Positions 1 to 64,000 of a stretch of 64,000 nt of DNA are shown here, piece by piece. Both the position numbers and the translations under genes were made by a program. How positions within the stretch are numbered: position 1 is the stretch's first letter; the number at the start of each line of letters is the position of its first letter. A model generated the notes under the pieces. That model did no database searches. It was not told the DNA's origin and saw only the letters and a list, made by a program, of their open reading frames with translations. This DNA is from Ferrovibrio sp. (lineage in GTDB: Bacteria > Pseudomonadota > Alphaproteobacteria > Ferrovibrionales > Ferrovibrionaceae), in contig JAGOQS010000002.1 of NCBI GenBank assembly GCA_017991315.1, forward strand, positions 620,001 to 684,000, given 5' to 3'.

Positions 1-1
1 C

Positions 2-1450
2 GGCAAGCTCTATGTCGATGCCATCGACATGAACACGCCGCTGACCTTTGTGCTGCATCTGCTGCCCGAAGCACTGGCGAAAGTCACCGGCCTGCCCGGC
101 ACCACGTTGCTGGTGGTCTGCCTCGCCATCGGCATTGCCGCCTCCTACCTGACCTGCCGCTGGGTGCTGGCCGCCAGCCTTGACCCGGCGCATGCCACCG
201 CCGACGCCCTGCTGCCGCTGCTGCTGCTGTTCCTGCTGATCGTGTTTCCGAACCAGACCTTCGGCCAGCGCGAACATATCCTGCTGGTGCTCTGCATACC
301 CTATCTGCTGGTCGCCTCCGGCCGTGCCCAAGGCGAAAGCCTGAGCCAGCGATTGCGCATCACCACAGCCCTGCTGGCCGGATTGGGTTTCTGCATCAAG
401 CCCTACTTCATCGCCATCCCGGCCCTGGTGGAAATCTACATACTGGCGCGGCGCGGCTGGCGGGCAGAACTGCGTGATCCGGTGCCCTGGAGCATGCTAT
501 CGGTGGGCGTGGCGCATGCACTGTTCGCGCTGTTCGTGACGCCGGAATACTTCACCATCGCGCTGCCGATTGCGCGCGAATTCTATTCCGTGGTCAGCGA
601 CACCGACTGGCTGAACCTGATCACCGGGCCGCATCTCGGCCCGCCCAGCGTGATCCTGCCCCTGCTCGGCATTCCGGCCTGGTTCGCCATCCGCTCGGAT
701 CTGGCGCGCGTCATCTGGCTCGCCGGCCTCGGCGCGTTGTTCTCTGCCTATGCCCAGGGCAAGGGCTGGCCCTATCAGGCGATGCCGGCGCAGGCGCTCA
801 CCCTGCTGCTCGCCGCCGTGATCATCGCCCATGTCATGGACCACCAGGTGTGGCCGCGCCGCACCATCGTCGGCGGCCAGCCGCGCCAGCAGGGCCCGCG
901 CCTGTTCGCCGCTGCGCTGATGCTGCTGGTGTTCTACCAGGAAGGCCTGCATACGCGGCCCTTCTTCAAGCAGCTCGAATACGCCAATTCGGAAGTGCCG
1001 CGCCTGCTGCATATCATCAAGCAGGAGGCCTACAACAACCGCGTGCTGGTGCTCTCGCCCGGCATCTACCCGCATTTCCCGATCATGAACTATGCCGGCG
1101 CCCGCATGACCATGCGCTTCGAGAGCATGTGGGTGCTGCAGGGCGCCTATGCCGACTGCTCGGAATTCGCGCCGTTGTACAATCCGCCGGAAGCCATGAG
1201 CCGGGGCGAATCCTTCGTGTTCCGCTCGGTGGCCGAAGATTTCTACAAGAAGAAGCCGGCGCTGCTGATCGTCGACAAGGTTGCCGGCATCCCGCGCTGC
1301 CAGGGCGAGGCCTTCGACTATCTCGACTATTTCCTGCGCAACCCGCTGTTTGCCAAACGGTTCGAGGACTATGACCAGCTCATGGAATTCGACCGCTACG
1401 TGATCTACAAGCGCCGCCAGCCGACCCCGCAGGTGCAGCCGGCCTCCTGA
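2..1450 (+). CDS. Polytopic membrane protein, GT-C glycosyltransferase-like (5' truncated by window edge)
   Basis: The frame is open to the left edge, so the true start lies outside the window; the first internal ATG is at 29. The visible protein is a series of hydrophobic segments over about the first 300 residues, followed by a more polar C-terminal part of about 160 residues. At the left edge the residues YVDAIDMNTPL resemble the first extracytoplasmic loop of GT-C transferases, where an acidic catalytic motif sits before a Pro. This suggests a polyprenyl-phosphate-sugar-dependent transferase in the inner membrane, but the family call is by eye and the donor and acceptor are unknown. It ends 27 bp before a convergent SDR gene. 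Confidence 0.55.
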   Translation, partial: GKLYVDAIDMNTPLTFVLHLLPEALAKVTGLPGTTLLVVCLAIGIAASYLTCRWVLAASLDPAHATADALLPLLLLFLLIVFPNQTFGQREHILLVLCIPYLLVASGRAQGESLSQRLRITTALLAGLGFCIKPYFIAIPALVEIYILARRGWRAELRDPVPWSMLSVGVAHALFALFVTPEYFTIALPIAREFYSVVSDTDWLNLITGPHLGPPSVILPLLGIPAWFAIRSDLARVIWLAGLGALFSAYAQGKGWPYQAMPAQALTLLLAAVIIAHVMDHQVWPRRTIVGGQPRQQGPRLFAAALMLLVFYQEGLHTRPFFKQLEYANSEVPRLLHIIKQEAYNNRVLVLSPGIYPHFPIMNYAGARMTMRFESMWVLQGAYADCSEFAPLYNPPEAMSRGESFVFRSVAEDFYKKKPALLIVDKVAGIPRCQGEAFDYLDYFLRNPLFAKRFEDYDQLMEFDRYVIYKRRQPTPQVQPAS

Positions 1451-1477
1451 CCGGCTGCACCGCTTCATCGCCATGCG

Positions 1478-2236
1478 CTACGCCGCCACGCCGAAACGGG
1501 CATGGGAGAGCGCTACCGCATCCGCGCCGGCCGGGAAGCGAAGCCTGTCGGAAGCATCGTTCGCCGCGGCCCACACCGCCTCGGCGACATCGCTCTCCTT
1601 GGTCGTCAGGGCCGGTGCCTGGAACGCCTTGAAGATCGGTTCGGCGAAACCGTAATAGGCTTCGGGGATCAGGCGCTCGACCGGCACCGTGACATTCTCG
1701 GTGAACCGGGTGGTGGGCGCATAGCCAGGCTCGACCAGCTTGGTGCGGATGCCGAAATAGGCCAGTTCGGCAGCCAGGGCGCCGGTATAGCCCTCAATCG
1801 CCTGCTTGCTGGCGGTATAGGGCGCCGCCAGCGGGAACGGCGCCAGGGTGGCGCTGGACGTCACGTTGACGATGACGCCGGCACGCCGCTCGCGCATCTG
1901 CGGAATGATCGCCTGGCACATCGCCATCACGCCGAAAGTGTTGGTGTCGAAGATCTTGCGGATCGCCCATAGCGGCGTCGCCTCCACCGTCCCGACCATG
2001 CCGATGCCGGCATTGTTGACCAGGGCATCCACCGGGCCGGCAGCCTCGATCGCCGCGGCGATGCTCTGCTCGTCGGTGACATCGAGCGGCAGGATGCGTA
2101 GCGCCGGCGAACGCGGCAGCAGATCCGTGTTGGGCTTGCGCATGGTGGCGATGACCTGCCAGCCGTTGTTGAGGAAATGCCGCGCCGTCTCAAGGCCATA
2201 GCCGGACGAGCTGCCGGTAATCAGGATGGTTTTCAT
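1478..2236 (-). CDS. SDR family oxidoreductase
   Basis: A classical short-chain dehydrogenase/reductase of 252 aa, a cytosolic NAD(P)-dependent oxidoreductase of unknown substrate. It has the N-terminal Rossmann motif TGSSSGYG (residues 7-14), the structural NNAG motif near residue 73, and a catalytic Ser followed by a Y-x-A-S-K motif (YTASK). Length fits the classical SDR class. An AraC regulator lies 107 bp upstream on the same strand, and the gap holds a long inverted repeat, so this gene is a likely target of that regulator. Substrate cannot be deduced. Confidence 0.9.
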   Translation of the reverse strand: MKTILITGSSSGYGLETARHFLNNGWQVIATMRKPNTDLLPRSPALRILPLDVTDEQSIAAAIEAAGPVDALVNNAGIGMVGTVEATPLWAIRKIFDTNTFGVMAMCQAIIPQMRERRAGVIVNVTSSATLAPFPLAAPYTASKQAIEGYTGALAAELAYFGIRTKLVEPGYAPTTRFTENVTVPVERLIPEAYYGFAEPIFKAFQAPALTTKESDVAEAVWAAANDASDRLRFPAGADAVALSHARFGVAA

Positions 2237-2285
2237 GGGGGACCTCCATTTGCTTCGGATGGTCCTTAGATAGGCGCAATATTTA

Positions 2286-2321
2286 GGACGATAAATAATA
2301 TATAGTCCTTATTTATTGTCC
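2286..2321. promoter_or_regulatory. Inverted repeat in the SDR promoter region (candidate operator)
   Basis: Two 13-nt arms, GGACGATAAATAA and the complement of TTATTTATTGTCC, differ at one position and are separated by 10 nt. Extra GTCC/GGAC half-sites flank them (near 2261, 2305 and 2326). The element is AT-rich in a GC-rich genome and lies 50-85 bp upstream of the SDR start. The AraC-type regulator encoded just upstream is the obvious candidate ligand; that link is inferred. Confidence 0.5.
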
Positions 2322-2343
2322 AATCGTCCAAATCCACTCACTC

Positions 2344-3252
2344 TTAAGCCGCCTCGGCACTTACCCTGGCAAACCTGCCGGGGGAACAGCCCAGGCGTTT
2401 GCGGAAGGCCGTGCTGAAGGCACTGGCGGATTCGTAGCCGATCTCATCGGCAATCCGGTCCAGCGTCTTGGCGCCCCGGATCAGGGCGTCTTTCGCCAGC
2501 GCCATCCGCCAGCGGGCGAGATACTCGATGGGGCCGCAGCCCAGGGCTTCGCCGAAGCGGGCCGCGAAGGCCGAGCGGGAAAGCCCGGCGATCTGCGCCA
2601 AGCCGGCCACGGTCCAGCTGGCGCGCACATCCGCATGCATGGCGCGCAGCACGCGGCCGAGAGCTGGGTCGCGCAGACCCTTGAGCAGCCCGGCTTCGAC
2701 AGCATCGACCGCAATGCCGCGCCAGCGCAGCGCCTCGATGAGCAGCACTTCAAGCGAGCGTTGCAGGATCATTTCCTTGCCAGGCTCCTCGCCGGCGCAT
2801 TCCTCCATGATCAATTCGATCACGCGGCCAAGCCTGGCCGAGCGGCCTTCCGAGGCCGGGATATGGACAAGGCGCGGCAGCAGGCTGAGCAGCAGCGGCG
2901 CGTTCACTGGTTCGATGCGGAACGTGCCGCCGAGCGACACGAAGTCCGGCTCGCCTTCCTGTTCGCCATGGCGCACGGCCATATCCATCGGGTCGCGCAG
3001 TTCGCCTTTGATGCCAGGATGGCTGCTCAGCGTGAAAGCCGGCGTCGCGGGCAGCAGCAGGAAGTCACCCTGCTGGAATTTCACCGGTGCCGCGCCACCG
3101 AAGGCAATCCAGCATTCGCCTTTCAGGATGATGGTGAAGCCCGGCGCATCATAGGCCGCATAGCGCACGCCCCAGCGCCCCCGGCCGCTGATCGGCTTGG
3201 AAATCGCCGTACTCGGTCGCAGCAGCGCGATGATGTCGCTAAGGGGATCCAT
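2344..3252 (-). CDS. AraC family transcriptional regulator with N-terminal cupin domain
   Basis: A 302-aa regulator. The N-terminal half is a cupin-like sensor of the AraC cupin_6 type, starting MDPLSDIIALLRP, which is how this subfamily normally begins; I therefore use the ATG at 3252 rather than the one at 3282. The last 100 residues carry two helix-turn-helix motifs of the AraC/XylS DNA-binding domain, ending in the typical ESASAFSTAFRKRLGCSPG signature. It is co-oriented with the SDR gene, a common pairing in which the regulator responds to a small organic compound and activates the dehydrogenase. The ligand is unknown. Confidence 0.88.
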   Translation of the reverse strand: MDPLSDIIALLRPSTAISKPISGRGRWGVRYAAYDAPGFTIILKGECWIAFGGAAPVKFQQGDFLLLPATPAFTLSSHPGIKGELRDPMDMAVRHGEQEGEPDFVSLGGTFRIEPVNAPLLLSLLPRLVHIPASEGRSARLGRVIELIMEECAGEEPGKEMILQRSLEVLLIEALRWRGIAVDAVEAGLLKGLRDPALGRVLRAMHADVRASWTVAGLAQIAGLSRSAFAARFGEALGCGPIEYLARWRMALAKDALIRGAKTLDRIADEIGYESASAFSTAFRKRLGCSPGRFARVSAEAA

Positions 3253-3331
3253 GTCGGACGATCCATAATCAAACGAAGGCATATGATTATAGATAATCCA
3301 ATTATGACTATCGACGCAAACAGAGAAATCG

Positions 3332-3402
3332 CGTCATGCCCGGGCTTGACCCGGGCATCTCAGGCTCGTCTTGAGATGCCCGGATCAAGTCCACGCATGA
3401 CG
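3332..3402. repeat. Alphaproteobacterial palindromic intergenic repeat
   Basis: A 71-bp imperfect palindrome. The left arm, starting CGTCATGCCCGGGCTTGACC, and the reverse complement of the right arm, starting CGTCATGCGTGGACTTGATC, agree over about 31 nt with four mismatches, and meet in a short loop around 3363-3370. The CGTCATGC-CCGGGC-TTGACCCGGGCATC core is a familiar dispersed intergenic repeat of alphaproteobacteria. It lies between the AraC start and the end of sufA, so it may also act as a terminator for the suf operon. Confidence 0.8.
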
Positions 3403-3434
3403 ATAACGGGAGGAAATTGCGCGCATGAAAGCTA

Positions 3435-3818
3435 TCAGACGTGGAAGCTTTCGCCGCAGCCGCAGCGGCCCTTTTCGTTGGGATTGCGGAACACGAAGCC
3501 GGCCTGCAGCTTGTCCTCTACCCAGTCGATCTCGGTGCCGAAAATGAACATCTGCGCCTTGGGGTCGATGAAAATGGTGACGCCCTTGTCGGTCACTTCC
3601 TCATCGAACTTGGCCTTTTCCTCGGCATAGGTCACATCGTAGGCCATGCCGGAGCAGCCCTTGGTCTTGACCCCGATGCGCAGGCCGAGCACCGGCTTGT
3701 CGCTGCGCGCGATCAGTGTGCGCACGCGCTCCGCGGCAGCCTCGGTGAGCGTCACCGGCGGCGGCAATGCGCGACGCACCGGCTTCGGCGCCTCAGTCTG
3801 TTGCGTATCCATGCTCAT
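3435..3818 (-). CDS. sufA: A-type iron-sulfur carrier/scaffold protein (SufA-like)
   Basis: A 127-aa member of the HesB/IscA family that carries assembled Fe-S clusters to apoproteins. The three conserved cysteines are visible: one in the KTKGCSGMAY segment and two in the C-terminal CGCGESF motif. The N-terminal 20 residues are a low-complexity extension. It is the last gene of the suf operon, 27 bp after the SufT-like gene. Family members SufA, IscA and ErpA are hard to tell apart by sequence; SufA is chosen from context. Confidence 0.88.
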   Translation of the reverse strand: MSMDTQQTEAPKPVRRALPPPVTLTEAAAERVRTLIARSDKPVLGLRIGVKTKGCSGMAYDVTYAEEKAKFDEEVTDKGVTIFIDPKAQMFIFGTEIDWVEDKLQAGFVFRNPNEKGRCGCGESFHV

Positions 3819-3845
3819 GACGTCACCCTTACATCATGCCCAATT

Positions 3846-4187
3846 TTACATCATACCAAGTTCGAGGCGGGCTGCCTCGGACATGTTTTCCTGCGTCCAC
3901 GGTGGATCCCACACGACCTCGACCGTGACTTCGCCGACACCCTCGACCTCGCGCGCCTTGACCTCGACCTCGCCCGGCATCGACTGCGCGGCCGGGCAAT
4001 TGGGCGAAGTAAGCGTCATCTCGATGGCAACATCGTGGGTGTCGTCGTTCACATCCACTTTGTATATAAGGCCCAATTCGAAAATGTTAACCGGGATTTC
4101 CGGGTCGTAGACGGTTTTCAGCGCCTCGATCACCTGGTCCCGTATCTGTTCCGGCGCCACCGCCGGCTTTTTCGCCTTCGCGCCCAT
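3846..4187 (-). CDS. sufT: SUF system assembly protein, DUF59/MIP18 family (SufT-like)
   Basis: A 113-aa protein of the MIP18/DUF59 family, which helps mature Fe-S proteins. The family core is clear: VYDPEIPVNIFELGLIY near the N-terminus and the TSPNCPAAQSMP segment with the conserved Cys. A longer frame reaches 4319, but the start at 4187 overlaps the sufS stop by one base (TGATG), which implies translational coupling, and upstream residues look like sufS shadow. It sits between sufS and sufA, as is common in alphaproteobacterial suf operons. Confidence 0.88.
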   Translation of the reverse strand: MGAKAKKPAVAPEQIRDQVIEALKTVYDPEIPVNIFELGLIYKVDVNDDTHDVAIEMTLTSPNCPAAQSMPGEVEVKAREVEGVGEVTVEVVWDPPWTQENMSEAARLELGMM

Positions 4188-5434
4188 CAGCCGAAAATCT
4201 CCATCACCCGCTTCAGCCCGGCGCAGAGCGCATCCACTTCCGCCCGGGTGTTGTACATGCCGAAACTCGCCCGCACCGTGGCATTGACGCCGAAACGCTC
4301 CATCAGCGGATGGGCGCAATGCTGGCCGACCCGTACCGCGATGCCCTCGCGGTCGAGAATGGTGCCGACATCATGGGCGTGGATGCCTTCGAGTACGAAG
4401 GAAATCACCGCACCCTTTTCCGGCGCCTCGCCGATAATGCGCAGGCTGTTGATCTCTTTCAGCTTCGCCGTGGCATAGAGCAGCAGATCATGCTCATGGG
4501 CGGCGATCTGTTCGATCCCGACCGACTGCACATAGTCGATAGCGGCGCCAAGCCCCACGGCCTCGATGAAAGCAGGCGTGCCGGCTTCGAATTTATGCGG
4601 CAGATCGGCCCATTCGTTCTTCTCGAAAGTGACCGAGAGGATCATGTCGCCGCCGCCCTGCCAGGGCGGCATGGCTTCCAGCAAGGCGGCCTTGCCATAC
4701 AGCACACCGATGCCGGTGGGGCCATACAGCTTGTGGCCGGTGAAGACGTAGAAGTCGGCATCCAGGGCCTGCACATCCACAGGCATGTGCTGCACGGCCT
4801 GGCTGCCATCGATCAGTGCATGGGCGCCGGCGGCATGGGCCAGCCGGATGATCTCGGCCACCGGGTTGACGGTGCCGAGCACATTCGAGACATGGGCGAT
4901 GGCGACCAGCCTGGTGCGCGGCCCGAGCAACGCCTTGAAGCCGGCCATGTCGAGGCTGCCGTCATCGAGCACCGGCGCCACTTTCAGCACGATGCCATGG
5001 CGGTCGCGCAGCAGCTGCCACGGCACGATATTGGCGTGGTGCTCCATATGGCTGATCAGCACTTCATCGCCGGGTTTCAAAATGCCGAAACCATAGGAAT
5101 TGGCGACCAGGTTCACCGCTTCCGTGGCATTGCGGGTGAACACCACTTCGCGCAGATCGCCGGCATTGATGAAGGCGCGCACCTTTTCACGCGCCGCCTC
5201 ATAGGCATCGGTGGCAAGCTGGCTGAGCTGGTAGATACCGCGATGCACATTGGCATATTGCGTGGCAAAGGCCGTGCTCATGGCGTCGATCACCATTTGC
5301 GGCTTCTGCGCGCTGGCGCCTGAATCGAGGAATACCAGCGGCTTGCCATAGACCTGCTGCGTCAGGATCGGGAAATCCTGGCGGATACGGGCGACATCGA
5401 AGCCGGTCGGCATGCTATTCAGCTTGGCACTCAT
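4187..5434 (-). CDS. sufS: Cysteine desulfurase SufS
   Basis: A 415-aa class V aminotransferase-fold, PLP-dependent enzyme that takes sulfur from cysteine for Fe-S cluster assembly. The PLP Lys lies in FTGHKLYGPTG, and the active-site Cys in VGQHCAHPLMERFG, the RxGxHCA type of motif that marks SufS (group II) rather than IscS. I use the ATG at 5434, which forms an ATGA overlap with the sufD stop; a TTG 12 bp upstream is less likely. No SufE or SufU partner is visible in this operon. Confidence 0.95.
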   Translation of the reverse strand: MSAKLNSMPTGFDVARIRQDFPILTQQVYGKPLVFLDSGASAQKPQMVIDAMSTAFATQYANVHRGIYQLSQLATDAYEAAREKVRAFINAGDLREVVFTRNATEAVNLVANSYGFGILKPGDEVLISHMEHHANIVPWQLLRDRHGIVLKVAPVLDDGSLDMAGFKALLGPRTRLVAIAHVSNVLGTVNPVAEIIRLAHAAGAHALIDGSQAVQHMPVDVQALDADFYVFTGHKLYGPTGIGVLYGKAALLEAMPPWQGGGDMILSVTFEKNEWADLPHKFEAGTPAFIEAVGLGAAIDYVQSVGIEQIAAHEHDLLLYATAKLKEINSLRIIGEAPEKGAVISFVLEGIHAHDVGTILDREGIAVRVGQHCAHPLMERFGVNATVRASFGMYNTRAEVDALCAGLKRVMEIFG

Positions 5435-6612
5435 GCGGCGAACCAATCTTCAAGCGCGGCGATGAAGGGCAGCCGCAGATCGCCGGCCGGGATCGCCTCA
5501 AGGATTTCAGCAGCGAAGCCTTCCAGCAGCAGGCGGCGGGCCAGGGCCGCATCGATGCCACGGGCGCGGAGATAGAACAGCATGTTGGCATCCAGGTCAC
5601 CAACCGTGGCTCCATGGCTGCATTTCACGTCGTCGGCCAGGATCTCAAGCTCGGGCTTGGTGTCGATGGCGGCATCGTCGGAGAGCAGCAACGTGCGGCA
5701 GAGCTGCTGCGCATCGGTCTGCTGCGCGCCAGGCGCCACACGGATGCGGCCCTGGAACACGGCATGGCCGTGATCGTCCACCACATTCTTGAACAACTGG
5801 TTGCTGTTGCAGCCCGGCGCCTCATGCGCCAGCCGCAAGGTGTGATCGAGATGCGCCTTGCCACGCGCCAGGCTCAGGCCCTGGGCGTCTAGCTGCGCGC
5901 CCTCGCCTGCCAGCGTTACCGCCAGTTCGTGGCGTGCAATGGCAGCACCCAGCATCAGCGAGATATGGCGGTATTCGGCACCGGCACCGAGCCGCGCTTC
6001 GGTGAGGCCGGCATGATAGGCATCGGCAGCCTGGCGCTGCAGGCGGGCATGGAACAGCTTCGCGCCCGGGGCCAGTTCGATCTTGATCCGGCTATTCGAG
6101 AAACCGCCGCCTTCATGGCTTTCGAACAAGGCAGCGGAAGCACCTTCGCCCAGCCGCAGCAGGCAGGTGATATTGGCCAGGCCTTCCGCGTCGTCGTTGC
6201 GCAGGTCGAGATGGATCGGCTTCGGCAACTGCACGCCGGGTGCCACATCCAGCAGCCAGCCATCCCTGAGCAAAGCTGCGTTCAGCGATACCAACGCATC
6301 AGCAGCATCATGGCCCGCAGGCGCCAGGGTCTTGGCCAGGGCCTCGCCCTGCTCGGCCAGAGCCTCGGCAATCGGCACCAGCTTCACGCCTTCAGGCAAC
6401 GGCGCAGCAAACGGCGCAGCACCATTGGCGGCCAGACGCCAGCCGCGCTTTTCCACCGGCTGCAGCGAGGTGAATTTCCATGCCTCGACCTTGCGCCCCG
6501 GCAGGCCGGTGCGGCGCAGATCGGCCAGCCCGCCCTTGCGCAGCGCCTGTGCGGCGGGCAAGGCCGGCAGCTCAGCCTGCAGCGTGGCGATATGGTCGGC
6601 GAAACCGCTCAC
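5431..6612 (-). CDS. sufD: Fe-S cluster assembly protein SufD
   Basis: A 393-aa SufBD-fold protein, partner of SufB and SufC in the SufBC2D scaffold. The C-terminal SufBD core is recognisable ([23 protein letters not shown] followed by FYLRARGI). It begins with GTG at 6612, overlapping the sufC stop in a GTGA arrangement, and ends in an ATGA overlap with sufS, so translation of this part of the operon appears tightly coupled. Confidence 0.93.
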
Positions 6613-7358
6613 GCCGCCTCCGACACGATATCGGCATAGCCCTTGGCCTCGAGTTCGAGCGCCAGTTCCTTGCCGCCCGACTTCACGATGCGGCCTTTGG
6701 CCAGCACATGCACATGATCCGGCACGATGTAATCCAGCAGGCGCTGGTAATGGGTGATCACCAGGGCAGAACGTTCCGGGCCACGCAGCGCATTGACGCC
6801 CTCCGCGACGATCTTCAGCGCGTCGATATCGAGGCCGCTGTCGGTCTCGTCCAGCAGCATCAGGCTCGGCTCCAGCATCAGCATCTGGAACACTTCGTTG
6901 CGCTTCTTCTCGCCGCCCGAGAAACCGACATTCACCGGGCGCTGCAGGAACTTCTCATCCATCTGCAGCTGCTTCATCTTGGCCCGCGCCGCCTTAAGAA
7001 AGCTCATGGCATCGAGTTCCGGTATGCCGCGATGCTTGCGCACGGCATTGACGGCAGAGCGCAGGAACACCGCATTGGCGACACCGGGAATCTCCACCGG
7101 ATACTGGAAGGCCAGGAACACGCCTTCGCGGGCACGCTCTTCCGGCTCCATGCTCAGCAGGCTCTGGCCATTGAACAGAATGTCGCCCTCGGTGACTTCA
7201 TAGCCATCGCGGCCGGCCAGCACATAGGACAGCGTCGACTTGCCCGAACCGTTCGGCCCCATGATGGCGTGCACTTCGCCGGGGTTCATCACCAGGTTGA
7301 TGCCGCGCAGGATGTCCTTGCCATCGACGCGGGCATGCAGGTTCTTGATCTCAAGCAT
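6609..7358 (-). CDS. sufC: Fe-S cluster assembly ATPase SufC
   Basis: A 249-aa soluble ABC-type ATPase that powers the SufBC2D scaffold. Visible motifs are the Walker [10 protein letters not shown], the signature [10 protein letters not shown] (the SGGE form typical of SufC), and Walker [13 protein letters not shown]. Two in-frame ATGs (7367 and 7358) are possible. The one at 7358 has AAGGA eight bases upstream, while the other would have the same AAGG touching its start codon, so 7358 is preferred. Confidence 0.95.
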
Positions 7359-7369
7359 GGCACTCATCC

Positions 7370-8845
<1,476 letters not shown>

Positions 8846-8868
8846 GGGGCACCTGGGCTGCTACTGGT

Positions 8869-9327
8869 TCAAGTCGGGCGGCTCGCCGCCGGTCGCTCGG
8901 CTGGCGGCTGCATGAAGTCGTAGGCCGGCCGCGCCAGTTCGGCGAGGCTGACCGATTCCAGCGCCTGACGGATGGCGCTGTTGATCTTGTGGATGCCGCG
9001 CCGCGAGACGCAGAGGTTTTCGCGGTCGCAGGCGCTCGGCTGGTGTTCGGAACATTGCGTCAGCGCGATTGGGCCATCCAGCGCCGAGACGATATCGGCC
9101 ACCGTCATCGCCTGCGGCTCGCGGCTGAGCGAATAGCCACCCCGCGCACCGCGCTGGGACGCAAGCAGGCCGGCGCGGCACAGCTTGGCCATCAGCTTGG
9201 CCACCGTCGGCCCCGGCAGGCCGGTGGCGGCAGCGGCGGCATCCGCCGTATGCACGGCGGCGGGGGCGGCAGCCACATGGGCCATCACCATCACGCCATA
9301 ATCCGCCAATCGGCTGAGCCGCAGCAT
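8869..9327 (-). CDS. Rrf2 family regulator of the suf operon (IscR/SufR-like)
   Basis: A 152-aa winged-helix Rrf2 regulator. The start MLRLSRLADYGV is the standard N-terminus of the SUF-associated Rrf2 group, so the ATG at 9327 is chosen over the longer frame to 9426. Three cysteines at residues 92, 100 and 106 (C-x7-C-x5-C) are placed to hold a regulatory Fe-S cluster, so it should sense cluster status and adjust suf transcription. It heads the suf operon, and a perfect inverted repeat 50 bp upstream of its start is a candidate autoregulatory operator. Confidence 0.9.
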   Translation of the reverse strand: MLRLSRLADYGVMVMAHVAAAPAAVHTADAAAAATGLPGPTVAKLMAKLCRAGLLASQRGARGGYSLSREPQAMTVADIVSALDGPIALTQCSEHQPSACDRENLCVSRRGIHKINSAIRQALESVSLAELARPAYDFMQPPAERPAASRPT

Positions 9328-9376
9328 AATCCGGTTCCACCTTTGCGTATTCGGGTTGCTTGTTCGCGCGCAAATA

Positions 9377-9391
9377 AGACCATTTTGGTCT
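9377..9391. promoter_or_regulatory. Candidate Rrf2 operator (AGACCA-TTT-TGGTCT)
   Basis: A perfect 6-bp inverted repeat with a 3-bp spacer, in an AT-rich patch 50 bp upstream of the Rrf2 gene and 84 bp upstream of the divergent flavin reductase gene. Its size and position suit a dimeric Rrf2 regulator controlling the suf promoter. Binding is inferred from position only. Confidence 0.5.
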
Positions 9392-9474
9392 GGTTTGCAA
9401 GATGGTGGCCTACCCAGCGAAGTCAAGCCGCCGAAAAGATTGCGCTATTTGCGAATCAGCCGCATCTTGGGGCC

Positions 9475-9990
9475 ATGTCTGACCCCTGCTTTCCTGCCTC
9501 CCCCCCTGGTCTGGATGGCGACTTCCGCGCCGCCATGCGCCGGCTCGCCGCCACGGTCACCGTGCTGTCGGCCCGCGACCCGCTGGGCCGGCGCTGCGGC
9601 ATGACCGCCACGGCGGTCACGTCGGTCTCGGCCGCACCACCGGCCCTGCTCGCCTGCGTCAACCGCTCGGCGGCTTTGCATGCTCATCTGGGCCTCGGCA
9701 ACCGCTTCTGCATCAACCTGCTGCATACCGGGCAGCAGCCGATTTCGGAAATCTGCAGCGGCGGCGCCGAAGGCGAAGCCCGGTTCAATACCGGCGACTG
9801 GCGCGACGATGACGAGGCCGTGCCCTACCTGCACGATGCCCAGGCCAATATCTTCTGCGCCGTGGAAGCCGTGCATGCCTATGGCTCGCACGGCATCTTC
9901 ATCGGCCGGGTGCTGCGGGTGCAAACCCGCGACGCCATCGCGCCGCTGGTCTACCAGGATGGCCGCTATATGCGGACGGAACCGCTTTAG
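9475..9990 (+). CDS. Flavin reductase family protein (FMN-binding split barrel)
   Basis: A 171-aa flavin reductase-like protein, related to the NAD(P)H:FMN/FAD reductase components of two-component monooxygenases (HpaC/RutF type). It has the FRAAMRRLAATVTVLSARD start, the MTATAVTSVSAAPPALLACVN flavin-binding segment and the GSHGIFIGRV segment. The ATG at 9475 is chosen because domain homology begins right after it; the longer frame upstream covers the rrf2 promoter region. No monooxygenase partner is adjacent. The stop overlaps the next, convergent gene by 4 bp. Confidence 0.85.
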   Translation: MSDPCFPASPPGLDGDFRAAMRRLAATVTVLSARDPLGRRCGMTATAVTSVSAAPPALLACVNRSAALHAHLGLGNRFCINLLHTGQQPISEICSGGAEGEARFNTGDWRDDDEAVPYLHDAQANIFCAVEAVHAYGSHGIFIGRVLRVQTRDAIAPLVYQDGRYMRTEPL

Positions 9991-10703
9991 CCGTAATAGG
10001 CCAGCACGGTGAGCAGGCGGCGGAACTCGTTCACCACCTGGCGTTCCACCTTCTCGTTCAGCGCCACCACGCTGCGCAGCCGGCGGCGGCGGCTGAGCGG
10101 CAGCGGCGGCAACGGCGCGCGGTTGGCTCCGGGCGGCGCCGCGAAGGGGCGCAGCGGCACGACTTTAGCGGCAGCCGGCGGTGCCTTCGGCTTCGGCGGC
10201 GGCACGGCGATCTGCGGCTTTGGCGGCACCGGCTTGGGCAGCGGCGCTAATTTCAGCGGCGGGCGCTGCTTGAAGCCTTCCGAGCCGTAAACCACGATCC
10301 GCGCCTTCTCCTCCTGCTCCTCGATCATCAGCAGGGTGGGGAAACGCTGCGCCAGCAAGGCAAAGGTTTCCGGCGCCATGAAGGCCGGTTCCGGAATCGC
10401 GCACCAGCGGTACTGGCCCTCGAAACCCAGCGGCTTGCCATGGGCGGCATAGAGCTTGGACAAAGCCTCGGCGAATTTGCGGTCCTGCTGGAACACCAGC
10501 ACCACCTGGCGGTGGAGATCCTCGGGCCGGTAGCGGCGCACCACGATCAGCGCCATCTCGGTCGGCCGCGCACCGATGGCGGCGGCGGCACCATAGAAAC
10601 CGAATACCGTGCCGGCGGCGCGCACATCCTGAGTCAGGAAAGCCAGCCGCTCGGCATGCGGCACGGTGCCCAGGGCAGCGAAGAAGCGCGGCGCGATGCT
10701 CAT
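9987..10703 (-). CDS. Hypothetical protein with proline-rich linker
   Basis: A 238-aa protein I do not recognise. Residues 1-150 look like one compact domain (beginning MSIAPRFFAALG and including an RRYRPEDLHRQVV segment). Residues 150-200 are Pro/Ala/Lys-rich low complexity (PLPKPVPPKP and similar), and the last 35 residues are basic and helical. No signal peptide or membrane segment is evident. Codon use matches its neighbours, and it is convergent with the flavin reductase with a 4-bp overlap. Confidence 0.65.
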   Translation of the reverse strand: MSIAPRFFAALGTVPHAERLAFLTQDVRAAGTVFGFYGAAAAIGARPTEMALIVVRRYRPEDLHRQVVLVFQQDRKFAEALSKLYAAHGKPLGFEGQYRWCAIPEPAFMAPETFALLAQRFPTLLMIEEQEEKARIVVYGSEGFKQRPPLKLAPLPKPVPPKPQIAVPPPKPKAPPAAAKVVPLRPFAAPPGANRAPLPPLPLSRRRRLRSVVALNEKVERQVVNEFRRLLTVLAYYG

Positions 10704-10784
10704 GGCCGTATCCTACCCGGCAAGGCGGGTCCGAGGCGAGTCTGCAAAGTTTAACAAGCTCCTAACAAGCGTCACCGGGCCGCC

Positions 10785-11501
10785 ATGATCCCGCCCCAAT
10801 TTCCGGGCCAAGTAGCGGACATGATTATGCAATCCCCTGCCACCAGCAGCGCCCCGAACAACGCTGCGGGACAACGCCCGGCCTCGATCGCCCGTGATCT
10901 GGCCAAGCTGCGCCGCTTGGGCCGCGACCGCCCGGTGACGCTGGCGGAGGCCGCCGAATTGTTCGCCGAACGCTCGGCCCTGCTGCTGCTGCTGTTCCTC
11001 GGCCTGCTCGGGCTGATGCCATCGCCGGGCCTGCCGCTTGGCTTCCTCACCGGCTCGCTGATCGTGGCAATTGCCGGCGGCATGCTGCTGGCCCTGCTGC
11101 TGCGGCGCGACCATGGCCAGGCCCTGCTGCCCGGCATGCTGGCCCGGCGCGAGCTATCGAGCGGCTTCCTCGACCGCTTCCTGCGCTACATGATTCCCCG
11201 CCTGCGCTGGGTGGAACGCCACTTCCGCCCGCGCCTGACCTGGATGCTTGGCGGCCTCGGCCTGGCCTTGGCGCTGCTCGGCATTATGATTCAGGCCATC
11301 GGTCTGGCGCTGCCGATCCCGTTTGCCAACGCGCCCTTCGCTGTCGGCATCATCCTGATCGCGCTTGGCCTGCTGACCCGCGATGGGCTCGGCGTGCTGG
11401 CCGGCCAGACACTGGGCCTGATCAGCACCGGCATCTGCGTCGGCCTCGGCCTTGCCGCCTGGCGTGCCGGCACCGGCATCGCCGACCTGCTGCCCTGGTA
11501 A
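10785..11501 (+). CDS. ExoD family exopolysaccharide synthesis protein
   Basis: A 238-aa integral membrane protein of the ExoD family, first linked to exopolysaccharide production and alkali tolerance in rhizobia. The family pattern is clear: a cytosolic N-terminal helix with VTLAEAAELFAERSALLLLLFLGLLGLMPSPG, then GFLTGSLI, and several further hydrophobic segments. The true start is uncertain; ATGs at 10785, 10821 and 10827 are all possible and none has a strong ribosome-binding site. The downstream lipid-kinase-like gene starts 4 bp after its stop. Confidence 0.8.
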   Translation: MIPPQFPGQVADMIMQSPATSSAPNNAAGQRPASIARDLAKLRRLGRDRPVTLAEAAELFAERSALLLLLFLGLLGLMPSPGLPLGFLTGSLIVAIAGGMLLALLLRRDHGQALLPGMLARRELSSGFLDRFLRYMIPRLRWVERHFRPRLTWMLGGLGLALALLGIMIQAIGLALPIPFANAPFAVGIILIALGLLTRDGLGVLAGQTLGLISTGICVGLGLAAWRAGTGIADLLPW

Positions 11502-11505
11502 CGGC

Positions 11506-12417
11506 ATGGCCACGCAAGTGGTGATAAACGCCGCCTCAGGCACAGCACGGCGCTATGGCCCGGAGGCGCTTGGCGGCTTGATCCGCGAGGCCGCCCTGGC
11601 CCAAGGCCAGACCGATATGCGCGTGCATGTAGTGCCACCGGAGGCGCTGCAAGGCACCTTGCACCGCGCCGCCAATGAGGCCGAGGAAGTCTGGGTCGGC
11701 GGCGGCGATGGCACTTTGCGCAGCGCGGCGGAACTGCTTAAAAAACGTGGCAACCAGCAAGGCGGCATCCTCGGCGTACTGCCGCTCGGCACCATGAACC
11801 TGCTGGCCCGTGACCTCAATATTCCGCTGGAAATCGAGCATGCCGTGGCGGCGCTCTGCCAGGGTGATGTTACCGCCATCGATCTCGGCCGGATCAACGA
11901 CCGACTGTTCCTCAACAAGTCGGCACTCGGCCTCTACCCGGACATGGTGGTGGACCGCGAACGCCGTCGCCGTCTCTGGGGCTTGAGCAAATGGGGCGCC
12001 ATGCTGCGTGCCGCGTGGCGCGCGGTGCGCCGCCACCGCATGATGCAGATCGCCATTCAGCATCAGGGCCAGCGGCGTGAGATCCTCTCGCCCGCCATCG
12101 TGGTGGCGGTGGGTGCCTATGAATTCCGTACCGGGCAGCTTTTCGGCCGCCCCGACCTGCAGAGCGGCGAACTCACTGTTTATATCTCGCATGAAAAGAA
12201 CTGGCTCGGCTCGGCCAGCCAGTTGGCCAAGCTGTTCCTCGGCACGCTGGACAGCGACCCGCGCCTGGAAGTGATCAAGGCCGACCGCCTGCGTATCGAC
12301 TTCCCGCGGCCCAAGCCGGTCGCCAATGACGGCGAAATCGACATGCTGCCCGGCCCCATCGACTATGCCGTGGAGCCGCGCGCGCTGCGCGTAAGATTGC
12401 CGAAACCGGCAGTCTGA
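11506..12417 (+). CDS. Diacylglycerol/lipid kinase family protein
   Basis: A 303-aa protein of the DAGK catalytic domain family (YegS/BmrU type), which phosphorylates diacylglycerol or related lipids. The ATP-binding GGGDGT motif (residues 64-69) and the PLGTMNLLARD motif are intact, and NDGEID lies near the C-terminus. The ATG at 11506 is chosen because the domain starts there; a longer frame to 11452 would overlap exoD. The short spacing suggests it is co-transcribed with the ExoD-like gene. Confidence 0.88.
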   Translation: MATQVVINAASGTARRYGPEALGGLIREAALAQGQTDMRVHVVPPEALQGTLHRAANEAEEVWVGGGDGTLRSAAELLKKRGNQQGGILGVLPLGTMNLLARDLNIPLEIEHAVAALCQGDVTAIDLGRINDRLFLNKSALGLYPDMVVDRERRRRLWGLSKWGAMLRAAWRAVRRHRMMQIAIQHQGQRREILSPAIVVAVGAYEFRTGQLFGRPDLQSGELTVYISHEKNWLGSASQLAKLFLGTLDSDPRLEVIKADRLRIDFPRPKPVANDGEIDMLPGPIDYAVEPRALRVRLPKPAV

Positions 12418-12467
12418 GCGCCTGATTTTGTGGAATGGATCGACTGGAAGTCATTCCCGAGGGGGAA

Positions 12468-12543
<76 letters not shown>

Positions 12544-12626
12544 AGTCAAATCCGGCGCGGAAGATACTCGGATTCGCAGCGATTGCAAGGGCTATCAGCA
12601 GGGCAAATTCATGCCCTGGGGATAAC

Positions 12627-13775
12627 CTATAAGCCGCTCATATGCCTGGGGATTTCCACGTCGCGGTGGACATAGACGCCAATCAGCAGGCCGATACCGA
12701 TCAGCAGCGTCATCATCGCCGTGCCACCATAGCTGACCAGCGGCAACGGCACGCCCACCACCGGCACCATGCCGGACACCATGGCGATGTTGATGAAGAC
12801 ATAGAGGAACAGCATGGTGGTGAGGCCGCCGGCCACCAGGCGACCGAACTGGTTGCGCGAGCGCATGGCGATGGCATAGCCGTAGGCCAGCACCAGGATA
12901 TAGAGCGTGATCAGGCCGAGCGCGCCGACCAGACCCTGTTCTTCCGCCAGCATGGTGAAGATGAAGTCGGTCTGCTTTTCCGGCAGGAAACTCAAGTGGC
13001 TCTGGCTGCCCTGCAGAAAACCCTTGCCCATGAAGCCGCCGGAACCAAGCGCGATCTTGGATTGCAGGATGTGATAGCCGGCGCCGAGCGGATCCTGCTC
13101 CGGGTTCATGAAAGTGAGCACGCGCTTGCGCTGGTAATCGTGCATCAGGTTCCAGGCAATCGGTAATGCCGAACCACCCGCGATGATCACCAGCAGGAAT
13201 TTCCACAATCGCACGCCGGCATAGAAGAACACCGCGCCCGAAGTGGCGAGAAGCAGCATGGCGGTGCCAAGATCAGGCTGCTTCATCACCAGCACCACCG
13301 GCGCAACCACCAGGCCCAGCGGGATGAACAGCCAGCGGATCATGCCGACTTCCTCATGCGACAGGCCATGGAAGTAGCGCGCCAGGGCCAGCACAATGGA
13401 AATCTTCATGATCTCGGAAGGCTGGATATGGATGACGCCGAGATCAAGCCAGCGCTGCGCCCCCATGCCGACACGGCCAACCAGTTCGACGGCCACCAAC
13501 AGCACCAGGGCCACGGCGTAGAACAGATAGGCCGCCCGCATCCAGACGCGGATATCGGTGATTGCGATGATGGTCATGACGCAGAGGCCGATGGCAAAGC
13601 GCAGCATCTGGCGGTCGGCCCAGGGATCGATATCGCCGCCGGCAGCCGAGTAAAGCTGGATGAAGCCGACGCTGGCGATCATGCAGATCAGCAGCACCAG
13701 GCCCCAGGTGATATCGCGCAGCTTGCGGCCAAAAGTGAGGTCGTTGCCACGGCTGAGCAGGGAGGTACGGCGCAT
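12627..13775 (-). CDS. rodA: Rod shape-determining protein RodA (SEDS glycosyltransferase)
   Basis: A 382-aa polytopic SEDS-family peptidoglycan polymerase that works with PBP2 in cell elongation. SEDS signatures include the KQPDLGTA segment, the AGYHILQSKIALGSGG segment and the C-terminal VVGVPLPLVSYGGTAM. The ATG at 13775 follows the PBP2 stop by 2 bp; the longer frame up to 13973 only shadows the mrdA 3' end. It is the last gene of the elongasome operon. Confidence 0.95.
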   Translation of the reverse strand: MRRTSLLSRGNDLTFGRKLRDITWGLVLLICMIASVGFIQLYSAAGGDIDPWADRQMLRFAIGLCVMTIIAITDIRVWMRAAYLFYAVALVLLVAVELVGRVGMGAQRWLDLGVIHIQPSEIMKISIVLALARYFHGLSHEEVGMIRWLFIPLGLVVAPVVLVMKQPDLGTAMLLLATSGAVFFYAGVRLWKFLLVIIAGGSALPIAWNLMHDYQRKRVLTFMNPEQDPLGAGYHILQSKIALGSGGFMGKGFLQGSQSHLSFLPEKQTDFIFTMLAEEQGLVGALGLITLYILVLAYGYAIAMRSRNQFGRLVAGGLTTMLFLYVFINIAMVSGMVPVVGVPLPLVSYGGTAMMTLLIGIGLLIGVYVHRDVEIPRHMSGL

Positions 13776-13777
13776 GC

Positions 13778-15709
13778 TCAGCCCTCCCGCGGCTTCGGCG
13801 CAGGCGCCGGTTGCGGCGCTGACGGCGTATCGGCAGTGGTGCCAGGCGGCGGACCGGGCGCGCGGTTGCGGCGCGAGGGGTCGAGGCGCTGGGTTTCCAG
13901 CAGGATGTCGCGGGCAATCGGCGCCGCCGCCTTGGAGCCGGAACCGCCATGCTCGACGATCACGGCAATGCAATAGCGTGGATTGCCGATCGGGGCATAG
14001 GCCACGAACAAGGCGTGGTCGCGCTCTTCCCAGGGCTTTTCTTCGTTCTTGCGCACACGGGTATCGCGTTCCGCCTTGGAAATGCGGCGCACCTGGCTGG
14101 AGCCGGTCTTGCCGGCCATGGCGAATTGCGGCTGGGTGATGCGGGCGCCGTGGGCGGTGCCGCGCGGCGGCGTGGTGACACGCACCATGCCTTCCTGAAC
14201 CACCTCGAGATGTTCGCGCTTGATATTGAGCGAATTGTAAAGCTGGCTGGCGGGGCGCTGTTCCGGCGACGGGCCCAGCACATCGTCATGCCGCACCAGA
14301 CGCGGTCGCACCGCATAGCCGCCATTGGCCAGCCGTGCTGTCATGACACAAAGCTGCAGTGGCGTTGCCAGCACATAGCCCTGGCCGATGCCGACCACCA
14401 GGGTTTCGCCTTGCGCCCAGGGCTGGCCCAGAGCGCCCTGCTTCCAGGCACGGGTCGGGATCAGGCCGCGGCGCTCGCCGGTAACATCCAGGCCACTGAC
14501 ATCGCCAAGGCCGAGCCGCTTGGCCATGTCGGCGATCTTGTCGACACCGATGCGGCGGGCAGCTTCGTAGAAATAGACGTCGCAACTCTCTTCCAGGGCC
14601 TGCACCAGATTCATGCTGCCATGGCCGCCCTTCTTCCAGCAATGGAAGGTGTTGTTGCCGAATTCCATATGGCCAGGGCAGAACACACGGCTATCGGGCG
14701 TGACGGCGCCAGCCTCCAATGCGGCCAGGCCCACCACCATCTTGAAGGTGGAACCGGGCGGGTACTGGCCCTGCACCGCTTTGTTGGTCAGCGGGCGGTA
14801 TTTGTCGCCGTTGAGTTGGCGCCACTGCGCCGTGGTGATGCCGACATTGAACCAATTCGGATCGAAACCGGGATTCGACACCAGCGTCAGCACTTCGCCG
14901 GTATGCACATCCATCACCACGGCTGCCGCACTTTCATCCTTCAGCCGTTCGGCGGTGAAACGCTGCAGCTCGGCATCGATGGTCAGCACCACATCGTCGC
15001 CGGTGAGGCCATCGGTACGGTCCAGCTCGCGGATGGCGCGGCCATAGGCGTTGACCTCGATCTGGCTGTGGCCGGCGCGACCGCGCATATCCTCGTCGAA
15101 CAGCTTCTCGATACCGCTCTTGCCGATGCGGAAGCCCGGCAATTCCAGCAACGGATCATCGCCAAGCTCGTTTTCCGCCACAGCGCCGACATAGCCGACG
15201 ACATGGCTGAACACCGCGCCCATGCCATAGTCGCGCGTCTCGCCAACATCGAGCTGCACGCCGGGCAGGTCCGGGGAATGCAGGTTGATACGAGCGAAAT
15301 CCTCCCAGGAGAGGTTTTCCGCCACCACCACCGGCACGAATTTGCGCCGCCGCTCAACCTCGCGCTTCACGCGGGCGCGCTGGGTATCGTCGATATGGAT
15401 CAGATCGGCCAGCTTGGTCAGCGTGGCATCGACATTGCGCGCCTGCTCGGCCACGATCAGCACACGGTAATTGCGCCGGTTGGAGGCGAGTTCGGTGCCG
15501 AAGCGGTCGAGCACGCGGCCACGGCGCGGCGGCAACAGCCGCATCGAGATGCGGTTCTCATCCGAGAGCAGCGTGTAACGGCCGGATTCGAGGACCTGCA
15601 AATAATACAGCCGCCCGGCCAGGGCGCCGAACAGGGCCAATTGGCCGACGCCGAGCATCAGCGCCCGGCGGGTGAACACGCGTTGCAAATCCTGGTCGCG
15701 CCGGTTCAT
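13778..15709 (-). CDS. mrdA: Penicillin-binding protein 2 (elongation transpeptidase)
   Basis: A 643-aa class B PBP that crosslinks peptidoglycan during lateral wall growth. It has one N-terminal membrane anchor (residues 20-40), a dimerisation domain and a transpeptidase domain with the S320-T-F-K323 catalytic motif (PPGSTFK), an S-C-D motif (EESCDVYFYEA), and K-T-G (AGKTGSSQ). The C-terminal 40 residues are Pro/Ala-rich. It lies between mreD and rodA, the usual order. Confidence 0.95.
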   Translation of the reverse strand: MNRRDQDLQRVFTRRALMLGVGQLALFGALAGRLYYLQVLESGRYTLLSDENRISMRLLPPRRGRVLDRFGTELASNRRNYRVLIVAEQARNVDATLTKLADLIHIDDTQRARVKREVERRRKFVPVVVAENLSWEDFARINLHSPDLPGVQLDVGETRDYGMGAVFSHVVGYVGAVAENELGDDPLLELPGFRIGKSGIEKLFDEDMRGRAGHSQIEVNAYGRAIRELDRTDGLTGDDVVLTIDAELQRFTAERLKDESAAAVVMDVHTGEVLTLVSNPGFDPNWFNVGITTAQWRQLNGDKYRPLTNKAVQGQYPPGSTFKMVVGLAALEAGAVTPDSRVFCPGHMEFGNNTFHCWKKGGHGSMNLVQALEESCDVYFYEAARRIGVDKIADMAKRLGLGDVSGLDVTGERRGLIPTRAWKQGALGQPWAQGETLVVGIGQGYVLATPLQLCVMTARLANGGYAVRPRLVRHDDVLGPSPEQRPASQLYNSLNIKREHLEVVQEGMVRVTTPPRGTAHGARITQPQFAMAGKTGSSQVRRISKAERDTRVRKNEEKPWEERDHALFVAYAPIGNPRYCIAVIVEHGGSGSKAAAPIARDILLETQRLDPSRRNRAPGPPPGTTADTPSAPQPAPAPKPREG

Positions 15710-15722
15710 GCCGCCGCCCTAC

Positions 15723-16241
15723 TCATGTAGGCAGACCGGGGCGCAGATAGCGCTGCTCCAGGCGGCTCAGCAGCCAGTAGATCGCCGGATAGAGGCCCAG
15801 CGAAAGCAGGAGCTGCGCCAGCAGCGGACGGAAGGCATGGATCTGCCAGTGCAGCAGGCTCGCCACCACCCAGCCGATCAGGCTGGCGCCGATGGCGACC
15901 AACGCGAAGGCCCACCAATTGACCAGGAAGGAGGAACCGAGGAAGACGCGGCGCTGCGACACACCGAGTTCGTGGGTCAGCAGCAGGATCAGCGCGTTGA
16001 GGCCGAGCGGGCCGGCAGTGATCAGATCAACCACCAGGCCGATCAGGAAAGCGCCCAGCATCGACATCAGGTCGGCGCGGAAGATGCTCCAGTAAAATAC
16101 CGCCATCAGGGCAAGCGCCGGGGAGACGGTGGCGAAATACGGCAGGCCAACAGGGGCCAGGCCGACCGCGACCAGCAGCAGGCAGGAAACGATGGGCAGG
16201 AACCCGCGCATCCGTCGGGTTGCGTTCGCCAGGGGCTTCAT
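15723..16241 (-). CDS. mreD: Rod shape-determining protein MreD
   Basis: A 172-aa membrane protein with several hydrophobic helices (for example LPIVSCLLLVAVGLAPVGLP and LGAFLIGLVVDLITAGPLGL). The GLVVDLITAGPLGLNAL segment is typical of MreD. The ATG at 16241 is taken because hydrophobic MreD sequence starts just after it; the extension to 16442 overlaps mreC in another frame. Position between mreC and mrdA confirms the call. Confidence 0.9.
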   Translation of the reverse strand: MKPLANATRRMRGFLPIVSCLLLVAVGLAPVGLPYFATVSPALALMAVFYWSIFRADLMSMLGAFLIGLVVDLITAGPLGLNALILLLTHELGVSQRRVFLGSSFLVNWWAFALVAIGASLIGWVVASLLHWQIHAFRPLLAQLLLSLGLYPAIYWLLSRLEQRYLRPGLPT

Positions 16242-16263
16242 GGCTGCGCCCCAGAAATCAGGG

Positions 16264-17142
16264 TCACGGCTTACGCGCGGCGGGCCGCGGCGCCTCCTCG
16301 GTATCCAGCCGGGTTTCGTCGAACTGCACCACGCGCAGGAAATCCAGCCGGCCCAGATCGACAAAGGGCCGCAGCCGCACATTGCCTTCCGAGGCGGAAA
16401 CGATTTCGCCGACCGGGATGCCGGCCGGGAACTGACCGCCATCGCCGGAGGTGACGACCATCTGGCCGACCTGCGGCTTGGCGCCGGCGGGCAGGTATTC
16501 CAGCTTCGGCTGCGGCGAGTTGTCGCCCGCCAGCACGGCGCGGTGTCCGCCTTCCTGGATCATCACCGGCAGGCGCGAATTCAAGTCCGTGAGCAGCAGG
16601 ATGCGCGCCGCGCGCTGGCCGACTTCGGCAACGCGGCCGACATAGCCCCCCTCGCCGATGCTGGCCTGGCCCTTCTTCACGCCTTCCTTGGCGCCGATAT
16701 TGATCAGCGCGGTGCGCACGAAGGGGCCGCCGCCATCGGCGATGACACGGCCAGTGACGAAGCTGTGGCTGAGATCCGGGCCGGCAGCAAGCAGACGGCG
16801 CAGGCTGGCATTGTCCTGTTCCAGGCGGCGGGCCACGTCCTGCCATTGCAGCAGGCGGGCATTCTCGACACGCAGCCGGACGTTTTCCTCATGGGCGAAC
16901 AGCAGATCGTCGACGATGCCGACAATGTTGCCGACGAAGGCGATGGGCTGCGAGACCGCCGACAGCACCGGCTCGAAGATATCGGCGGTGACGGCGCGCA
17001 CGCGCTCCACGGCCGGGCGGTCAATGCGGCTCAGCAGGATAAGGCCAAGCGCAGCACCGACGAGCAAGAGGAAAGCAAAACGCTGCGCCAGCGCCTTGAT
17101 CGGCGCAGCCAGCCCCATGCCACGTCCACTCCTCAACCGCAT
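16264..17142 (-). CDS. mreC: Rod shape-determining protein MreC
   Basis: A 292-aa bitopic protein with one N-terminal transmembrane helix (about residues 20-40), a periplasmic coiled-coil (about 85-120, ENVRLRVENARLLQWQDVARRLEQDN) and two beta-rich domains (VTGRVIADGGGPFVRTALINIG and SGDGGQFPAGIPVGEI). It scaffolds PBP2-RodA and links them to MreB. The gene lies 55 bp downstream of mreB and 22 bp upstream of mreD. Confidence 0.94.
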   Translation of the reverse strand: MRLRSGRGMGLAAPIKALAQRFAFLLLVGAALGLILLSRIDRPAVERVRAVTADIFEPVLSAVSQPIAFVGNIVGIVDDLLFAHEENVRLRVENARLLQWQDVARRLEQDNASLRRLLAAGPDLSHSFVTGRVIADGGGPFVRTALINIGAKEGVKKGQASIGEGGYVGRVAEVGQRAARILLLTDLNSRLPVMIQEGGHRAVLAGDNSPQPKLEYLPAGAKPQVGQMVVTSGDGGQFPAGIPVGEIVSASEGNVRLRPFVDLGRLDFLRVVQFDETRLDTEEAPRPAARKP

Positions 17143-17197
17143 CTAAGCCCCTATTAAATCCAGTCCCCTGGTTGCGGCCCCCGCTCCCAATCCCAGC

Positions 17198-18289
<1,092 letters not shown>

Positions 18290-18348
18290 TCAGGACTGGA
18301 TAAGCAAGGCTTCGACCCCGCTATTTCCGCGGCCTTAACGCCAGGGGA

Positions 18349-19935
18349 TTACGCACTCAGCGCAGCCGGCGCGGTTTTCTCCCGCTTCACCAGCAGCTTG
18401 TTCAACGCATGGATATACGCACGGGCCGAAGCCACCAGGGTATCAGCATCGGCGCCCTGTCCGTTCACGGTTTTGCCGCCTTCGGCGAGTCGCACCGTCA
18501 CCTCGGCTTGGGCATCGGTGCCTTCGGTAACCGCATGGACCTGATAGAGCTGCAACTTGGCGTCGTGTGGATAAAGCGCCTTGATGGCATTGAACGTGGC
18601 ATCCACCGGGCCGTTGCCGGTGGCCTTCACGGCGGCCGGCTTGCCATCGATCTCGAGTTCCAGTTCCGCCGATTGCGGCCCCTTGGAACCGGCCACCACC
18701 TGCAGGCTCTGGAAGCGGATACGGTCATTTTCGCGGCCCGTGGTGTCGTCCACCAGCGCCACCAGATCCTCGTCGAACACATCCTTCTTGCGGTCGGCGA
18801 GATCCTTGAATCGCGCGAAGGCATCGTTGAGCTGGTTGTCGGCAAGCTGGAAGCCGAGCTCCTCCAGCTTCTTGCGGAAGGCATGGCGGCCGGAATGCTT
18901 GCCCATCACCAGGGTCGAACGGTTCAGGCCGACCGATTCCGGCGTCATGATCTCGTAAGTACCGGCATGCTTCAGCATGCCATCCTGGTGGATGCCGCTT
19001 TCATGCGCGAAGGCATTAGCGCCGACGATGGCCTTGTTCGGCTGCACGTTGAAGCCGGTGACCGAGGAGAGCAGCCGCGACGCCTTGGTGATGTCGGTGG
19101 TGCGGATACCGGTATCGAAAGCCATCGCATCGCCGCGCGTGCGCAGCGCCATCACAATCTCTTCCAGCGCGGCATTGCCGGCGCGTTCGCCGATGCCGTT
19201 GATGGTGCATTCCACCTGCCGCGCGCCGCCGATGACGGCCGCCAGCGAATTCGCTACAGCCAAGCCGAGATCATTATGGCAATGCGCAGAAAAGCACGCC
19301 AAATCACTGTTTGGCACGTTTTCAATGAGATAGCGCATCAGCCGTGTATATTCCGCCGGCACGGTGTAGCCGACCGTATCGGGTACATTGATGGTGCGTG
19401 CGCCGGCCTTGATCGCGCTCTCGATCAGGCGGCAGAGGAAGTCGGGATCAGAGCGGGTGCCGTCCTCGCAACTCCACTCAACATCGTCGCAAAGATTGCG
19501 AGCATGGGTGACGGAATCGATCACCGCCTGATGCACCGCATCCGGCTCCATCTGCAGCTTGTATTTCATATGCAGCGGGCTGGTGGAGATGAAGGTGTGA
19601 ATGCGGGCGCGCTTCGCCGGCTGCAATGCTTCCCAGGCGCGGTCGATATCCTTGCGACCGGCGCGGCTGAGGCCGCAGACCACGGAATTCTTCACCCGCT
19701 TGGCAATTTCATGCACGGCTTCGAAGTCACCGTTCGATGCAATCGGAAAACCGGCCTCGATGACATCAACGCCCATCGCTTCCAGCGTCTCAGCAATGCG
19801 CAGCTTCTCTTCCAGATTCATCGAGCAGCCTGGCGATTGCTCGCCATCGCGCAATGTGGTGTCGAAAATAATGACGCGTTCACGCGCCGGGATTTTCGAT
19901 TCGCCGCTCAGGTTGTTTGCTGCAATGCTGTTCAT
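18349..19935 (-). CDS. leuA: 2-isopropylmalate synthase
   Basis: A 528-aa first enzyme of leucine synthesis, condensing acetyl-CoA with 2-oxoisovalerate. It has the catalytic DTTLRDGEQSPG motif, the metal-binding HCHND motif (in FSAHCHNDLGLAVANSL), and a C-terminal LeuA allosteric domain for leucine feedback. The ATG at 19935 is preceded by GGAGAGG; the extension to 20004 lacks homology. No leucine-rich leader peptide or attenuator is seen upstream. Confidence 0.95.
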   Translation of the reverse strand: MNSIAANNLSGESKIPARERVIIFDTTLRDGEQSPGCSMNLEEKLRIAETLEAMGVDVIEAGFPIASNGDFEAVHEIAKRVKNSVVCGLSRAGRKDIDRAWEALQPAKRARIHTFISTSPLHMKYKLQMEPDAVHQAVIDSVTHARNLCDDVEWSCEDGTRSDPDFLCRLIESAIKAGARTINVPDTVGYTVPAEYTRLMRYLIENVPNSDLACFSAHCHNDLGLAVANSLAAVIGGARQVECTINGIGERAGNAALEEIVMALRTRGDAMAFDTGIRTTDITKASRLLSSVTGFNVQPNKAIVGANAFAHESGIHQDGMLKHAGTYEIMTPESVGLNRSTLVMGKHSGRHAFRKKLEELGFQLADNQLNDAFARFKDLADRKKDVFDEDLVALVDDTTGRENDRIRFQSLQVVAGSKGPQSAELELEIDGKPAAVKATGNGPVDATFNAIKALYPHDAKLQLYQVHAVTEGTDAQAEVTVRLAEGGKTVNGQGADADTLVASARAYIHALNKLLVKREKTAPAALSA

Positions 19936-20445
19936 GACAGGCCCTCTCCACCCTGACGCATAACCGCCACGGCCATGGGGATCACGGGCCGGGCTGCGCG
20001 CCAATGCCCGCGTCTAACCCGATCCGACCAATATTTCCGTGGTTTAGCGATAGTGTACACGCTTCGACGGGTCCTCGGCAAAGGCGATCCCGGCTGGCCG
20101 GGATGGCGGCAATACGGATTGGTGACGCCTAACACTGTGCTTTGCCGGGCTTAAAAGAGCGTGAACAGTTAACCATGTCAGGTTGCCGGGCGATTACGGC
20201 AATTTCATGGTAATACAACTAAAAAGGTTATGGTTGCGGTACCACGAGCCGAGCATAACCAACGATATAGGAACGCGTGACTCGATATTAGCGATAATTA
20301 ACGCGTAACTCATTAAAATCAAAGATAAAATCCCCCTGAAAGATGCCAAAGGCATCCGGCAGGTGGGAAAATTATAAAATACAGTCTAGATTTGTTAAAT
20401 CTAGTCGCCCAAAGCCGGCATGCCTGACTCTTGAAGGAGAATATC
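19936..20445. other. 510-bp divergent intergenic region between leuA and the XRE gene
   Basis: This is the longest gap in the window and is AT-rich from about 20160. It holds several repeats: a 7-bp inverted repeat GGTTATG/CATAACC (20226-20260), a direct repeat AACGCGTRACTC (20272-20283 and 20300-20311), a small hairpin GATGCC-AAA-GGCATC (20342-20356), and the perfect inverted repeat listed separately at 20386-20404. On the minus strand a possible leuA promoter reads TTGCCG, 18 bp, TACACT (about 20052-20081). No ORF with recognisable coding character was found. Confidence 0.5.
20386..20404. promoter_or_regulatory. Perfect inverted repeat before the XRE gene (candidate autoregulatory operator)
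   Basis: CTAGATTT-GTT-AAATCTAG: two perfect 8-bp arms with a 3-bp spacer, ending 41 bp upstream of the XRE start codon. Position and symmetry suit a dimeric Cro/CI-type repressor acting on its own promoter. Binding is inferred. Confidence 0.5.
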
Positions 20446-20931
20446 GTGCCGACTACCACCGAGGGCAGCATCGCCGGTCGCTCCAAGGGCGCCAAGAGCC
20501 GCGGCCCCAACCAGTTCGATAGCCATGTCGGCCGCCGGCTGCGTGCCGCCCGCACCCTTGCCGGCATCAGCCAGACCCGGCTGGGCGAAGCGGTTGGCCT
20601 CACCTTCCAGCAGATCCAGAAATATGAGAAGGGCATGAACCGCATCGGCGCCAGCCGCTTGCAGCAATTCGCCCATATCCTGAATGTGCCGCCGTCCTAT
20701 TTCTTCGAAGGCCAGATGGATGAAGGCGCCGCGATTGCCGCCACCCCGGCTGTCGATGAGATCGATGCCGAGACTTCGGGCCGCGTATCGCAGCGCCAGG
20801 CCATGGAACTGGTGCGCTACTTCAGCCGCATCGACTCGAAAAGCCTGCGCCGCCATATCTTCGATCTGGTGAAGGCCGCCGGTGCACAGCCGGGCGAAGT
20901 CGCCGGCCCGTCGCTGGAAGAGATCGACTGA
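20446..20931 (+). CDS. XRE family helix-turn-helix regulator
   Basis: A 161-aa Cro/CI-type regulator. The HTH spans about residues 25-80 (VGRRLRAARTLAGISQTRLGEAVGLTFQQIQKYEKGMNRIG), followed by a helical C-terminal region. The start is taken as GTG at 20446, 5 bp after a strong AAGGAGA; the TTG at 20431 would place the start codon ahead of that site. The cyclase-like gene starts 42 bp downstream on the same strand, so the two are probably co-transcribed and this protein may control module A. Regulators of this shape are common in alphaproteobacteria and often have unrelated neighbours. Confidence 0.88.
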   Translation: MPTTTEGSIAGRSKGAKSRGPNQFDSHVGRRLRAARTLAGISQTRLGEAVGLTFQQIQKYEKGMNRIGASRLQQFAHILNVPPSYFFEGQMDEGAAIAATPAVDEIDAETSGRVSQRQAMELVRYFSRIDSKSLRRHIFDLVKAAGAQPGEVAGPSLEEID

Positions 20932-20973
20932 CACCCGCTTTGACGCGAAGGCACGGCCTTCGATCGAGGTCGC

Positions 20974-22077
20974 ATGCAAGGCGACGAACGCAGCGGCGAT
21001 AGCGCCGGCTATGGCGAAATCTACAATGTGCTGTTCGATCTGTGGCGCTTCGGCAGCAACGCCCTGGTCGGCTGGCGTCCCAGCCGTCTCGGCATCGAAG
21101 TCATCACCGTGCCCAAGGTGCGGCTGTTCTTTGCCGACACCGCCAATCCACGAATCTTCGCGGGCAGCCGCCAGATGGGCGGGCATACCTTCGACATGGT
21201 GGCGCAGGAACTGAATGTGCAGCCGATCGAGATCCGTCTTGATCAGGCCATCGGCACCGAGCCGGGCGAAGCGCATCCCGAGCGCGTCGATGAGCTTTTC
21301 GCGGCCTTCGCGGTAACGCTAACCCAGCACCGCGCCGTGCTGCTGATCGATATTGTCGGCTTCTCGCATCGCAGCCCGGCGGAACAGGCGGCCCAGCTCG
21401 CCACCCTGGAATTCGCCATCAATCTGGCTGAGGAAATAAGCCGCAAGCGCGGCCTCAAGGTGGAACTGGCCCGCACCACTACCGGCGACGGCTTCTATGT
21501 CTGGAACCGGCTCAAGGGCTTCACCGAGGATATCGATTTCTTCTGCTGCTTCGCGCTGTTCGTGATGATGTTCAAGACGCTGGAGCGCACTACGCGCGTG
21601 CCTGCGGCGATTCCGGAACTGCGGCTCTGCCTCGGCATCGGCAGCCATTTCCAGTATGGCCAGCCACGCGCCAATGGCGGCATGGCGGGTGAATTCATCG
21701 TCGGCAATGTCACCATAGAAATCGCCCGCCTGATCGGTGCGGCCAAGGCGGGGCAGATCCTGGTCGGCGATTTCCGCCGTCCAATCTCGGATGGCGGCAC
21801 GCTCTGCGGCACGGAAGTATTCCTCGCCGCCGTATCCGAGCGCATCAATGGCCTTGGCGAGTTGCGGCTGTTAAACATGCCAGTGGAACGCCTCGCCTTT
21901 TACCTGACCGGACAGCGTGCAGCCGACGGCAGCTATCCGCCACAGGCGATAACAGTGCTCGACAAGCATGGCTTCGAGCATCGCTGCTTCAACGCCAAGC
22001 TCAACGCACATCCGGTTGGTGCTGAACCGATCTTCGGCGGCCTGCAGCACACCGACATGATTCAAGCCCCAGACTGA
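20974..22077 (+). CDS. Class III nucleotidyl cyclase-like protein, copy A
   Basis: A 367-aa protein with an unrecognised N-terminal region (1-115), a class III cyclase homology domain (about 118-270), and a C-terminal region with DKHGFEHRCFNA (330-341). Cyclase-like motifs are LLIDIVGFS with the first metal Asp (D126), TTTGDGFYVW with the second (D172), and GNVTIEIARL, matching the canonical G-D-x-V-N-x-A-A-R segment and keeping Arg252. The transition-state Asn position appears to be Ile248, and the purine-selecting Lys before GD appears to be Ala. It is either a divergent cyclase or a catalytically dead sensor. It starts ATG at 20974 after GAGGT. A paralogue lies at 49392, and its stop is 3 bp from a convergent pentapeptide gene. 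Confidence 0.75.
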   Translation: MQGDERSGDSAGYGEIYNVLFDLWRFGSNALVGWRPSRLGIEVITVPKVRLFFADTANPRIFAGSRQMGGHTFDMVAQELNVQPIEIRLDQAIGTEPGEAHPERVDELFAAFAVTLTQHRAVLLIDIVGFSHRSPAEQAAQLATLEFAINLAEEISRKRGLKVELARTTTGDGFYVWNRLKGFTEDIDFFCCFALFVMMFKTLERTTRVPAAIPELRLCLGIGSHFQYGQPRANGGMAGEFIVGNVTIEIARLIGAAKAGQILVGDFRRPISDGGTLCGTEVFLAAVSERINGLGELRLLNMPVERLAFYLTGQRAADGSYPPQAITVLDKHGFEHRCFNAKLNAHPVGAEPIFGGLQHTDMIQAPD

Positions 22078-22080
22078 AGC

Positions 22081-23268
22081 CTAGGACTTCACGCAGGCAG
22101 ACAAGTCGAAGCCATCGAGTTCGGCCCGCACCAGATCGGCACCGGAGAAATTCGTTGCGAACTGCCGTCCGGTGAATTGCCCGGTGGGACTGTAGATCGG
22201 CACGCTGCCGCTTTGTGCACCCCGGAAATTCGACAGCCGCAACGTCGCGCCGGTGAAGTTGGTGCCACTAATATGCGCCTCGGTAAAATCGGCACCAATC
22301 AGCTTGGCATTTGAGAAGTTCGTCAGCTTCATCGAGGCTGCGGCAAAACGCGAGCCGCAAAGATCGGCACCGCTGAAATCCACCGCATCCAGCATCAGAC
22401 CGGAAAAGTTGAAGTAGCGCAGTTGCGCATCCTTCAGGATCAACCGGCGGCCCTGCTGGCCGCGCGTTTCCACCCAGTCGGTATGCAACAGCAATTCGCT
22501 TTTGAGGAACTCTGGAAAATCCTGCGGCTCGGTGAGCAGCGGCGGGCTGGCGGTGAGCTGCTCGATCGCCACGCCCTTGATCACCGCATTGGTGAATTCG
22601 GTGCCAAGACTGACCACGCCGCTGACCGTGGCATTGACGATCTGGGCGCCCGCCAGATTGGTGCCGATCAGCTTGGTGCCGATCAGTTTGGTATCGCCGA
22701 GATTGGCGCCGGAGAGATTGGCGTGCGACAGGTCGGCATTGCGCAGGTTGGTGCCGAAGAAATTCGCGCCCGAGAGATCGGCACCGATCATGCTGGCGCC
22801 GGAAAGATCGACGCCGGAAAACTCGGCACGCGATGCGTTGGCGAATTCCAGCAGGCAGTCGGTGAGGTCGGAGGTTTCAAGACCCGTGCGGCCGCCCTGC
22901 GCACCCATCATCACGCCACCGCGGAAATCGGCACCGCTGAGCTTGGCATGATTGAGGTTGGCGCCCTTGAGGTTGACACCGCGCAGGATCGCATTGGTCA
23001 GGTTGGCATGCTTGAGATCGGCTTGTTCAAGATTGGCGCCGAACAGATCGGCTTCCACCAGATCGGCCTTGGCCAGCCTGGCGCGCGTCAGATCCGAGCC
23101 GGAAAGTTTCGCCTTGGTGAGGACGCGGCCTTCGAAATTGGCGCCGATCAGACTCTTGCGGGTGAAGTCGATGACCTTGACCGTGGTCGGCGCGCGGGAG
23201 CGGAAGCGCTCCTCCATACGCACATCGAAGCCAGGGCCTTCAGGTGGGGTGCGGTCATCAAGCGGCAT
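22081..23268 (-). CDS. Pentapeptide-repeat protein, copy A
   Basis: A 395-aa protein made mostly of A(D/N)LxG-type pentapeptide repeats, expected to fold into a right-handed quadrilateral beta-helix. A first repeat block covers about residues 35-235. It is broken by about 50 residues holding the H-x2-W-V-x3-G-x2-G element (HTDWVETRGQQG), and a second block runs to the end. A similar element occurs in copy B and in other large pentapeptide proteins. The ATG at 23268 is used; the frame extends to a TTG at 23316. No signal peptide or membrane helix is seen. The function of this group is unknown; some pentapeptide proteins mimic DNA, but no gyrase-inhibitor signature is evident. Confidence 0.85.
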   Translation of the reverse strand: MPLDDRTPPEGPGFDVRMEERFRSRAPTTVKVIDFTRKSLIGANFEGRVLTKAKLSGSDLTRARLAKADLVEADLFGANLEQADLKHANLTNAILRGVNLKGANLNHAKLSGADFRGGVMMGAQGGRTGLETSDLTDCLLEFANASRAEFSGVDLSGASMIGADLSGANFFGTNLRNADLSHANLSGANLGDTKLIGTKLIGTNLAGAQIVNATVSGVVSLGTEFTNAVIKGVAIEQLTASPPLLTEPQDFPEFLKSELLLHTDWVETRGQQGRRLILKDAQLRYFNFSGLMLDAVDFSGADLCGSRFAAASMKLTNFSNAKLIGADFTEAHISGTNFTGATLRLSNFRGAQSGSVPIYSPTGQFTGRQFATNFSGADLVRAELDGFDLSACVKS

Positions 23269-23407
23269 GCATGGGCGTCCTGCGCCGGCAACGCGGCATT
23301 GCTGTGTAACGCGCAATATTAGCTTTGTTGAGAGACAATTCTACTGGTGACTATATCGAATTTATGTGGAATGGCTGCGGCGATTGATTACGCAGAATCC
23401 GTCAGAT

Positions 23408-23605
23408 TCATGCAGCAAGTTTACGCCTTTTGGCGAAAGCCAAACGGATTTCGGCAACCAGGGCATTGGCAGGCGTGGAAAGCGACCGACCCTTGAGTTG
23501 CAGCAGACCGATCTGACGGCTGAGCGAGGGCCCGGTCAGCGGTCGCATGGTGAGGCGGTCGCTCGAAAACATCGCGAAGGTAAGCGCCGGGATCGAACCG
23601 GAACA
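23408..23605 (-). pseudogene. Remnant of a LysR-type regulator (C-terminal fragment)
   Basis: The minus-strand frame encodes IPALTFAMFSSDRLTMRPL and then SLSRQIGLLQLKGRSLS, followed by PANALVAEIR. This is the typical end of a LysR substrate-binding domain (pattern: RPL..P.LSR.IGLL...GRSLS..A.AL). Nothing upstream in the frame (23606-23695 and beyond) resembles the rest of a LysR protein, and that DNA now belongs to the 5' end of the divergent alkyltransferase gene. It is read as a 5'-truncated relic of about 60 codons. Confidence 0.7.
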
Positions 23606-23645
23606 GGCACTTTCGTTGTCGCTTTTTGCCCGCCACAATCGGGCA

Positions 23646-24167
23646 ATGAGCGACCCCGCCTTCACTCTCGATACAATCAAGACGCCCATTGGCACAGCCC
23701 TGATCGCCAGCGACGATCAGGGTCATTTGCGTATCCTCGACTGGGAAGAGCATGAGGCGCGCATGCGCCGCCTTGCCGTCAGGCAATACAAAGCTGGCCT
23801 GCACCTGACGCCGGGCCATGCGCCAGCCGCATTGCGCAAGCAGCTCATGGCCTATTTCTGCGGTGATCTGCGCAGTATCGATGCCCTGCCCTGCGCCTTC
23901 GAGGGCACGGCATTCCAGCAGCGCATCTGGCAGGCGTTGCGCGCCATCCCGGCTGGTAAAACGCTGACCTATGGCGCGCTGGCGAAACGGCTCAAGCTGT
24001 CGCCGGCCTCTGCCCGCGCTGTCGGCCTGGCCAATGGCGCCAACCCGATCAGCGTGGTGATCCCCTGCCACCGCCTCATTGGCGCCGATGGCAGCCTCTC
24101 CGGCTATGGCGGCGGGCTGCACCGCAAGGAATGGCTGCTGCGGCATGAAGGCGTCGCAATAGCATAA
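23646..24167 (+). CDS. ogt: Methylated-DNA--protein-cysteine methyltransferase
   Basis: A 173-aa suicide DNA-repair protein that removes alkyl groups from O6-alkylguanine. The acceptor Cys141 is in VVIPCHRLIG, and the helix-turn-helix segment with the arginine finger (SPASARAVGLANGANP) precedes it. The N-terminal domain is the short Ogt type, without the Ada regulatory domain. The ATG at 23646 fits the usual family start; a longer frame upstream runs through the LysR remnant. Confidence 0.93.
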   Translation: MSDPAFTLDTIKTPIGTALIASDDQGHLRILDWEEHEARMRRLAVRQYKAGLHLTPGHAPAALRKQLMAYFCGDLRSIDALPCAFEGTAFQQRIWQALRAIPAGKTLTYGALAKRLKLSPASARAVGLANGANPISVVIPCHRLIGADGSLSGYGGGLHRKEWLLRHEGVAIA

Positions 24168-24186
24168 GCGGGCCGCACAAAAGCAA

Positions 24187-24214
24187 ACGGCCGCCGGATC
24201 ACTCCGGCGGCCGT
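24187..24214. terminator. Bidirectional intrinsic terminator between ogt and ilvC
   Basis: A perfect 12-bp stem (ACGGCCGCCGGA with its complement) closes a 4-nt loop. Read on the minus strand it is followed by TTTGCTTTTG, a good U-tract for ending ilvC transcripts. On the plus strand the tail (CCTGTT) is weaker, so action on ogt is less sure. Confidence 0.85.
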
Positions 24215-24234
24215 CCTGTTAAGCGGAATGCCGC

Positions 24235-25819
<1,585 letters not shown>

Positions 25820-25851
25820 GATGATGGTTTCCCGTATTCCTTGATCAGCGC

Positions 25852-27633
25852 TCAGACGAGCGCCATGCCCTCTTCGCTCACCGCCGGCTCCGGATCAGCG
25901 TCGCCGTGGTTGGGCAGGATCATTTCGTTATGGGCGGCGCCCGAAGGCACCATCGGGAAGCAGTTCTCGTTCTTCGAGACCGCAACATCGACCAATACCG
26001 GGCGGTCGATCTTGATCATCTCGTCGATCACGCCATCAAGGTCGCCCGGCTTGGTGCAGCGCAGACCGACGCAATGGAAGGCTTCCGCCAGCTTCACGAA
26101 GTCCGGCAGGGCTTCGGAATAGCTTTCGGAATAGCGACTGCCATGCAGCAACTCCTGCCACTGGCGCACCATGCCCATATATTCGTTATTCAGGATGAAC
26201 ACCTTCACCGGCAAACGGTATTGCGCCGCAGTACCGAGCTCCTGGATGTTCATCAGGATCGAGGCTTCGCCGGCGATATCCACCACCAGCTTGCCGGGAT
26301 GGCCAAGCTGCGCGCCGATCGCCGCCGGCAGGCCGTAGCCCATGGTGCCAAGGCCGCCCGAGGTCATCCAGCGGTTCGGTTCATCGAACTTGTAGAACTG
26401 CGCCGCCCACATCTGGTGCTGGCCCACTTCCGTGGTGATGAAGGTCTCGCGGTGCTTGGTCTTTTCATACAGCCGCTGGATGGCGTATTGCGGCTTGATG
26501 ATCTTGTCGTCCTGGGTGAAACGCAGGCAGTCGCGGGCACGCCACTGGTCGATCTGCTGCCACCAGGCATCCAGCGCCTTCACCTTCGGCTTATAGCCGG
26601 CTTCCTTCCACACCGCGATCATGCGTTCCAGCACGCGGGCGGCATCGCCGACGATGCAGAGATCGGCCCGCACCGTCTTGTTATGCGACGACGGGTCGAT
26701 ATCGACATGGATCTTCTTCGAACCAGGCGAGAAGGCGTTGAGGCGGCCGGTGATGCGGTCGTCGAAACGCGCGCCGATATTGATCATCACGTCGCAATCA
26801 TGCATGGCATGATTGGCTTCCCAGGTGCCGTGCATGCCAAGCATGCCGAGGAACTGCCGGTCAGTGGCCGGATAGGCGCCCAGGCCCATCAGGGTCGAGG
26901 TGATCGGGAAACCGGTGAGTTTCACCAGTTCGCGCAGCAGCTTGGCGGCCTTCGGGCCGGCATTGATGATGCCGCCGCCGGTGTAGAAAACCGGGCGCTC
27001 GGCCTGTGCCATCAGCGCCACCGCTTCGCGGATCTTGTTGTCGTCGCCTTCGACACGCGGGCTGTAGGTCTTGTGGCGCACATTGGCCGGGCCGGTATAG
27101 GGGCCATGCGCCACCTGCACGTCCTTCGGCAGGTCGATCACCACTGGGCCGGGCCGGCCATTGGTGGCGACATAGAAGGCTTCATGGACGATGCGCGCCA
27201 GGTCGGCCGGGCTCTTCACCAGGTAGTTATGCTTGGTGCAGGGCCGGGTGATGCCGGTGGTGTCGCATTCCTGGAAGGCATCGGTACCAACCAGATGCGT
27301 CGCCACCTGGCCGGTGAGGCAGATGATCGGGATCGAATCCAGCAGCGCGTCGGTGAGGCCGGTGACGGCATTGGTGGCGCCGGGACCGGAGGTGACCAGC
27401 ACCACGCCGGGCTTGCCGGTGGAACGGGCATAGCCTTCCGCCGCATGCACGGCGCCCTGCTCATGGCGCACCAGGACATGGCGAATGGCGTTCTGCTTGA
27501 ACAGGGCATCGTAAATCGGCAGTACCGCGCCGCCCGGATAGCCGAAAATGACCTCGACGCCCTGATCTACAAGCGCCTTGATCACCAGCTCCGCGCCGGA
27601 CATGGTCTGCTGTTCACGCTGCTCGGTCTGCAT
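25852..27633 (-). CDS. ilvB: Acetolactate synthase large (catalytic) subunit
   Basis: A 593-aa thiamine-diphosphate enzyme forming acetolactate and acetohydroxybutyrate. It has the catalytic-Glu region (VRHEQGAVHAAEGYAR), the central FAD-binding domain, and the C-terminal TPP-binding segment that ends NNEYMGMVRQWQELLH. The first residues (MQTEQREQQTMSGAE) allow an alternative Met at residue 11. It is encoded 65 bp downstream of miaA on the same strand. Also named ilvI or ilvG in other genomes. Confidence 0.95.
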   Translation of the reverse strand: MQTEQREQQTMSGAELVIKALVDQGVEVIFGYPGGAVLPIYDALFKQNAIRHVLVRHEQGAVHAAEGYARSTGKPGVVLVTSGPGATNAVTGLTDALLDSIPIICLTGQVATHLVGTDAFQECDTTGITRPCTKHNYLVKSPADLARIVHEAFYVATNGRPGPVVIDLPKDVQVAHGPYTGPANVRHKTYSPRVEGDDNKIREAVALMAQAERPVFYTGGGIINAGPKAAKLLRELVKLTGFPITSTLMGLGAYPATDRQFLGMLGMHGTWEANHAMHDCDVMINIGARFDDRITGRLNAFSPGSKKIHVDIDPSSHNKTVRADLCIVGDAARVLERMIAVWKEAGYKPKVKALDAWWQQIDQWRARDCLRFTQDDKIIKPQYAIQRLYEKTKHRETFITTEVGQHQMWAAQFYKFDEPNRWMTSGGLGTMGYGLPAAIGAQLGHPGKLVVDIAGEASILMNIQELGTAAQYRLPVKVFILNNEYMGMVRQWQELLHGSRYSESYSEALPDFVKLAEAFHCVGLRCTKPGDLDGVIDEMIKIDRPVLVDVAVSKNENCFPMVPSGAAHNEMILPNHGDADPEPAVSEEGMALV

Positions 27634-27698
27634 AACTCCATTCCTTAAGTTGCGGGCACACGAAACCCTCGCGCACCCCTGTAAAAAAGCGCGCCACC

Positions 27699-28679
27699 CT
27701 AAACACCGCCATAGCCGACGGTCAACAGATATCCCATAAGAAATGGAAAGATTTTTGCCTCTGGGTTGAAATTTTCTTTCTCCCCGAGGTCGGTTTCCTC
27801 AACCAGGTCCGGCTGCATCTGATGCCGGAACCATGTGGTCTGGCGCTTAGCGTAATGCCTTGTATTCGTTTGAGCAATCGCAATCGCCTGGGCCAATGGC
27901 AGTTCACCGCGCAGGTATTGCAGCAATTCCGGCAGGCCATGCGCCTTGCGCACTGGCGCATCGGCCGGAATATCCCGCCGTTCCGCGAATTTCCTGGCTT
28001 CCTCAAGGGCGCCGGCGGCCATCATCGCCTCAAAGCGCCGGTCAATCCGGGCGTAAAGCGGCCCGCGCGGCGGCCGCAGCAGGATGCGGCAGACCGGATT
28101 GGGCAGGCCCGGCTCGGCCGCCTCGCGCTGCCAGGCGGCCAGGCCCCGGCCCGTCGCCAGCCAGACTTCCCAGGCCCGTAGCACCCGCTGGCTGTCGCCG
28201 GTTTTGAGCCTTGCCGCGGTTTCGGGGTCGGCGGCTGCCAGTCTGCCATGCAGGCCGGCGGTACCCAGCTCGGTCAGCGCCGCTACCGCCTCGTTGCGGA
28301 TATCCGCCGGGATGGCCGGAATCCGCGCCAGGCCCTCGGTCAGCGCCCGCATATACATGCCGGTGCCACCGCACAGGATCGGCAGCAGGCCTTTTTCGGC
28401 CGCCTCCGCGATGGCTTGTCGGGCCAGCCCGCACCAGACCGAGGCGGTGCCATGCTCGGCGGCATCCAGCACGCCATAGAGCCGGTGCGGCGCGCGGGCC
28501 TCCTCCGCCGGGCTTGGCCGGGCGGTCAGTACATGCAGGTCGCGGTAGACCTGCATGCTGTCGGCATTGATCACCATGCCCCGGAACCGTTCGGCAATTG
28601 CCAACGCCAGGGCCGACTTGCCGCTGGCGGTCGGCCCGGCAACGATGACAAGCGGCAGGCTGGAAGGTATATCGGTCAT
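27699..28679 (-). CDS. miaA: tRNA dimethylallyltransferase
   Basis: A 326-aa enzyme that adds a dimethylallyl group to A37 of tRNAs reading UNN codons. The P-loop GPTASGKS (residues 15-22) and the NADSMQVYRDL segment are clear, as is the C-terminal AQTNTRHYAKRQTTWFR tRNA-binding region. The protein runs about 20 residues past the usual end. It opens a gene run with ilvB-ilvN-ilvC, and its 5' end is 27 bp from the divergent serB start. Confidence 0.95.
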   Translation of the reverse strand: MTDIPSSLPLVIVAGPTASGKSALALAIAERFRGMVINADSMQVYRDLHVLTARPSPAEEARAPHRLYGVLDAAEHGTASVWCGLARQAIAEAAEKGLLPILCGGTGMYMRALTEGLARIPAIPADIRNEAVAALTELGTAGLHGRLAAADPETAARLKTGDSQRVLRAWEVWLATGRGLAAWQREAAEPGLPNPVCRILLRPPRGPLYARIDRRFEAMMAAGALEEARKFAERRDIPADAPVRKAHGLPELLQYLRGELPLAQAIAIAQTNTRHYAKRQTTWFRHQMQPDLVEETDLGEKENFNPEAKIFPFLMGYLLTVGYGGV

Positions 28680-28706
28680 CCGTTCTTCTTACCCTGGTTG
28701 GCCCCC

Positions 28707-29606
28707 ATGCAAAACATCCTCACCCTGATCAGCGATCCGCGCGGCGGCATCCTGAGCGAACGCATGGCCGGCGCGGTACGCGATGCCCTGGCACTGGCCG
28801 GCGCCCGGGTGGCCAAGGCTGACTGGCTGGACCCCGGCGTGGCCTGCGACATCCCGTTCGACCGCATCGCCCCCGCCACCGCGACCCAGGCCGCCAAGGT
28901 GGCCTTGCGCGGCGCCCCGGTGGACCTGCTGGTGGTGAACCCGGAGAACCGCCGCAAGCAGGTGCTGGTGGCGGACATGGAATCCACCATCATCAAGAAC
29001 GAGATGCTGGACGAGCTGGCCGACCTCGCCGATCTCGGCCCCGGCATCGCCGAGATCACGCGCCGCGCCATGAATGGCGAACTGGATTTCGAGGCCGCGT
29101 TGCGTGAGCGTGTGGCACTGCTGAAGGACCTGCCGGAAGCCCTGCTCGACCGCGCTGCCGCGCGCATCCAGCCGATGCCGGGTGCGGCCACCTTGCTGCG
29201 CACGCTGAAAAGCCAGGGCGTCTATTGCGCCCTGGTTTCCGGCGGCTTCGATTTCTTCACCCGGATGATCCAGGAACGTTTCAGCTTCGACGAGCAGCAG
29301 GCCAATCATCTGGTGGTGACCTTCGACCGCCTGGCCGGCAGCGTGCGCGAGCCGATCCTGGGCCGCGAAGCCAAGCTCGAGGCATTGAAGCGCATCGCCA
29401 TCGCGCGCCATGTCGATCTCGCCGATTGTCTCACGGTCGGCGATGGCGCCAACGACCTTGCCATGCTGCAGGCCGCCGGCATGGGCATCGCCTTCCGCGC
29501 CAAGCCGGTGGTGCAGGCCCAGGCCCGCTTCAGCATCCAGCATGGCGACCTCACCGCGCTGCTCTATGCGCAAGGATACAGGCGGGACGAGATTCTGGGG
29601 CGTTGA
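28707..29606 (+). CDS. serB: Phosphoserine phosphatase SerB
   Basis: A 299-aa HAD-superfamily phosphatase doing the last step of serine synthesis. An N-terminal ACT-like region (1-85) precedes the HAD domain with VADMESTII (motif I), LVSGGFDFFT (motif II), the conserved Lys in REAKLEALK, and VGDGANDLAML (motif IV). Motif I has D-M-E where many HAD phosphatases have D-x-D, so the general acid/base would be Glu; related SerB proteins may share this. The ATG at 28707 matches the start of homology. Confidence 0.92.
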   Translation: MQNILTLISDPRGGILSERMAGAVRDALALAGARVAKADWLDPGVACDIPFDRIAPATATQAAKVALRGAPVDLLVVNPENRRKQVLVADMESTIIKNEMLDELADLADLGPGIAEITRRAMNGELDFEAALRERVALLKDLPEALLDRAAARIQPMPGAATLLRTLKSQGVYCALVSGGFDFFTRMIQERFSFDEQQANHLVVTFDRLAGSVREPILGREAKLEALKRIAIARHVDLADCLTVGDGANDLAMLQAAGMGIAFRAKPVVQAQARFSIQHGDLTALLYAQGYRRDEILGR

Positions 29607-29719
29607 CATCGGTCCATTTACGCCCTAGCTTTCCTGCCATGCACAGCCGCGCCGTCTTTAACTATTGGTATTTTACACTGCTGACATAGCGGTGACGGTT
29701 CGTATGTGACAAACGACCC

Positions 29720-29755
29720 AATGCCGCCGCAGCCAACCGGCGGCATTCGTTTTTT
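29720..29755 (+). terminator. Intrinsic terminator upstream of the S4-like gene
   Basis: A perfect 10-bp stem AATGCCGCCG/CGGCGGCATT with an 8-nt loop is followed by CGTTTTTT. It can end serB transcription. It lies 54 bp upstream of the next gene, so it could also act as an attenuator if that gene is transcribed from a promoter around 29660-29700. Confidence 0.85.
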
Positions 29756-29808
29756 CCCACATAATTCGATGCTTCCGGCCTCCGGCGGAAACCCCAAGGA
29801 GAAGTACC

Positions 29809-30090
29809 GTGAGCACGCTTACCACAGCCCTGGCAGCCTCAATTGAAACCCTGGACCTGCCGCGCGAGGCATTGCGCCAGGGCATGGACCTGGTTGACCT
29901 GCTGGTCACCACCCGACTGGCCAATGACCGCAGCGATGCGCGCCACCTGATCCGCTCCGCCAAGGCACGGATGAATGGCCGCGTGGTGGCACATGAAGGC
30001 GTCACTGCCGGACTTGACGATCTCGACACCAATGGCCTGCTGCGGCTGGCCGCCGGCGATGGCACCGAGATGCTGGTGCGCGCGGCTTAA
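29809..30090 (+). CDS. Stand-alone S4-like RNA-binding domain protein (TyrRS C-terminal-like)
   Basis: A 93-aa protein starting at GTG, 5 bp after AAGGAGAAG. The stretch DLLVTTRLANDRSDARHLIRSAKARMNGRVV (about 29-60) resembles the S4-like C-terminal domain of tyrosyl-tRNA synthetase, which binds RNA. It has no catalytic domain. A role in RNA or tRNA binding is inferred from the fold only; no known family name is assigned. The stop overlaps the stop of the convergent dehydratase gene (TTAA shared). Confidence 0.75.
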   Translation: MSTLTTALAASIETLDLPREALRQGMDLVDLLVTTRLANDRSDARHLIRSAKARMNGRVVAHEGVTAGLDDLDTNGLLRLAAGDGTEMLVRAA

Positions 30091-31022
30091 AGCTGCATGT
30101 AGCCATGGTCGGCGGCATTGCCGCCGCAGACCATGATGCCGACGCGCTCACCATGCGCCGGCTTGTAGGCGCCAGAGAGCAACGCCGCGAAAGCCGTGGC
30201 GCCGCCCGGTTCGGTGGCGAGCCGCAGCTTGTCCCACAGCACCGCCTGGGCTGTGCGGATGGCGTCGTCGGGCACCAAAATGCTTTCGGCAACGAATTGC
30301 TGCGCGATCGGGAACATCAACTGCCCGACCTGACGCGGCGCCAGCGAGTCCGCCGCGATGCCGCCGGCCGGCGCATCCACCGGCTGTCCGGCCTTGAGCG
30401 CCATGTTTAGTGTCGGCGCGGTTTCCGGCTCGACGGCGATGACGCGCGTGCGGCCCCGATACCAGGCGGCGATGCCACCGATGAAACCGCCGCCACCGAC
30501 CGCAACCAGCACGCTATCGAGGTCCGGTACCTGCTGCTCGAATTCGAGGCCGCAGGTGCCTTGGCCGAGCAAAGTTTCCGGCTGGTCATAGGCATGCACC
30601 GGCAGCGCGCCGCTTTCCACGCGCCAGGCCTCCGATGCCGCCAAGGCGTCGGCGTAGCGTTCGCCTTCGATCACCAGATCGGCGCCATAGGCGCGGATAC
30701 GGGCGATCTTGGCGGGCGAGGCGACACTCGGCACATAGATGCGCGCCGGCAGGCCGAGCCGCATCGCCGCATAGGCCACCGCCGCGCCGTGATTGCCGCC
30801 GGAGGCCGCCACCACACCCGCTTTTGGCACAGTGCTGCCAAGCAGGTTGGTGAAGGCGCCACGCGGCTTGAACGAGCCGGTATGCTGCAGCAATTCCAGT
30901 TTAAGCTGGATATCGCCACCATCGAGGCCGAAATCACTGGCCGCCACGGCGATCACCGGGGTGCGCCGCACATGCGGGCGGATGCGCCCCTCGGTAGCGG
31001 CAATGGCCTCTCGATTGATCAT
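30087..31022 (-). CDS. Threonine/serine dehydratase family PLP enzyme
   Basis: A 311-aa fold-type II PLP enzyme. The Schiff-base Lys is in HTGSFKPRGA, the cofactor phosphate loop is in GGGGFIGG, and ASGGNHGAAVAYA is the usual substrate loop. Length fits catabolic threonine dehydratase or serine racemase-like proteins with no regulatory ACT domain. The ATG at 31022 is chosen since homology starts at INREAIAATEGRIRPHVRRTP. The exact substrate (Thr, Ser, hydroxyaspartate) cannot be told. Confidence 0.88.
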   Translation of the reverse strand: MINREAIAATEGRIRPHVRRTPVIAVAASDFGLDGGDIQLKLELLQHTGSFKPRGAFTNLLGSTVPKAGVVAASGGNHGAAVAYAAMRLGLPARIYVPSVASPAKIARIRAYGADLVIEGERYADALAASEAWRVESGALPVHAYDQPETLLGQGTCGLEFEQQVPDLDSVLVAVGGGGFIGGIAAWYRGRTRVIAVEPETAPTLNMALKAGQPVDAPAGGIAADSLAPRQVGQLMFPIAQQFVAESILVPDDAIRTAQAVLWDKLRLATEPGGATAFAALLSGAYKPAHGERVGIMVCGGNAADHGYMQL

Positions 31023-31121
31023 GCGCGAGTTCCTTATGCGGCGGCCTTCTGCGGCGGTATGCCGCCACCTGCTAACCTGCCCGGGGCTGGACCGCAAGCC
31101 GGCGCGCGCTATGATCAGACC

Positions 31122-31319
31122 ATGAGCTCATTCGTCCATGCCATGATTCCGGTTGCCATCGGCGCCACCTTCATCGTGCTGTGCATTGGCATCTATGCCC
31201 TGTTCCGCGGCGGGCGGTTCAACCGGTCCTATTCCAACCTGCTGATGCGCTGGCGCATCCTGCTGCAATTCATCGCCATCTGCCTGATCGCCCTGGCCGG
31301 CCTGGTGCTGGGGAAGTAG
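31122..31319 (+). CDS. Small twin-transmembrane protein (HIG1-like)
   Basis: A 65-aa protein with two hydrophobic helices (about 8-28 and 44-63) joined by a basic loop, FRGGRFNRSYSNLLMRWRI. That loop is the mark of the bacterial twin-transmembrane group with similarity to HIG1 respiratory supercomplex factors. It lies 4 bp before the cobalamin adenosyltransferase gene, a pairing often seen in alphaproteobacteria. Function is not established. Confidence 0.85.
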   Translation: MSSFVHAMIPVAIGATFIVLCIGIYALFRGGRFNRSYSNLLMRWRILLQFIAICLIALAGLVLGK

Positions 31320-31323
31320 CCCC

Positions 31324-31893
31324 ATGGTCAAGCTGGACAAGATCTATACGCGCGGCGGCGACAAGGGCCAGACCTCGCTGGTCGACGGCACCCGCGTGCC
31401 CAAGCATGACCTGCGCGTCGCCGCCTACGGCACCGCCGACGAGACCAATGCGGCGCTCGGACTGGCACGCCTGCATACCAAGGACCTGCCGGACCTCGAT
31501 GCCATGCTCGGGCGTATCCAGAATGATCTGTTCGATCTCGGCGCCGACCTTGCCACGCCGGAGCAGGAGGCACCGAAATGGGAGCCGTTGCGCATCGTGC
31601 AGGCGCAGGTCGACCGACTGGAAGCCGAGATCGATGCGATGAACGCGCAGATCCCGCCGCTGCATTCCTTCATCCTGCCGGGCGGTTCGCCGGCCGCCGC
31701 CTATCTGCATCTGGCGCGCACGCTGTCGCGCCGCGCCGAGCGGCTTGCCGTCGAACTCGCCGAACGCGAGACGATCAATCCGATGGTGGTGAAATACCTC
31801 AACCGGCTCTCCGACCACCTGTTCGTGGCCGCGCGGCATGCCAACAACAATGGCGCCAGCGATGTGCTCTGGGTGCCGGGCCAGAACCGCTAG
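31324..31893 (+). CDS. Cob(I)yrinic acid a,c-diamide / ATP:cob(I)alamin adenosyltransferase, PduO type
   Basis: A 189-aa enzyme that makes adenosylcobalamin from ATP and cob(I)alamin. The N-terminal ATP loop TRGGDKGQTSLVDG and the AAYGTADETNAALG segment are intact, as is the C-terminal YLNRLSDHLFVAARHAN. It forms trimers in known members. It follows the twin-transmembrane gene closely and is probably co-transcribed with it. Confidence 0.94.
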   Translation: MVKLDKIYTRGGDKGQTSLVDGTRVPKHDLRVAAYGTADETNAALGLARLHTKDLPDLDAMLGRIQNDLFDLGADLATPEQEAPKWEPLRIVQAQVDRLEAEIDAMNAQIPPLHSFILPGGSPAAAYLHLARTLSRRAERLAVELAERETINPMVVKYLNRLSDHLFVAARHANNNGASDVLWVPGQNR

Positions 31894-31899
31894 ACCCGG

Positions 31900-32394
31900 T
31901 CAGAGTTCGCTGCCGGTTTCCTCGGCCACCTTCTGGCGGATCACGCGCAGGGATTCCATCAGCTCGCGGCCGATAGCGCCGCCATCGCCCTTGATATCGG
32001 CGCCGACCACGGCGCGCAGGGCATCGACATGTGTGCGGACCAGCGGCAGCCGGGCTTCGTCCACATCCTTGATCATATCGAGCAGCTTGCAATAGGAATC
32101 GCAGACCGCCGTGACCAGCGGATAGCCGAAAGTGCCGCCCTGGCCGCGCAATTCATGCGCCACACGACGCAGGTCGAGCAGGTAACGCTGGCGGCCGGCC
32201 AGATCGGTCTCGGCATTGCGCAGCAACTCAATGATCGTCTGGGTATCGCGCTTGAGGATGCTGCCGAATTCGTTCTTCAGCGCAGCCACGCGCTGGTCGG
32301 CAGTCTTCAGCATGTCGTCGGCATTCTTGCCCACCGGCCGCGCCTTGCGCGCGATCAGGTTGGGATTGCCGATGAATTCAACGTCGTCGCTCAT
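31900..32394 (-). CDS. Hpt domain-containing protein
   Basis: A 164-aa mostly helical protein. The phospho-acceptor His80 lies in VAHELRGQGGTFGYPLV, a variant of the H-x-x-K/R-G-x-x motif of histidine phosphotransfer domains. The start codon overlaps the stop of the response-regulator gene (ATGA), so the two are coupled and should act as a phosphorelay pair. The cognate histidine kinase is not adjacent. Confidence 0.82.
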   Translation of the reverse strand: MSDDVEFIGNPNLIARKARPVGKNADDMLKTADQRVAALKNEFGSILKRDTQTIIELLRNAETDLAGRQRYLLDLRRVAHELRGQGGTFGYPLVTAVCDSYCKLLDMIKDVDEARLPLVRTHVDALRAVVGADIKGDGGAIGRELMESLRVIRQKVAEETGSEL

Positions 32395-32879
32395 TGGTCT
32401 TCCTTGCGCCGCTTCGGGCCGCGATAGCTGTCCGCCCGGCGGCGGCGGCGATCCGGCCCGAAGAAACTCTTGGTCTTCACGAACTGCCTGGGCCGCTCGA
32501 TCACTTCCACCACACGGCCATACAAGGCCTGGGCCGAGATCGGCTTGGCGAGGAACTCGGTGACGCCGGCATCGCGCGCGGTAAAAATGTTGGTGCGCGT
32601 GGTGTTGGCGGTAAGCATGATGATCGGCAGCAGCCGCATCGACTTGTTTGCACGGATCCGGCGGATCAGCTCGATGCCGGATTTCTCGCCCATATCCCAG
32701 TCGCTAATCACCAGATCGACGGCGATTTCGGCAAGCTGCTCCAGGGCCTGATCGACGCTATCGGCCTGCGCCACACTGCGCACGCCGATGCCGTTCAAGG
32801 TATTGGCGACGATGTTGCGCATGAACCGGTTGTCATCGACCACCAGAACACTGACTGAACCAAGATCATAAAGCTGCAT
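32391..32879 (-). CDS. CheY-like response regulator
   Basis: A 162-aa single-domain receiver. It has the acidic pair DD (15-16), phospho-acceptor Asp60 in VISDWDMG, a conserved Thr in MLTANT and Lys in LAKPIS. After the receiver there is a basic tail of about 30 residues (FFGPDRRRRRADSYRGPKRR). There is no DNA-binding domain. The ATG at 32879 starts the receiver; the longer frame to 32939 runs into the next gene's 3' end. It pairs with the downstream Hpt protein. Confidence 0.9.
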   Translation of the reverse strand: MQLYDLGSVSVLVVDDNRFMRNIVANTLNGIGVRSVAQADSVDQALEQLAEIAVDLVISDWDMGEKSGIELIRRIRANKSMRLLPIIMLTANTTRTNIFTARDAGVTEFLAKPISAQALYGRVVEVIERPRQFVKTKSFFGPDRRRRRADSYRGPKRRKEDQ

Positions 32880-32922
32880 CGACCGCGACTGCCCCCTCTC
32901 GCGGGCCAGGATTTTACCCGCC

Positions 32923-33834
32923 TTACCCGGTCGCCACAATCGCTGATTGGGTTTCTACCGTATCATTCAATGCCACGCGGATATGCTCGCGTAATGCGAT
33001 AGCTGCCTGGCCGGGTCCGGATCCTGCTCGCACTGGCGGCAGATGCAGGCAGATGGCGGCACGCGGCAGTGGTGGGAAGCCATCGGCGAGCCCAAGCGGA
33101 CGCAGGTCGCGGGCCATGGTGCCGGCCTTGAACACCGAAACCGCCAGCCCGGCCCGCACCGCTGCCTCTACCGCCGCGTAATTGGCACTGAGATAGGCCA
33201 TGCGCCAGGGAATGGCTGCCTGTTCCAGCGCCGCGATGGCCCAGGCCCGGAACAGGCAGCCACTGGGCGAGAGCGCCAGCGGCAGGGGCCGCCGCTGGGG
33301 CACCGCATGGCCGCGTGCCGTGGCCCAGACCGGCGTTTCATAGCGCAGCAGCTCGCCAGTGCTGTCATCCAGCTTTGCCGCGTCGTGCATGACAATGGCG
33401 AGATCGAGTTCGCGCCCCAATTGCCGGGGCATTTCAGCGGTCAGGCCGGTAATCACCTCCACCTCGATGCCAGGATGGCTGGCGGCGAAACGCGCCAGGA
33501 TCGGCGGCACCAGGGTGGCCGAATAATCCGCCATCACGCCAAGCCGCACCCGGCCGCGCAGGCCGGGCCGCGCCACGCTCTGCAAGGCCTCGCGCTGTAA
33601 CGCCAGCAAACGCCGGGCATAACCCAGCATCGCCTCGCCCTCCGGCGTCGCTGCCGGACGGCGGCGGTCACGGTCGAGCAGCTTCACGCCGGCCACCGCC
33701 TCCAGCCTTTGCACCTGCATGCTCACCGCTGACTGCGTGCGGTTCAGCGCCCGGGCGGCCGCCGTGAAACCGCCCTGGTCCAGCACCGCCACGAAGGCTG
33801 CCAGCAGGTCCGGATCAAGCCGGGTCTCCATCAT
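32923..33834 (-). CDS. LysR family transcriptional regulator
   Basis: A 303-aa LTTR with the N-terminal winged HTH (LLAAFVAVLDQGGFTAAARALNRTQSAVSMQVQRLE) and a periplasmic-binding-like effector domain. It is divergent from an EamA transporter across 112 bp, the classic arrangement in which the LTTR controls the neighbouring gene. ATGs at 33834 and 33831 are both possible. Confidence 0.92.
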   Translation of the reverse strand: MMETRLDPDLLAAFVAVLDQGGFTAAARALNRTQSAVSMQVQRLEAVAGVKLLDRDRRRPAATPEGEAMLGYARRLLALQREALQSVARPGLRGRVRLGVMADYSATLVPPILARFAASHPGIEVEVITGLTAEMPRQLGRELDLAIVMHDAAKLDDSTGELLRYETPVWATARGHAVPQRRPLPLALSPSGCLFRAWAIAALEQAAIPWRMAYLSANYAAVEAAVRAGLAVSVFKAGTMARDLRPLGLADGFPPLPRAAICLHLPPVRAGSGPGQAAIALREHIRVALNDTVETQSAIVATG

Positions 33835-33842
33835 CAATTTCC

Positions 33843-33862
33843 TTGATTAATACTATTCTCAA
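33843..33862. promoter_or_regulatory. Candidate LysR-type binding box
   Basis: TTGA-N12-TCAA, a dyad of the LTTR T-N11-A type, lies just upstream of the LysR gene in an AT-rich patch shared with the divergent EamA gene. The overlap with the likely LysR promoter would suit autoregulation. Confidence 0.4.
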
Positions 33863-33946
33863 CATTCTCTTTCATGATGATGCGCTTCCGGGCAGGATCA
33901 GGCAACAACAAACCGCCTCCCCGCCCGACTCTCCGGCCTGTATCCC

Positions 33947-34858
33947 ATGACTCTGCCTGACACCCGACGCCCGTTGCTCGGCCTCACCGCCGCCTGCTGC
34001 TCCAGCCTGCTGGGCGGCAGCGCCGTGGTCGCCACCCGCTATGCCGTGGCCGGCCTCGATCCGGTGGCGCTGGCAGCTCTGCGCTATGGCCTCGGCGCCA
34101 TCGTGCTCGGCGTCCTGGTCCTGCTGCTGCGGCGGGCAACACGGCTGGAACGGCGCGACTGGCTGGCGGTGTTCCTGCTTGGCGCCCTGTTCTTTGCCGC
34201 CTTCCCGGCCCTGTTCAGCGCCAGCCTGGCCTATACCTCGGCGGCGCGCGGCGCGCTGGCGCTCTCCACCCTGCCCTTCCTCACCCTGCTCTGCGCCGCC
34301 GCACTGGGGCGCGAGAAACTCACGGCGCTGAAGCTTACCGGCGTGTTGCTGGCCTTAAGCGGCGTCAGCCTGGCGCTGATCTCGGGCCGCGATTTGGCGG
34401 CACCCGATGGTGCCTGGCGCGGCGACCTGCTGATGGTCGCCACTGCCCTGCTCGGTGCCGTGTTCAATGCCCTGGCGCGGCCCTACATGGCGAAATACGG
34501 TGCGCTGGGTTTCACCGCCTGGGGCATGCTGTTTGGCGCCGTGCTGCTCAACACCATCGCCTGGGGCGAACCGTCACGCCATGCCGCCACGACATTGCCG
34601 CTGCTGGCCTGGGCCGCCATCGCCTATCTCGGCATCGTCGGCGCGGCGCTGATCTTCTATCTCTGGAGCCTGGGGCTGGAGCATGCCTCGCCAACCCAGG
34701 TGGCTATTACGGTGGCACTCAACCCGGTGAGTGCCATGACGCTCGGCGCCCTTCTGCTGCATGAGCCGATCAGCGGCGCGCTGCCGCTGGGGCTGGCGGC
34801 GATCCTGCTCGGGATCGCCTGTGCCAACTGGCCCGCCCCTGCGCCAGCAAAGCCATAG
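33947..34858 (+). CDS. EamA/DMT family transporter
   Basis: A 303-aa inner membrane protein with ten predicted helices in two EamA repeats. It follows the RhaT/YdcZ-like pattern, with VVATRYAVAGLDPVALAALRYGLGA in the first repeat and ALNPVSAMTLGALLLHEPI in the second. Such proteins export amino acids or other metabolites; the substrate is unknown. It is divergent from the LysR gene, and its 3' end overlaps msrQ on the other strand by 89 bp. Confidence 0.88.
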   Translation: MTLPDTRRPLLGLTAACCSSLLGGSAVVATRYAVAGLDPVALAALRYGLGAIVLGVLVLLLRRATRLERRDWLAVFLLGALFFAAFPALFSASLAYTSAARGALALSTLPFLTLLCAAALGREKLTALKLTGVLLALSGVSLALISGRDLAAPDGAWRGDLLMVATALLGAVFNALARPYMAKYGALGFTAWGMLFGAVLLNTIAWGEPSRHAATTLPLLAWAAIAYLGIVGAALIFYLWSLGLEHASPTQVAITVALNPVSAMTLGALLLHEPISGALPLGLAAILLGIACANWPAPAPAKP

Positions 34859-35636
34859 CCAGTGCCGCGCCCAATGTGAGCCAGCCAGGCGAGATGCGGA
34901 AATCGAACATCCAGTTCGCCGCGGCCAGGCGCCGCCAGGGCAGTTGCGTGCAGCAGGCAGCCCAGCCGAGTTCGGCACCCGCCGCCGCCAGGCCGGCCAG
35001 CAATGCCAGCGGCCAGGCTTCCCAGGCCTTGCGCAACCGGCCCATGGCATAGCCGAGGCGGTAGAGCATCAGCCACAGGAAAATGCCGACCTGCAGCATC
35101 GGCGGATCGATCTCGCGCTTGGCCTGCAGCAGATAATGTACCAGGGCGATCACGGCGATGAGGTAGACAATGCGATGCAGCCGGCCCCAGGCCTTGCCGC
35201 CCATGCGGCGGATCGCCGAGTCGAAGGAGGTGATGCCGAGCGCGATCAGCCCAAGCACAGCAACAAAACCAATCGTGAGATAGAAGCGCAGTACGATCTC
35301 GGTGGCGACGCGCACCAGATCGAACTTGAGGTCGGCGATATAGATGCTGAGATGCAGCAATGCATAGGCCATGGCGGCAACGCCGATCTGGCGCCGCAGC
35401 TTGATCAGCGCCGGCCAATCGAGCAGCCGGCGCAGCGGCGTGATGCCGAGCGAACCGAGCAGCAGCCATACCGCCCAGCGGCCGGATTCATGGGTCAGTT
35501 CGTCGATCGGGCGCGGCCCCAGGTCATTCAGCGCCAGCCGCGCCGCCAGCCACAGGCCGGGCAGCCAAAGCAGCACGAAGCAGGCCGCCTTCAGCGGCGA
35601 CAGGCGACCATCGCGTTCTTGCCAGGGAAAAGCCAT
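34770..35636 (-). CDS. msrQ: MsrQ-like heme-binding membrane subunit
   Basis: A 288-aa protein with about six helices of the ferric reductase-like transmembrane family. It has the MsrQ pattern GRWAVWLLLGSLGITPLRRL, the heme-ligand His region AYALLHLSIYIADL and the HRIVYLIAVIALVHYL segment. MsrQ passes electrons to the periplasmic methionine sulfoxide reductase MsrP. No msrP is next to it. The ATG at 35636 is preferred over a TTG at 35672. The C-terminal 30 residues are translated from DNA that also encodes the end of the EamA gene. Confidence 0.85.
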   Translation of the reverse strand: MAFPWQERDGRLSPLKAACFVLLWLPGLWLAARLALNDLGPRPIDELTHESGRWAVWLLLGSLGITPLRRLLDWPALIKLRRQIGVAAMAYALLHLSIYIADLKFDLVRVATEIVLRFYLTIGFVAVLGLIALGITSFDSAIRRMGGKAWGRLHRIVYLIAVIALVHYLLQAKREIDPPMLQVGIFLWLMLYRLGYAMGRLRKAWEAWPLALLAGLAAAGAELGWAACCTQLPWRRLAAANWMFDFRISPGWLTLGAALAMALLAQGRASWHRRSRAGSPPAPAAARR

Positions 35637-35699
35637 GGCAGGGAAAATCGCAAGCGCGCGACGCCAAGGCAAGCGCCGTCTCTGTCACGATGGAGAGAG

Positions 35700-36107
35700 C
35701 TATTTCGCCCTGAGGCAGCGCGCCACGATCTGGCCGCAGGCCACCAGGGTCTCGCGCCCGGTGGCGGTGCGGCCCTTCATCGCCACCTCGGTGACGCGGC
35801 CCTGGCGCAGGGCGAAGGTGGTCTCGCAATAGCGGAAATACTCGTATTCGCCGCCTGGGCGACTGAGCGGCGAGTAATCCCGGTCGGTACCGCTGTTCAT
35901 CGAGGCATAGGCCGAGCTTTCACGGAAGTAGCTCAGCAGGTCGACGCCGTTTTCACGATTGCGTGCAGTCGGTTCGCCGGCGCAGGAAAGCAATTGCTGC
36001 TCGGACAGGCCGACAAGTTCCTTCTGGCCGCGCAGGGCCAGTTCTTCCTGGCCGGAAGAACAGCCGGCGAGTACCACTAGGAAAGCAAGCGCAAGGACGT
36101 GTTTCAT
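35700..36107 (-). CDS. Putative lipoprotein
   Basis: A 135-aa protein with a signal peptide and lipobox, LVVLAGC (Cys16), so it is likely an outer- or inner-membrane lipoprotein. The mature part has GLSEQQLLSCAGEPTA, reminiscent of small outer-membrane SmpA/BamE-like lipoproteins that begin with a G-x-s-e-x-x-l-l-x-x-x-G-x-P motif, but no firm family can be given. Four further cysteines are present (CAGEP, YCETT, ACGQ, RCLR). It lies 64 bp upstream (in transcription) of msrQ and could be co-transcribed with it. Confidence 0.7.
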   Translation of the reverse strand: MKHVLALAFLVVLAGCSSGQEELALRGQKELVGLSEQQLLSCAGEPTARNRENGVDLLSYFRESSAYASMNSGTDRDYSPLSRPGGEYEYFRYCETTFALRQGRVTEVAMKGRTATGRETLVACGQIVARCLRAK

Positions 36108-36161
36108 GGCGGCGGAGCATGCCGGAAGCCGCTGCCGTCGTCAAACGCCGGCACGCCCGGT

Positions 36162-36212
36162 GCCGCAATTGCGGCCCCAGAATTGCCGACCCCGAATTGC
36201 AGCCCTGGGGCC
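36162..36212. promoter_or_regulatory. Overlapping palindromes in the divergent lipoprotein/dehydrogenase region
   Basis: A perfect 14-bp palindrome GCCGCAATTGCGGC (36162-36175) overlaps an 8-bp inverted repeat GGCCCCAG/CTGGGGCC (36173-36180 and 36205-36212). The region lies between two divergent genes and could be an operator or a pair of alternative hairpins. Confidence 0.35.
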
Positions 36213-36277
36213 TTTGCGTTACAGCTTGGCCATAGAAGCGCCCCAGCGCCCCCGAGAAGCATCCTCCAGGAGGAACA

Positions 36278-37363
36278 ATGGCCGAGTATGTGACGGTGAT
36301 GCCCGAAGCCCTGCGCCAGACAGTGCGCGCGGTTTGCCGCCAGGGCGGCAGCAACGAGCGCGAAGCGGCCCTGGTGGCCGACAACCTGGTGCTAGCTAAC
36401 TTGAGCGGCCATGACAGCCACGGCGTCGGCATGCTGCCGCAATACTGGCTGGCGGTGCATGAGAAACGGCTCAAGGTGAATCAGAGCGCCCGCGTGGCCC
36501 TGGATAACGGCGCCATGGTGACCATTGATGGCGGTTATGGCTATGGCCAGGTGATTGGCCATGAGGCGATGGAACTGGCGATCCTGCGCGCCCGCGAGCA
36601 TGGCGTCTGCGTCATGGCGATCCGTGAAAGCCACCATATCGGCCGCATCGGCCATTGGGGCGAGCAATGCGCCTCGGCCGGCATGATCTCGACACATTAC
36701 GTCAACGTGGTGAACCGCTCGCCACTGGTGGCGCCGTTCGGCGGTTCGGATGCGCGCTTCGCCACCAATCCCTATTGCTGCGCCATTCCGGGCCTTGGCG
36801 ATGCCGAGCCCATCGTGCTCGACATGGCCACCAGCACCATCGCCATGGGCAAGGTGCGCGTGGCAATGAACAAGGGCGAACAGGTGCCGCCCGGCATCCT
36901 GATCGACAGCCAGGGCAACCCGACCACCGACCCGAAGGTGATGTTCAACCAGCCCATCGGCGCCATCCGTGCCTTCGGCGAACACAAGGGTTTCGGCCTG
37001 GCGCTGATCGCCGAACTGCTTTCCGGGCCTTTAAGCGGCGGCGGCACCGGCCGCAACCGCTGGGATGTCGGCACCATCACCAACAACATGCTCTCCATCG
37101 TGTTCGATCCAGCCAAACTCGGCGGCGCCGATAGCTGGCAGCAAGAGGCAGAAGCCTTCGTGAATTTCGTGAAGGATTCGCCGCCGGCACCGGATAACAA
37201 GACCGGTGGCGTGCTGGTTGCCGGGGAACCGGAGCGCCGCATGCGCGCCGAACGTAATATCAGCGGCATCCCGATCGATGTGACAACCTGGAACGAGATC
37301 GTTGCCGCTGCCGAAATGCTCGGCCATAAGGCTGCTGAAACGCGCCGCCTGGCCGGCCTGTAA
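36278..37363 (+). CDS. Ldh family (malate/L-lactate/ureidoglycolate-type) dehydrogenase
   Basis: A 361-aa NAD(P)-dependent oxidoreductase of the Ldh_2 family, which is unrelated to Rossmann-fold lactate dehydrogenases. Visible motifs are SGHDSHGVGMLPQYW near residue 45 with the catalytic His, and the C-terminal KGFGLALIAELLSGPLSGG. ATG 36278 follows a strong AGGAGGA. It is 19 bp upstream of a 2-keto-4-pentenoate hydratase-like gene, suggesting a two-gene catabolic unit for a hydroxy/keto acid. The substrate is unknown. Confidence 0.9.
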   Translation: MAEYVTVMPEALRQTVRAVCRQGGSNEREAALVADNLVLANLSGHDSHGVGMLPQYWLAVHEKRLKVNQSARVALDNGAMVTIDGGYGYGQVIGHEAMELAILRAREHGVCVMAIRESHHIGRIGHWGEQCASAGMISTHYVNVVNRSPLVAPFGGSDARFATNPYCCAIPGLGDAEPIVLDMATSTIAMGKVRVAMNKGEQVPPGILIDSQGNPTTDPKVMFNQPIGAIRAFGEHKGFGLALIAELLSGPLSGGGTGRNRWDVGTITNNMLSIVFDPAKLGGADSWQQEAEAFVNFVKDSPPAPDNKTGGVLVAGEPERRMRAERNISGIPIDVTTWNEIVAAAEMLGHKAAETRRLAGL

Positions 37364-37382
37364 TTCCGAGGAGATCAAAACG

Positions 37383-38168
37383 ATGAGCGACGCGATTGCC
37401 CAAGCCGCCGAACGCCTGCGCCAGGCGGAATCCAGCGTCACCGCCTGCGAGCCGGTGCGCGGCCTGCTGGGCACCGAGACCGACCTGCGCACCGCCTATG
37501 CCGTGCAGCGCGCCAACCGCGAGCATTTCATCAGCCAGGGCCGCCGCCTGATCGGCCGCAAGATCGGCACCTCGAGCCCGGCAGCACTGAAGATGTTCGG
37601 CATCAGCGCGCCGACCTACGCCATGCTGTATCACGACATGGTGCTGAATGACGGCGACACAATTCCCGCCGGCCGGCTGATCCAGCCACGCTTGGAAGCG
37701 GAAGTGGCGGTGGTGCTGGAGCGCGACCTCGACATGCCGAACCCGACCCTGGTGGATACGCTGCGCGCCGTGGGCTACGTGGTGCCGGCCATCGAGGTGG
37801 TGGACAGCCGCATTATCAACACCGCCACCAATATCGTCGATCTGGTCGCTGACAATGTCAGCGGTGCTTTCTTCGTGCTCGGCAGTGTGGCCCGCAAGCT
37901 GGACGGCCTGGACCTGCGCCGGGCGAGCGGCCTGCTCTATCGTGGCGACGAGGTAATCGGCCAGGGCACTGGCGCTGCGGTGTGGGGCAACCCGATCAAT
38001 GCACTGGCCTGGCTGGCGGCGAAGCAGGTCAAGGCCGAATTGCCGTTGCGCGCTGGTGATGTGGTGATGACCGGCACTTATTGCCCGATGCAGCCGGCCA
38101 AGCCGGGCGACGCCATCGCCATCGAAATCCAGGGCCTGGGCCGCTGCGAAGTGAATTTCGCCGCCTAA
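37383..38168 (+). CDS. 2-keto-4-pentenoate hydratase / 2-oxohepta-3-ene-1,7-dioate hydratase family protein
   Basis: A 261-aa protein of the fumarylacetoacetate hydrolase-like fold, MhpD/HpaH group. Metal-binding acids are in [16 protein letters not shown], and the [10 protein letters not shown] segment is typical. It starts at ATG 37383 after GAGGAGAT. Together with the upstream dehydrogenase it may act in meta-cleavage-like or uronate-like catabolism; no other pathway genes adjoin. Its stop overlaps that of the convergent Amt-kinase gene by 4 bp. Confidence 0.88.
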
Positions 38169-40273
38169 ATATCCGCACTGCGGCTGCGCGGGAAGCGCAG
38201 TGTCACCTTGGTGCCACTGCCCTCGCGGCTATCGATGGTGAGCGATCCCTGGTGCAGCCGCATCAGCGACTGCACCAGCGGCAGGCCGAGGCCGGCACCG
38301 CCATAGCTCTTGGAGAGATGGTGGTGCAACTGCACGAACGGCTCCAGTGCGCGCGGCACATCCTCGCGCTTCATGCCGATGCCGGTGTCGCGCACCCAGA
38401 TGGCGAAGCGGCCATCGCCCTCGACTTCCGCGCCGAGTGTGACGCTGCCCCCGGCCGGCGTGAATTTCAGCGCATTGGACAGCAGGTTCAGCAGCATCTG
38501 CCGCAAGGCGCGAATATCAGCGCGGAGATAAGGCAAGCCATCGGGCAATTCCGCCACCAGCGCCACGTTGCTCTCCTCGGCCTTGTCGCGCAGCATGCGC
38601 AATACGGCATGGCATTGCTCGTAGATATCGACTTCCTCTTCAGTCAATTCGACGCGACCGGCCTCGATGCGGGTATGATCCAGCAGGTCGTTGACCAGGC
38701 TGAGCAGATGCTTGCCGCTGGCCAGGATGTCGGCGGCATATTCCTTGTAGCGGCCATCGCCGAGCTTGCCGAACAATTCGCCGGTAAGGATTTCTGAAAA
38801 GCCGATGATGGCGTTGAGCGGCGTGCGCAATTCGTGGCTCATATTGCCAAGGAATGCGGTCTTGGCCTGGTTCGCCGCCTCGGCTTCGCCCTTGGCCTGT
38901 TTCAGCGCATCAATCACGCGCTTGAGCCGTTCGGAGTCACGGTTCACGCGCTGGATGACACGATTGTACTGCAAGGCGATCGGCTCCACCTCGGAACCAA
39001 TCACCACGTTGACCGGCGCATCGAAGCGGCCTTCAACACGGTGGCGCTCCATGTCGTTGACCAGATCGAGCATCGCCGAGGTGGCGCCATGCTCGGCCTG
39101 GTTCAGGCCGGCCTGCTCGGCCTCCGGCGAGACGCGCAGGGGATGGAAGCGGTTGATGATCTTGAGCCCCACATAGGCCAGGCCGAAGCAATAGACCGCA
39201 GCCGCAGCACAGCCGAGAAGCTGGATGCCGAACTGGCTGATGCGGTCATGCTGCACGGGCCAATTGGCCGGGTCACCAAACAAAGCCACGGCCAGCGTGC
39301 CCCAGATGCCGGCGCCGAGATGCGCCGGGACGGCGCCGACTGCATCGTCGATGCGCAGCCGCTCCAGCCATTCGCCGAACAGGATCGCCACCACGGCGCC
39401 AACACCGCCGATGATCACCGCGGCCAAAGCCGAGGTGTCATGGCAATTGGCCGTAATGGCGACGAGGCCAGCCAGCGTGCCATTGAGGAAATCCTCGACG
39501 CGCGGCAACGGATACATCAGCCGCGAGGCGATCAGCCCGGCAACGCCGCCGGCGCAGCCGCCTAATGTGGTGTTGATCAGCACACTTGGGACATCCGCCG
39601 ACATCGCCAGCGTGCTGCCGCCGTTGAAGCCGAACCAGCCGAACCACAGCAGCATGACGCCGAGGGTGGACATGGTGAGGTCGTGGCCGCGGATCATCGC
39701 CACGCCCTTCTTGAACCGGCCCATGCGCGGACCGATCACCAGCACGGCGGCCAGCGACACCCAGCCGCCGACCGAATGCACCACAGTGGAGCCGGCGAAA
39801 TCGATGAAGCCGAGCTTGACCAGCCAGCCAGCCTCGCCGCCGAGCTGGCCGTTATTCCAGGCCCAATGGCCAAAGACCGGGTAGATCAGGCCGGAGATGA
39901 TGACCGTGATGATGACATAGGAACTGAACGCCACGCGCTCGGCCACCGCGCCGGAAACGATGGTAGCCGCCGTGCCGCAGAACATGAGCTGAAACAGCAG
40001 GAAGCCGCCGATCGAGGCATCCTGGCGGGCGTCGTACATCCAGGCCGAAGCACCGACCCAGCCGTTCTGGCTGACGCCGAACATCAAGGCGAAACCGCAC
40101 ATCCAGAACAGCAGGCCGGCGATGCAGAAATCGACCAGGTTTTTCAACGCCACGTTGATGCTGTTCTTGGCTCGGACAAAGCCGCTTTCCAGACAGCAGA
40201 AACCGGCCTGCATGACAAAAATCATGCAGGTGGCCACCATGATCCAGACAAGGTCTACGCGTTCTATGGACAT
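38165..40273 (-). CDS. Ammonium transporter-histidine kinase fusion (Amt-HK)
   Basis: A 702-aa fusion. Residues 1-375 form an 11-helix Amt domain. Both pore histidines are kept, His166 (STVVHSVGG) and His318 ([11 protein letters not shown]), as is Asp158 (DFAGS). A linker and coiled-coil (about 395-470) lead to a histidine kinase with H-box His480 ([12 protein letters not shown]), N-box [17 protein letters not shown] and GAGLGLPL. The architecture suggests a sensor reading external ammonium, though transport may persist. There is no receiver domain or adjacent response regulator and no glnK. The ATG at 40273 (MSIERVD) is chosen over one at 40312. Confidence 0.93.
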
Positions 40274-40489
40274 GGATTCCGGGGGAGACCGAACACAACC
40301 TTGCTTAAGCAAGAGGCATACCAGTGCTAAACCCGCGATATTCGGCCCAATGTGGCGGCAAGCGGCCTTGCCTTAGGCATGATGGCTAAAAATTAGCCGA
40401 AACCGGGGTGTTGGCATTTCCCCTGCGGCGCATTATGTCAGAGACCACGCAAAAAACGGCCACCAGAGCCTTTATTGGACCGCAGCATC

Positions 40490-41443
40490 ATGGAACCCAT
40501 CAGCCTGAATCTCGGCGGCACCCCCGCCGCTCCCGCCGCCGCCCCGGGCGCTTCTCCGGCTGGGGATCTGGTGAAGGAAATCGATATCTCCACCTTCATG
40601 CAGGATGTGGTGCAGGCTTCGATGAAGCAGCCGGTACTGGTGGATTTCTGGGCGCCGTGGTGCGGCCCCTGCAAGCAGCTCGGGCCGGCACTGGAAAAGG
40701 CCGCCGTGGCTGCCAAGGGCAAGTTCAAGCTGGTGAAGGTCAATATCGACGACCCGCGCAATCAGCCGCTGGCGCAGCAGTTGCGCATCCAGTCGATCCC
40801 GGCGGTCTATGCCTTTTCCAAGGGCCAGCCGGTGGATGGCTTTGTCGGCGCCCTGCCCGACAGCCAGTTGAAGAAGTTCATTGAGCAGGTGGTCGGCGAG
40901 GCGGTGGGCGACAGCGAAGCCGTGCAGCTGATTGAGGCTGGCAAGGCGGCGCTGGCGGCCCAGGACTGGGCGGCAGCCGGCGAAGCCTTCTCCGGCGCGC
41001 TCGGCGAGGAAGCCGAGAATCCGGCAGCGCTGGGTGGCCTGGCCCGCGCCATGGTCGGCCTGGGTGAACTGGAAGCGGTGGACGAAATCCTCGCCCAGGT
41101 GCCCCCGGCGCATGAGAATCATCCCGATGTTGCCTCGGCGCGCTCGGCGCTGCAGCTCGCGCGCGAAAGCGCCGGTGCCGCCGGTGAACTGGCTGGCCTG
41201 GAAGCCGCCGTCAACGCCGATCCGAAGAACCATCAGGCGCGCTATGACTATGCGCTGGCGCTGCTTGGCGATAACCGCCAGGGCGATGCGCTGGACCAGT
41301 TGCTCGAGCTGGTGAAGCTTGACCGCAAATGGAACGATGAGGCGGCGCGCAAGCAGTTGGTGAAGATCTTCGAGGCGCTTGGCCCGATGGACCCGCTGGT
41401 GGTGGACGCCCGCCGCCGCCTTTCCTCGATCCTGTTCGCCTGA
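40490..41443 (+). CDS. Thioredoxin-TPR protein (CnoX/YbbN-like)
   Basis: A 317-aa protein. An Ala/Pro-rich N-terminus precedes a thioredoxin domain (30-135) with an intact W57-C58-G59-P60-C61, followed by a helical TPR-like region (150-317). This is the layout of CnoX/YbbN, a redox-active chaperone that hands substrates to GroEL. In E. coli CnoX the motif is SQHC, whereas here CGPC implies oxidoreductase activity, as in Caulobacter CnoX. The ATG at 40490 starts MEPISLNLGG. It is followed 10 bp later by a LON-substrate-binding-domain gene. Confidence 0.9.
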   Translation: MEPISLNLGGTPAAPAAAPGASPAGDLVKEIDISTFMQDVVQASMKQPVLVDFWAPWCGPCKQLGPALEKAAVAAKGKFKLVKVNIDDPRNQPLAQQLRIQSIPAVYAFSKGQPVDGFVGALPDSQLKKFIEQVVGEAVGDSEAVQLIEAGKAALAAQDWAAAGEAFSGALGEEAENPAALGGLARAMVGLGELEAVDEILAQVPPAHENHPDVASARSALQLARESAGAAGELAGLEAAVNADPKNHQARYDYALALLGDNRQGDALDQLLELVKLDRKWNDEAARKQLVKIFEALGPMDPLVVDARRRLSSILFA

Positions 41444-41453
41444 CGCCCGCGGC

Positions 41454-42122
41454 ATGGCGGACCAGGAGCCGGAAATCACCGACATCGCCGCGCTCGACGG
41501 CACCATACCAATCTTTCCGCTTACCGGTGTGCTGCTGCTGCCGCGCGGCATGCTGCCGCTCAACATCTTCGAGCCGCGCTACCTGGCGATGACGCGGGAT
41601 GCCCTGGCAGGCTCGAAGCTGATTGGTATGATCCAGCCGCAAGAAGCCTTCAGCCGCGAGGCCAAACCGCCGGTCTACCGCATCGGCTGTTTGGGCCGCA
41701 TCAACGCCTCGGTCGATACCGAGGATGGCCGCGTGCTGATCACGCTCAGAGGCGTCTGCCGCTTCGCCGTGGCGAATGAACAAGCGATGACCGAGCCCTA
41801 CCGTCAGGTGACCGCGGATTACGCGCCCTTCGCCAGCGACTTGGCCTCGGCGCCAAACGGCCAGATCGACCGCCAGCGCCTGGTCAATGCCTTGCGCGGC
41901 TATCTCGAACGCCAGAACCTGCCCGCCGACTGGCCTTCCATCGCGGCGGCGAATGACGAAGTGCTGGTGCATTCGCTGGCCATGCTCTGCCCCTTCGCGC
42001 CGAGCGAAAAGCAGGCGCTGCTGGAAGCGGAAAGCTTTGCCGCGCGCGGCGCCCTGCTCACGGCCTTGCTGGAAATGGCGCTGCTGGAGCGCCCGGACAG
42101 CAGCACGAGTCGGTTTAATTGA
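41454..42122 (+). CDS. LON peptidase substrate-binding domain-containing protein
   Basis: A 222-aa stand-alone LON N-terminal domain with no ATPase or protease part. The signature IPIFPLTGVLLLPRGMLPLNIFEPRYLAMTRDAL is clear. Such proteins are widespread and poorly characterised; a role in protein quality control is inferred from the neighbouring CnoX-like gene. The ATG at 41454 fits the gene start 10 bp after the upstream stop. Confidence 0.92.
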   Translation: MADQEPEITDIAALDGTIPIFPLTGVLLLPRGMLPLNIFEPRYLAMTRDALAGSKLIGMIQPQEAFSREAKPPVYRIGCLGRINASVDTEDGRVLITLRGVCRFAVANEQAMTEPYRQVTADYAPFASDLASAPNGQIDRQRLVNALRGYLERQNLPADWPSIAAANDEVLVHSLAMLCPFAPSEKQALLEAESFAARGALLTALLEMALLERPDSSTSRFN

Positions 42123-42151
42123 TTGGCCGCTTCAACTGACGGGAACACGCC

Positions 42152-42352
42152 ATGTCGGAAACACCCCAGACCACGCCTGCCCCGGTCGACCCCAAGCTGC
42201 TGGAACTGCTGGTCTGCCCGCTGACCAAGACCACCCTGCGCTATGACCGCGAAGCCAATGAACTGGTGAGCGAGAAGGCGCGACTGGCCTTCCCGATCCG
42301 CGACGGCATTCCGATCATGCTGGTGGACGAGGCCCGCCAGATCGAGGGCTGA
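42152..42352 (+). CDS. Trm112 family small protein (YcaR-like)
   Basis: A 66-aa protein of the Trm112/UPF0434 family: [20 protein letters not shown] followed by [17 protein letters not shown]. In eukaryotes Trm112 activates methyltransferases; the bacterial form usually has CP-x-x-x and only part of the zinc site, as here (one Cys). It lies between the LON-domain gene and the DUF971 gene on the same strand with short gaps. Confidence 0.92.
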
Positions 42353-42357
42353 AATCC

Positions 42358-42747
42358 GTGGACCAGTCTTCCCCCTATACCCTCGCCGGGCGCCCGGCCT
42401 GCACCGAATTGCGGCTGAAGTCGCAGGAGAAGGTGCTGGAAGTCGATTACGCCAATGGCAAGTCATTCCGCTTCACGGCGGAATTCCTGCGCGTGGAAAG
42501 CCCGTCCGCGGAAGTGCAGGGCCACGGCCCGCATCAGCGCACCTATATCGGCGGCCGGCGCCATGTGAACATCATCGCCATCGAGCCGGTGGGCACCTAT
42601 GCCGTGCGGCTGAAATTCGACGACCTGCACGATACCGGCATCTATAGCTGGGAATATTTCTACGACCGCGGCCACGACCAGGACGAACTCTGGGCGCGGT
42701 ATCTGGCGGCGCTGGAAGAACGCGGCCTCAAGCGCGACCCGCGCTGA
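42358..42747 (+). CDS. DUF971 family protein
   Basis: A 129-aa protein of the DUF971 (gamma-butyrobetaine hydroxylase N-terminal-like) family. The pattern is typical: TELRLKSQEKVLEVDYANGKSFRFTAEFLRVESPSAEVQGHG followed by IEPVGTYAVRLKFDDLHDTGIYSWEYF. Some relatives sit next to Fe-S or ApbC/Mrp proteins, but here the neighbours are Trm112 and LON-domain genes. The start is GTG at 42358, 5 bp after the Trm112 stop. Confidence 0.9.
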   Translation: MDQSSPYTLAGRPACTELRLKSQEKVLEVDYANGKSFRFTAEFLRVESPSAEVQGHGPHQRTYIGGRRHVNIIAIEPVGTYAVRLKFDDLHDTGIYSWEYFYDRGHDQDELWARYLAALEERGLKRDPR

Positions 42748-42752
42748 TTTTT

Positions 42753-43994
42753 CTAAAGCGCCTGCCCCTGCAGCAGCTTCGGCAACTTGCCGACATCGCC
42801 CATGGCATGGCGCATGAAGAAGGTCTTGGCCGGCTTCAGCCGCTCGACCAGGCCAAGCCCCAGGTCGCGCGCCAGTTTCACCGGCGCGATATCGTTTGAG
42901 AACAGCCGCGTCAGCCCATCGGTCACCGCCGACAACACGGCGGTATCGACGCGACGCCAGTTCTCGTAAGCCTCCAGCACATCCTGCTGCCCCGGATCGA
43001 GGCCGACGCGTCGTGCCGTCACCACCGCTTCGACCAGGGCGGCAACATCGCGCAGCCCGAGATTGAGGCCCTGGCCGGCAATCGGATGGATGCCATGGGC
43101 GGCATCGCCGACCAGCGCGAGGCGATGATCAATATAGCGTTCGGCATGCAGGAAGGTGAGCGGATAGGACCAGCGCGGGCCGGTCACGGCCAGCGTGCCG
43201 AAATGGTCGCCGAAACGCTGCCGCATCTCCGCGACGAAGGCGACATCATCAAGCGCCAGGATCGCCTTGGCGCGTTCCGGCGGCTCGGTCCAGACCAGGG
43301 AGGAGCGGTGTCGGCCCTCAGCATCATCGGTCATCGGCAGGATGGCGAAGGGACCGGCCGGCAGGAAACGCTCCTGCGCCACACCATGATGCGGCTTCTC
43401 ATGACGCACAGTGCAGACGATGCCGGTCTGGGCATAGCTCCATTCCATTGCCTTGATACCAGCCTGCTGGCGCATGAACGATTGCCGGCCATCGGCACCG
43501 ACCACCAGCCGGGCGCGCACCTCTCTGCCATCGCCTAGCGTCAGCCGTGCCGGCGCGCCGGAGCCGGGCTGACCACGCTCCACCGCCGCGACACCCAAAG
43601 GCGCCAGCAGCCGGGCTTTGGGCAATTCGGCCAAGGCGGCCTGCTGGGCGGCGCGCATGACGCGATTTTCCACCAGCCAGCCGAACGGGTCCTCGCCCAG
43701 CGTCTTGTGGTCGTAATGCACGAAAAGCGGCGAGTCGCCGTCCGAGACGCGGATATCCCACATCGGCTGGGCTTCGCTGACATGCTGCCACAGGCCGATG
43801 GCCGCCAGCATGCGCTGGGAGGCGAGCGCGATGGCCGAGACGCGGCCATCGAAGCCGGCATTCAGCGCCCGGGCCGGGTCCTCGCGGTCGATCAGCAGGG
43901 TATCGACGCCGTGACGCGCCAGGGCAATGCCAAGCGTCAGCCCGGCCAGGCCGCCGCCGACAATTGCCACTTCCGTCTGGATGATTTCAGCCAT
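42753..43994 (-). CDS. UbiH/UbiF/VisC/COQ6 family FAD-dependent hydroxylase
   Basis: A 413-aa flavoprotein monooxygenase that most likely hydroxylates the ubiquinone ring. The GxGxxG FAD fold is at the N-terminus (VGGGLAGLTLGIALARHG), GADGRQSFMR is the DG-type motif, and GDAAHGIHPIAGQGLNLGLRD binds FAD ribityl. It is full length. Which ring carbon it acts on (UbiH, UbiI, UbiF or the alphaproteobacterial UbiL/UbiM) cannot be told from the sequence. Confidence 0.92.
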   Translation of the reverse strand: MAEIIQTEVAIVGGGLAGLTLGIALARHGVDTLLIDREDPARALNAGFDGRVSAIALASQRMLAAIGLWQHVSEAQPMWDIRVSDGDSPLFVHYDHKTLGEDPFGWLVENRVMRAAQQAALAELPKARLLAPLGVAAVERGQPGSGAPARLTLGDGREVRARLVVGADGRQSFMRQQAGIKAMEWSYAQTGIVCTVRHEKPHHGVAQERFLPAGPFAILPMTDDAEGRHRSSLVWTEPPERAKAILALDDVAFVAEMRQRFGDHFGTLAVTGPRWSYPLTFLHAERYIDHRLALVGDAAHGIHPIAGQGLNLGLRDVAALVEAVVTARRVGLDPGQQDVLEAYENWRRVDTAVLSAVTDGLTRLFSNDIAPVKLARDLGLGLVERLKPAKTFFMRHAMGDVGKLPKLLQGQAL

Positions 43995-44092
43995 GGCACG
44001 ATTTTAGCCCCGGCAGCGGTCCTGTTCTAGGCATGGCCGGCGCGGCAAATGGTCATGGACGCCTGGGCCGGGCCGGGTATAGACTCCGAGTC

Positions 44093-44965
44093 ATGCAGTG
44101 GCGATGGCTTGCGGTTTTATCCCTGGCGTTGCTTGCGCCGGGTTTCCTCCTTCCCTCCGCCGCCTGGGCGGCCGGGGAGAAGTTGGCCGTCGACCTGGAA
44201 CTGCTGCTCGCCATCGACATCTCCGGCAGCGTCGATCCCGACGAGGCCAAATTGCAGCGCGAAGGCTATGCCAAGGCCCTGGTCGATCCCCAGGTGGTAA
44301 AGGCCATCGGCAGCGGTATCCATGGCCGCATCGCGATTTCCTATTTCGAATGGGCCGACGCCTATACCGAGAATACCGTGCTGGACTGGACGGTGATCAG
44401 CGATATGGCCAGCGCCAAGGCGGTGGCGGCCAAGCTGTTGGAAGTGCCGATCCGCATCGGCCGGCGCACCAGCATCAGCGGCGCCATCAACGCGGCCATC
44501 CCGCGCTTCAAGGCCTCGCCCTACCAAGGCCTGCGCAAAGTGCTGGATATTTCCGGCGACGGCCCGAACAATGCCGGCGACCCGGTGGACCTGGCGCGCG
44601 ACAAGGCGCTGGCCCAGGGCATCGTGATCAACGGCCTGCCGATCATTAACGACCGGCCCAATCCCTGGGGCATGCCGGTGATGGAAGACCTGGACCGCTA
44701 TTACGAGGGCTGTGTGATCGGCGGCCCTGGCTCCTTCGTGGTGGTAGCGGAGAGCTTCGATACCTTCCATGAGGCGGTACGGCGCAAGTTGGTGCTCGAA
44801 ATTGCATCTGCTCCCATCGTGCCCCGGCAATGGGGCCAGGCCGGCCCGCCGGTGCGTTTGCAGCACCCATTACAACTTGCCCAGGGCGCTTACCGCTACC
44901 CCAAGGGCTGCGATGCCGGTGAACGCCAGAGCCAGGAATTCTGGCGCCGCCGCTTCGACCAGTAA
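44093..44965 (+). CDS. DUF1194 (von Willebrand A-like) secreted protein
   Basis: A 290-aa protein with an N-terminal signal peptide (about 1-27, hydrophobic then AAWAAG) and a VWA-type fold. The MIDAS motif DISGSVD is at residues 41-47, TSISGAIN provides the conserved Thr/Ser, and DISGDGPNN is a later strand. DUF1194 proteins are periplasmic and of unknown role. The ATG at 44093 starts the signal peptide; a longer frame begins at 44033. Confidence 0.9.
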   Translation: MQWRWLAVLSLALLAPGFLLPSAAWAAGEKLAVDLELLLAIDISGSVDPDEAKLQREGYAKALVDPQVVKAIGSGIHGRIAISYFEWADAYTENTVLDWTVISDMASAKAVAAKLLEVPIRIGRRTSISGAINAAIPRFKASPYQGLRKVLDISGDGPNNAGDPVDLARDKALAQGIVINGLPIINDRPNPWGMPVMEDLDRYYEGCVIGGPGSFVVVAESFDTFHEAVRRKLVLEIASAPIVPRQWGQAGPPVRLQHPLQLAQGAYRYPKGCDAGERQSQEFWRRRFDQ

Positions 44966-44972
44966 CCCCCCT

Positions 44973-45020
44973 AAATTCCGCCCCTAAACCCCTGGCCCGC
45001 CTTGGCGCGGGCGGAATTTT
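44973..45020 (+). terminator. Probable intrinsic terminator after the DUF1194 gene
   Basis: An 11-bp perfect inverted repeat AAATTCCGCCC/GGGCGGAATTT (44973-44983 and 45009-45019) ends in TTTT; an inner GCCCGC/GCGGGC pair offers an alternative fold. It lies between the DUF1194 stop and glpX, so it should insulate the two. Confidence 0.6.
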
Positions 45021-45067
45021 GCCGTATTTCCAGGCGACAAGAACGAAGCCCGAGAATGGAGTGCCCG

Positions 45068-46033
45068 ATGCCGAGCCCGTTTGCCCGCGCCGATTTCCCC
45101 TTTGCCCTGCGGCATGTGACCGAAGCGGCAGCCGTTGCGGCCCATGACTGGGTTGGCCGTAGCGAAAAGGAAGCCGGCGATGGCGCCGCTGTCGAGGCGA
45201 TGCGCAAGGCACTGGGCGAGATCAACATCAATGCGGTGGTGATGATCGGCGAGGGCGAAAAGGACAACGCTCCCCTGCTCTATCGCGGCGAACGCATCGG
45301 CAAGGGTGAACCGGAAATCGAAATCGCAGTGGACCCCATCGAGGGCACCACCAACATGGCCAACGGCGTCGATAATTCCATGGCGGTGATGGCCCTGGCG
45401 CCACGCGGCGCCATGTTCGACCTCGGCCCCAGCTTCTACATGGACAAGCTGGTGCTGCCCGCCGCCGCCAAGGGCAAGGTGGATCCGACCTGGCCGGTTA
45501 AGCGCAAGCTGGAGGCACTGGCCGAAGCCCTGAACAAGCCGGTGCGTGAGTTGCGCATCTTCGTGCTGAACCGCAAGCGGCACCATGCCATGATCAAGGA
45601 AATCCATGCCGCCGGCGCGCGCACCATGCTGCAGGAGAATGGCGACGTGGCCGGCGCCTTCATGGCGGTGGATGGCGGCAGCAACGTGGATGCACTGTTT
45701 GGTACCGGTGGCTCGCCGGAAGGCGTCATCACCGCGATCTTCGCCCGCGCCATGGGCGGCGAATTCTTTGGCCGCGTCGATCCGCAGAGCGAAGACGAGG
45801 CCGCCAAGGTGAAGGAATTCGGCCTCGACAGCAGCCGCTGGCTCTCGGGCCAGGAACTGGTGAAAAGCGACGATGCCATCTTCATCGCTACCGGCATCAA
45901 CAGCGGCCCGCTTTGCCGCGGCGTGCAGATCCATCGCGGCATCGTGCGGCTGCATACCGTGATCCTGATGGCTGCCACCCAGGCGCGGCACGATCTGGTC
46001 AGCCAGTTGCGCCCCAACTTGTCGCACCAATGA
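45068..46033 (+). CDS. glpX: Class II fructose-1,6-bisphosphatase GlpX
   Basis: A 321-aa metal-dependent phosphatase of gluconeogenesis. Signature segments are VVMIGEGEKDNAPLLY, AVDPIEGTTNMANG and the VDGGSNVDALFGTGGSPEG segment. The start at 45068 is preferred for its GGAG spacing of 6 bp; an in-frame ATG at 45056 is possible. It overlaps pgm by ATGA, placing it first in a glpX-pgm-pgi operon. Confidence 0.95.
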   Translation: MPSPFARADFPFALRHVTEAAAVAAHDWVGRSEKEAGDGAAVEAMRKALGEININAVVMIGEGEKDNAPLLYRGERIGKGEPEIEIAVDPIEGTTNMANGVDNSMAVMALAPRGAMFDLGPSFYMDKLVLPAAAKGKVDPTWPVKRKLEALAEALNKPVRELRIFVLNRKRHHAMIKEIHAAGARTMLQENGDVAGAFMAVDGGSNVDALFGTGGSPEGVITAIFARAMGGEFFGRVDPQSEDEAAKVKEFGLDSSRWLSGQELVKSDDAIFIATGINSGPLCRGVQIHRGIVRLHTVILMAATQARHDLVSQLRPNLSHQ

Positions 46034-47652
46034 ACATCCGCAGCGTTGCATTGCAGCCCTTTGCCGGGCAGAAGCCAGGCACGTCTGGCCTGCGCAAAAA
46101 GGTGCGCGAATTCCAGCAGCCGGGCTATCTCGAAGCCTTCGTGCAGTCGCTGTTCGATACCCGGGCCGATCTCAAGGGCGGCACACTGGCGCTTGGCGGC
46201 GATGGCCGCTACTTCAACCGCGAAGCCGTGCAGATCATCCTGCGGCTGGCGGCGGCGAATGGCGTGGCGCATGTGCTGCTCGGCCAGGGCGGCCTGCTCT
46301 CGACGCCGGCAGCTTCCGCCGTGATCCGCGCCCATGATGCCCAGGGCGGCATTGTGCTTTCGGCCAGCCACAATCCTGGCGGCCCGCAGGGCGACTTCGG
46401 CATCAAATATAATATCGGCAATGGCGGCCCGGCGCCGGAAGCGGTGACAGAAGCGATCTATCGCCGCAGCCAGGAAATCGACCGCTATCTCACCATCGAC
46501 GCCGCCGATATCGACCTCGACCGTCTCGGCGCGGCCACGCTCGGCAGCATGCGCATCTCGATCATCGACCCGGTGGCCGATCATGCCGCGCTGCTGCAGA
46601 CGCTGTTCGATTTCGATGCCATCCGCGACCTGCTGCATTCCGGCTTCCGCATGCGTTTCGACGGCATGCATGCCGTGACCGGGCCTTATGCCCGCCGTGT
46701 CCTTGTGGACATGCTGGGGGCGCCAGAAAGCCTGCTGCTCAACGCGGTGCCGCTGCCGGATTTCGGCGGCGGCCATCCCGATCCCAATCCCGCCCATGCC
46801 GAAGAGCTGGTGGGCCTGATGCCAGGCCTGGATTTCGGCGCCGCCTCGGATGGCGATGGCGACCGCAACATGATTCTCGGCCCCGGCATTGCCGTGAGCC
46901 CTTCCGACAGCCTGGCGGTGCTGGCCGCCAATGCGACGCTGGCGCCGGGCTATGCCGCAGGCATTGCCGGCATTGCCCGCTCGATGCCGACCAGCCGCGC
47001 CGCCGATGCCGTGGCGAAGCAGCTCGGCCTTCCCTGTTTCGAGACGCCGACCGGCTGGAAATTCTTTGGCAACCTGCTGGATGCCGGCCGCATCACCTTA
47101 TGCGGCGAGGAAAGCTATGGCACCTCGTCGAACCATGTGCGCGAGAAGGATGGGCTCTGGGCCGTATTGTTCTGGCTCAACCTGCTGGCCAAGCGGCGTG
47201 AGCCGGTGGCGAATATCTTGGCGCAGCATTGGCGGCAATTTGGCCGGCATTATTATTCACGCCACGATTACGAGGCGGTGGAGACCGCCACGGCGCAGGC
47301 AACGATGGCCGATCTTGCCAAGGCACTGCCCGGCCTGGTCGGGCGCTCGATTGACGGCATGGCGATCACCCAGGCCGATGACTTCGCCTATACCGATCCC
47401 ATCGATGGCAGCGTTTCCAAGGCTCAAGGGCTGCGCGTGATCTGCGGTGAGGCGGCGCGCGTCATCGCCCGCCTTTCCGGCACCGGTACCGAAGGGGCCA
47501 CGGTGCGGCTCTATTTTGAACGCTTCGAGGCCGACCCTGCACGCCAACATGATGACGTGCAGGCCCGCCTGAAACCGCTGATCGATTTTGCTGAAAGCCA
47601 GCTTGGCCTACGCCGCCGCAGCGGCCGGGCCGGCCCCGATGTGGTGACCTGA
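46030..47652 (+). CDS. pgm: Phosphoglucomutase (alpha-D-glucose-specific)
   Basis: A 540-aa phosphohexomutase interconverting glucose-1-phosphate and glucose-6-phosphate. The phosphoserine loop is SASHNPGGPQGDFGIKYN, the metal loop is SDGDGDRNM, and the substrate loop CGEESYGTSSNHVREKDG is present. The length and the KPGTSGLRKKV start match the Pgm type that resembles eukaryotic PGM1. Its ATG overlaps the glpX stop by 4 bp, and pgi follows after 3 bp, so carbon enters glycogen or surface-sugar synthesis through this operon. Confidence 0.95.
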   Translation: MNIRSVALQPFAGQKPGTSGLRKKVREFQQPGYLEAFVQSLFDTRADLKGGTLALGGDGRYFNREAVQIILRLAAANGVAHVLLGQGGLLSTPAASAVIRAHDAQGGIVLSASHNPGGPQGDFGIKYNIGNGGPAPEAVTEAIYRRSQEIDRYLTIDAADIDLDRLGAATLGSMRISIIDPVADHAALLQTLFDFDAIRDLLHSGFRMRFDGMHAVTGPYARRVLVDMLGAPESLLLNAVPLPDFGGGHPDPNPAHAEELVGLMPGLDFGAASDGDGDRNMILGPGIAVSPSDSLAVLAANATLAPGYAAGIAGIARSMPTSRAADAVAKQLGLPCFETPTGWKFFGNLLDAGRITLCGEESYGTSSNHVREKDGLWAVLFWLNLLAKRREPVANILAQHWRQFGRHYYSRHDYEAVETATAQATMADLAKALPGLVGRSIDGMAITQADDFAYTDPIDGSVSKAQGLRVICGEAARVIARLSGTGTEGATVRLYFERFEADPARQHDDVQARLKPLIDFAESQLGLRRRSGRAGPDVVT

Positions 47653-47655
47653 CCC

Positions 47656-49326
47656 ATGACCCTGCTGCCGCCCCCCCTCTCGCCCTCCATCGATCAGACC
47701 GAAGAATGGCGCGCCTTGGCGGCCCAGGCGGCAGCCGAGCGCGACATCACGCTGCGCCAGCTTTTCACCGCCGATCCAAAGCGTTTCGAACGCTTCTCTT
47801 TCCAGCATGGCGACATGCTGCTCGATCTCTCGCGCCAGCGGCTTTCGGCCCAGACACTCGGCCTGCTGCTGAAGCTGGCCCGCGCCGCCGATCTGGAAGG
47901 CTGGCGCGAGCGCATGTTCGCTGGTGTGCATATCAACAGCACCGAGGACCGCGCCGTGCTGCATACCGCTTTGCGGCTGCCGCGCGAGGAAACCCTGGTG
48001 GTTGATGGCACTGACGTGGTGCAGCAAGTGCATGGCGAACTCGACCGCATGGAAGCCATGGTGCAGGCGGTGCGCAATGGGACCTGGCGCGGCGCCACCG
48101 GCGAGACTTTCCGCTATGTGGTGAATATCGGCATCGGCGGTTCCGACCTCGGGCCGCGCATGGTGGTCGATGCCCTGGCCGCCGACCATGAGCCCGGCCT
48201 TGACGTAAAATTCGTCAGCAATGTGGACGGCGCTGATCTGATGCGGGTACTGGCAAGCTGCGAGCCGGCACGCACCCTGATCATTGTCGCCTCCAAGACC
48301 TTCACCACTCAGGAAACCATGGCCAATGCCGCCAGCGCGCGGCACTGGCTGCAACAGGCCCTGGGCGAAAAGGCCGACTGGGCGGCGCATTTTGTCGCGC
48401 TCTCCGCCGCGCCCAAGGCGGTGGCGGCTTTCGGCCTCAAGGCAGAACGCCGCCTGACCTTCTGGGACTGGGTGGGCGGCCGCTATTCGCTGTGGTCGAG
48501 CATTGGCTTTCCCATCGCGCTCAGCATCGGCATGGAGAAATTCCGCGATCTGCTCGCCGGCGCCCATGCCATGGACGAACATTTCCGCACGGCGCCGCTG
48601 ATTGGCAACCTGCCGGTGCTGATGGCGCTCGCCGGCATCTGGAATGTCAACTTCCTCGGCTTCAACTCCCTGGCCGTGCTGCCCTATGACCAGGGCCTCG
48701 GTCGCCTGCCGGCCTATCTGCAGCAGGCCGACATGGAGAGCAACGGCAAGTCCACCGACCGCTGGGGCCGCAGCGTCGGCTATGCCACCGGACCGCTGGT
48801 ATTCGGCGAGCCGGGCACCAATGGTCAGCATGCCTTCTACCAGTTGCTGCATCAGGGCACCCCGGTGGTGCCAGCGGATTTCATCCTGCCACTGGAAAGC
48901 CGCTATCCGCTGGGCCAGCACCACGCCATGCTCACCGCGAATGTGCTGGCACAGGCCGAGGCGCTGATGCTGGGCCGTACGCTGGAGGAAGTCACCGCCG
49001 ACCTGCGGGCCAGCGGCATGAGCGATGAGGCCGCAGCGGCCCTGGCGCCACACAAGGTATTCTCTGGCAATCGGCCAAGCACGCTGATCGCCCTGCCGAT
49101 CCTTGATCCTTACCATCTTGGGATGCTTATCGCGCTCTACGAGCATAAGATTTTCTGCCAGGGCGTGATCTGGGGGGTGAACTCCTTCGACCAGTGGGGC
49201 GTAGAACTGGGCAAGCGTCTGGCCGGACCGATCCTGGAAGAGTTGACGGACCCGAGCCGGCAACCGCATCATGACGGCGCAACCAGCGCGCTGATTGCAC
49301 TGGTCCGCCGGGCAACGCTTCGGTGA
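47656..49326 (+). CDS. pgi: Glucose-6-phosphate isomerase
   Basis: A 556-aa enzyme linking glucose-6-phosphate and fructose-6-phosphate. It has signature segments VNIGIGGSDLGPRM and GRYSLWSSIGFP, the GTNGQHAFYQLLHQGT catalytic His segment, and the C-terminal FDQWGVELGK with the catalytic Lys. It ends the glpX-pgm-pgi operon; the cyclase-like gene of module B starts 65 bp further on, same strand. Confidence 0.97.
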   Translation: MTLLPPPLSPSIDQTEEWRALAAQAAAERDITLRQLFTADPKRFERFSFQHGDMLLDLSRQRLSAQTLGLLLKLARAADLEGWRERMFAGVHINSTEDRAVLHTALRLPREETLVVDGTDVVQQVHGELDRMEAMVQAVRNGTWRGATGETFRYVVNIGIGGSDLGPRMVVDALAADHEPGLDVKFVSNVDGADLMRVLASCEPARTLIIVASKTFTTQETMANAASARHWLQQALGEKADWAAHFVALSAAPKAVAAFGLKAERRLTFWDWVGGRYSLWSSIGFPIALSIGMEKFRDLLAGAHAMDEHFRTAPLIGNLPVLMALAGIWNVNFLGFNSLAVLPYDQGLGRLPAYLQQADMESNGKSTDRWGRSVGYATGPLVFGEPGTNGQHAFYQLLHQGTPVVPADFILPLESRYPLGQHHAMLTANVLAQAEALMLGRTLEEVTADLRASGMSDEAAAALAPHKVFSGNRPSTLIALPILDPYHLGMLIALYEHKIFCQGVIWGVNSFDQWGVELGKRLAGPILEELTDPSRQPHHDGATSALIALVRRATLR

Positions 49327-49391
49327 ACCAAGCCGCCAGCCGCGCCAGGGTATTTCGCCAATAAGCGTGTGCAAGGGGAAGCCGTCGCGTC

Positions 49392-50528
49392 ATGAGCGAC
49401 ATGGACGCCGTCCGACAGGGAATGCGGGAGATCGACTTTGTCCTGTATTCCTCCTGGCGCCTGGGCAAGCACATCCTTGCCGGCTGGAGCCATGAAAACA
49501 ATCAGATCTCCTTCGCCTTCTCCGCGCCCTACAATGTGCTGGGCAATGCGGAAGCCTATCCGCGTCTGATCCGTGGCCGCCGCCTGATGGGCGGCAAGAC
49601 TTTCGCCGAAACCTGCAAAGTGCTGGGCATCCGACCGCTGACCATGGACGTGCCGTTCAGCGTCGGTCAGGGCCGCAACGACGTGAACCCGGCGATGATC
49701 GAGAATTTGGTCAAGCGCTATGCCGTGGTTGAAACCGCCAACCGCGCCGTGATGCTGTTCGATATCGTCGGCTTCTCCAAGCATTCGCCGCTGGAGCAGG
49801 TGGCGCAGCTTTCGTCGCTGGAATACTCGATCAACTCCGCCAGCAAACGCCTCAACGAAGTCGGCCTGCGCAACGAACTGGCACGCTCCACCGTGGGCGA
49901 TGGTTTCTATGTCTGGAACCGCGCCAAGGGCGTTGAAGCGGATATGCGCACCTATATCGCGCTGATTCTGATCCTTGCCGATAACGCGCTGGCGCGGCGC
50001 AAGGGCAATCCGCGCCTGGTGCCGATCCTGCGTGCCGCCTTCACAGTCGGCCCGCATTTCTCCTACCACCAGGTAGAAGGCAACAATCCGCGCGGCTTCG
50101 AGTATATCGTTGGCGATGTGACCATCGGTCTGGCCCGCATCATCGGCAAGGCCCAGGCGCAGCAGGTGCTGATCGGGCAGTTCAACCGCTCGTCGGACCA
50201 GTTGGTGAACCAGAGCGAGATCGACACCATCCTGTTTCTTGCCCGCGCCGAAAAGCTGGTGCAGCCGCTGATCGGCCAGGAGCTGGGCGGTTACCGTATC
50301 ACCAATATCCGCGCCAGCGTCACGTCAGCAGTGGAAGTGCGCAACGGCGTCACGGTCTACCGTATCATGGACAAGCACGGCTTTTCGCACCAGGCCTTCA
50401 ATGCTCGTATCACCATCGACCGCGATGGCGCGGAATCGATCAGCCTTGGTCTGGGCACCACCGAACTCGGCGAGTTCGGCGCCGAGCCGACGCTTTACGA
50501 TGTGCGCCAGCTCTCGGGCCAGAAATAG
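49392..50528 (+). CDS. Class III nucleotidyl cyclase-like protein, copy B
   Basis: A 378-aa paralogue of the protein at 20974, with the same three-part layout. Shared blocks are GRRLMGGKTF (62-71), MLFDIVGFSKHSPLEQVAQL with metal Asp124, ELARSTVGDGFYVWNR with Asp170, EYIVGDVTIGLARIIG with Arg249, and DKHGFSHQAFNA (327-338). As in copy A, the Asn that would stabilise the transition state is Ile (245), so catalysis is uncertain. There are no membrane segments. Its stop touches the stop of the convergent pentapeptide gene with no base between. It might be read through from pgi, 65 bp upstream. Confidence 0.78.
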   Translation: MSDMDAVRQGMREIDFVLYSSWRLGKHILAGWSHENNQISFAFSAPYNVLGNAEAYPRLIRGRRLMGGKTFAETCKVLGIRPLTMDVPFSVGQGRNDVNPAMIENLVKRYAVVETANRAVMLFDIVGFSKHSPLEQVAQLSSLEYSINSASKRLNEVGLRNELARSTVGDGFYVWNRAKGVEADMRTYIALILILADNALARRKGNPRLVPILRAAFTVGPHFSYHQVEGNNPRGFEYIVGDVTIGLARIIGKAQAQQVLIGQFNRSSDQLVNQSEIDTILFLARAEKLVQPLIGQELGGYRITNIRASVTSAVEVRNGVTVYRIMDKHGFSHQAFNARITIDRDGAESISLGLGTTELGEFGAEPTLYDVRQLSGQK

Positions 50529-51776
50529 CTAGCGCACAAAGCCAATGGCATCGGTCAGGTCTGCTTCGGCAAGATCCGCCGTAGCGAGATCAGCTTCCGT
50601 CAGGTCGGCACCGCGCAGGTTGGCGCGGCTGAGCTTGGCGCCGCGCAGATCGCAGCGGCGCAGGTTGGCACCTTCCAGATTGGCGGGGAAATAGCGGTCG
50701 GCACCAACCACCAGCGCGCTGAGATTGGCATCGCGCAGATCGGCATGGGCCAACTTGGCGCCCTTCAGGCTGCTGCCACGCAGATCGGCGCCGGCCAGCT
50801 TGCTGTTCCGCAGATCGGCTTCCGCCAGCTTGGCACCCTGCAGCAGCGCGCCTTCCATGTTGAGGCCAAACAGCACGGCCTTGTTCGCCACCAGGCCGAC
50901 CAGCAGGGCCTTGTAGAGGCTGCCAAGCTTGCGCAGGTCATAGCCGCTGAAATCGGTCAGCTTGCCTTCCTTGCCGCCGCTCGTGACCCACAGACTATGC
51001 AGTCGCAGCGCCTCTTCCGGCGTCAGGCCGAGGTCTTCCAGCGGCTTGCCTGCCGGCTTGTCGGAAAGCAGGCCATCGGTGTTGGCGCCGGTGAGATCAG
51101 CCATCTGCATCTTGGCGCCGGTGATCACGGCATTGGTCAGTGCCGCGCCTTTCAGGCTGGCACCGGAAAGATCGGCGCCGGCCAGATTGGCGCCGGTGAG
51201 ATTGGCATTGGCCAGATTGGCGCGCACCAGGTTGGCGCCGATCATGATGGCATCGGTGAAATCGGTATGGGTCGCCACCGAACCGGTCATCTTCGCCGAG
51301 GTAAGGTTGGCACCGCGCATCTTGGCGCCATTCATTTCCGCCGGGCCGACATCGAAGCCGAGCGCATGAATGTTACCGTGGCGGTCACGTTCGGCGATCA
51401 TGCCATCGCGCAGGTCTGCGTCGAACAGATTGGCCCGGGTGAGATTGGCGCCATGCAGACAGGCGCCGCGCAGATCGGCCCGCACCAGGCTGGCGCCGGT
51501 TAAATCCGCCTCGCGCAGATCGGCGCCGAACAGCACCGCGCGGTCAAGATTGCAGTCCTGCAGTTTGGTGCCATACAGCACGCAACCGGTGAAATCGGCA
51601 TCGCTGAGATTGGCGCCAGACAGGATCAGATTGGAAAGATCGTGGAACGACAATATGGCGCGGCGACCGCCCATGATGCCGTTGCGGTAATTCTCATGCG
51701 CCTTGATTGCCTGCGCGATCTCGCTGTGGCTCAATTTCTTGCGGCTGCCACGCGATCCACCTGTGCCTTCGCTCAT
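50529..51776 (-). CDS. Pentapeptide-repeat protein, copy B
   Basis: A 415-aa protein with A(D/N)LxxA-type repeats over about residues 45-245 and 300-410, divided by a helical insert. The insert carries LHSLWVTSGGKEGKLTDF, similar to the HTDWVETRGQQG element of copy A. A related HENYRNGIMGGRRA element comes before the first repeats. The basic N-terminus (SRGSRKKLSHSEIAQAIKAHENY) shows no signal peptide. It starts with ATG at 51776, 37 bp after a 473-aa unknown gene, so it is likely the last gene of a three-gene operon. Confidence 0.85.
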   Translation of the reverse strand: MSEGTGGSRGSRKKLSHSEIAQAIKAHENYRNGIMGGRRAILSFHDLSNLILSGANLSDADFTGCVLYGTKLQDCNLDRAVLFGADLREADLTGASLVRADLRGACLHGANLTRANLFDADLRDGMIAERDRHGNIHALGFDVGPAEMNGAKMRGANLTSAKMTGSVATHTDFTDAIMIGANLVRANLANANLTGANLAGADLSGASLKGAALTNAVITGAKMQMADLTGANTDGLLSDKPAGKPLEDLGLTPEEALRLHSLWVTSGGKEGKLTDFSGYDLRKLGSLYKALLVGLVANKAVLFGLNMEGALLQGAKLAEADLRNSKLAGADLRGSSLKGAKLAHADLRDANLSALVVGADRYFPANLEGANLRRCDLRGAKLSRANLRGADLTEADLATADLAEADLTDAIGFVR

Positions 51777-51813
51777 CGGCCCATCCCCCCAATGAGGCCG
51801 CCCTCGGTGCTGC

Positions 51814-53235
51814 TTATGCCTGCGGCATCCGTGCGATAGCGGCCATCCCGTCTTTCATCAGCTTGTTGGCATACTGGCTGCCGGCGACCAGTTCCAGCAT
51901 GCGCACCGCCGCAAACAGCTTGGTGCGCGCCGCTTCCGGGCCTTCCGCATTCAGCTTGCCCGCCTTGATATCGGCCAGCAGCGTGTTGCCGGTGCCATCG
52001 ATCTGGCTGGTAAGCTGCTTGATCGCGCCGTTGACATCCTTGTCGGCGCCGATCTCGGTCGCCACCCTGGCAACACGCTGCAGCGCATAGACGCGATTCT
52101 CGGCCTCGAGCTTGGCGTCGAACACCGCCTTCTTGGCATCCTCGCTGTTTTCTGCCGGCGGCAGCGACAGCACTGCATCAATGCCGCCCAGCACCTTCTC
52201 GTCGATGCCGCCGAGCACGCCGATGCGCACCATATCCTTGAGCTGACGGCTGGCCGCATCCATCTCGGGCTGCGGCCCCTCGGCCATGCCGTCCTTCTTC
52301 AGCCGGCCGATCAGCGACACGAAATCGCCCACCATGTCAGCCACCTTGGCATCGTCTACCTTTGAAGGATCGGTACGGGTGACGGCACCGAAAAAGCGCT
52401 TGGAATCGCCCGACAGCATGGCGCGGACATACTGGCCGGGCTTCATGCCTTCGATGCCGGTGGGCAATTCAGCCAGGGAGTCGAAAATCGGCAGCGCCTG
52501 GAAGCCATCGGTGAGGCGCGCCACGGTGATGGCAATCAGGCAGCCGGGCATGCCTTTGCCCGTGGTCGCCACATCGCTGTAGATCTGCTTGATCTCCTCC
52601 ACCTGCTCATCCAGCAGGCGGCCGACCGGCTTCGGCGACATCGCCTCACGCAGCTTTTCGGTTTCCGGCGCCAGTTCCAGCAGGCAGGTCATGTCGGTGA
52701 GGTCACCCAGCACGTTCTCACCCCCCAGCTTCTCCACCAGGGCGGCATGCTGGCCGGGATCGGCGGCAGCCTTGTTCAATTCCTCGCGCAGGCGCTGCGC
52801 CGCGACTTTCCAAAGCGTAGCACCCAGGCGCGGAATACGCGGATCGCTGCTGGACCCGATATCGGGGGCCGGCGCGGCGCGCAGCGAGGCTTCAAGCTGC
52901 TTCACGGCGGCGGCATCCAGGCTGGACAGCACGAATTCCCAGCAGGGCGCCAGCGACGAGCGAGCGATGCGGCCGAACGGCTTCACGCCGTCATCGCCCA
53001 TCACCAGCAGATCCTCAAACGGATGGCAGAACACGCGCTGCAGCGTGAGGTAACGCGGCGGCCGGGTTTTCACCAGACGCGGGCGCAGGGTGCCAAGCGC
53101 GGCATTGGCAACAGCGGCAGAGAGGACGATAGCGCGCGATCGCTCGATGAGCAGTGTGAGCTGCGCCACCTTCTCGTCGGGTATCTCGAACAGCTTGCGT
53201 TCGATATCCCGCAGTTCGGAAGCAAGATCGGTCAT
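51814..53235 (-). CDS. Hypothetical helical protein of module B (473 aa)
   Basis: I do not recognise this family. The protein is almost all helical, rich in Ala, Leu, Glu and Lys, with no membrane segment or signal peptide. A segment RVFCHPFEDLLVMGDDGVKPFGRIARSSLAPCWEF (about 68-102) looks conserved and domain-like, and the second half (about 250-470) seems to consist of repeated amphipathic helices. Start ATG 53235 overlaps the stop of the upstream 369-aa gene (ATGA), so the two proteins are translationally coupled and may form a complex. It is followed by the pentapeptide gene. Confidence 0.75.
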   Translation of the reverse strand: MTDLASELRDIERKLFEIPDEKVAQLTLLIERSRAIVLSAAVANAALGTLRPRLVKTRPPRYLTLQRVFCHPFEDLLVMGDDGVKPFGRIARSSLAPCWEFVLSSLDAAAVKQLEASLRAAPAPDIGSSSDPRIPRLGATLWKVAAQRLREELNKAAADPGQHAALVEKLGGENVLGDLTDMTCLLELAPETEKLREAMSPKPVGRLLDEQVEEIKQIYSDVATTGKGMPGCLIAITVARLTDGFQALPIFDSLAELPTGIEGMKPGQYVRAMLSGDSKRFFGAVTRTDPSKVDDAKVADMVGDFVSLIGRLKKDGMAEGPQPEMDAASRQLKDMVRIGVLGGIDEKVLGGIDAVLSLPPAENSEDAKKAVFDAKLEAENRVYALQRVARVATEIGADKDVNGAIKQLTSQIDGTGNTLLADIKAGKLNAEGPEAARTKLFAAVRMLELVAGSQYANKLMKDGMAAIARMPQA

Positions 53236-54341
53236 ACCTGCCTCCTTTTCGTGGATTCGACCCGTCGCAGCATTTCCATATCCAACGTGCCTGAATTCCA
53301 ACTCTCAAGCGCCCGCACCTGGAGCTTGGTGTTTTCCTGCATCGCCTGGGCATTCGGGCGGTTGGCCGCTTCCTTTTCCGGGATGATGGGCAGAATTCGA
53401 TAAATTTCCGTTATCGCCGCCCGCTGGGTATCCCGGTCCTTATCCTGCACATCCTGCCACAGCAGGATAACGTATTCCCAGCCATCAACCGTCCACCACA
53501 GCCGTTCCAGGTCCTTTTGGATCGAGCCGGAAATCTTCTCCCAGTTCATCAGCACCCGCTCGGGATGTTCCAGAGGGCGCATCGCGGAAGCAATGAGTTC
53601 CTTGGCATAATCGCCGGTAAACCCGCAAATCTTGCCAATCGGGCGAGCCAGTTCCGCGGCTTCCGACTTGTCCTCGGCAGACCATTTGGCCATGGCTTCC
53701 TCGAGCCCGGCGATGGCATTGACGATGCGGCGCAGGCGGCAATCCTTGCTCATGCCGGGCACGCCAAGCGGCGAGATCAGGTTGCCCCAGGATTCCAGCC
53801 GGTCGTAAAGCAGATTCGTCGTAGCCTGTAACCGCTGGGCGATGTCGCCCATGGCATGCTTCACCCGGTCTCGCCCGGAGTCGGACACGAAGTCGGAGAC
53901 GCGCAGATTCATCTGGCCGCCCGACATCTTCTCCAGCGCCCCCTTGAACAGGAAGAAGCGCGTCAGCAGCATCTCGTTTTCATCTTCCGCCAATGCTTCC
54001 TCGGCGGACTTCTGCGCTTCCGGGCCGGCGAGGCCTGATTTCGCCGCCTCCAGCGTGGCACTGCGCACATGTGGCGGCAGACAGGAATTGCGCTTCAGGA
54101 TCTCTTCATGCAGCGAACGATCATGCATCGTCAGCGAGAAGATTTCCGGCACATCCTTCCAGCGGATGACGTAATTGCCCTTCACACCGGAGAAGGCGGA
54201 GACCGTGAGTTCAAGCTGCTCGCGGCTATCCACGCGCACACGCGCCTGGCTGATGGCCGGCGTGGTGAAACTGACAGCGGTGCCACGCTCCTCGAATTTC
54301 GTCGGCTGAAACTGCGAGCCGGCGCCTTTTGGAAAATTCAT
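53232..54341 (-). CDS. Hypothetical protein of module B (369 aa)
   Basis: I do not recognise this family. The N-terminal 80 residues look beta-rich (ISQARVRVDSREQLELTVSAFSGVKGNYVIRWKDVPEIFSL); the rest is helical with many charged residues and a Trp-rich stretch near residue 285 (LERLWWTVDGWEYVILLW). It has no signal peptide or transmembrane helix. The ATG at 54341 follows AGGGG. It is the first gene of the apparent operon 369-aa, 473-aa, pentapeptide, with tight coupling to the second. Confidence 0.75.
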   Translation of the reverse strand: MNFPKGAGSQFQPTKFEERGTAVSFTTPAISQARVRVDSREQLELTVSAFSGVKGNYVIRWKDVPEIFSLTMHDRSLHEEILKRNSCLPPHVRSATLEAAKSGLAGPEAQKSAEEALAEDENEMLLTRFFLFKGALEKMSGGQMNLRVSDFVSDSGRDRVKHAMGDIAQRLQATTNLLYDRLESWGNLISPLGVPGMSKDCRLRRIVNAIAGLEEAMAKWSAEDKSEAAELARPIGKICGFTGDYAKELIASAMRPLEHPERVLMNWEKISGSIQKDLERLWWTVDGWEYVILLWQDVQDKDRDTQRAAITEIYRILPIIPEKEAANRPNAQAMQENTKLQVRALESWNSGTLDMEMLRRVESTKRRQV

Positions 54342-54447
54342 TCCCTGCCCCTGAGGGTAGAATAATAGGTCTGTTGCAAGCCACTAAAGCACAATTGGCC
54401 CGCGCCGGAAATGTCTGTATCCGACTGACAGTTAATCCTTCACATAC

Positions 54448-54879
54448 TCATTGCGACAAAAAGCGACGAGACTGCTCCACCACCCGCAGCGTCTCCTCCC
54501 AGAGATCAAGTTCTTCTAGTTCTTTCGGCGTAAACCAGGCGGCCTCGGCCGCATCATCGCCCGCCACTGTGTCGCCAGAGCGCCAGCGCGCGGCATAGTC
54601 GATGATGGTGTAATGATACAGCACACGGCCTTCCGTATCGCGCTGGACCGAGTCGATCACTGCAACCAGTCCGAGTAAATCAATTTCGACACCGGTCTCC
54701 TCCAGCAATTCCCGCCGGATACCCTGTTCCACCGTCTCGCCCAATAATTGCCCCCCGCCCGGCAGACTCCACAGCCCCTGACGCGGCGGCTGGCCCCGGC
54801 GGATCATCAATACCTTGCCCTCATGCCAGACCACGGCGCCAAGGCCGACTATCGGAGCGGAGGGGTATTCACGCGGCAT
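54448..54879 (-). CDS. NUDIX hydrolase
   Basis: A 143-aa Nudix pyrophosphohydrolase. The Nudix box is intact: GGQLLGETVEQGIRRELLEETGVE matches G-x5-E-x7-R-E-x2-E-E-x-G. The fold begins VGLGAVVWHEGKVLMIRRG, typical of the ADP-ribose/NUDIX group with broad nucleotide substrates. ATG 54879 lies 8 bp after GGAG. It is divergent from the P450 gene and 106 bp downstream (in genome order) of the module B operon start. Confidence 0.9.
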   Translation of the reverse strand: MPREYPSAPIVGLGAVVWHEGKVLMIRRGQPPRQGLWSLPGGGQLLGETVEQGIRRELLEETGVEIDLLGLVAVIDSVQRDTEGRVLYHYTIIDYAARWRSGDTVAGDDAAEAAWFTPKELEELDLWEETLRVVEQSRRFLSQ

Positions 54880-54926
54880 CGATCCATCTCCATACTCGGG
54901 CAAAATAACAGACGCCGGGAAGCGCC

Positions 54927-56141
54927 ATGACCGTGACCTTCAACGCCCGCGACGCGGCGGTGATCGCCGATCCGTACCCCTCACTGCATGCCCTGATGGA
55001 GCATGATCCGGTGCATTGGAGCGACAAGCTCGGCGGTTGGATACTGACGCGCTACGACCATATCCGCCAGTCCCTGCGTGACCGGCGCTTTTCCTCCGAC
55101 CGCATGCGGCCCTTCTTCGACCGCATGCCGGATGCGGAACGCGCCGACTTGCGTGAACTTGATGCCAGCATGCGGCTCTGGGCGGTGTTCAACGATCCAC
55201 CGGCGCATACAAGGGTGCGCGGGCTGATGAACAAGGCCTTCACCACCAGCGCGCTGGAGGCCATGCGACCGCGCGTGGCAGCCATCGTCGAGCGGCTGCT
55301 CGATGACCTCGCCAAACGCGGTGGGGAAACCGATTTCATCCAGGATTTCGCCTATCCGCTACCGGCCCATGTCATTGCCAGCATGCTGGGCGTGCCGGCC
55401 GCCGATGTAGAGAAACTGAAACATTGGTCAGACCACCTCGGTGCCTTCGTGCTGACCTCGCGCATGTCCGCCGACAAATACCGTCAGGCCAACAGCGCCC
55501 TGCTGGAGATGAACGCCTATTTTACCGATCTGGTGGAAGCCCGGCGGCGCCAGCCAGAGGCAGATGTCACCACCGGCATGGTGCAAGCGGAACAGCGCGG
55601 CGACTTCCTTTCCACCGAAGAACTGGTGGGCGCCTGCGTGTTGCTGCTGTTTGCCGGACACGAGACCACCACGCATCTGCTTGGCAACGGCCTGCTGGCG
55701 CTGCTCAAGCATCCGGAGCAGATGCATATGCTGCGCGACGATGCGACGCTGGCCGCAACTGCCATAGAGGAAATGCTGCGCTGGGACGGGCCATCACTCG
55801 CGCAGGTACGCGTTGCGGCTGAGGATATCGAGCTCGAAGGCAAGCAGATCAAGCGCGGCGACCGGGTATTCCAGATGCTCTGTGCGGCCAACCGCGATCC
55901 GCGCGTGTTCGAGCAGCCGGACCGTTTTGACATCCGGCGCAAACACAATCCGCACCTGACCTTTGGCTATGGCATCCACTTCTGTATCGGCGCACCACTG
56001 GCACGGTTGGAAGGCCAAACCGCCTTCCCCGCCCTGCTGCGCCGGCTGCCGCATATCGAACTGGCCGCCGCCCCGGACTGGAGCGACTCAATCGTGGTGC
56101 GCGGCCTGAACAGCCTGCGGATCAGTTATTCCGCAGCCTGA
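54927..56141 (+). CDS. Cytochrome P450
   Basis: A 404-aa soluble bacterial P450 of the CYP107/CYP101-like size class. The I-helix oxygen-binding motif is AGHETT (243-248), the ExxR motif is E282-R285, and the heme loop FGYGIHFCIGAPLAR has the axial Cys353. No ferredoxin or ferredoxin reductase gene is adjacent, so electrons must come from elsewhere. Its 3' end overlaps the convergent CoxL-type gene by 16 bp. Confidence 0.95.
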   Translation: MTVTFNARDAAVIADPYPSLHALMEHDPVHWSDKLGGWILTRYDHIRQSLRDRRFSSDRMRPFFDRMPDAERADLRELDASMRLWAVFNDPPAHTRVRGLMNKAFTTSALEAMRPRVAAIVERLLDDLAKRGGETDFIQDFAYPLPAHVIASMLGVPAADVEKLKHWSDHLGAFVLTSRMSADKYRQANSALLEMNAYFTDLVEARRRQPEADVTTGMVQAEQRGDFLSTEELVGACVLLLFAGHETTTHLLGNGLLALLKHPEQMHMLRDDATLAATAIEEMLRWDGPSLAQVRVAAEDIELEGKQIKRGDRVFQMLCAANRDPRVFEQPDRFDIRRKHNPHLTFGYGIHFCIGAPLARLEGQTAFPALLRRLPHIELAAAPDWSDSIVVRGLNSLRISYSAA

Positions 56142-58444
56142 CGCTGCTGCAGGATTTCCCAGATGCGTTCCGGTGTCGCCGGCATGTCGACATGCCTGAC
56201 GTTCAGCGCATCGGCCAGCGCGTTCATCACCGCCGGCGGCGCACCCACCGCACCCGCCTCGCCAGCGCCCTTGACGCCCAGCGGGTTGGTCTTGCACGGC
56301 ACCTCGCAGAGGATCACTTGGATGTCCGGCATATCGTCTGCACGCGGCATGCAATAATCGGTGAAACTGCCGGTGAGCAACTGGCCATCGGCATCATAGA
56401 CCACGCGCTCATACAGCGCCTGGCCAATGCCCTGAGCGACACCACCCTGGATCTGGCCTTCCACGATCATCGGGTTGATCACCTTGCCCATGTCGTCGGC
56501 GACGACATAGCGGGTGACGGTGGCGATGCCGGTGGCTTCGTCCACTTCCACTTCCGCCACATGGCAGCCATTGGGGAAGGTGATCGCCTGGACCTGGAAA
56601 TCGGCTGCCGTGTCGAGGCCAGCCGGCTGATCCGCCGCGGCGCCTGAGCGCAACCGCGCGGTGGCCGCCACTTCCAGGATGCTGGCGCCTCGGTCGGTGC
56701 CGGCGATACGGAACCGGCCATCATTGAACTCGATATCGGCCACGGCCGCTTCCAGCATGTCGGCGGCGATATCCTTGCCCTTCTCAATCACCTTGTCGCT
56801 GGCGGCGAGAATGGCGCCGCCCTCGGAATAGAGCGAACGCGCGCCGCCGGTGCCGCCGCCCGTGGGGATGCGGTCGGAATCGCCCTGGGTGACGCGGATT
56901 TTCTCGAACGGCACGCCAAGCTTGTTGTGGATGAGCTGCATGTAGGCGGTCTCATGGCCCTGGCCGGTCGACTGGGTGCCGACCAGCACTTCCACATCGC
57001 CGCCCTCATGGAACAGGATTTCCGCCCGCTCGGTCGGGGCACCACCGGTGGCTTCGAGATAATAGGCCATGCCGACGCCCAGCCGCTTGCCGCGCTTGGC
57101 GGCTTCCTTGCGCCGTGCTTCCGCACCAGCCCAATCGAACGCCTTCAGCGCTGTGGCCGAGGTATTCTCGAACTCGCCCGAGTCATAGGTGAGGCCCATG
57201 GCGCTGGTCCACGGGAAGGCCGAGGGCGGGATATAGTTCTTGCGCCGCAATTCCGAACGCTCGACGCCGAGTTCCACCGCCGCCACGTCGATCAGGCGCT
57301 CCATGATGTAGTTCGATTCCGGGCGGCCGGCACCGCGATAGGCATCCACCGGCACCGTGTTGGTGAATACGCCCTCGACGCGGGCATGCACCGCCTGGAA
57401 GCGGTAGACCGATGACAGCACCTTGGTGCCGGCCATGGTCGGGATCATCGGCGCATAAGTGGAAAGATAGGCGCCCATATCGGCGATGTTATGCACACGC
57501 AGCGCCAGGAAATTATGGTCCTTGTCCAATGCCAGCTCGGCCTCGGTGAGATTGGCGCGGCCATGGGTATCGGTGAGGAAGGCCTCGGCGCGGTCCGACG
57601 TCCACTTCACTGGACGCTTCAGTTCGCGCGCGGCGAACAGCGTCATCACCTGCTCCGGATAGATGAAGATCTTCATGCCGAAGCCGCCGCCAACATCGGT
57701 GGTATGCACCGAGAATTGCGCCGGCTCGACGCTGAAAATCTTCGACAGCAAATTCTTCTGCACCCAGACGCCCTGGGTCGGGGTGTAGAGCGTGAAGCGG
57801 TTGCTTTCGGCATCATGCGCCGCCAGCGCGGCACGCGCCTCCATCGAGGCGACGACGATGCGGTTGTTGGTCAGGCGCAGCTTCACTGTGTGGGCGGCGG
57901 CGGCGAAGAGTTCGTCCACCTTGTCCTTCTTGCCAACTTCCCAATCGAACACGCGGTTGTTCGGCGCCTCGGGCCAGATCTGCGGCTGGCCGGGCTGCAT
58001 CGCAGTGGCCATGTCGGGCGCCGCCGGCAGCGGATCATAGTCTACCGCCACCAGTTCGGCGCCGTCGCGCGCCTGTGCCAGGGTCTCGGCGACAACGAAA
58101 GCGACCGGATCGCCTACATGGCGCACGAAGCCTTCGGCGAGCGCCGGGCGCGGCGGATCGGCGCGCTTGCTGCCGTCGCGGTTCTTCAACGGAATGGTGC
58201 AGGGCAGATCGCCGATCTTGGCATCGCGCAGGTCGGCCACGGTGTAGACCGCCAGCACACCCGGCGCCTGGCGGGCTTCCGAGGTATCGATGCCAAGGAT
58301 GCGGGCATGGGCATGGGGCGAGCGCAGGAAATAGCCGAAGGCCTGGCCCGGCAGGCTGATATCGTCGGTGTAGCGGCCCTGGCCGGTAATGAAACGCTTG
58401 TCCTCCACCCGGCGGACCGGCTGGCTGAGGCCGAACTTGCTCAT
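56126..58444 (-). CDS. Xanthine dehydrogenase-family molybdopterin-binding subunit (CoxL-like, not CO dehydrogenase)
   Basis: A 772-aa large subunit of the molybdenum hydroxylase family. It begins with the typical RVEDKRFITGQGRYTDDI and has GGGFGMKIFIYPEQ. The active-site loop reads AYRGAGRPESNYIMERL rather than the AYXCSFR of true CO dehydrogenase. The C-terminal catalytic Glu is in KGAGEAGAVGAPPA. No medium (FAD) or small (2Fe-2S) subunit genes adjoin it: an MFS gene lies upstream and a P450 gene, convergent, downstream. It is intact, so its partners should be encoded elsewhere. Confidence 0.93.
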   Translation of the reverse strand: MSKFGLSQPVRRVEDKRFITGQGRYTDDISLPGQAFGYFLRSPHAHARILGIDTSEARQAPGVLAVYTVADLRDAKIGDLPCTIPLKNRDGSKRADPPRPALAEGFVRHVGDPVAFVVAETLAQARDGAELVAVDYDPLPAAPDMATAMQPGQPQIWPEAPNNRVFDWEVGKKDKVDELFAAAAHTVKLRLTNNRIVVASMEARAALAAHDAESNRFTLYTPTQGVWVQKNLLSKIFSVEPAQFSVHTTDVGGGFGMKIFIYPEQVMTLFAARELKRPVKWTSDRAEAFLTDTHGRANLTEAELALDKDHNFLALRVHNIADMGAYLSTYAPMIPTMAGTKVLSSVYRFQAVHARVEGVFTNTVPVDAYRGAGRPESNYIMERLIDVAAVELGVERSELRRKNYIPPSAFPWTSAMGLTYDSGEFENTSATALKAFDWAGAEARRKEAAKRGKRLGVGMAYYLEATGGAPTERAEILFHEGGDVEVLVGTQSTGQGHETAYMQLIHNKLGVPFEKIRVTQGDSDRIPTGGGTGGARSLYSEGGAILAASDKVIEKGKDIAADMLEAAVADIEFNDGRFRIAGTDRGASILEVAATARLRSGAAADQPAGLDTAADFQVQAITFPNGCHVAEVEVDEATGIATVTRYVVADDMGKVINPMIVEGQIQGGVAQGIGQALYERVVYDADGQLLTGSFTDYCMPRADDMPDIQVILCEVPCKTNPLGVKGAGEAGAVGAPPAVMNALADALNVRHVDMPATPERIWEILQQRQAAE

Positions 58445-58519
58445 GCGCGTATTCCTTGGAAGCGGGGCTTAAAACGGGGAGTCAGATTGGGAATGATGAT
58501 AGGGATTCCGGCTGGTGTT

Positions 58520-59782
58520 TCAAGCCGCCTCCCGCAGCGCCCGATAGGTCCAGAATGGCAGGGCGCCCAGCACCACGCAGATACCGGAATAGACGAAAAC
58601 CGCGTTGTAGCTGCCGGTAAGATCGTGCAGCAGCGCACCGAGATAGCTGCCGGCCGCGATGCCAAGGCCACTGCCGAGCATCACCGTGCCGAAGATGTTA
58701 CCAAGCCGCCGGCCCTGGAAGATGCGCGCCGCCGTGGAACTGACCATCGGGCCACGGGCACCGAAGGTGAGGCCGATGCAGAGCACGAAAACCGCGATCA
58801 GCAGCTCATTGAAATAGAACTGCAACGCCCATAGCGCCAGCAGGCCGGTGAGGCTGAAGATATAGGACAGCAGGGCCGAGGCATGGCGCCCGATGCGGCC
58901 ATCGGCCCAGGCGAAACCGATGATGCCGATCGGCGTCAGGATGCCGACCAGACCGTAGACCGAAGCCGCCTTGAGTGGCGGATAGCCGAGTTCGACCAGA
59001 TAGGCGACACCCTGCACCATCACCGAGAAGATGCCGGAGCCGGTGAAGAAGAATACCGAAGCCAGGCCCCAGAAGGCCGGCTCGCGCAACGCCTTGCCGA
59101 GCGTCCATTCATGCTGGCCGCTGCTGCCGCTCGACATCGCCAGCCGTGCTGCCTGCCAGCCGGGCGAGCCCGCCTGGGCGCGGCGCCAGTCCAGTATCGG
59201 CAGCAGCATCACGCCGACCAGCGGCAAAGCCGCAAGGCCGAGATAGGCGATACGCCAACCAAACGTCTCGATCATCCACTGCGACAACGGCACGATCAGC
59301 AATGTGCCGATGCCGAGTCCGGCATAAACCAGACTGACGCTCCGGGAGAGTTTGGCGCCCTCGAACCAGCGCGCCAGGAAGGCGGAATGCGCGGCATTGC
59401 CAAGCGCCGCCGAGCCACAGCCGACCAGCAGCCCGATGGCGATATAGAGCTGCCACAGTTCCCGGGCGAAGGAGGCGAGGCCGAGACCGAGGATGAACAG
59501 CACCAGGCCGGTGACATAGATGCGCCGCGCCCCGAAACGGTCGAAACCATAGCCGGCCAACGGCGCACCGAAGCCGGCGATCAGCATCATCAGCGAATAG
59601 ATGGTGGCAACATGGGCACGGTCGGCGGCGAATTCACGGGTCAACGGCAGCAGGAAGGCGGTGAAGCATTCGCTCAAGCCGCGATTGATGACACTGAACA
59701 GGAAGCAGATCGTCGCCACCGCCATCGGCAGGCGGGGCGGTACCAGCGTTGTACTACTTGATCCGTCGTCCGGCATGGTCAT
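58520..59782 (-). CDS. MFS transporter
   Basis: A 420-aa twelve-helix major facilitator. The first-half motif between helices 2 and 3 reads GYGFDRFGARRIY, and the second-half counterpart WADGRIGRHASALL is present. Overall pattern resembles monocarboxylate/oxalate-type MFS carriers. The start ATG overlaps the acyl-CoA dehydrogenase stop by 4 bp (ATGA), so the two are co-translated; uptake of a carboxylic acid that is then activated and oxidised is a plausible role. Confidence 0.9.
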   Translation of the reverse strand: MTMPDDGSSSTTLVPPRLPMAVATICFLFSVINRGLSECFTAFLLPLTREFAADRAHVATIYSLMMLIAGFGAPLAGYGFDRFGARRIYVTGLVLFILGLGLASFARELWQLYIAIGLLVGCGSAALGNAAHSAFLARWFEGAKLSRSVSLVYAGLGIGTLLIVPLSQWMIETFGWRIAYLGLAALPLVGVMLLPILDWRRAQAGSPGWQAARLAMSSGSSGQHEWTLGKALREPAFWGLASVFFFTGSGIFSVMVQGVAYLVELGYPPLKAASVYGLVGILTPIGIIGFAWADGRIGRHASALLSYIFSLTGLLALWALQFYFNELLIAVFVLCIGLTFGARGPMVSSTAARIFQGRRLGNIFGTVMLGSGLGIAAGSYLGALLHDLTGSYNAVFVYSGICVVLGALPFWTYRALREAA

Positions 59783-60948
59783 GCCTGTGCCGCAGCATCG
59801 CGCAGCATGTTGCGCGCGATCACGATCTGCTGCACCTGGCTGGTGCCCTCATAAAGCCGGAACAGGCGCACATCGCGGTAGAAGCGTTCGACGGCATATT
59901 CCTGCATGTAGCCCGAACCGCCATGGATCTGCACCGCGCGGTCGGCAACGCGGCCAACCATCTCGGAGGCAAACAGCTTGCAGCAGGAAGCCTCGGTCGC
60001 CACCACCTCGCCGGCGGCATAGCGCCGGGCCGCATCCTGCACCATGCAGCGCGCGGCATAGGCTTCCGTGCGGCTATCGGCCAGCATCGCCTGCACAAGC
60101 TGGAATTCGGCAATAGGCTGGCCGAACTGCTTGCGCTCGCGGGCATAGCTTAAGCTCTCATGGATCAGCCGCTCCGCCGTACCGACGCAAAGCGCCGCGA
60201 TATGCAGGCGGCCACGGTCCAGCACCTTCATCGCCGTCTTGAACCCCTGCCCCGGCTTGAGGCCGATGATATTCGCCGCCGGCACTTTCACATTGTCGAA
60301 GATCACATCGGCGGTATGGGCGCCGCGCTGGCCCATCTTCTTGTCCGGCTTGCCAATGCGTATACCCGGCGACTTGGCGTCGACGATAAAGGCGGAAATG
60401 CCGCCCGCCCCTTTGTTGCCGGTATCCGTGCGTGCCATCAGGGTGAAGATCGAAGCATGCGGCGCGTTGGTGATGAAGCGCTTGGTGCCATTCACCACGT
60501 AATGATCGCCATCCAGGTCGGCGCGGGTGCGCAGAGAAGCGGCATCGGAGCCTGCTTCCGGCTCGGTGAGCGCGAAGCTGGCCACCATCTCGCCCGCCGC
60601 CAGCTTCGGCAGATAGGCGCGCTTCTGCTCCTCGGTACCATCGATTAGGATGCCCTGGCTGCCGATGCCGACATTGGTGCCGAACATGCTGCGGAAGGCC
60701 GGCGAGGTCCAGCCTAGCTCCATCACCAGTTCGACTTCCTCGGCCATGTCGAGGCCAAGACCGCCATATTCTTCGGGGATCGACAGGCCGAACAGGCCCA
60801 TCTCGGCGAAGGCGGCGCGGATCTCATCCGGAATCCGGTCGTCATCCGCCACCTGGCGCTCCAGCGGCACCAGGCGCTCACGCACGAAGCGGCGCAACGT
60901 GGTGCGAAACTGATCGAGAATATCCTTGTCCATCGCAATGGCACTCAT
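59779..60948 (-). CDS. Acyl-CoA dehydrogenase
   Basis: A 389-aa FAD enzyme of the acyl-CoA dehydrogenase family. It has SIPEEYGGLGLDMAEE, FALTEPEAGSDAASLRT (FAD-binding), and the C-terminal active region FRLYEGTSQVQQIVIARN with the catalytic Glu. Chain-length specificity is unclear. The ATG at 60948 (MSAIAMDKDIL) or the one at 60933 fits; the longer frame to 61056 is not homologous. It is coupled to the downstream MFS gene. Confidence 0.93.
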   Translation of the reverse strand: MSAIAMDKDILDQFRTTLRRFVRERLVPLERQVADDDRIPDEIRAAFAEMGLFGLSIPEEYGGLGLDMAEEVELVMELGWTSPAFRSMFGTNVGIGSQGILIDGTEEQKRAYLPKLAAGEMVASFALTEPEAGSDAASLRTRADLDGDHYVVNGTKRFITNAPHASIFTLMARTDTGNKGAGGISAFIVDAKSPGIRIGKPDKKMGQRGAHTADVIFDNVKVPAANIIGLKPGQGFKTAMKVLDRGRLHIAALCVGTAERLIHESLSYARERKQFGQPIAEFQLVQAMLADSRTEAYAARCMVQDAARRYAAGEVVATEASCCKLFASEMVGRVADRAVQIHGGSGYMQEYAVERFYRDVRLFRLYEGTSQVQQIVIARNMLRDAAAQA

Positions 60949-61065
60949 GTCAGAGAAATGAAATGCAATTTCGCATATTGCATCCCCAGGAGAAAGTGTT
61001 GCTGGGAAAAGAGGTGGCGTCAGAACATGGGGGTAGGGCAATGCCTTTACCCCCACCCACAGCCA

Positions 61066-61839
61066 TCACCTGCGGAACAGCAAAGCTGCGGCCCAGCCAG
61101 CCGTCACCGCCAGCAGTACGGATATGAAACCATAGACCGCCGGCTCGCGGCGGGAAAAGTCGAAGATTTCCTGCTCGATGCCCTGCTTGTCGACAAATAG
61201 CGGCGTCGATTGCGCCGCGATCACACGGTCGTCGCGGATCAGGTAGACTTCCGTCGTGTAGGTGCCGACCGGCACGGTGGACGGGAAGCTGATCTCGGTG
61301 CGGAACAACTTAGGCCCCAGGAAAACCACGCTGGTCTCCTCGCGGTAGAGGCCGCCCAGCGCCTTGTGCCGCAGGATGGCAGCGCGGTGCGGACTGGTAT
61401 CGGGCTCCTCGGCTGGCCGGGTGAAACGGAAGCGCAGATTCTCGCCGCCGATCTGCAGCCGCGCCAGCAAGCTCGGCGAGGCCACTTCCTTCAATGGCCG
61501 GGTCGAGGCAACGGCGTAATAGGCCGGCACGCCCTCGAAACGCAAAGGCGAGCGATTGAGCCAGATGCCGGCTTCGCGCTTCTTCTGCCGCACGATGGCC
61601 GGGCCCGATGGGCCACGCACCACCACCACGATATCGCCAGGCTCATCCACCGAACCGAACAGCAGCAATTCAGTGCCGGTGAAACTGGAGGTGATGGCGA
61701 TCAGATGCGCCGAAAGATCGGTGACCAGCGGCGCATCGGCCGGTACCACGGTGGAAGACAGGCCACGCTGCGCCCGCGCCTCGCCGGTACATACCAGCAG
61801 CAACAGCAAGGTGAACAGCGTGGCGAACCGGCGCGTCAT
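61066..61839 (-). CDS. TIGR02186 family protein
   Basis: A 257-aa protein with an N-terminal signal peptide (cleavage near EARA/Q), a large periplasmic domain (about 25-225), and a C-terminal transmembrane helix (VYGFISVLLAVTAGWAAALLF). It matches the TIGR02186 pattern LSAHLIAITSSFTGTELLLFG and YYAVASTRPL. It is nearly always next to a TauE/SafE-type transporter, as here, where the start overlaps the upstream TSUP stop by ATGA. Function is unknown; an accessory role to that transporter is inferred. Confidence 0.9.
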   Translation of the reverse strand: MTRRFATLFTLLLLLVCTGEARAQRGLSSTVVPADAPLVTDLSAHLIAITSSFTGTELLLFGSVDEPGDIVVVVRGPSGPAIVRQKKREAGIWLNRSPLRFEGVPAYYAVASTRPLKEVASPSLLARLQIGGENLRFRFTRPAEEPDTSPHRAAILRHKALGGLYREETSVVFLGPKLFRTEISFPSTVPVGTYTTEVYLIRDDRVIAAQSTPLFVDKQGIEQEIFDFSRREPAVYGFISVLLAVTAGWAAALLFRR

Positions 61840-62762
61840 CGCAGATTCCCCGGCTCGAGCGAGTAGATATCCGCCGGCGGAATGAACAATTCCAGCGCCA
61901 GGAAAATCGCAACGCCAAGCACCAGGGCCGCCAGCAGGCCACGCAGATGCTCGCCGCGCAAAGCCGCACCGGCACGGGCACCGAATTGCGCCCCGACCAC
62001 CGAACCGACCAGCAGCATCAGCGCCAGGGTGACATCCACGGTCTGCGTGGTGATGGCATGCAGCATGGTGACATTGGCGGTGACGAAGATGATCTGGAAC
62101 AGCGAGGTACCAACCACCACGGCAGCCGGCATGCCGAGCAGATAAATCATCGCCGGCACCAGCAGGAAGCCAGCGCCCACGCCCATGATCGCCGCCAGCA
62201 CACCCACAACGAAGCCGAGCAGCAGCGGCAGCAAGGCGCTGATATAGAGCTGCGAGCGACGGAAGCGCATCTTGAAAGGCAGCGCCTTGAGCAGCGGGTG
62301 ATCATGGAAACGCTTGATCTTGCGCGGCGGCACGGCATCGGCGCGGCGGCGCAGCGCGCGCAGCGCATCCACTGCCATCAGGCCGCCGACAGTGCCGAGA
62401 ATCACCACATAGGAGAGGCTGATCACCAGATCGAGATGGCCGGCCTGGCGCATGTAGCTGAACAGCCAGGCGCCGAACCCGGAGCCGGCAAGGCCGCCGG
62501 CCAGCAGCATGCCACCCATGCGGAAATCGACATTGGCCTTGCGCCAATGGGCATAGAAGCCGGAAACACTGGCCGCCACCACTTGGTTGGCAGAGGTCGC
62601 CACCGCCACCGCCGGCGGCACGCCGATGAAAATCAGCAATGGCGTCAGCAGGAAACCGCCGCCGACGCCGAACAGGCCGGAGAGATAGCCAACCGCCCCG
62701 CCCAGGCCAAGCAGCAGCCAGATATTGACCGACAGCTCAGCGATGGGCAGGTAAATCTGCAT
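61836..62762 (-). CDS. TSUP (TauE/SafE) family transporter
   Basis: A 308-aa membrane protein with about eight helices and two TauE/SafE repeats, marked by GLFGVGGGFLLTPLLIFIGVPPAVAVATS and the second-half counterpart MGVGAGFLLVPAMIYLLGMPAAVVVGTS. Members export sulfite, sulfonates or other organic anions. It is coupled to the TIGR02186 gene downstream. The start ATG at 62762 is followed directly by hydrophobic sequence. Confidence 0.92.
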   Translation of the reverse strand: MQIYLPIAELSVNIWLLLGLGGAVGYLSGLFGVGGGFLLTPLLIFIGVPPAVAVATSANQVVAASVSGFYAHWRKANVDFRMGGMLLAGGLAGSGFGAWLFSYMRQAGHLDLVISLSYVVILGTVGGLMAVDALRALRRRADAVPPRKIKRFHDHPLLKALPFKMRFRRSQLYISALLPLLLGFVVGVLAAIMGVGAGFLLVPAMIYLLGMPAAVVVGTSLFQIIFVTANVTMLHAITTQTVDVTLALMLLVGSVVGAQFGARAGAALRGEHLRGLLAALVLGVAIFLALELFIPPADIYSLEPGNLR

Positions 62763-62790
62763 CGGACTCTAAAACGCCCTTGTTTAAGGG

Positions 62791-63153
62791 TTACACTGCG
62801 GCGTGACCGGTCTGGCTGCTGCTGGTAACGCCGGCGCGCTCAAGCTCTGGCCCGAGCCGGCCGGTGATGAAACAGAAATACATGCGGAAGTCGGAAACCA
62901 GCGACCAGTATGGATATTTGAAGGTCGCCGGGCGGTTCTTCTCGATGAAGAAATGCGCGATCCAGGCCGGACCGTAGCCCGAGACCAGCGCCACTGGCAG
63001 GTACCAGGCATTGCCGGTGACAATCAGTGCCGCCAGGGCAATCAGGGCCAGGCTGGTGCCGAAATAGTGCAATGCGCGAGCCTTCGGGTTTGAATGCTCC
63101 CTTAGGTAGTAAGGCCAGAAGGCGGCGTAGGTGGTAATGCGTTCATCCGCCAT
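62791..63153 (-). CDS. DUF962/Mpo1-like membrane protein
   Basis: A 120-aa protein of the DUF962 family, related to yeast Mpo1, an Fe2+-dependent dioxygenase of 2-hydroxy fatty acids. It has about three hydrophobic segments and the conserved His motifs [14 protein letters not shown] and [17 protein letters not shown] 63153 lies after GGAGGAAAT; the longer frame to 63231 is non-homologous. Enzymatic activity in bacteria is inferred from the eukaryotic relative only. Confidence 0.85.
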
Positions 63154-63323
63154 GGCAATTTCCTCCATGCGCTGGCGCGGCTGGCCGGCAGCATAGACCT
63201 GCCAGCCTTGGTTTTCCACAGCCGATTCCACCCCATATGCGCCCCCCTGCTGCCCTTGCGGCAGGTTTTTAAGGCGTGGAAGCCGCGACGATAGCTTGGG
63301 TGCAATTGTGAATAAGAATCCAG

Positions 63324-63352
63324 TTGACGTTTACGTTAACGTAAACTAAGAG
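63324..63352 (+). promoter_or_regulatory. MerR-type operator and promoter: LiuR-like palindrome in the -35/-10 spacer
   Basis: A perfect 18-bp palindrome GTTTACGTTAACGTAAAC (63329-63346) sits between TTGACG (63324-63329, a good -35) and TAAGAG (63347-63352, a weak -10), with a 17-bp spacer. MerR regulators bind inside the spacer. The half-site TTTACGT matches the operator described for LiuR, the MerR-family regulator of branched-chain amino acid and acyl-CoA catabolism. Confidence 0.7.
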
Positions 63353-63422
63353 TCGGCCCCAGCAAGACGCAAGGCCGGCATCGCCCGAAGACGATGCGGC
63401 CGGAGGCAGTGGGAGGCGTTCC

Positions 63423-63875
63423 GTGACCGAGAAGACCTTCACCATCACCGACCTCGCGCAGGAATTCAAAGTTACTGCCCGCGCGATCCGTTTCTACGAA
63501 GACAAGGGCCTGCTGCATCCCTCCCGCCAGGGCATGAACCGGGTCTACACCAAGCGCGACCGCGCCCGCCTGATCCTGATTCTGCGCGGCAAGCGGCTCG
63601 GTTTCAGCCTCGCGGAGATCCGCGAGATGATCAATCTCTATGATCTCGGCGACGGCCAGGGCGAACAGCTCCGCGTCACGCTGCGGCGCTCGGCGGAACG
63701 GCTCAAGGCGCTGGAAGCGCAGCGCCGCGATGTCGATGCCGCCATCGACGAGCTGCGTCGCTCGGTTGCCATACTTGAGGAATATCTTGGCCTCAAGGAC
63801 CGTGGCGGCAAGGTGCCGAACATTGATGACTTCGTGAAGACCCGCAGCGACGCGATGCTGAACGTCGCTGAATAA
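63423..63875 (+). CDS. MerR family regulator, LiuR-like
   Basis: A 150-aa MerR-type activator/repressor. The winged HTH (FTITDLAQEFKVTARAIRFYEDKGLLHPSRQGMNRVYTKRD) is at the N-terminus and the dimerising coiled-coil at 80-115. It lacks the metal-binding cysteines of MerR, CueR or ZntR, and looks like the LiuR branch. The start is GTG at 63423. The palindrome in its own promoter region and the thiolase gene 65 bp downstream support a role in fatty or branched-chain acyl-CoA catabolism. Confidence 0.85.
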   Translation: MTEKTFTITDLAQEFKVTARAIRFYEDKGLLHPSRQGMNRVYTKRDRARLILILRGKRLGFSLAEIREMINLYDLGDGQGEQLRVTLRRSAERLKALEAQRRDVDAAIDELRRSVAILEEYLGLKDRGGKVPNIDDFVKTRSDAMLNVAE

Positions 63876-63939
63876 GCAGTCAGCAAAACCAAACCGTCTC
63901 GATCTTTATCTATCTCGTACCCCTAGGGAGAAAACCGCC

Positions 63940-64000
63940 ATGCGCAATGTCGTCATCGCCGCCTATGCCCGTTCGCCTTTCACGCTGGCCCGCAAGGGCG
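63940..64000 (+). CDS. Thiolase (acetyl-CoA C-acyltransferase), N-terminal fragment at window edge
   Basis: The frame starts at ATG 63940 after AGGGAG and encodes MRNVVIAAYARSPFTLARKG before the window ends. This is the typical thiolase N-terminus (V-I-x-x-Y-x-R-[ST]-P-F). It is truncated at the 3' edge and sits downstream of the LiuR-like regulator, so it likely belongs to that regulon. Confidence 0.7.
   Translation, partial: MRNVVIAAYARSPFTLARKG

Follow-up and report, generated by a model that had tools for sequence, protein, structure and literature searches.

Paired cyclase-like and pentapeptide-repeat genes in Ferrovibrio and other Alphaproteobacteria

Two gene pairs in the Ferrovibrio window

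The window, i.e., the whole 64,000-nucleotide stretch of Ferrovibrio sp. DNA that was analyzed, contains two pairs of a cyclase-like gene (CYC) and a pentapeptide-repeat gene (PPR) that face each other on opposite strands. Their features, in window coordinates, are as follows.

20974..22077, + strand: CYC-A, a divergent class III nucleotidyl-cyclase-like protein of 367 aa (assigned from sequence, profile, predicted structure, and alignment), with an extra N-terminal region (residues ~1 to 113), a cyclase core (~114 to 265), and a C-terminal beta-rich region with the motif DKHGF..H..FNAK
22078..22080, no strand: the 3 bp that separate the two facing stop codons in pair A
22081..23268, - strand: PPR-A, a pentapeptide-repeat protein of 395 aa (PF00805 match and model), with two beta-helices and a joining helix (residues 253 to 267) that bears HTDWVETRGQQG
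49392..50528, + strand: CYC-B, the other copy of the cyclase-like protein, an ancient paralogue of 378 aa
50529..51776, - strand: PPR-B, the pentapeptide-repeat partner of CYC-B, 415 aa, whose stop codon abuts that of CYC-B

The first-pass annotation had described pair A as convergent, with stop codons 3 bp apart, and had placed a second convergent pair at 49392-51776; the coordinates agree with it on both counts. CYC-A ends with TGA at 22075-22077 and the stop codon of PPR-A occupies 22081-22083, which leaves exactly 3 bp. The open frame of PPR-A (annotated gene, 22081-23268, - strand) runs to 23316. In pair B, the stop codons directly abut, TAG being followed by CTA at 50526-50531 (gap of 0 bp). 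CYC-A (P0001) and CYC-B (P0002) shared 37% identity over 359 residues (E value, 6e-68), nearly their whole length, and PPR-A and PPR-B shared 29%.

Three flanking genes were considered as further members and rejected. A gene for an Xre-type regulator (window 20431-20931, + strand) runs in the same direction as CYC-A and stops 42 bp short of it; such a gene was found near CYC in just 4 of 84 loci and abutted it only here. Two genes with no assigned function come after PPR-B in window coordinates (window 51814-53301 and 53232-54341, - strand), and their order is kept only in Ferrovibrio, where they recur only in the B context.

The window belongs to a metagenome-assembled genome of 2.38 Mb that is 73% complete (G000). 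This genome has just two CYC genes and nine PPR genes, yet each CYC gene lies directly beside a PPR gene, which is more than chance would give; none of the other seven PPR genes adjoins a CYC gene. Both pairs are also present in G061, a near-complete genome of this species.

Folds and active site of the two proteins

CYC had no family match in Pfam, NCBIfam, or PADLOC, and none to PF00211 above the cut-off; likewise, no cyclase model in Pfam or NCBIfam matched the scanned relatives, and the relatives run against PADLOC gave no hit. Its class III cyclase-like identity, proposed in the first-pass annotation, was supported by fold, with qualifications given below. In an AlphaFold model of CYC-A (pLDDT, 94; pTM, 0.91), the best 50 PDB matches listed were all class III cyclases (best E value, 9e-9). 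Profile comparison with canonical cyclase domains from related genomes (E value, 1e-5) lined up the DIVGF, GDGF, and VGDVTI..AR segments of CYC with the catalytic motifs of class III cyclases. The predicted structure is that of a class III nucleotidyl cyclase core to which further parts are added at both termini.

In class III cyclases, the purine-specifying residue pair is Lys-Asp for ATP and Glu-Cys for GTP. We assigned residue roles in CYC by motif position in a sequence alignment rather than in a superposed structure, taking them to be those established for class III enzymes. Across the 68 rows of this alignment, the metal-site residues Asp126 and Asp172 were kept in 67 and 68 rows, respectively, and the transition-state residue Arg252 in 67. 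The purine-specifying Lys was replaced by Ser/Thr and the purine-specifying Asp by Tyr/Phe (66 of 68 rows each), and the transition-state Asn was replaced by Ile (67 of 68). CYC resembles the class III cyclases (PF00211 catalytic domain) in its predicted fold, its two metal-binding Asp residues, and its transition-state Arg, but it lies below Pfam detection, has other residues in place of the base-specifying Lys-Asp pair and of the transition-state Asn, and carries added N-terminal (~113 aa) and C-terminal (DKHG) regions. Since Ser/Thr and Tyr/Phe stand in place of the purine-specifying pair, we do not file CYC as an adenylate or guanylate cyclase. Two motifs outside the core had been named as shared by the copies, and both fall within the CYC-A/CYC-B alignment. 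The C-terminal DKHG...N motif is near-invariant across the 68 rows, whereas the N-terminal MGG-x-TF is not family-wide (Met68 in 36 of 68 rows).

These replacements, present in essentially all relatives, together with the lack of a match to any curated cyclase family, would also suit a protein that makes no cyclic product and serves as a nucleotide sensor or protein scaffold, its state being read out or stabilized by PPR. We consider this less likely, though a serious rival, as both metal-binding Asp residues and the catalytic Arg are kept in 67 to 68 of 68 rows, as in active cyclases, and loss of the Asn alone is known in established cyclases (PMC4886424). The predicted mycobacterial cyclases of the DUF2652 family, which like CYC are divergent, soluble, class III cyclase-like proteins, have a conserved Ile in place of this Asn and keep the Arg (PMC4886424). 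They differ from CYC in keeping Lys-Glu or Glu-Lys base-specifying pairs (PMC4886424), and none of the 68 CYC members matched the DUF2652 Pfam family.

Both PPR proteins matched PF00805 (E values, 2e-60 and 4e-70) and have at least eight A(D/N)LXX repeats, with a quadrilateral beta-helix indicated by the model of PPR-A and its PDB matches. The PPR-A model (pLDDT, 90) consists of two right-handed beta-helices, the helix between them carrying the HxxW motif. Its PDB matches were mostly pentapeptide proteins (HetL, QnrB1, MfpA, AlbG, and designed relatives). PPR shares the beta-helix repeat fold of the gyrase-binding proteins MfpA, Qnr, and AlbG but differs from them in having two helices instead of one, a net charge near zero, and a linked cyclase-like gene; a net charge of ~0 does not suggest a DNA-mimic role of the gyrase type. 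HetL, a single beta-helix, directly binds and modulates the regulatory protein HetR, a transcription factor, whereas PPR has two helices and adjoins a cyclase-like gene (PMC7476756).

The H-x2-W-x4-G-x2-G insert had been noted as common to the paired PPR proteins, and it is. As a signature of pairing it fails: because six of the seven unpaired PPR proteins of the host genome carry the same HxxWxxxxGxxG element, it is a subfamily feature and no sign of pairing. No sequence feature specific to paired PPR proteins was found.

Adjacency and descent of the two families

We sampled 386 alphaproteobacterial genomes evenly and obtained 37 CYC genes in 29 genomes, 32 of them with a decidable neighbourhood. 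PPR was the immediate neighbour of 22 of these 32 genes (69%), compared with a chance expectation of ~0.6% per gene under the assumption of 12 PPR genes among 4,000. The first-pass annotation had named rarity of such neighbours in other genomes as a refutation of joint action, and this condition does not hold; what counts is adjacency and not convergence, 15 pairs being convergent and 7 tandem. As a control, we took the seven canonical class III cyclases listed for G005, a single-contig genome; PPR genes never came closer than 20 kb to them.

A wider set of 84 CYC loci comprised the best 80 of 129 relatives in a genome-contig collection, the window, and one further genome. It contained 27 convergent pairs, 7 tandem pairs (PPR then CYC), and 1 divergent pair, i.e., an adjacent PPR at 35 of 72 decidable loci; 37 loci had no PPR neighbour, and 12 were undecidable owing to contig ends. 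The flanks of the 84 loci yielded no further PPR gene. The paired loci span roughly ten unrelated gene contexts, an approximate figure because a few links rest on shadow frames. At two loci (L050 and L087), where CYC is intact, the PPR partner consists of two open frames, through either gene breakage or assembly error.

The A and B types are separate, ancient lineages. In the CYC tree, CYC-A and CYC-B fell into two separate wider clades, both of which also contain further Rhodospirillales. The two types occur together in several genomes from outside the genus (L036 with L053, L034 with L057, and L039 with L064). A recent segmental duplication is rejected because the CYC copies are only 37% identical; the 29% identity of the PPR copies and the separate clades agree with this, as does the presence of both types outside the genus. 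The proposed comparison of the two trees for coevolution gave a mirror image: A-type and B-type partners formed separate clades in the PPR tree, with an inner order matching that of the CYC tree. Distance correlations were 0.97 within A and 0.96 within B, as coinheritance predicts. Agreement of this kind would be seen for any two genes passed on as neighbours.

Some Ferrovibrio genomes have lost PPR-B. In G001, it is absent, and CYC-B is intact and abuts the next gene. PPR-B was also not found in G003 and G007, which are incomplete genomes (83% and 87%). In G006, PPR-B survives ~24 kb from CYC-B together with a former neighbour (at least the counterpart of gene 53232-54341). More widely, PPR neighbours are missing from many CYC clades, and CYC is stable unpaired in about half of the wider loci. 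CYC has a role independent of an adjacent PPR: among 22 tested genomes with an unpaired CYC, 12 lacked any P0004-like PPR at the threshold applied, and the other 10 had such PPR genes elsewhere.

Adjacency could also reflect linkage alone, if the two genes were ancestral neighbours that never acted jointly and were held together by abutting convergent 3' ends and overlapping transcripts that make rearrangement costly. Most convergent gaps, which measure between -20 and +42 bp, would be compatible with this, as would the conserved synteny of the B locus within Ferrovibrio and the cases in which PPR-B was lost or separated from CYC-B. However, adjacency outlasts changes of orientation and of surrounding genes, the tandem pairs are close or overlapping in an operon-like manner, and two CYC genes (L162 in G095 and L166 in G142) have a PPR gene on either side. 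On this evidence, we regard linkage without joint action as unlikely, though a serious rival.

Possible joint function, and pentapeptide genes outside the pairs

The maintenance of this gene pair across many alphaproteobacteria points to an undescribed two-protein signaling or regulatory module. The strongest argument is that adjacency persists through changes of orientation and context. We favor, with a probability of about 0.5, a chromosomal module in which PPR binds a noncanonical cyclase and regulates or positions it. The earlier suggestion that the genes work together accordingly holds in part: a joint function is likely in the paired clades, given the 22 of 32 adjacent genes and the old, divergent copies, but it is not obligatory, because many clades have CYC without a PPR neighbour and some Ferrovibrio genomes have lost PPR-B.

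Under the favored reading, each locus would encode a physiological two-gene module. CYC would be a soluble enzyme with a divergent class III nucleotidyl-cyclase fold that keeps a two-metal, triphosphate-handling site, and because its base-reading pocket is changed, its nucleotide or its mode of action is probably unusual. PPR, a neutral and rigid double beta-helix, would most likely bind CYC or the target of CYC and may regulate or position it, as HetL does with HetR. Long ago, the module would have been duplicated to give types A and B, with CYC and its own PPR staying together in each. A bolder version is put forward only tentatively: the pair may be a new signaling module whose cyclase, a member of an uncatalogued class III subfamily, differs in base specificity or carries out another metal-nucleotide reaction and is controlled by a dedicated double-helix PPR or works through it.

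No description of a pentapeptide-cyclase pair was found in searches of open-access full text, a body that mostly excludes subscription papers and preprints; within it, the first-pass statement that no system of this composition is known holds. A review of VMAP-type conflict systems mentions both cyclase domains and pentapeptide repeats, but within multidomain architectures that are unrelated (PMC7159879). Nearly 39,000 pentapeptide-repeat proteins were counted in a 2021 review, with an explicit biochemical function for only two examples (PMC8145042). A conserved enzymatic partner would give one branch of this family a concrete, testable role. If the bolder version is right, PPR would be the first pentapeptide protein tied to nucleotide signaling, so far as the literature searched goes. 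The CYC family is itself an uncatalogued branch of the class III cyclases, and its pocket, altered yet conserved, could point to a novel cyclic nucleotide or to the fold being put to a new use.

A defence role is unlikely because there was no PADLOC match and no relatives were found in viral contigs, phages, or plasmids; nor does this record support a mobile element. The specific proposal of a Pycsar-like antiphage system, with CYC as a pyrimidine cyclase and PPR as its effector, is highly improbable: Pycsar PycC (PMC11224242) shares with CYC a class III fold, a non-purine-type pocket, and a two-gene layout with a noncanonical cyclase, and the structural matches of CYC-A include a uridylate cyclase (8jsz), but the Phe, Arg, and Gln of the cytidylate cyclase EaPycC (PMC11224242) are missing from the CYC pocket, where L124, T168, and T170 stand at the corresponding motif positions, the synteny in the genus is conserved and chromosomal, no toxic or membrane domain was found in PPR, and no cyclic-nucleotide-binding toxic effector of the PycTM or PycTIR type adjoins CYC, its neighbour being a pentapeptide protein only.

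Pentapeptide genes are also numerous in Ferrovibrio outside the pairs, with 10 to 14 matches to the two-helix protein per genome. One PPR paralogue of the host genome (L111:3634-4962; G000 C1, ~256.6 to 258.0 kb) has 54% identity to PPR-B, occurs across Ferrovibrio without a CYC neighbour, and nests inside the B-type partners in the PPR tree. Other PPR genes form tandem arrays of three to five, without CYC, at the following positions.

G004:C38:30031-35366: PPR tandem array
G005:C1:1118129-1124716: PPR tandem array
G001:C5:13450-20035: PPR tandem array
G002:C26:62836-66296: PPR tandem array

Follow-up and report, generated by a model that had tools for sequence, protein, structure and literature searches.

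Pycsar systems combine a class III-like cyclase gene with a neighbouring partner gene, and the Pycsar effector has a cyclic-nucleotide-binding part. Pentapeptide-repeat proteins (PF00805) include the named families Qnr, MfpA and HetL. In Azospirillum sp. B510, the plasmid pAB510c encodes the proteins WP_012977162.1 and WP_012977161.1, which are annotated only as hypothetical and are not mentioned in the literature that we searched. Here we analysed a locus in a stretch of 64,000 nucleotides (the window) from a genome whose nearest named relatives are Ferrovibrio. At this locus a cyclase-like gene, a pentapeptide-repeat gene and two further genes, which we call B473 and A369, lie side by side (Table 1). 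On balance, we favour the explanation that two independent modules meet in Ferrovibrio, and that A369 and B473 form a complex which may serve as an adaptor or regulator.

Table 1. Positions of the genes and of one ribosome-binding site in the window
Feature	Position	Strand	Description
Cyclase-like gene	49392-50528	+	378 aa, divergent class III cyclase homology domain
Pentapeptide-repeat gene (PF00805)	50529-51776	-	415 aa
B473, second gene of the pair	51814-53235	-	473 aa, mostly helical, invariant Arg/Pro cluster
A369, first gene of the pair	53232-54341	-	369 aa, beta-rich N-terminus, then mostly helical
AGGAGG ribosome-binding site of B473	53241-53246	-	read directly from the sequence, inside the end of A369
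NUDIX hydrolase gene	54448-54903	-	upstream of A369, same strand
Second cyclase-like gene, same family (module A)	20974-22077	+	
Second pentapeptide gene (module A)	22081-23316	-	convergent with the cyclase-like gene of module A

The stop codon of A369 overlaps the start codon of B473 in an ATGA at 53232-53235, which is preceded at a distance of five bases by a perfect AGGAGG. This junction has the pattern that would be expected for coupled translation. B473 ends 37 bp before the start of the pentapeptide gene, whose stop codon (the complement of CTA, 50529-50531) abuts the TAG stop codon of the cyclase-like gene (50526-50528). The cyclase-like gene is convergent with the pentapeptide gene and lies on the strand opposite to the other three genes. 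The original prediction had given these coordinates, the overlap, the gap and the touching stop codons correctly to the base. An independent gene caller, based on codon usage, arrived at the same reading frames for the genes of the locus. B473 was found in all ten Ferrovibrio genomes searched, namely the window's own, another from its species and eight from elsewhere in the genus. Moreover, dN/dS values ranged from 0.14 to 0.40 for all four genes in comparison with the loci of other Ferrovibrio species (L151, L153, L155 and L156). Purifying selection acts on all four genes and, given the agreement of the gene caller, the presence of B473 across Ferrovibrio and the dN/dS values, the arrangement exceeds chance. 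A scan of the locus for terminators and promoters gave nothing above chance. An EcfG-type general-stress promoter motif upstream of A369 was rejected as a candidate, as it was present in only 2 of 96 loci.

Our comparison was based on about 80 loci of the A369-B473 pair and 21 loci of the cyclase-like gene. The pair was defined as a homologue of A369 followed directly by a homologue of B473 on the same strand, as is found in the window. Among 61 loci from named genomes, B473 follows A369 in this way in 53, and the commonest spacing is an overlap of four bases (-4; 22 loci). The same gene order was found in a second, independent set of genomes. These comparisons show A369-B473 to be a two-gene operon of the Rhodospirillales, old and with overlapping start and stop codons. 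Hosts of the pair include Azospirillum, Niveispirillum, Skermanella, Thalassospira, Thalassobaculum, Aerophototrophica and Aestuariispira. The pair occurs in many relatives of Azospirillum that live in soil and water. Single-sequence searches of 385 alphaproteobacterial genomes detected A369 in 36 and B473 in 56 of them, with both in 31. In one further genome (G004) a profile search revealed B473 next to A369, and the remaining four A369 genomes without a B473 match carry a solitary type of A369. In a set of 398 genomes from across the wider phylum, A369 was confined to the class, with the exception of one marginal partial match. Many genomes have two to five copies.

The surroundings of the pair are constant within genera. 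Genes for AsmA and SLC13 proteins are its fixed flanks across Azospirillum species, and the NUDIX gene upstream of A369 is a fixed neighbour within Ferrovibrio only. Since the flanking genes are constant within genera, inheritance of the locus looks vertical. Outside single genera, no conserved neighbours were found that could hint at the function of the pair, and Pfam gave no convincing domain for the small genes downstream of it.

Several observations point to a partnership between A369 and B473. In one genome (G384), both are held in a single open frame of 865 aa, joined by a linker rich in A, P and K. Inspection of the other frames at this junction revealed no trace of a frameshift; the fusion was seen in this one genome only. 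The distance matrices of A369 and B473 are correlated with a coefficient of 0.80, while permutations (n=2000) reach at most 0.20. Where the pair is duplicated, A369 and B473 agreed on cognate-to-cognate orthology in 56 of 56 informative comparisons, taken from nine genomes with two pairs each (identity 37-52% for A369 and 32-35% for B473). Hence, the partners have not been swapped. Genes that stand alone are set apart: 10 of 12 solitary A369s form one clade outside the paired A369s (support 1.0), the two exceptions being tandem copies of one locus (L104), and the stand-alone B473s tested, six in number, all group in one clade outside the paired B473s (support 0.997). Co-inheritance in one operon also yields congruent trees, so that correlation and fidelity are no proof of contact. 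From the evidence as a whole we infer that the two proteins are binding partners and work together as a single soluble complex in the cytosol. B473 was also found in about two dozen genomes outside any pair with A369, so that it can act without this protein.

The original prediction had placed the 369- and 473-aa proteins in no nameable family, and library searches bore this out. The only match of either window protein in Pfam, NCBIfam, PADLOC or PHROGs was one PHROG for B473, at chance level. Their relatives gave only scattered single-member chance matches in the profile libraries; for A369, the window protein alone was searched in NCBIfam and PHROGs. Profile searches against solved structures (PDB) returned coiled-coil and EF-Tu chance matches or nothing. 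As far as we could search, both families are undescribed at the sequence level. Both proteins are soluble by hydropathy and have no transmembrane stretch, and a crude propensity calculation estimates 64% helix for A369 and 70% for B473. The N-terminal ~70 aa of A369 are rich in beta structure and are followed by a mostly helical part with a conserved W-x2-DGW motif. A PilZ domain at this N-terminus was considered and rejected (hhalign score 11, P about 0.5 against PilZ of the same bacterial family). Y57, D74, P89, G103, G106, G287, W288 and W295 are invariant in A369, and B473 has an invariant cluster of Arg and Pro residues (R51, R61, R67, P72 and R92).

Gly, Pro, Trp, Arg and Asp make up the invariant residues in the alignments of both families, and no recognisable catalytic set is visible among them. 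For this reason we propose, with less certainty, that the A369-B473 complex is probably a largely helical, non-enzymatic adaptor or regulator. B473, as the more widespread protein, would be the core, and its Arg/Pro-rich N-terminal region may bind an anionic or a protein partner. A369, whose beta-rich N-terminus precedes a helical part, would be the subunit that confers specificity or regulation, and several pairs in one genome might give several parallel complexes.

An enzymatic fold that lacks an obvious motif is conceivable and would speak against an adaptor. One or both proteins might be an enzyme, either unrecognised or of a very divergent known fold, with the pair as a two-subunit enzyme. 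The strong conservation of A369 at D74, H73, D286-G287-W288, W283 and W295 could be read in this way. However, the invariant residues look structural, neither a conserved Cys/Ser/Lys set nor a nucleotide-binding motif was seen, and solved enzymes gave no profile match. We therefore regard an enzyme as unlikely.

We consider it rather more doubtful that the pair is a regulator associated with nucleic acids or the ribosome through the Arg cluster of B473. Four of the invariant residues are arginines (R51, R61, R67 and R92), some solitary relatives of A369 lie beside recO or rppH, and the Ferrovibrio pair lies beside the NUDIX gene. The neighbours vary among lineages, however, which makes this context weak; the arginines could equally hold a protein interface, and B473 is acidic overall with a pI of 5.5. 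As A369-B473 will most likely turn out to have a known fold or to be an adaptor complex of a known kind, we do not call the system categorically new. It is improbable that it represents a novel type of regulatory complex in the cytosol of the Rhodospirillales, made of two subunits, with parallel copies that do not exchange partners (an insulated pair family) and with folds not seen before.

The cyclase-like gene has an association of its own. In 13 of its 21 loci, which come from many families, a pentapeptide gene immediately adjoins it, while beyond the adjacent positions of these loci only 1 in 275 genes is a pentapeptide gene. The two genes are convergent in some pairs and co-directional in others. 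Families in which A369-B473 is located elsewhere or is absent still have the pentapeptide gene as the partner of the cyclase-like gene. These counts show that, as judged from gene neighbourhoods, the pairing of the cyclase-like gene with pentapeptide genes is independent of A369-B473. The pairing spans many more families than the window alone would suggest. Both pentapeptide proteins of the window, of 415 aa and 411 aa, match PF00805 (E = 3.7e-70 and 4e-60) and contain tandem A(D/N)LXX repeats. Our literature searches on cyclase/pentapeptide pairs, Ferrovibrio and the protein accessions returned nothing on point, and we found no description of this association.

How the two pairs relate to each other can be seen outside the genus. 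There, A369-B473 never adjoins the cyclase-like gene, and it adjoins a pentapeptide gene at one distant locus only (L227). Within Ferrovibrio, three species (L151, L152 and L156) cleanly lack the pentapeptide gene at the locus, so that B473 is separated from the cyclase-like gene by 7-17 bp, and in a fourth species (G010) the orthologue of the cyclase-like gene is found at a distance of about 25 kb. Based on this rare contact outside Ferrovibrio, the losses of the pentapeptide gene and the displacement in the fourth species, the locus consists of two independent modules whose juxtaposition is a genus-level one. It is improbable that all four genes are one signalling unit, in which a nucleotide made or sensed by the cyclase-like protein would control both the pentapeptide protein and the A369-B473 complex. 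The genes are tightly packed in the window, several Ferrovibrio species share their order, and at L227 the pentapeptide gene lies 34 bp upstream of the pair. Such a unit is, however, difficult to reconcile with the separations just described or with the opposite strand of the cyclase-like gene. Moreover, module A of the same window (20974-23316) consists of a cyclase-like/pentapeptide pair, 3 bp apart, without A369 or B473.

The original prediction had taken the four genes for one functional unit, which does not agree with modules that are separate outside Ferrovibrio and with a pentapeptide gene missing in three species. Of the operon that it proposed, the A369-B473 part was confirmed by the conserved order of these two genes, while the pentapeptide gene turned out not to be a constant member. 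In other genomes A369 and B473 are for the most part not found beside pentapeptide or cyclase-like genes, and the libraries searched place them in no named family either.

The cyclase-like protein is a divergent class III domain protein, with the cyclase homology domain at about residues 119-271. In hhalign, the family profile aligned with 25 real cyclase domains over about 144 positions (P = 2.4e-5), while the controls (the same profile in reverse and those of A369 and B473) gave 0.1-0.8. The Pfam cyclase model PF00211 matched none of the 20 members. According to the alignment, the metal-binding residues D124 and D170 are retained with a spacing of 46, compared to 44 in PycC structures (PMC11224242). 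The conserved R249 of the Asn-x3-Arg motif is also retained. The position of the transition-state Asn is occupied by a nearly invariant Ile (I245), which makes canonical cyclisation by this protein doubtful. Most likely, the cyclase-like protein binds a nucleotide or a metal as the partner of its pentapeptide protein and is not a normal producer of cAMP or cGMP.

The defence role, or one of the Pycsar type, that had been imagined for the locus found no support, given the lack of a relevant PADLOC match and the vertical-looking inheritance. It is most improbable that the locus is an anti-phage or Pycsar-like system in which the pentapeptide or pair proteins would be the effectors: the PADLOC PycC model matches 1 of 20 members of the cyclase-like family (E = 6e-4; the window protein does not match), but class III cyclases in 159 of 240 genomes match this model as well, so that such a match signifies only 'class III-like'; PADLOC has no match for A369 or the pentapeptide proteins and a chance-level one for B473 (BrxC, 1 of 37 members); the pentapeptide protein has no cyclic-nucleotide-binding domain and the cyclase-like protein has lost the catalytic Asn; no phage record matches A369; and the locus is fixed in Ferrovibrio, with constant flanks of the pair across Azospirillum species, unlike a mobile defence island.

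Overall, our data replace a tempting four-gene 'Pycsar-like' unit by two well-defined, testable pairs. A369-B473 is an operon widely conserved in Azospirillum and its relatives that has no entry in any of the libraries searched. The natural fusion and the strict partner fidelity make the interaction of A369 and B473 the first thing to test. The pairing of a cyclase-like protein, with its degenerate catalytic motif, and a pentapeptide protein is a second association.

In comparison with the known systems, a cyclase-like gene lies beside a partner gene here as in Pycsar. However, the Pycsar effector binds cyclic nucleotides, whereas the neighbours here have pentapeptide repeats only or no domain, and in the window the cyclase-like and pentapeptide genes are convergent and not operonic. 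With the class III cyclases (PF00211) the cyclase-like protein has both metal-binding Asp residues and the Arg in common, while the base-selecting Lys is replaced by Ser according to the alignment. The 415-aa and 411-aa pentapeptide proteins are clear members of PF00805, the type of Qnr, MfpA and HetL, but they fall below the score cut-offs of these named families and differ from them in being typically paired with a cyclase-like gene. The two Azospirillum sp. B510 proteins, WP_012977162.1 and WP_012977161.1, are members of the A369 and B473 families, respectively, and are encoded in the same order as in the window.

Downstream of the conserved pair formed by A369 (the gene of the 369-aa protein) and B473 (the gene of the 473-aa protein), additional small genes were found at several of the compared loci. 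A 124-aa hypothetical gene lies approximately 20-50 bp downstream of B473 at L159, and its counterparts occupy equivalent sites at about 17 Azospirillum loci, all belonging to a single type among the paralogous pairs. This Azospirillum gene, in which no Pfam domain was found, could be a third operon member in that pair type. At L173 and L204, the pair is closely trailed by three small same-strand genes of about 120, 185 and 172 aa, the third of which gave a weak ZapB-like coiled-coil match in Pfam, below the cut-off.

In Skermanella (L218 and L219), the pair is accompanied by an additional A369 in head to head orientation, followed by an uncharacterised 135-aa gene. B473 of Ferrovibrio genome G007 (L010 and L013) is broken into two frames, a split which is a frameshift, either genomic or from assembly.

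The B473 relatives at L105-L110 form a single clade in genomes without any A369, and most of them have histidine kinase/response regulator genes nearby in a conserved gene order. Solitary A369 relatives, which lack an adjoining B473, are about 390-420 aa in size at the six loci tabulated and adjoin housekeeping genes. Outside Ferrovibrio, a pentapeptide gene stands beside a pair only at L227, where the A369-B473 pair is a distant one and has the gene 34 bp upstream.

Genes adjoining B473 or solitary A369 relatives
Feature	Locus	Coordinates
124-aa gene	L159	8457-8828
recO, beside solitary A369	L264, L265	
rppH, beside solitary A369	L261, L270	
groES, beside solitary A369	L267, L268
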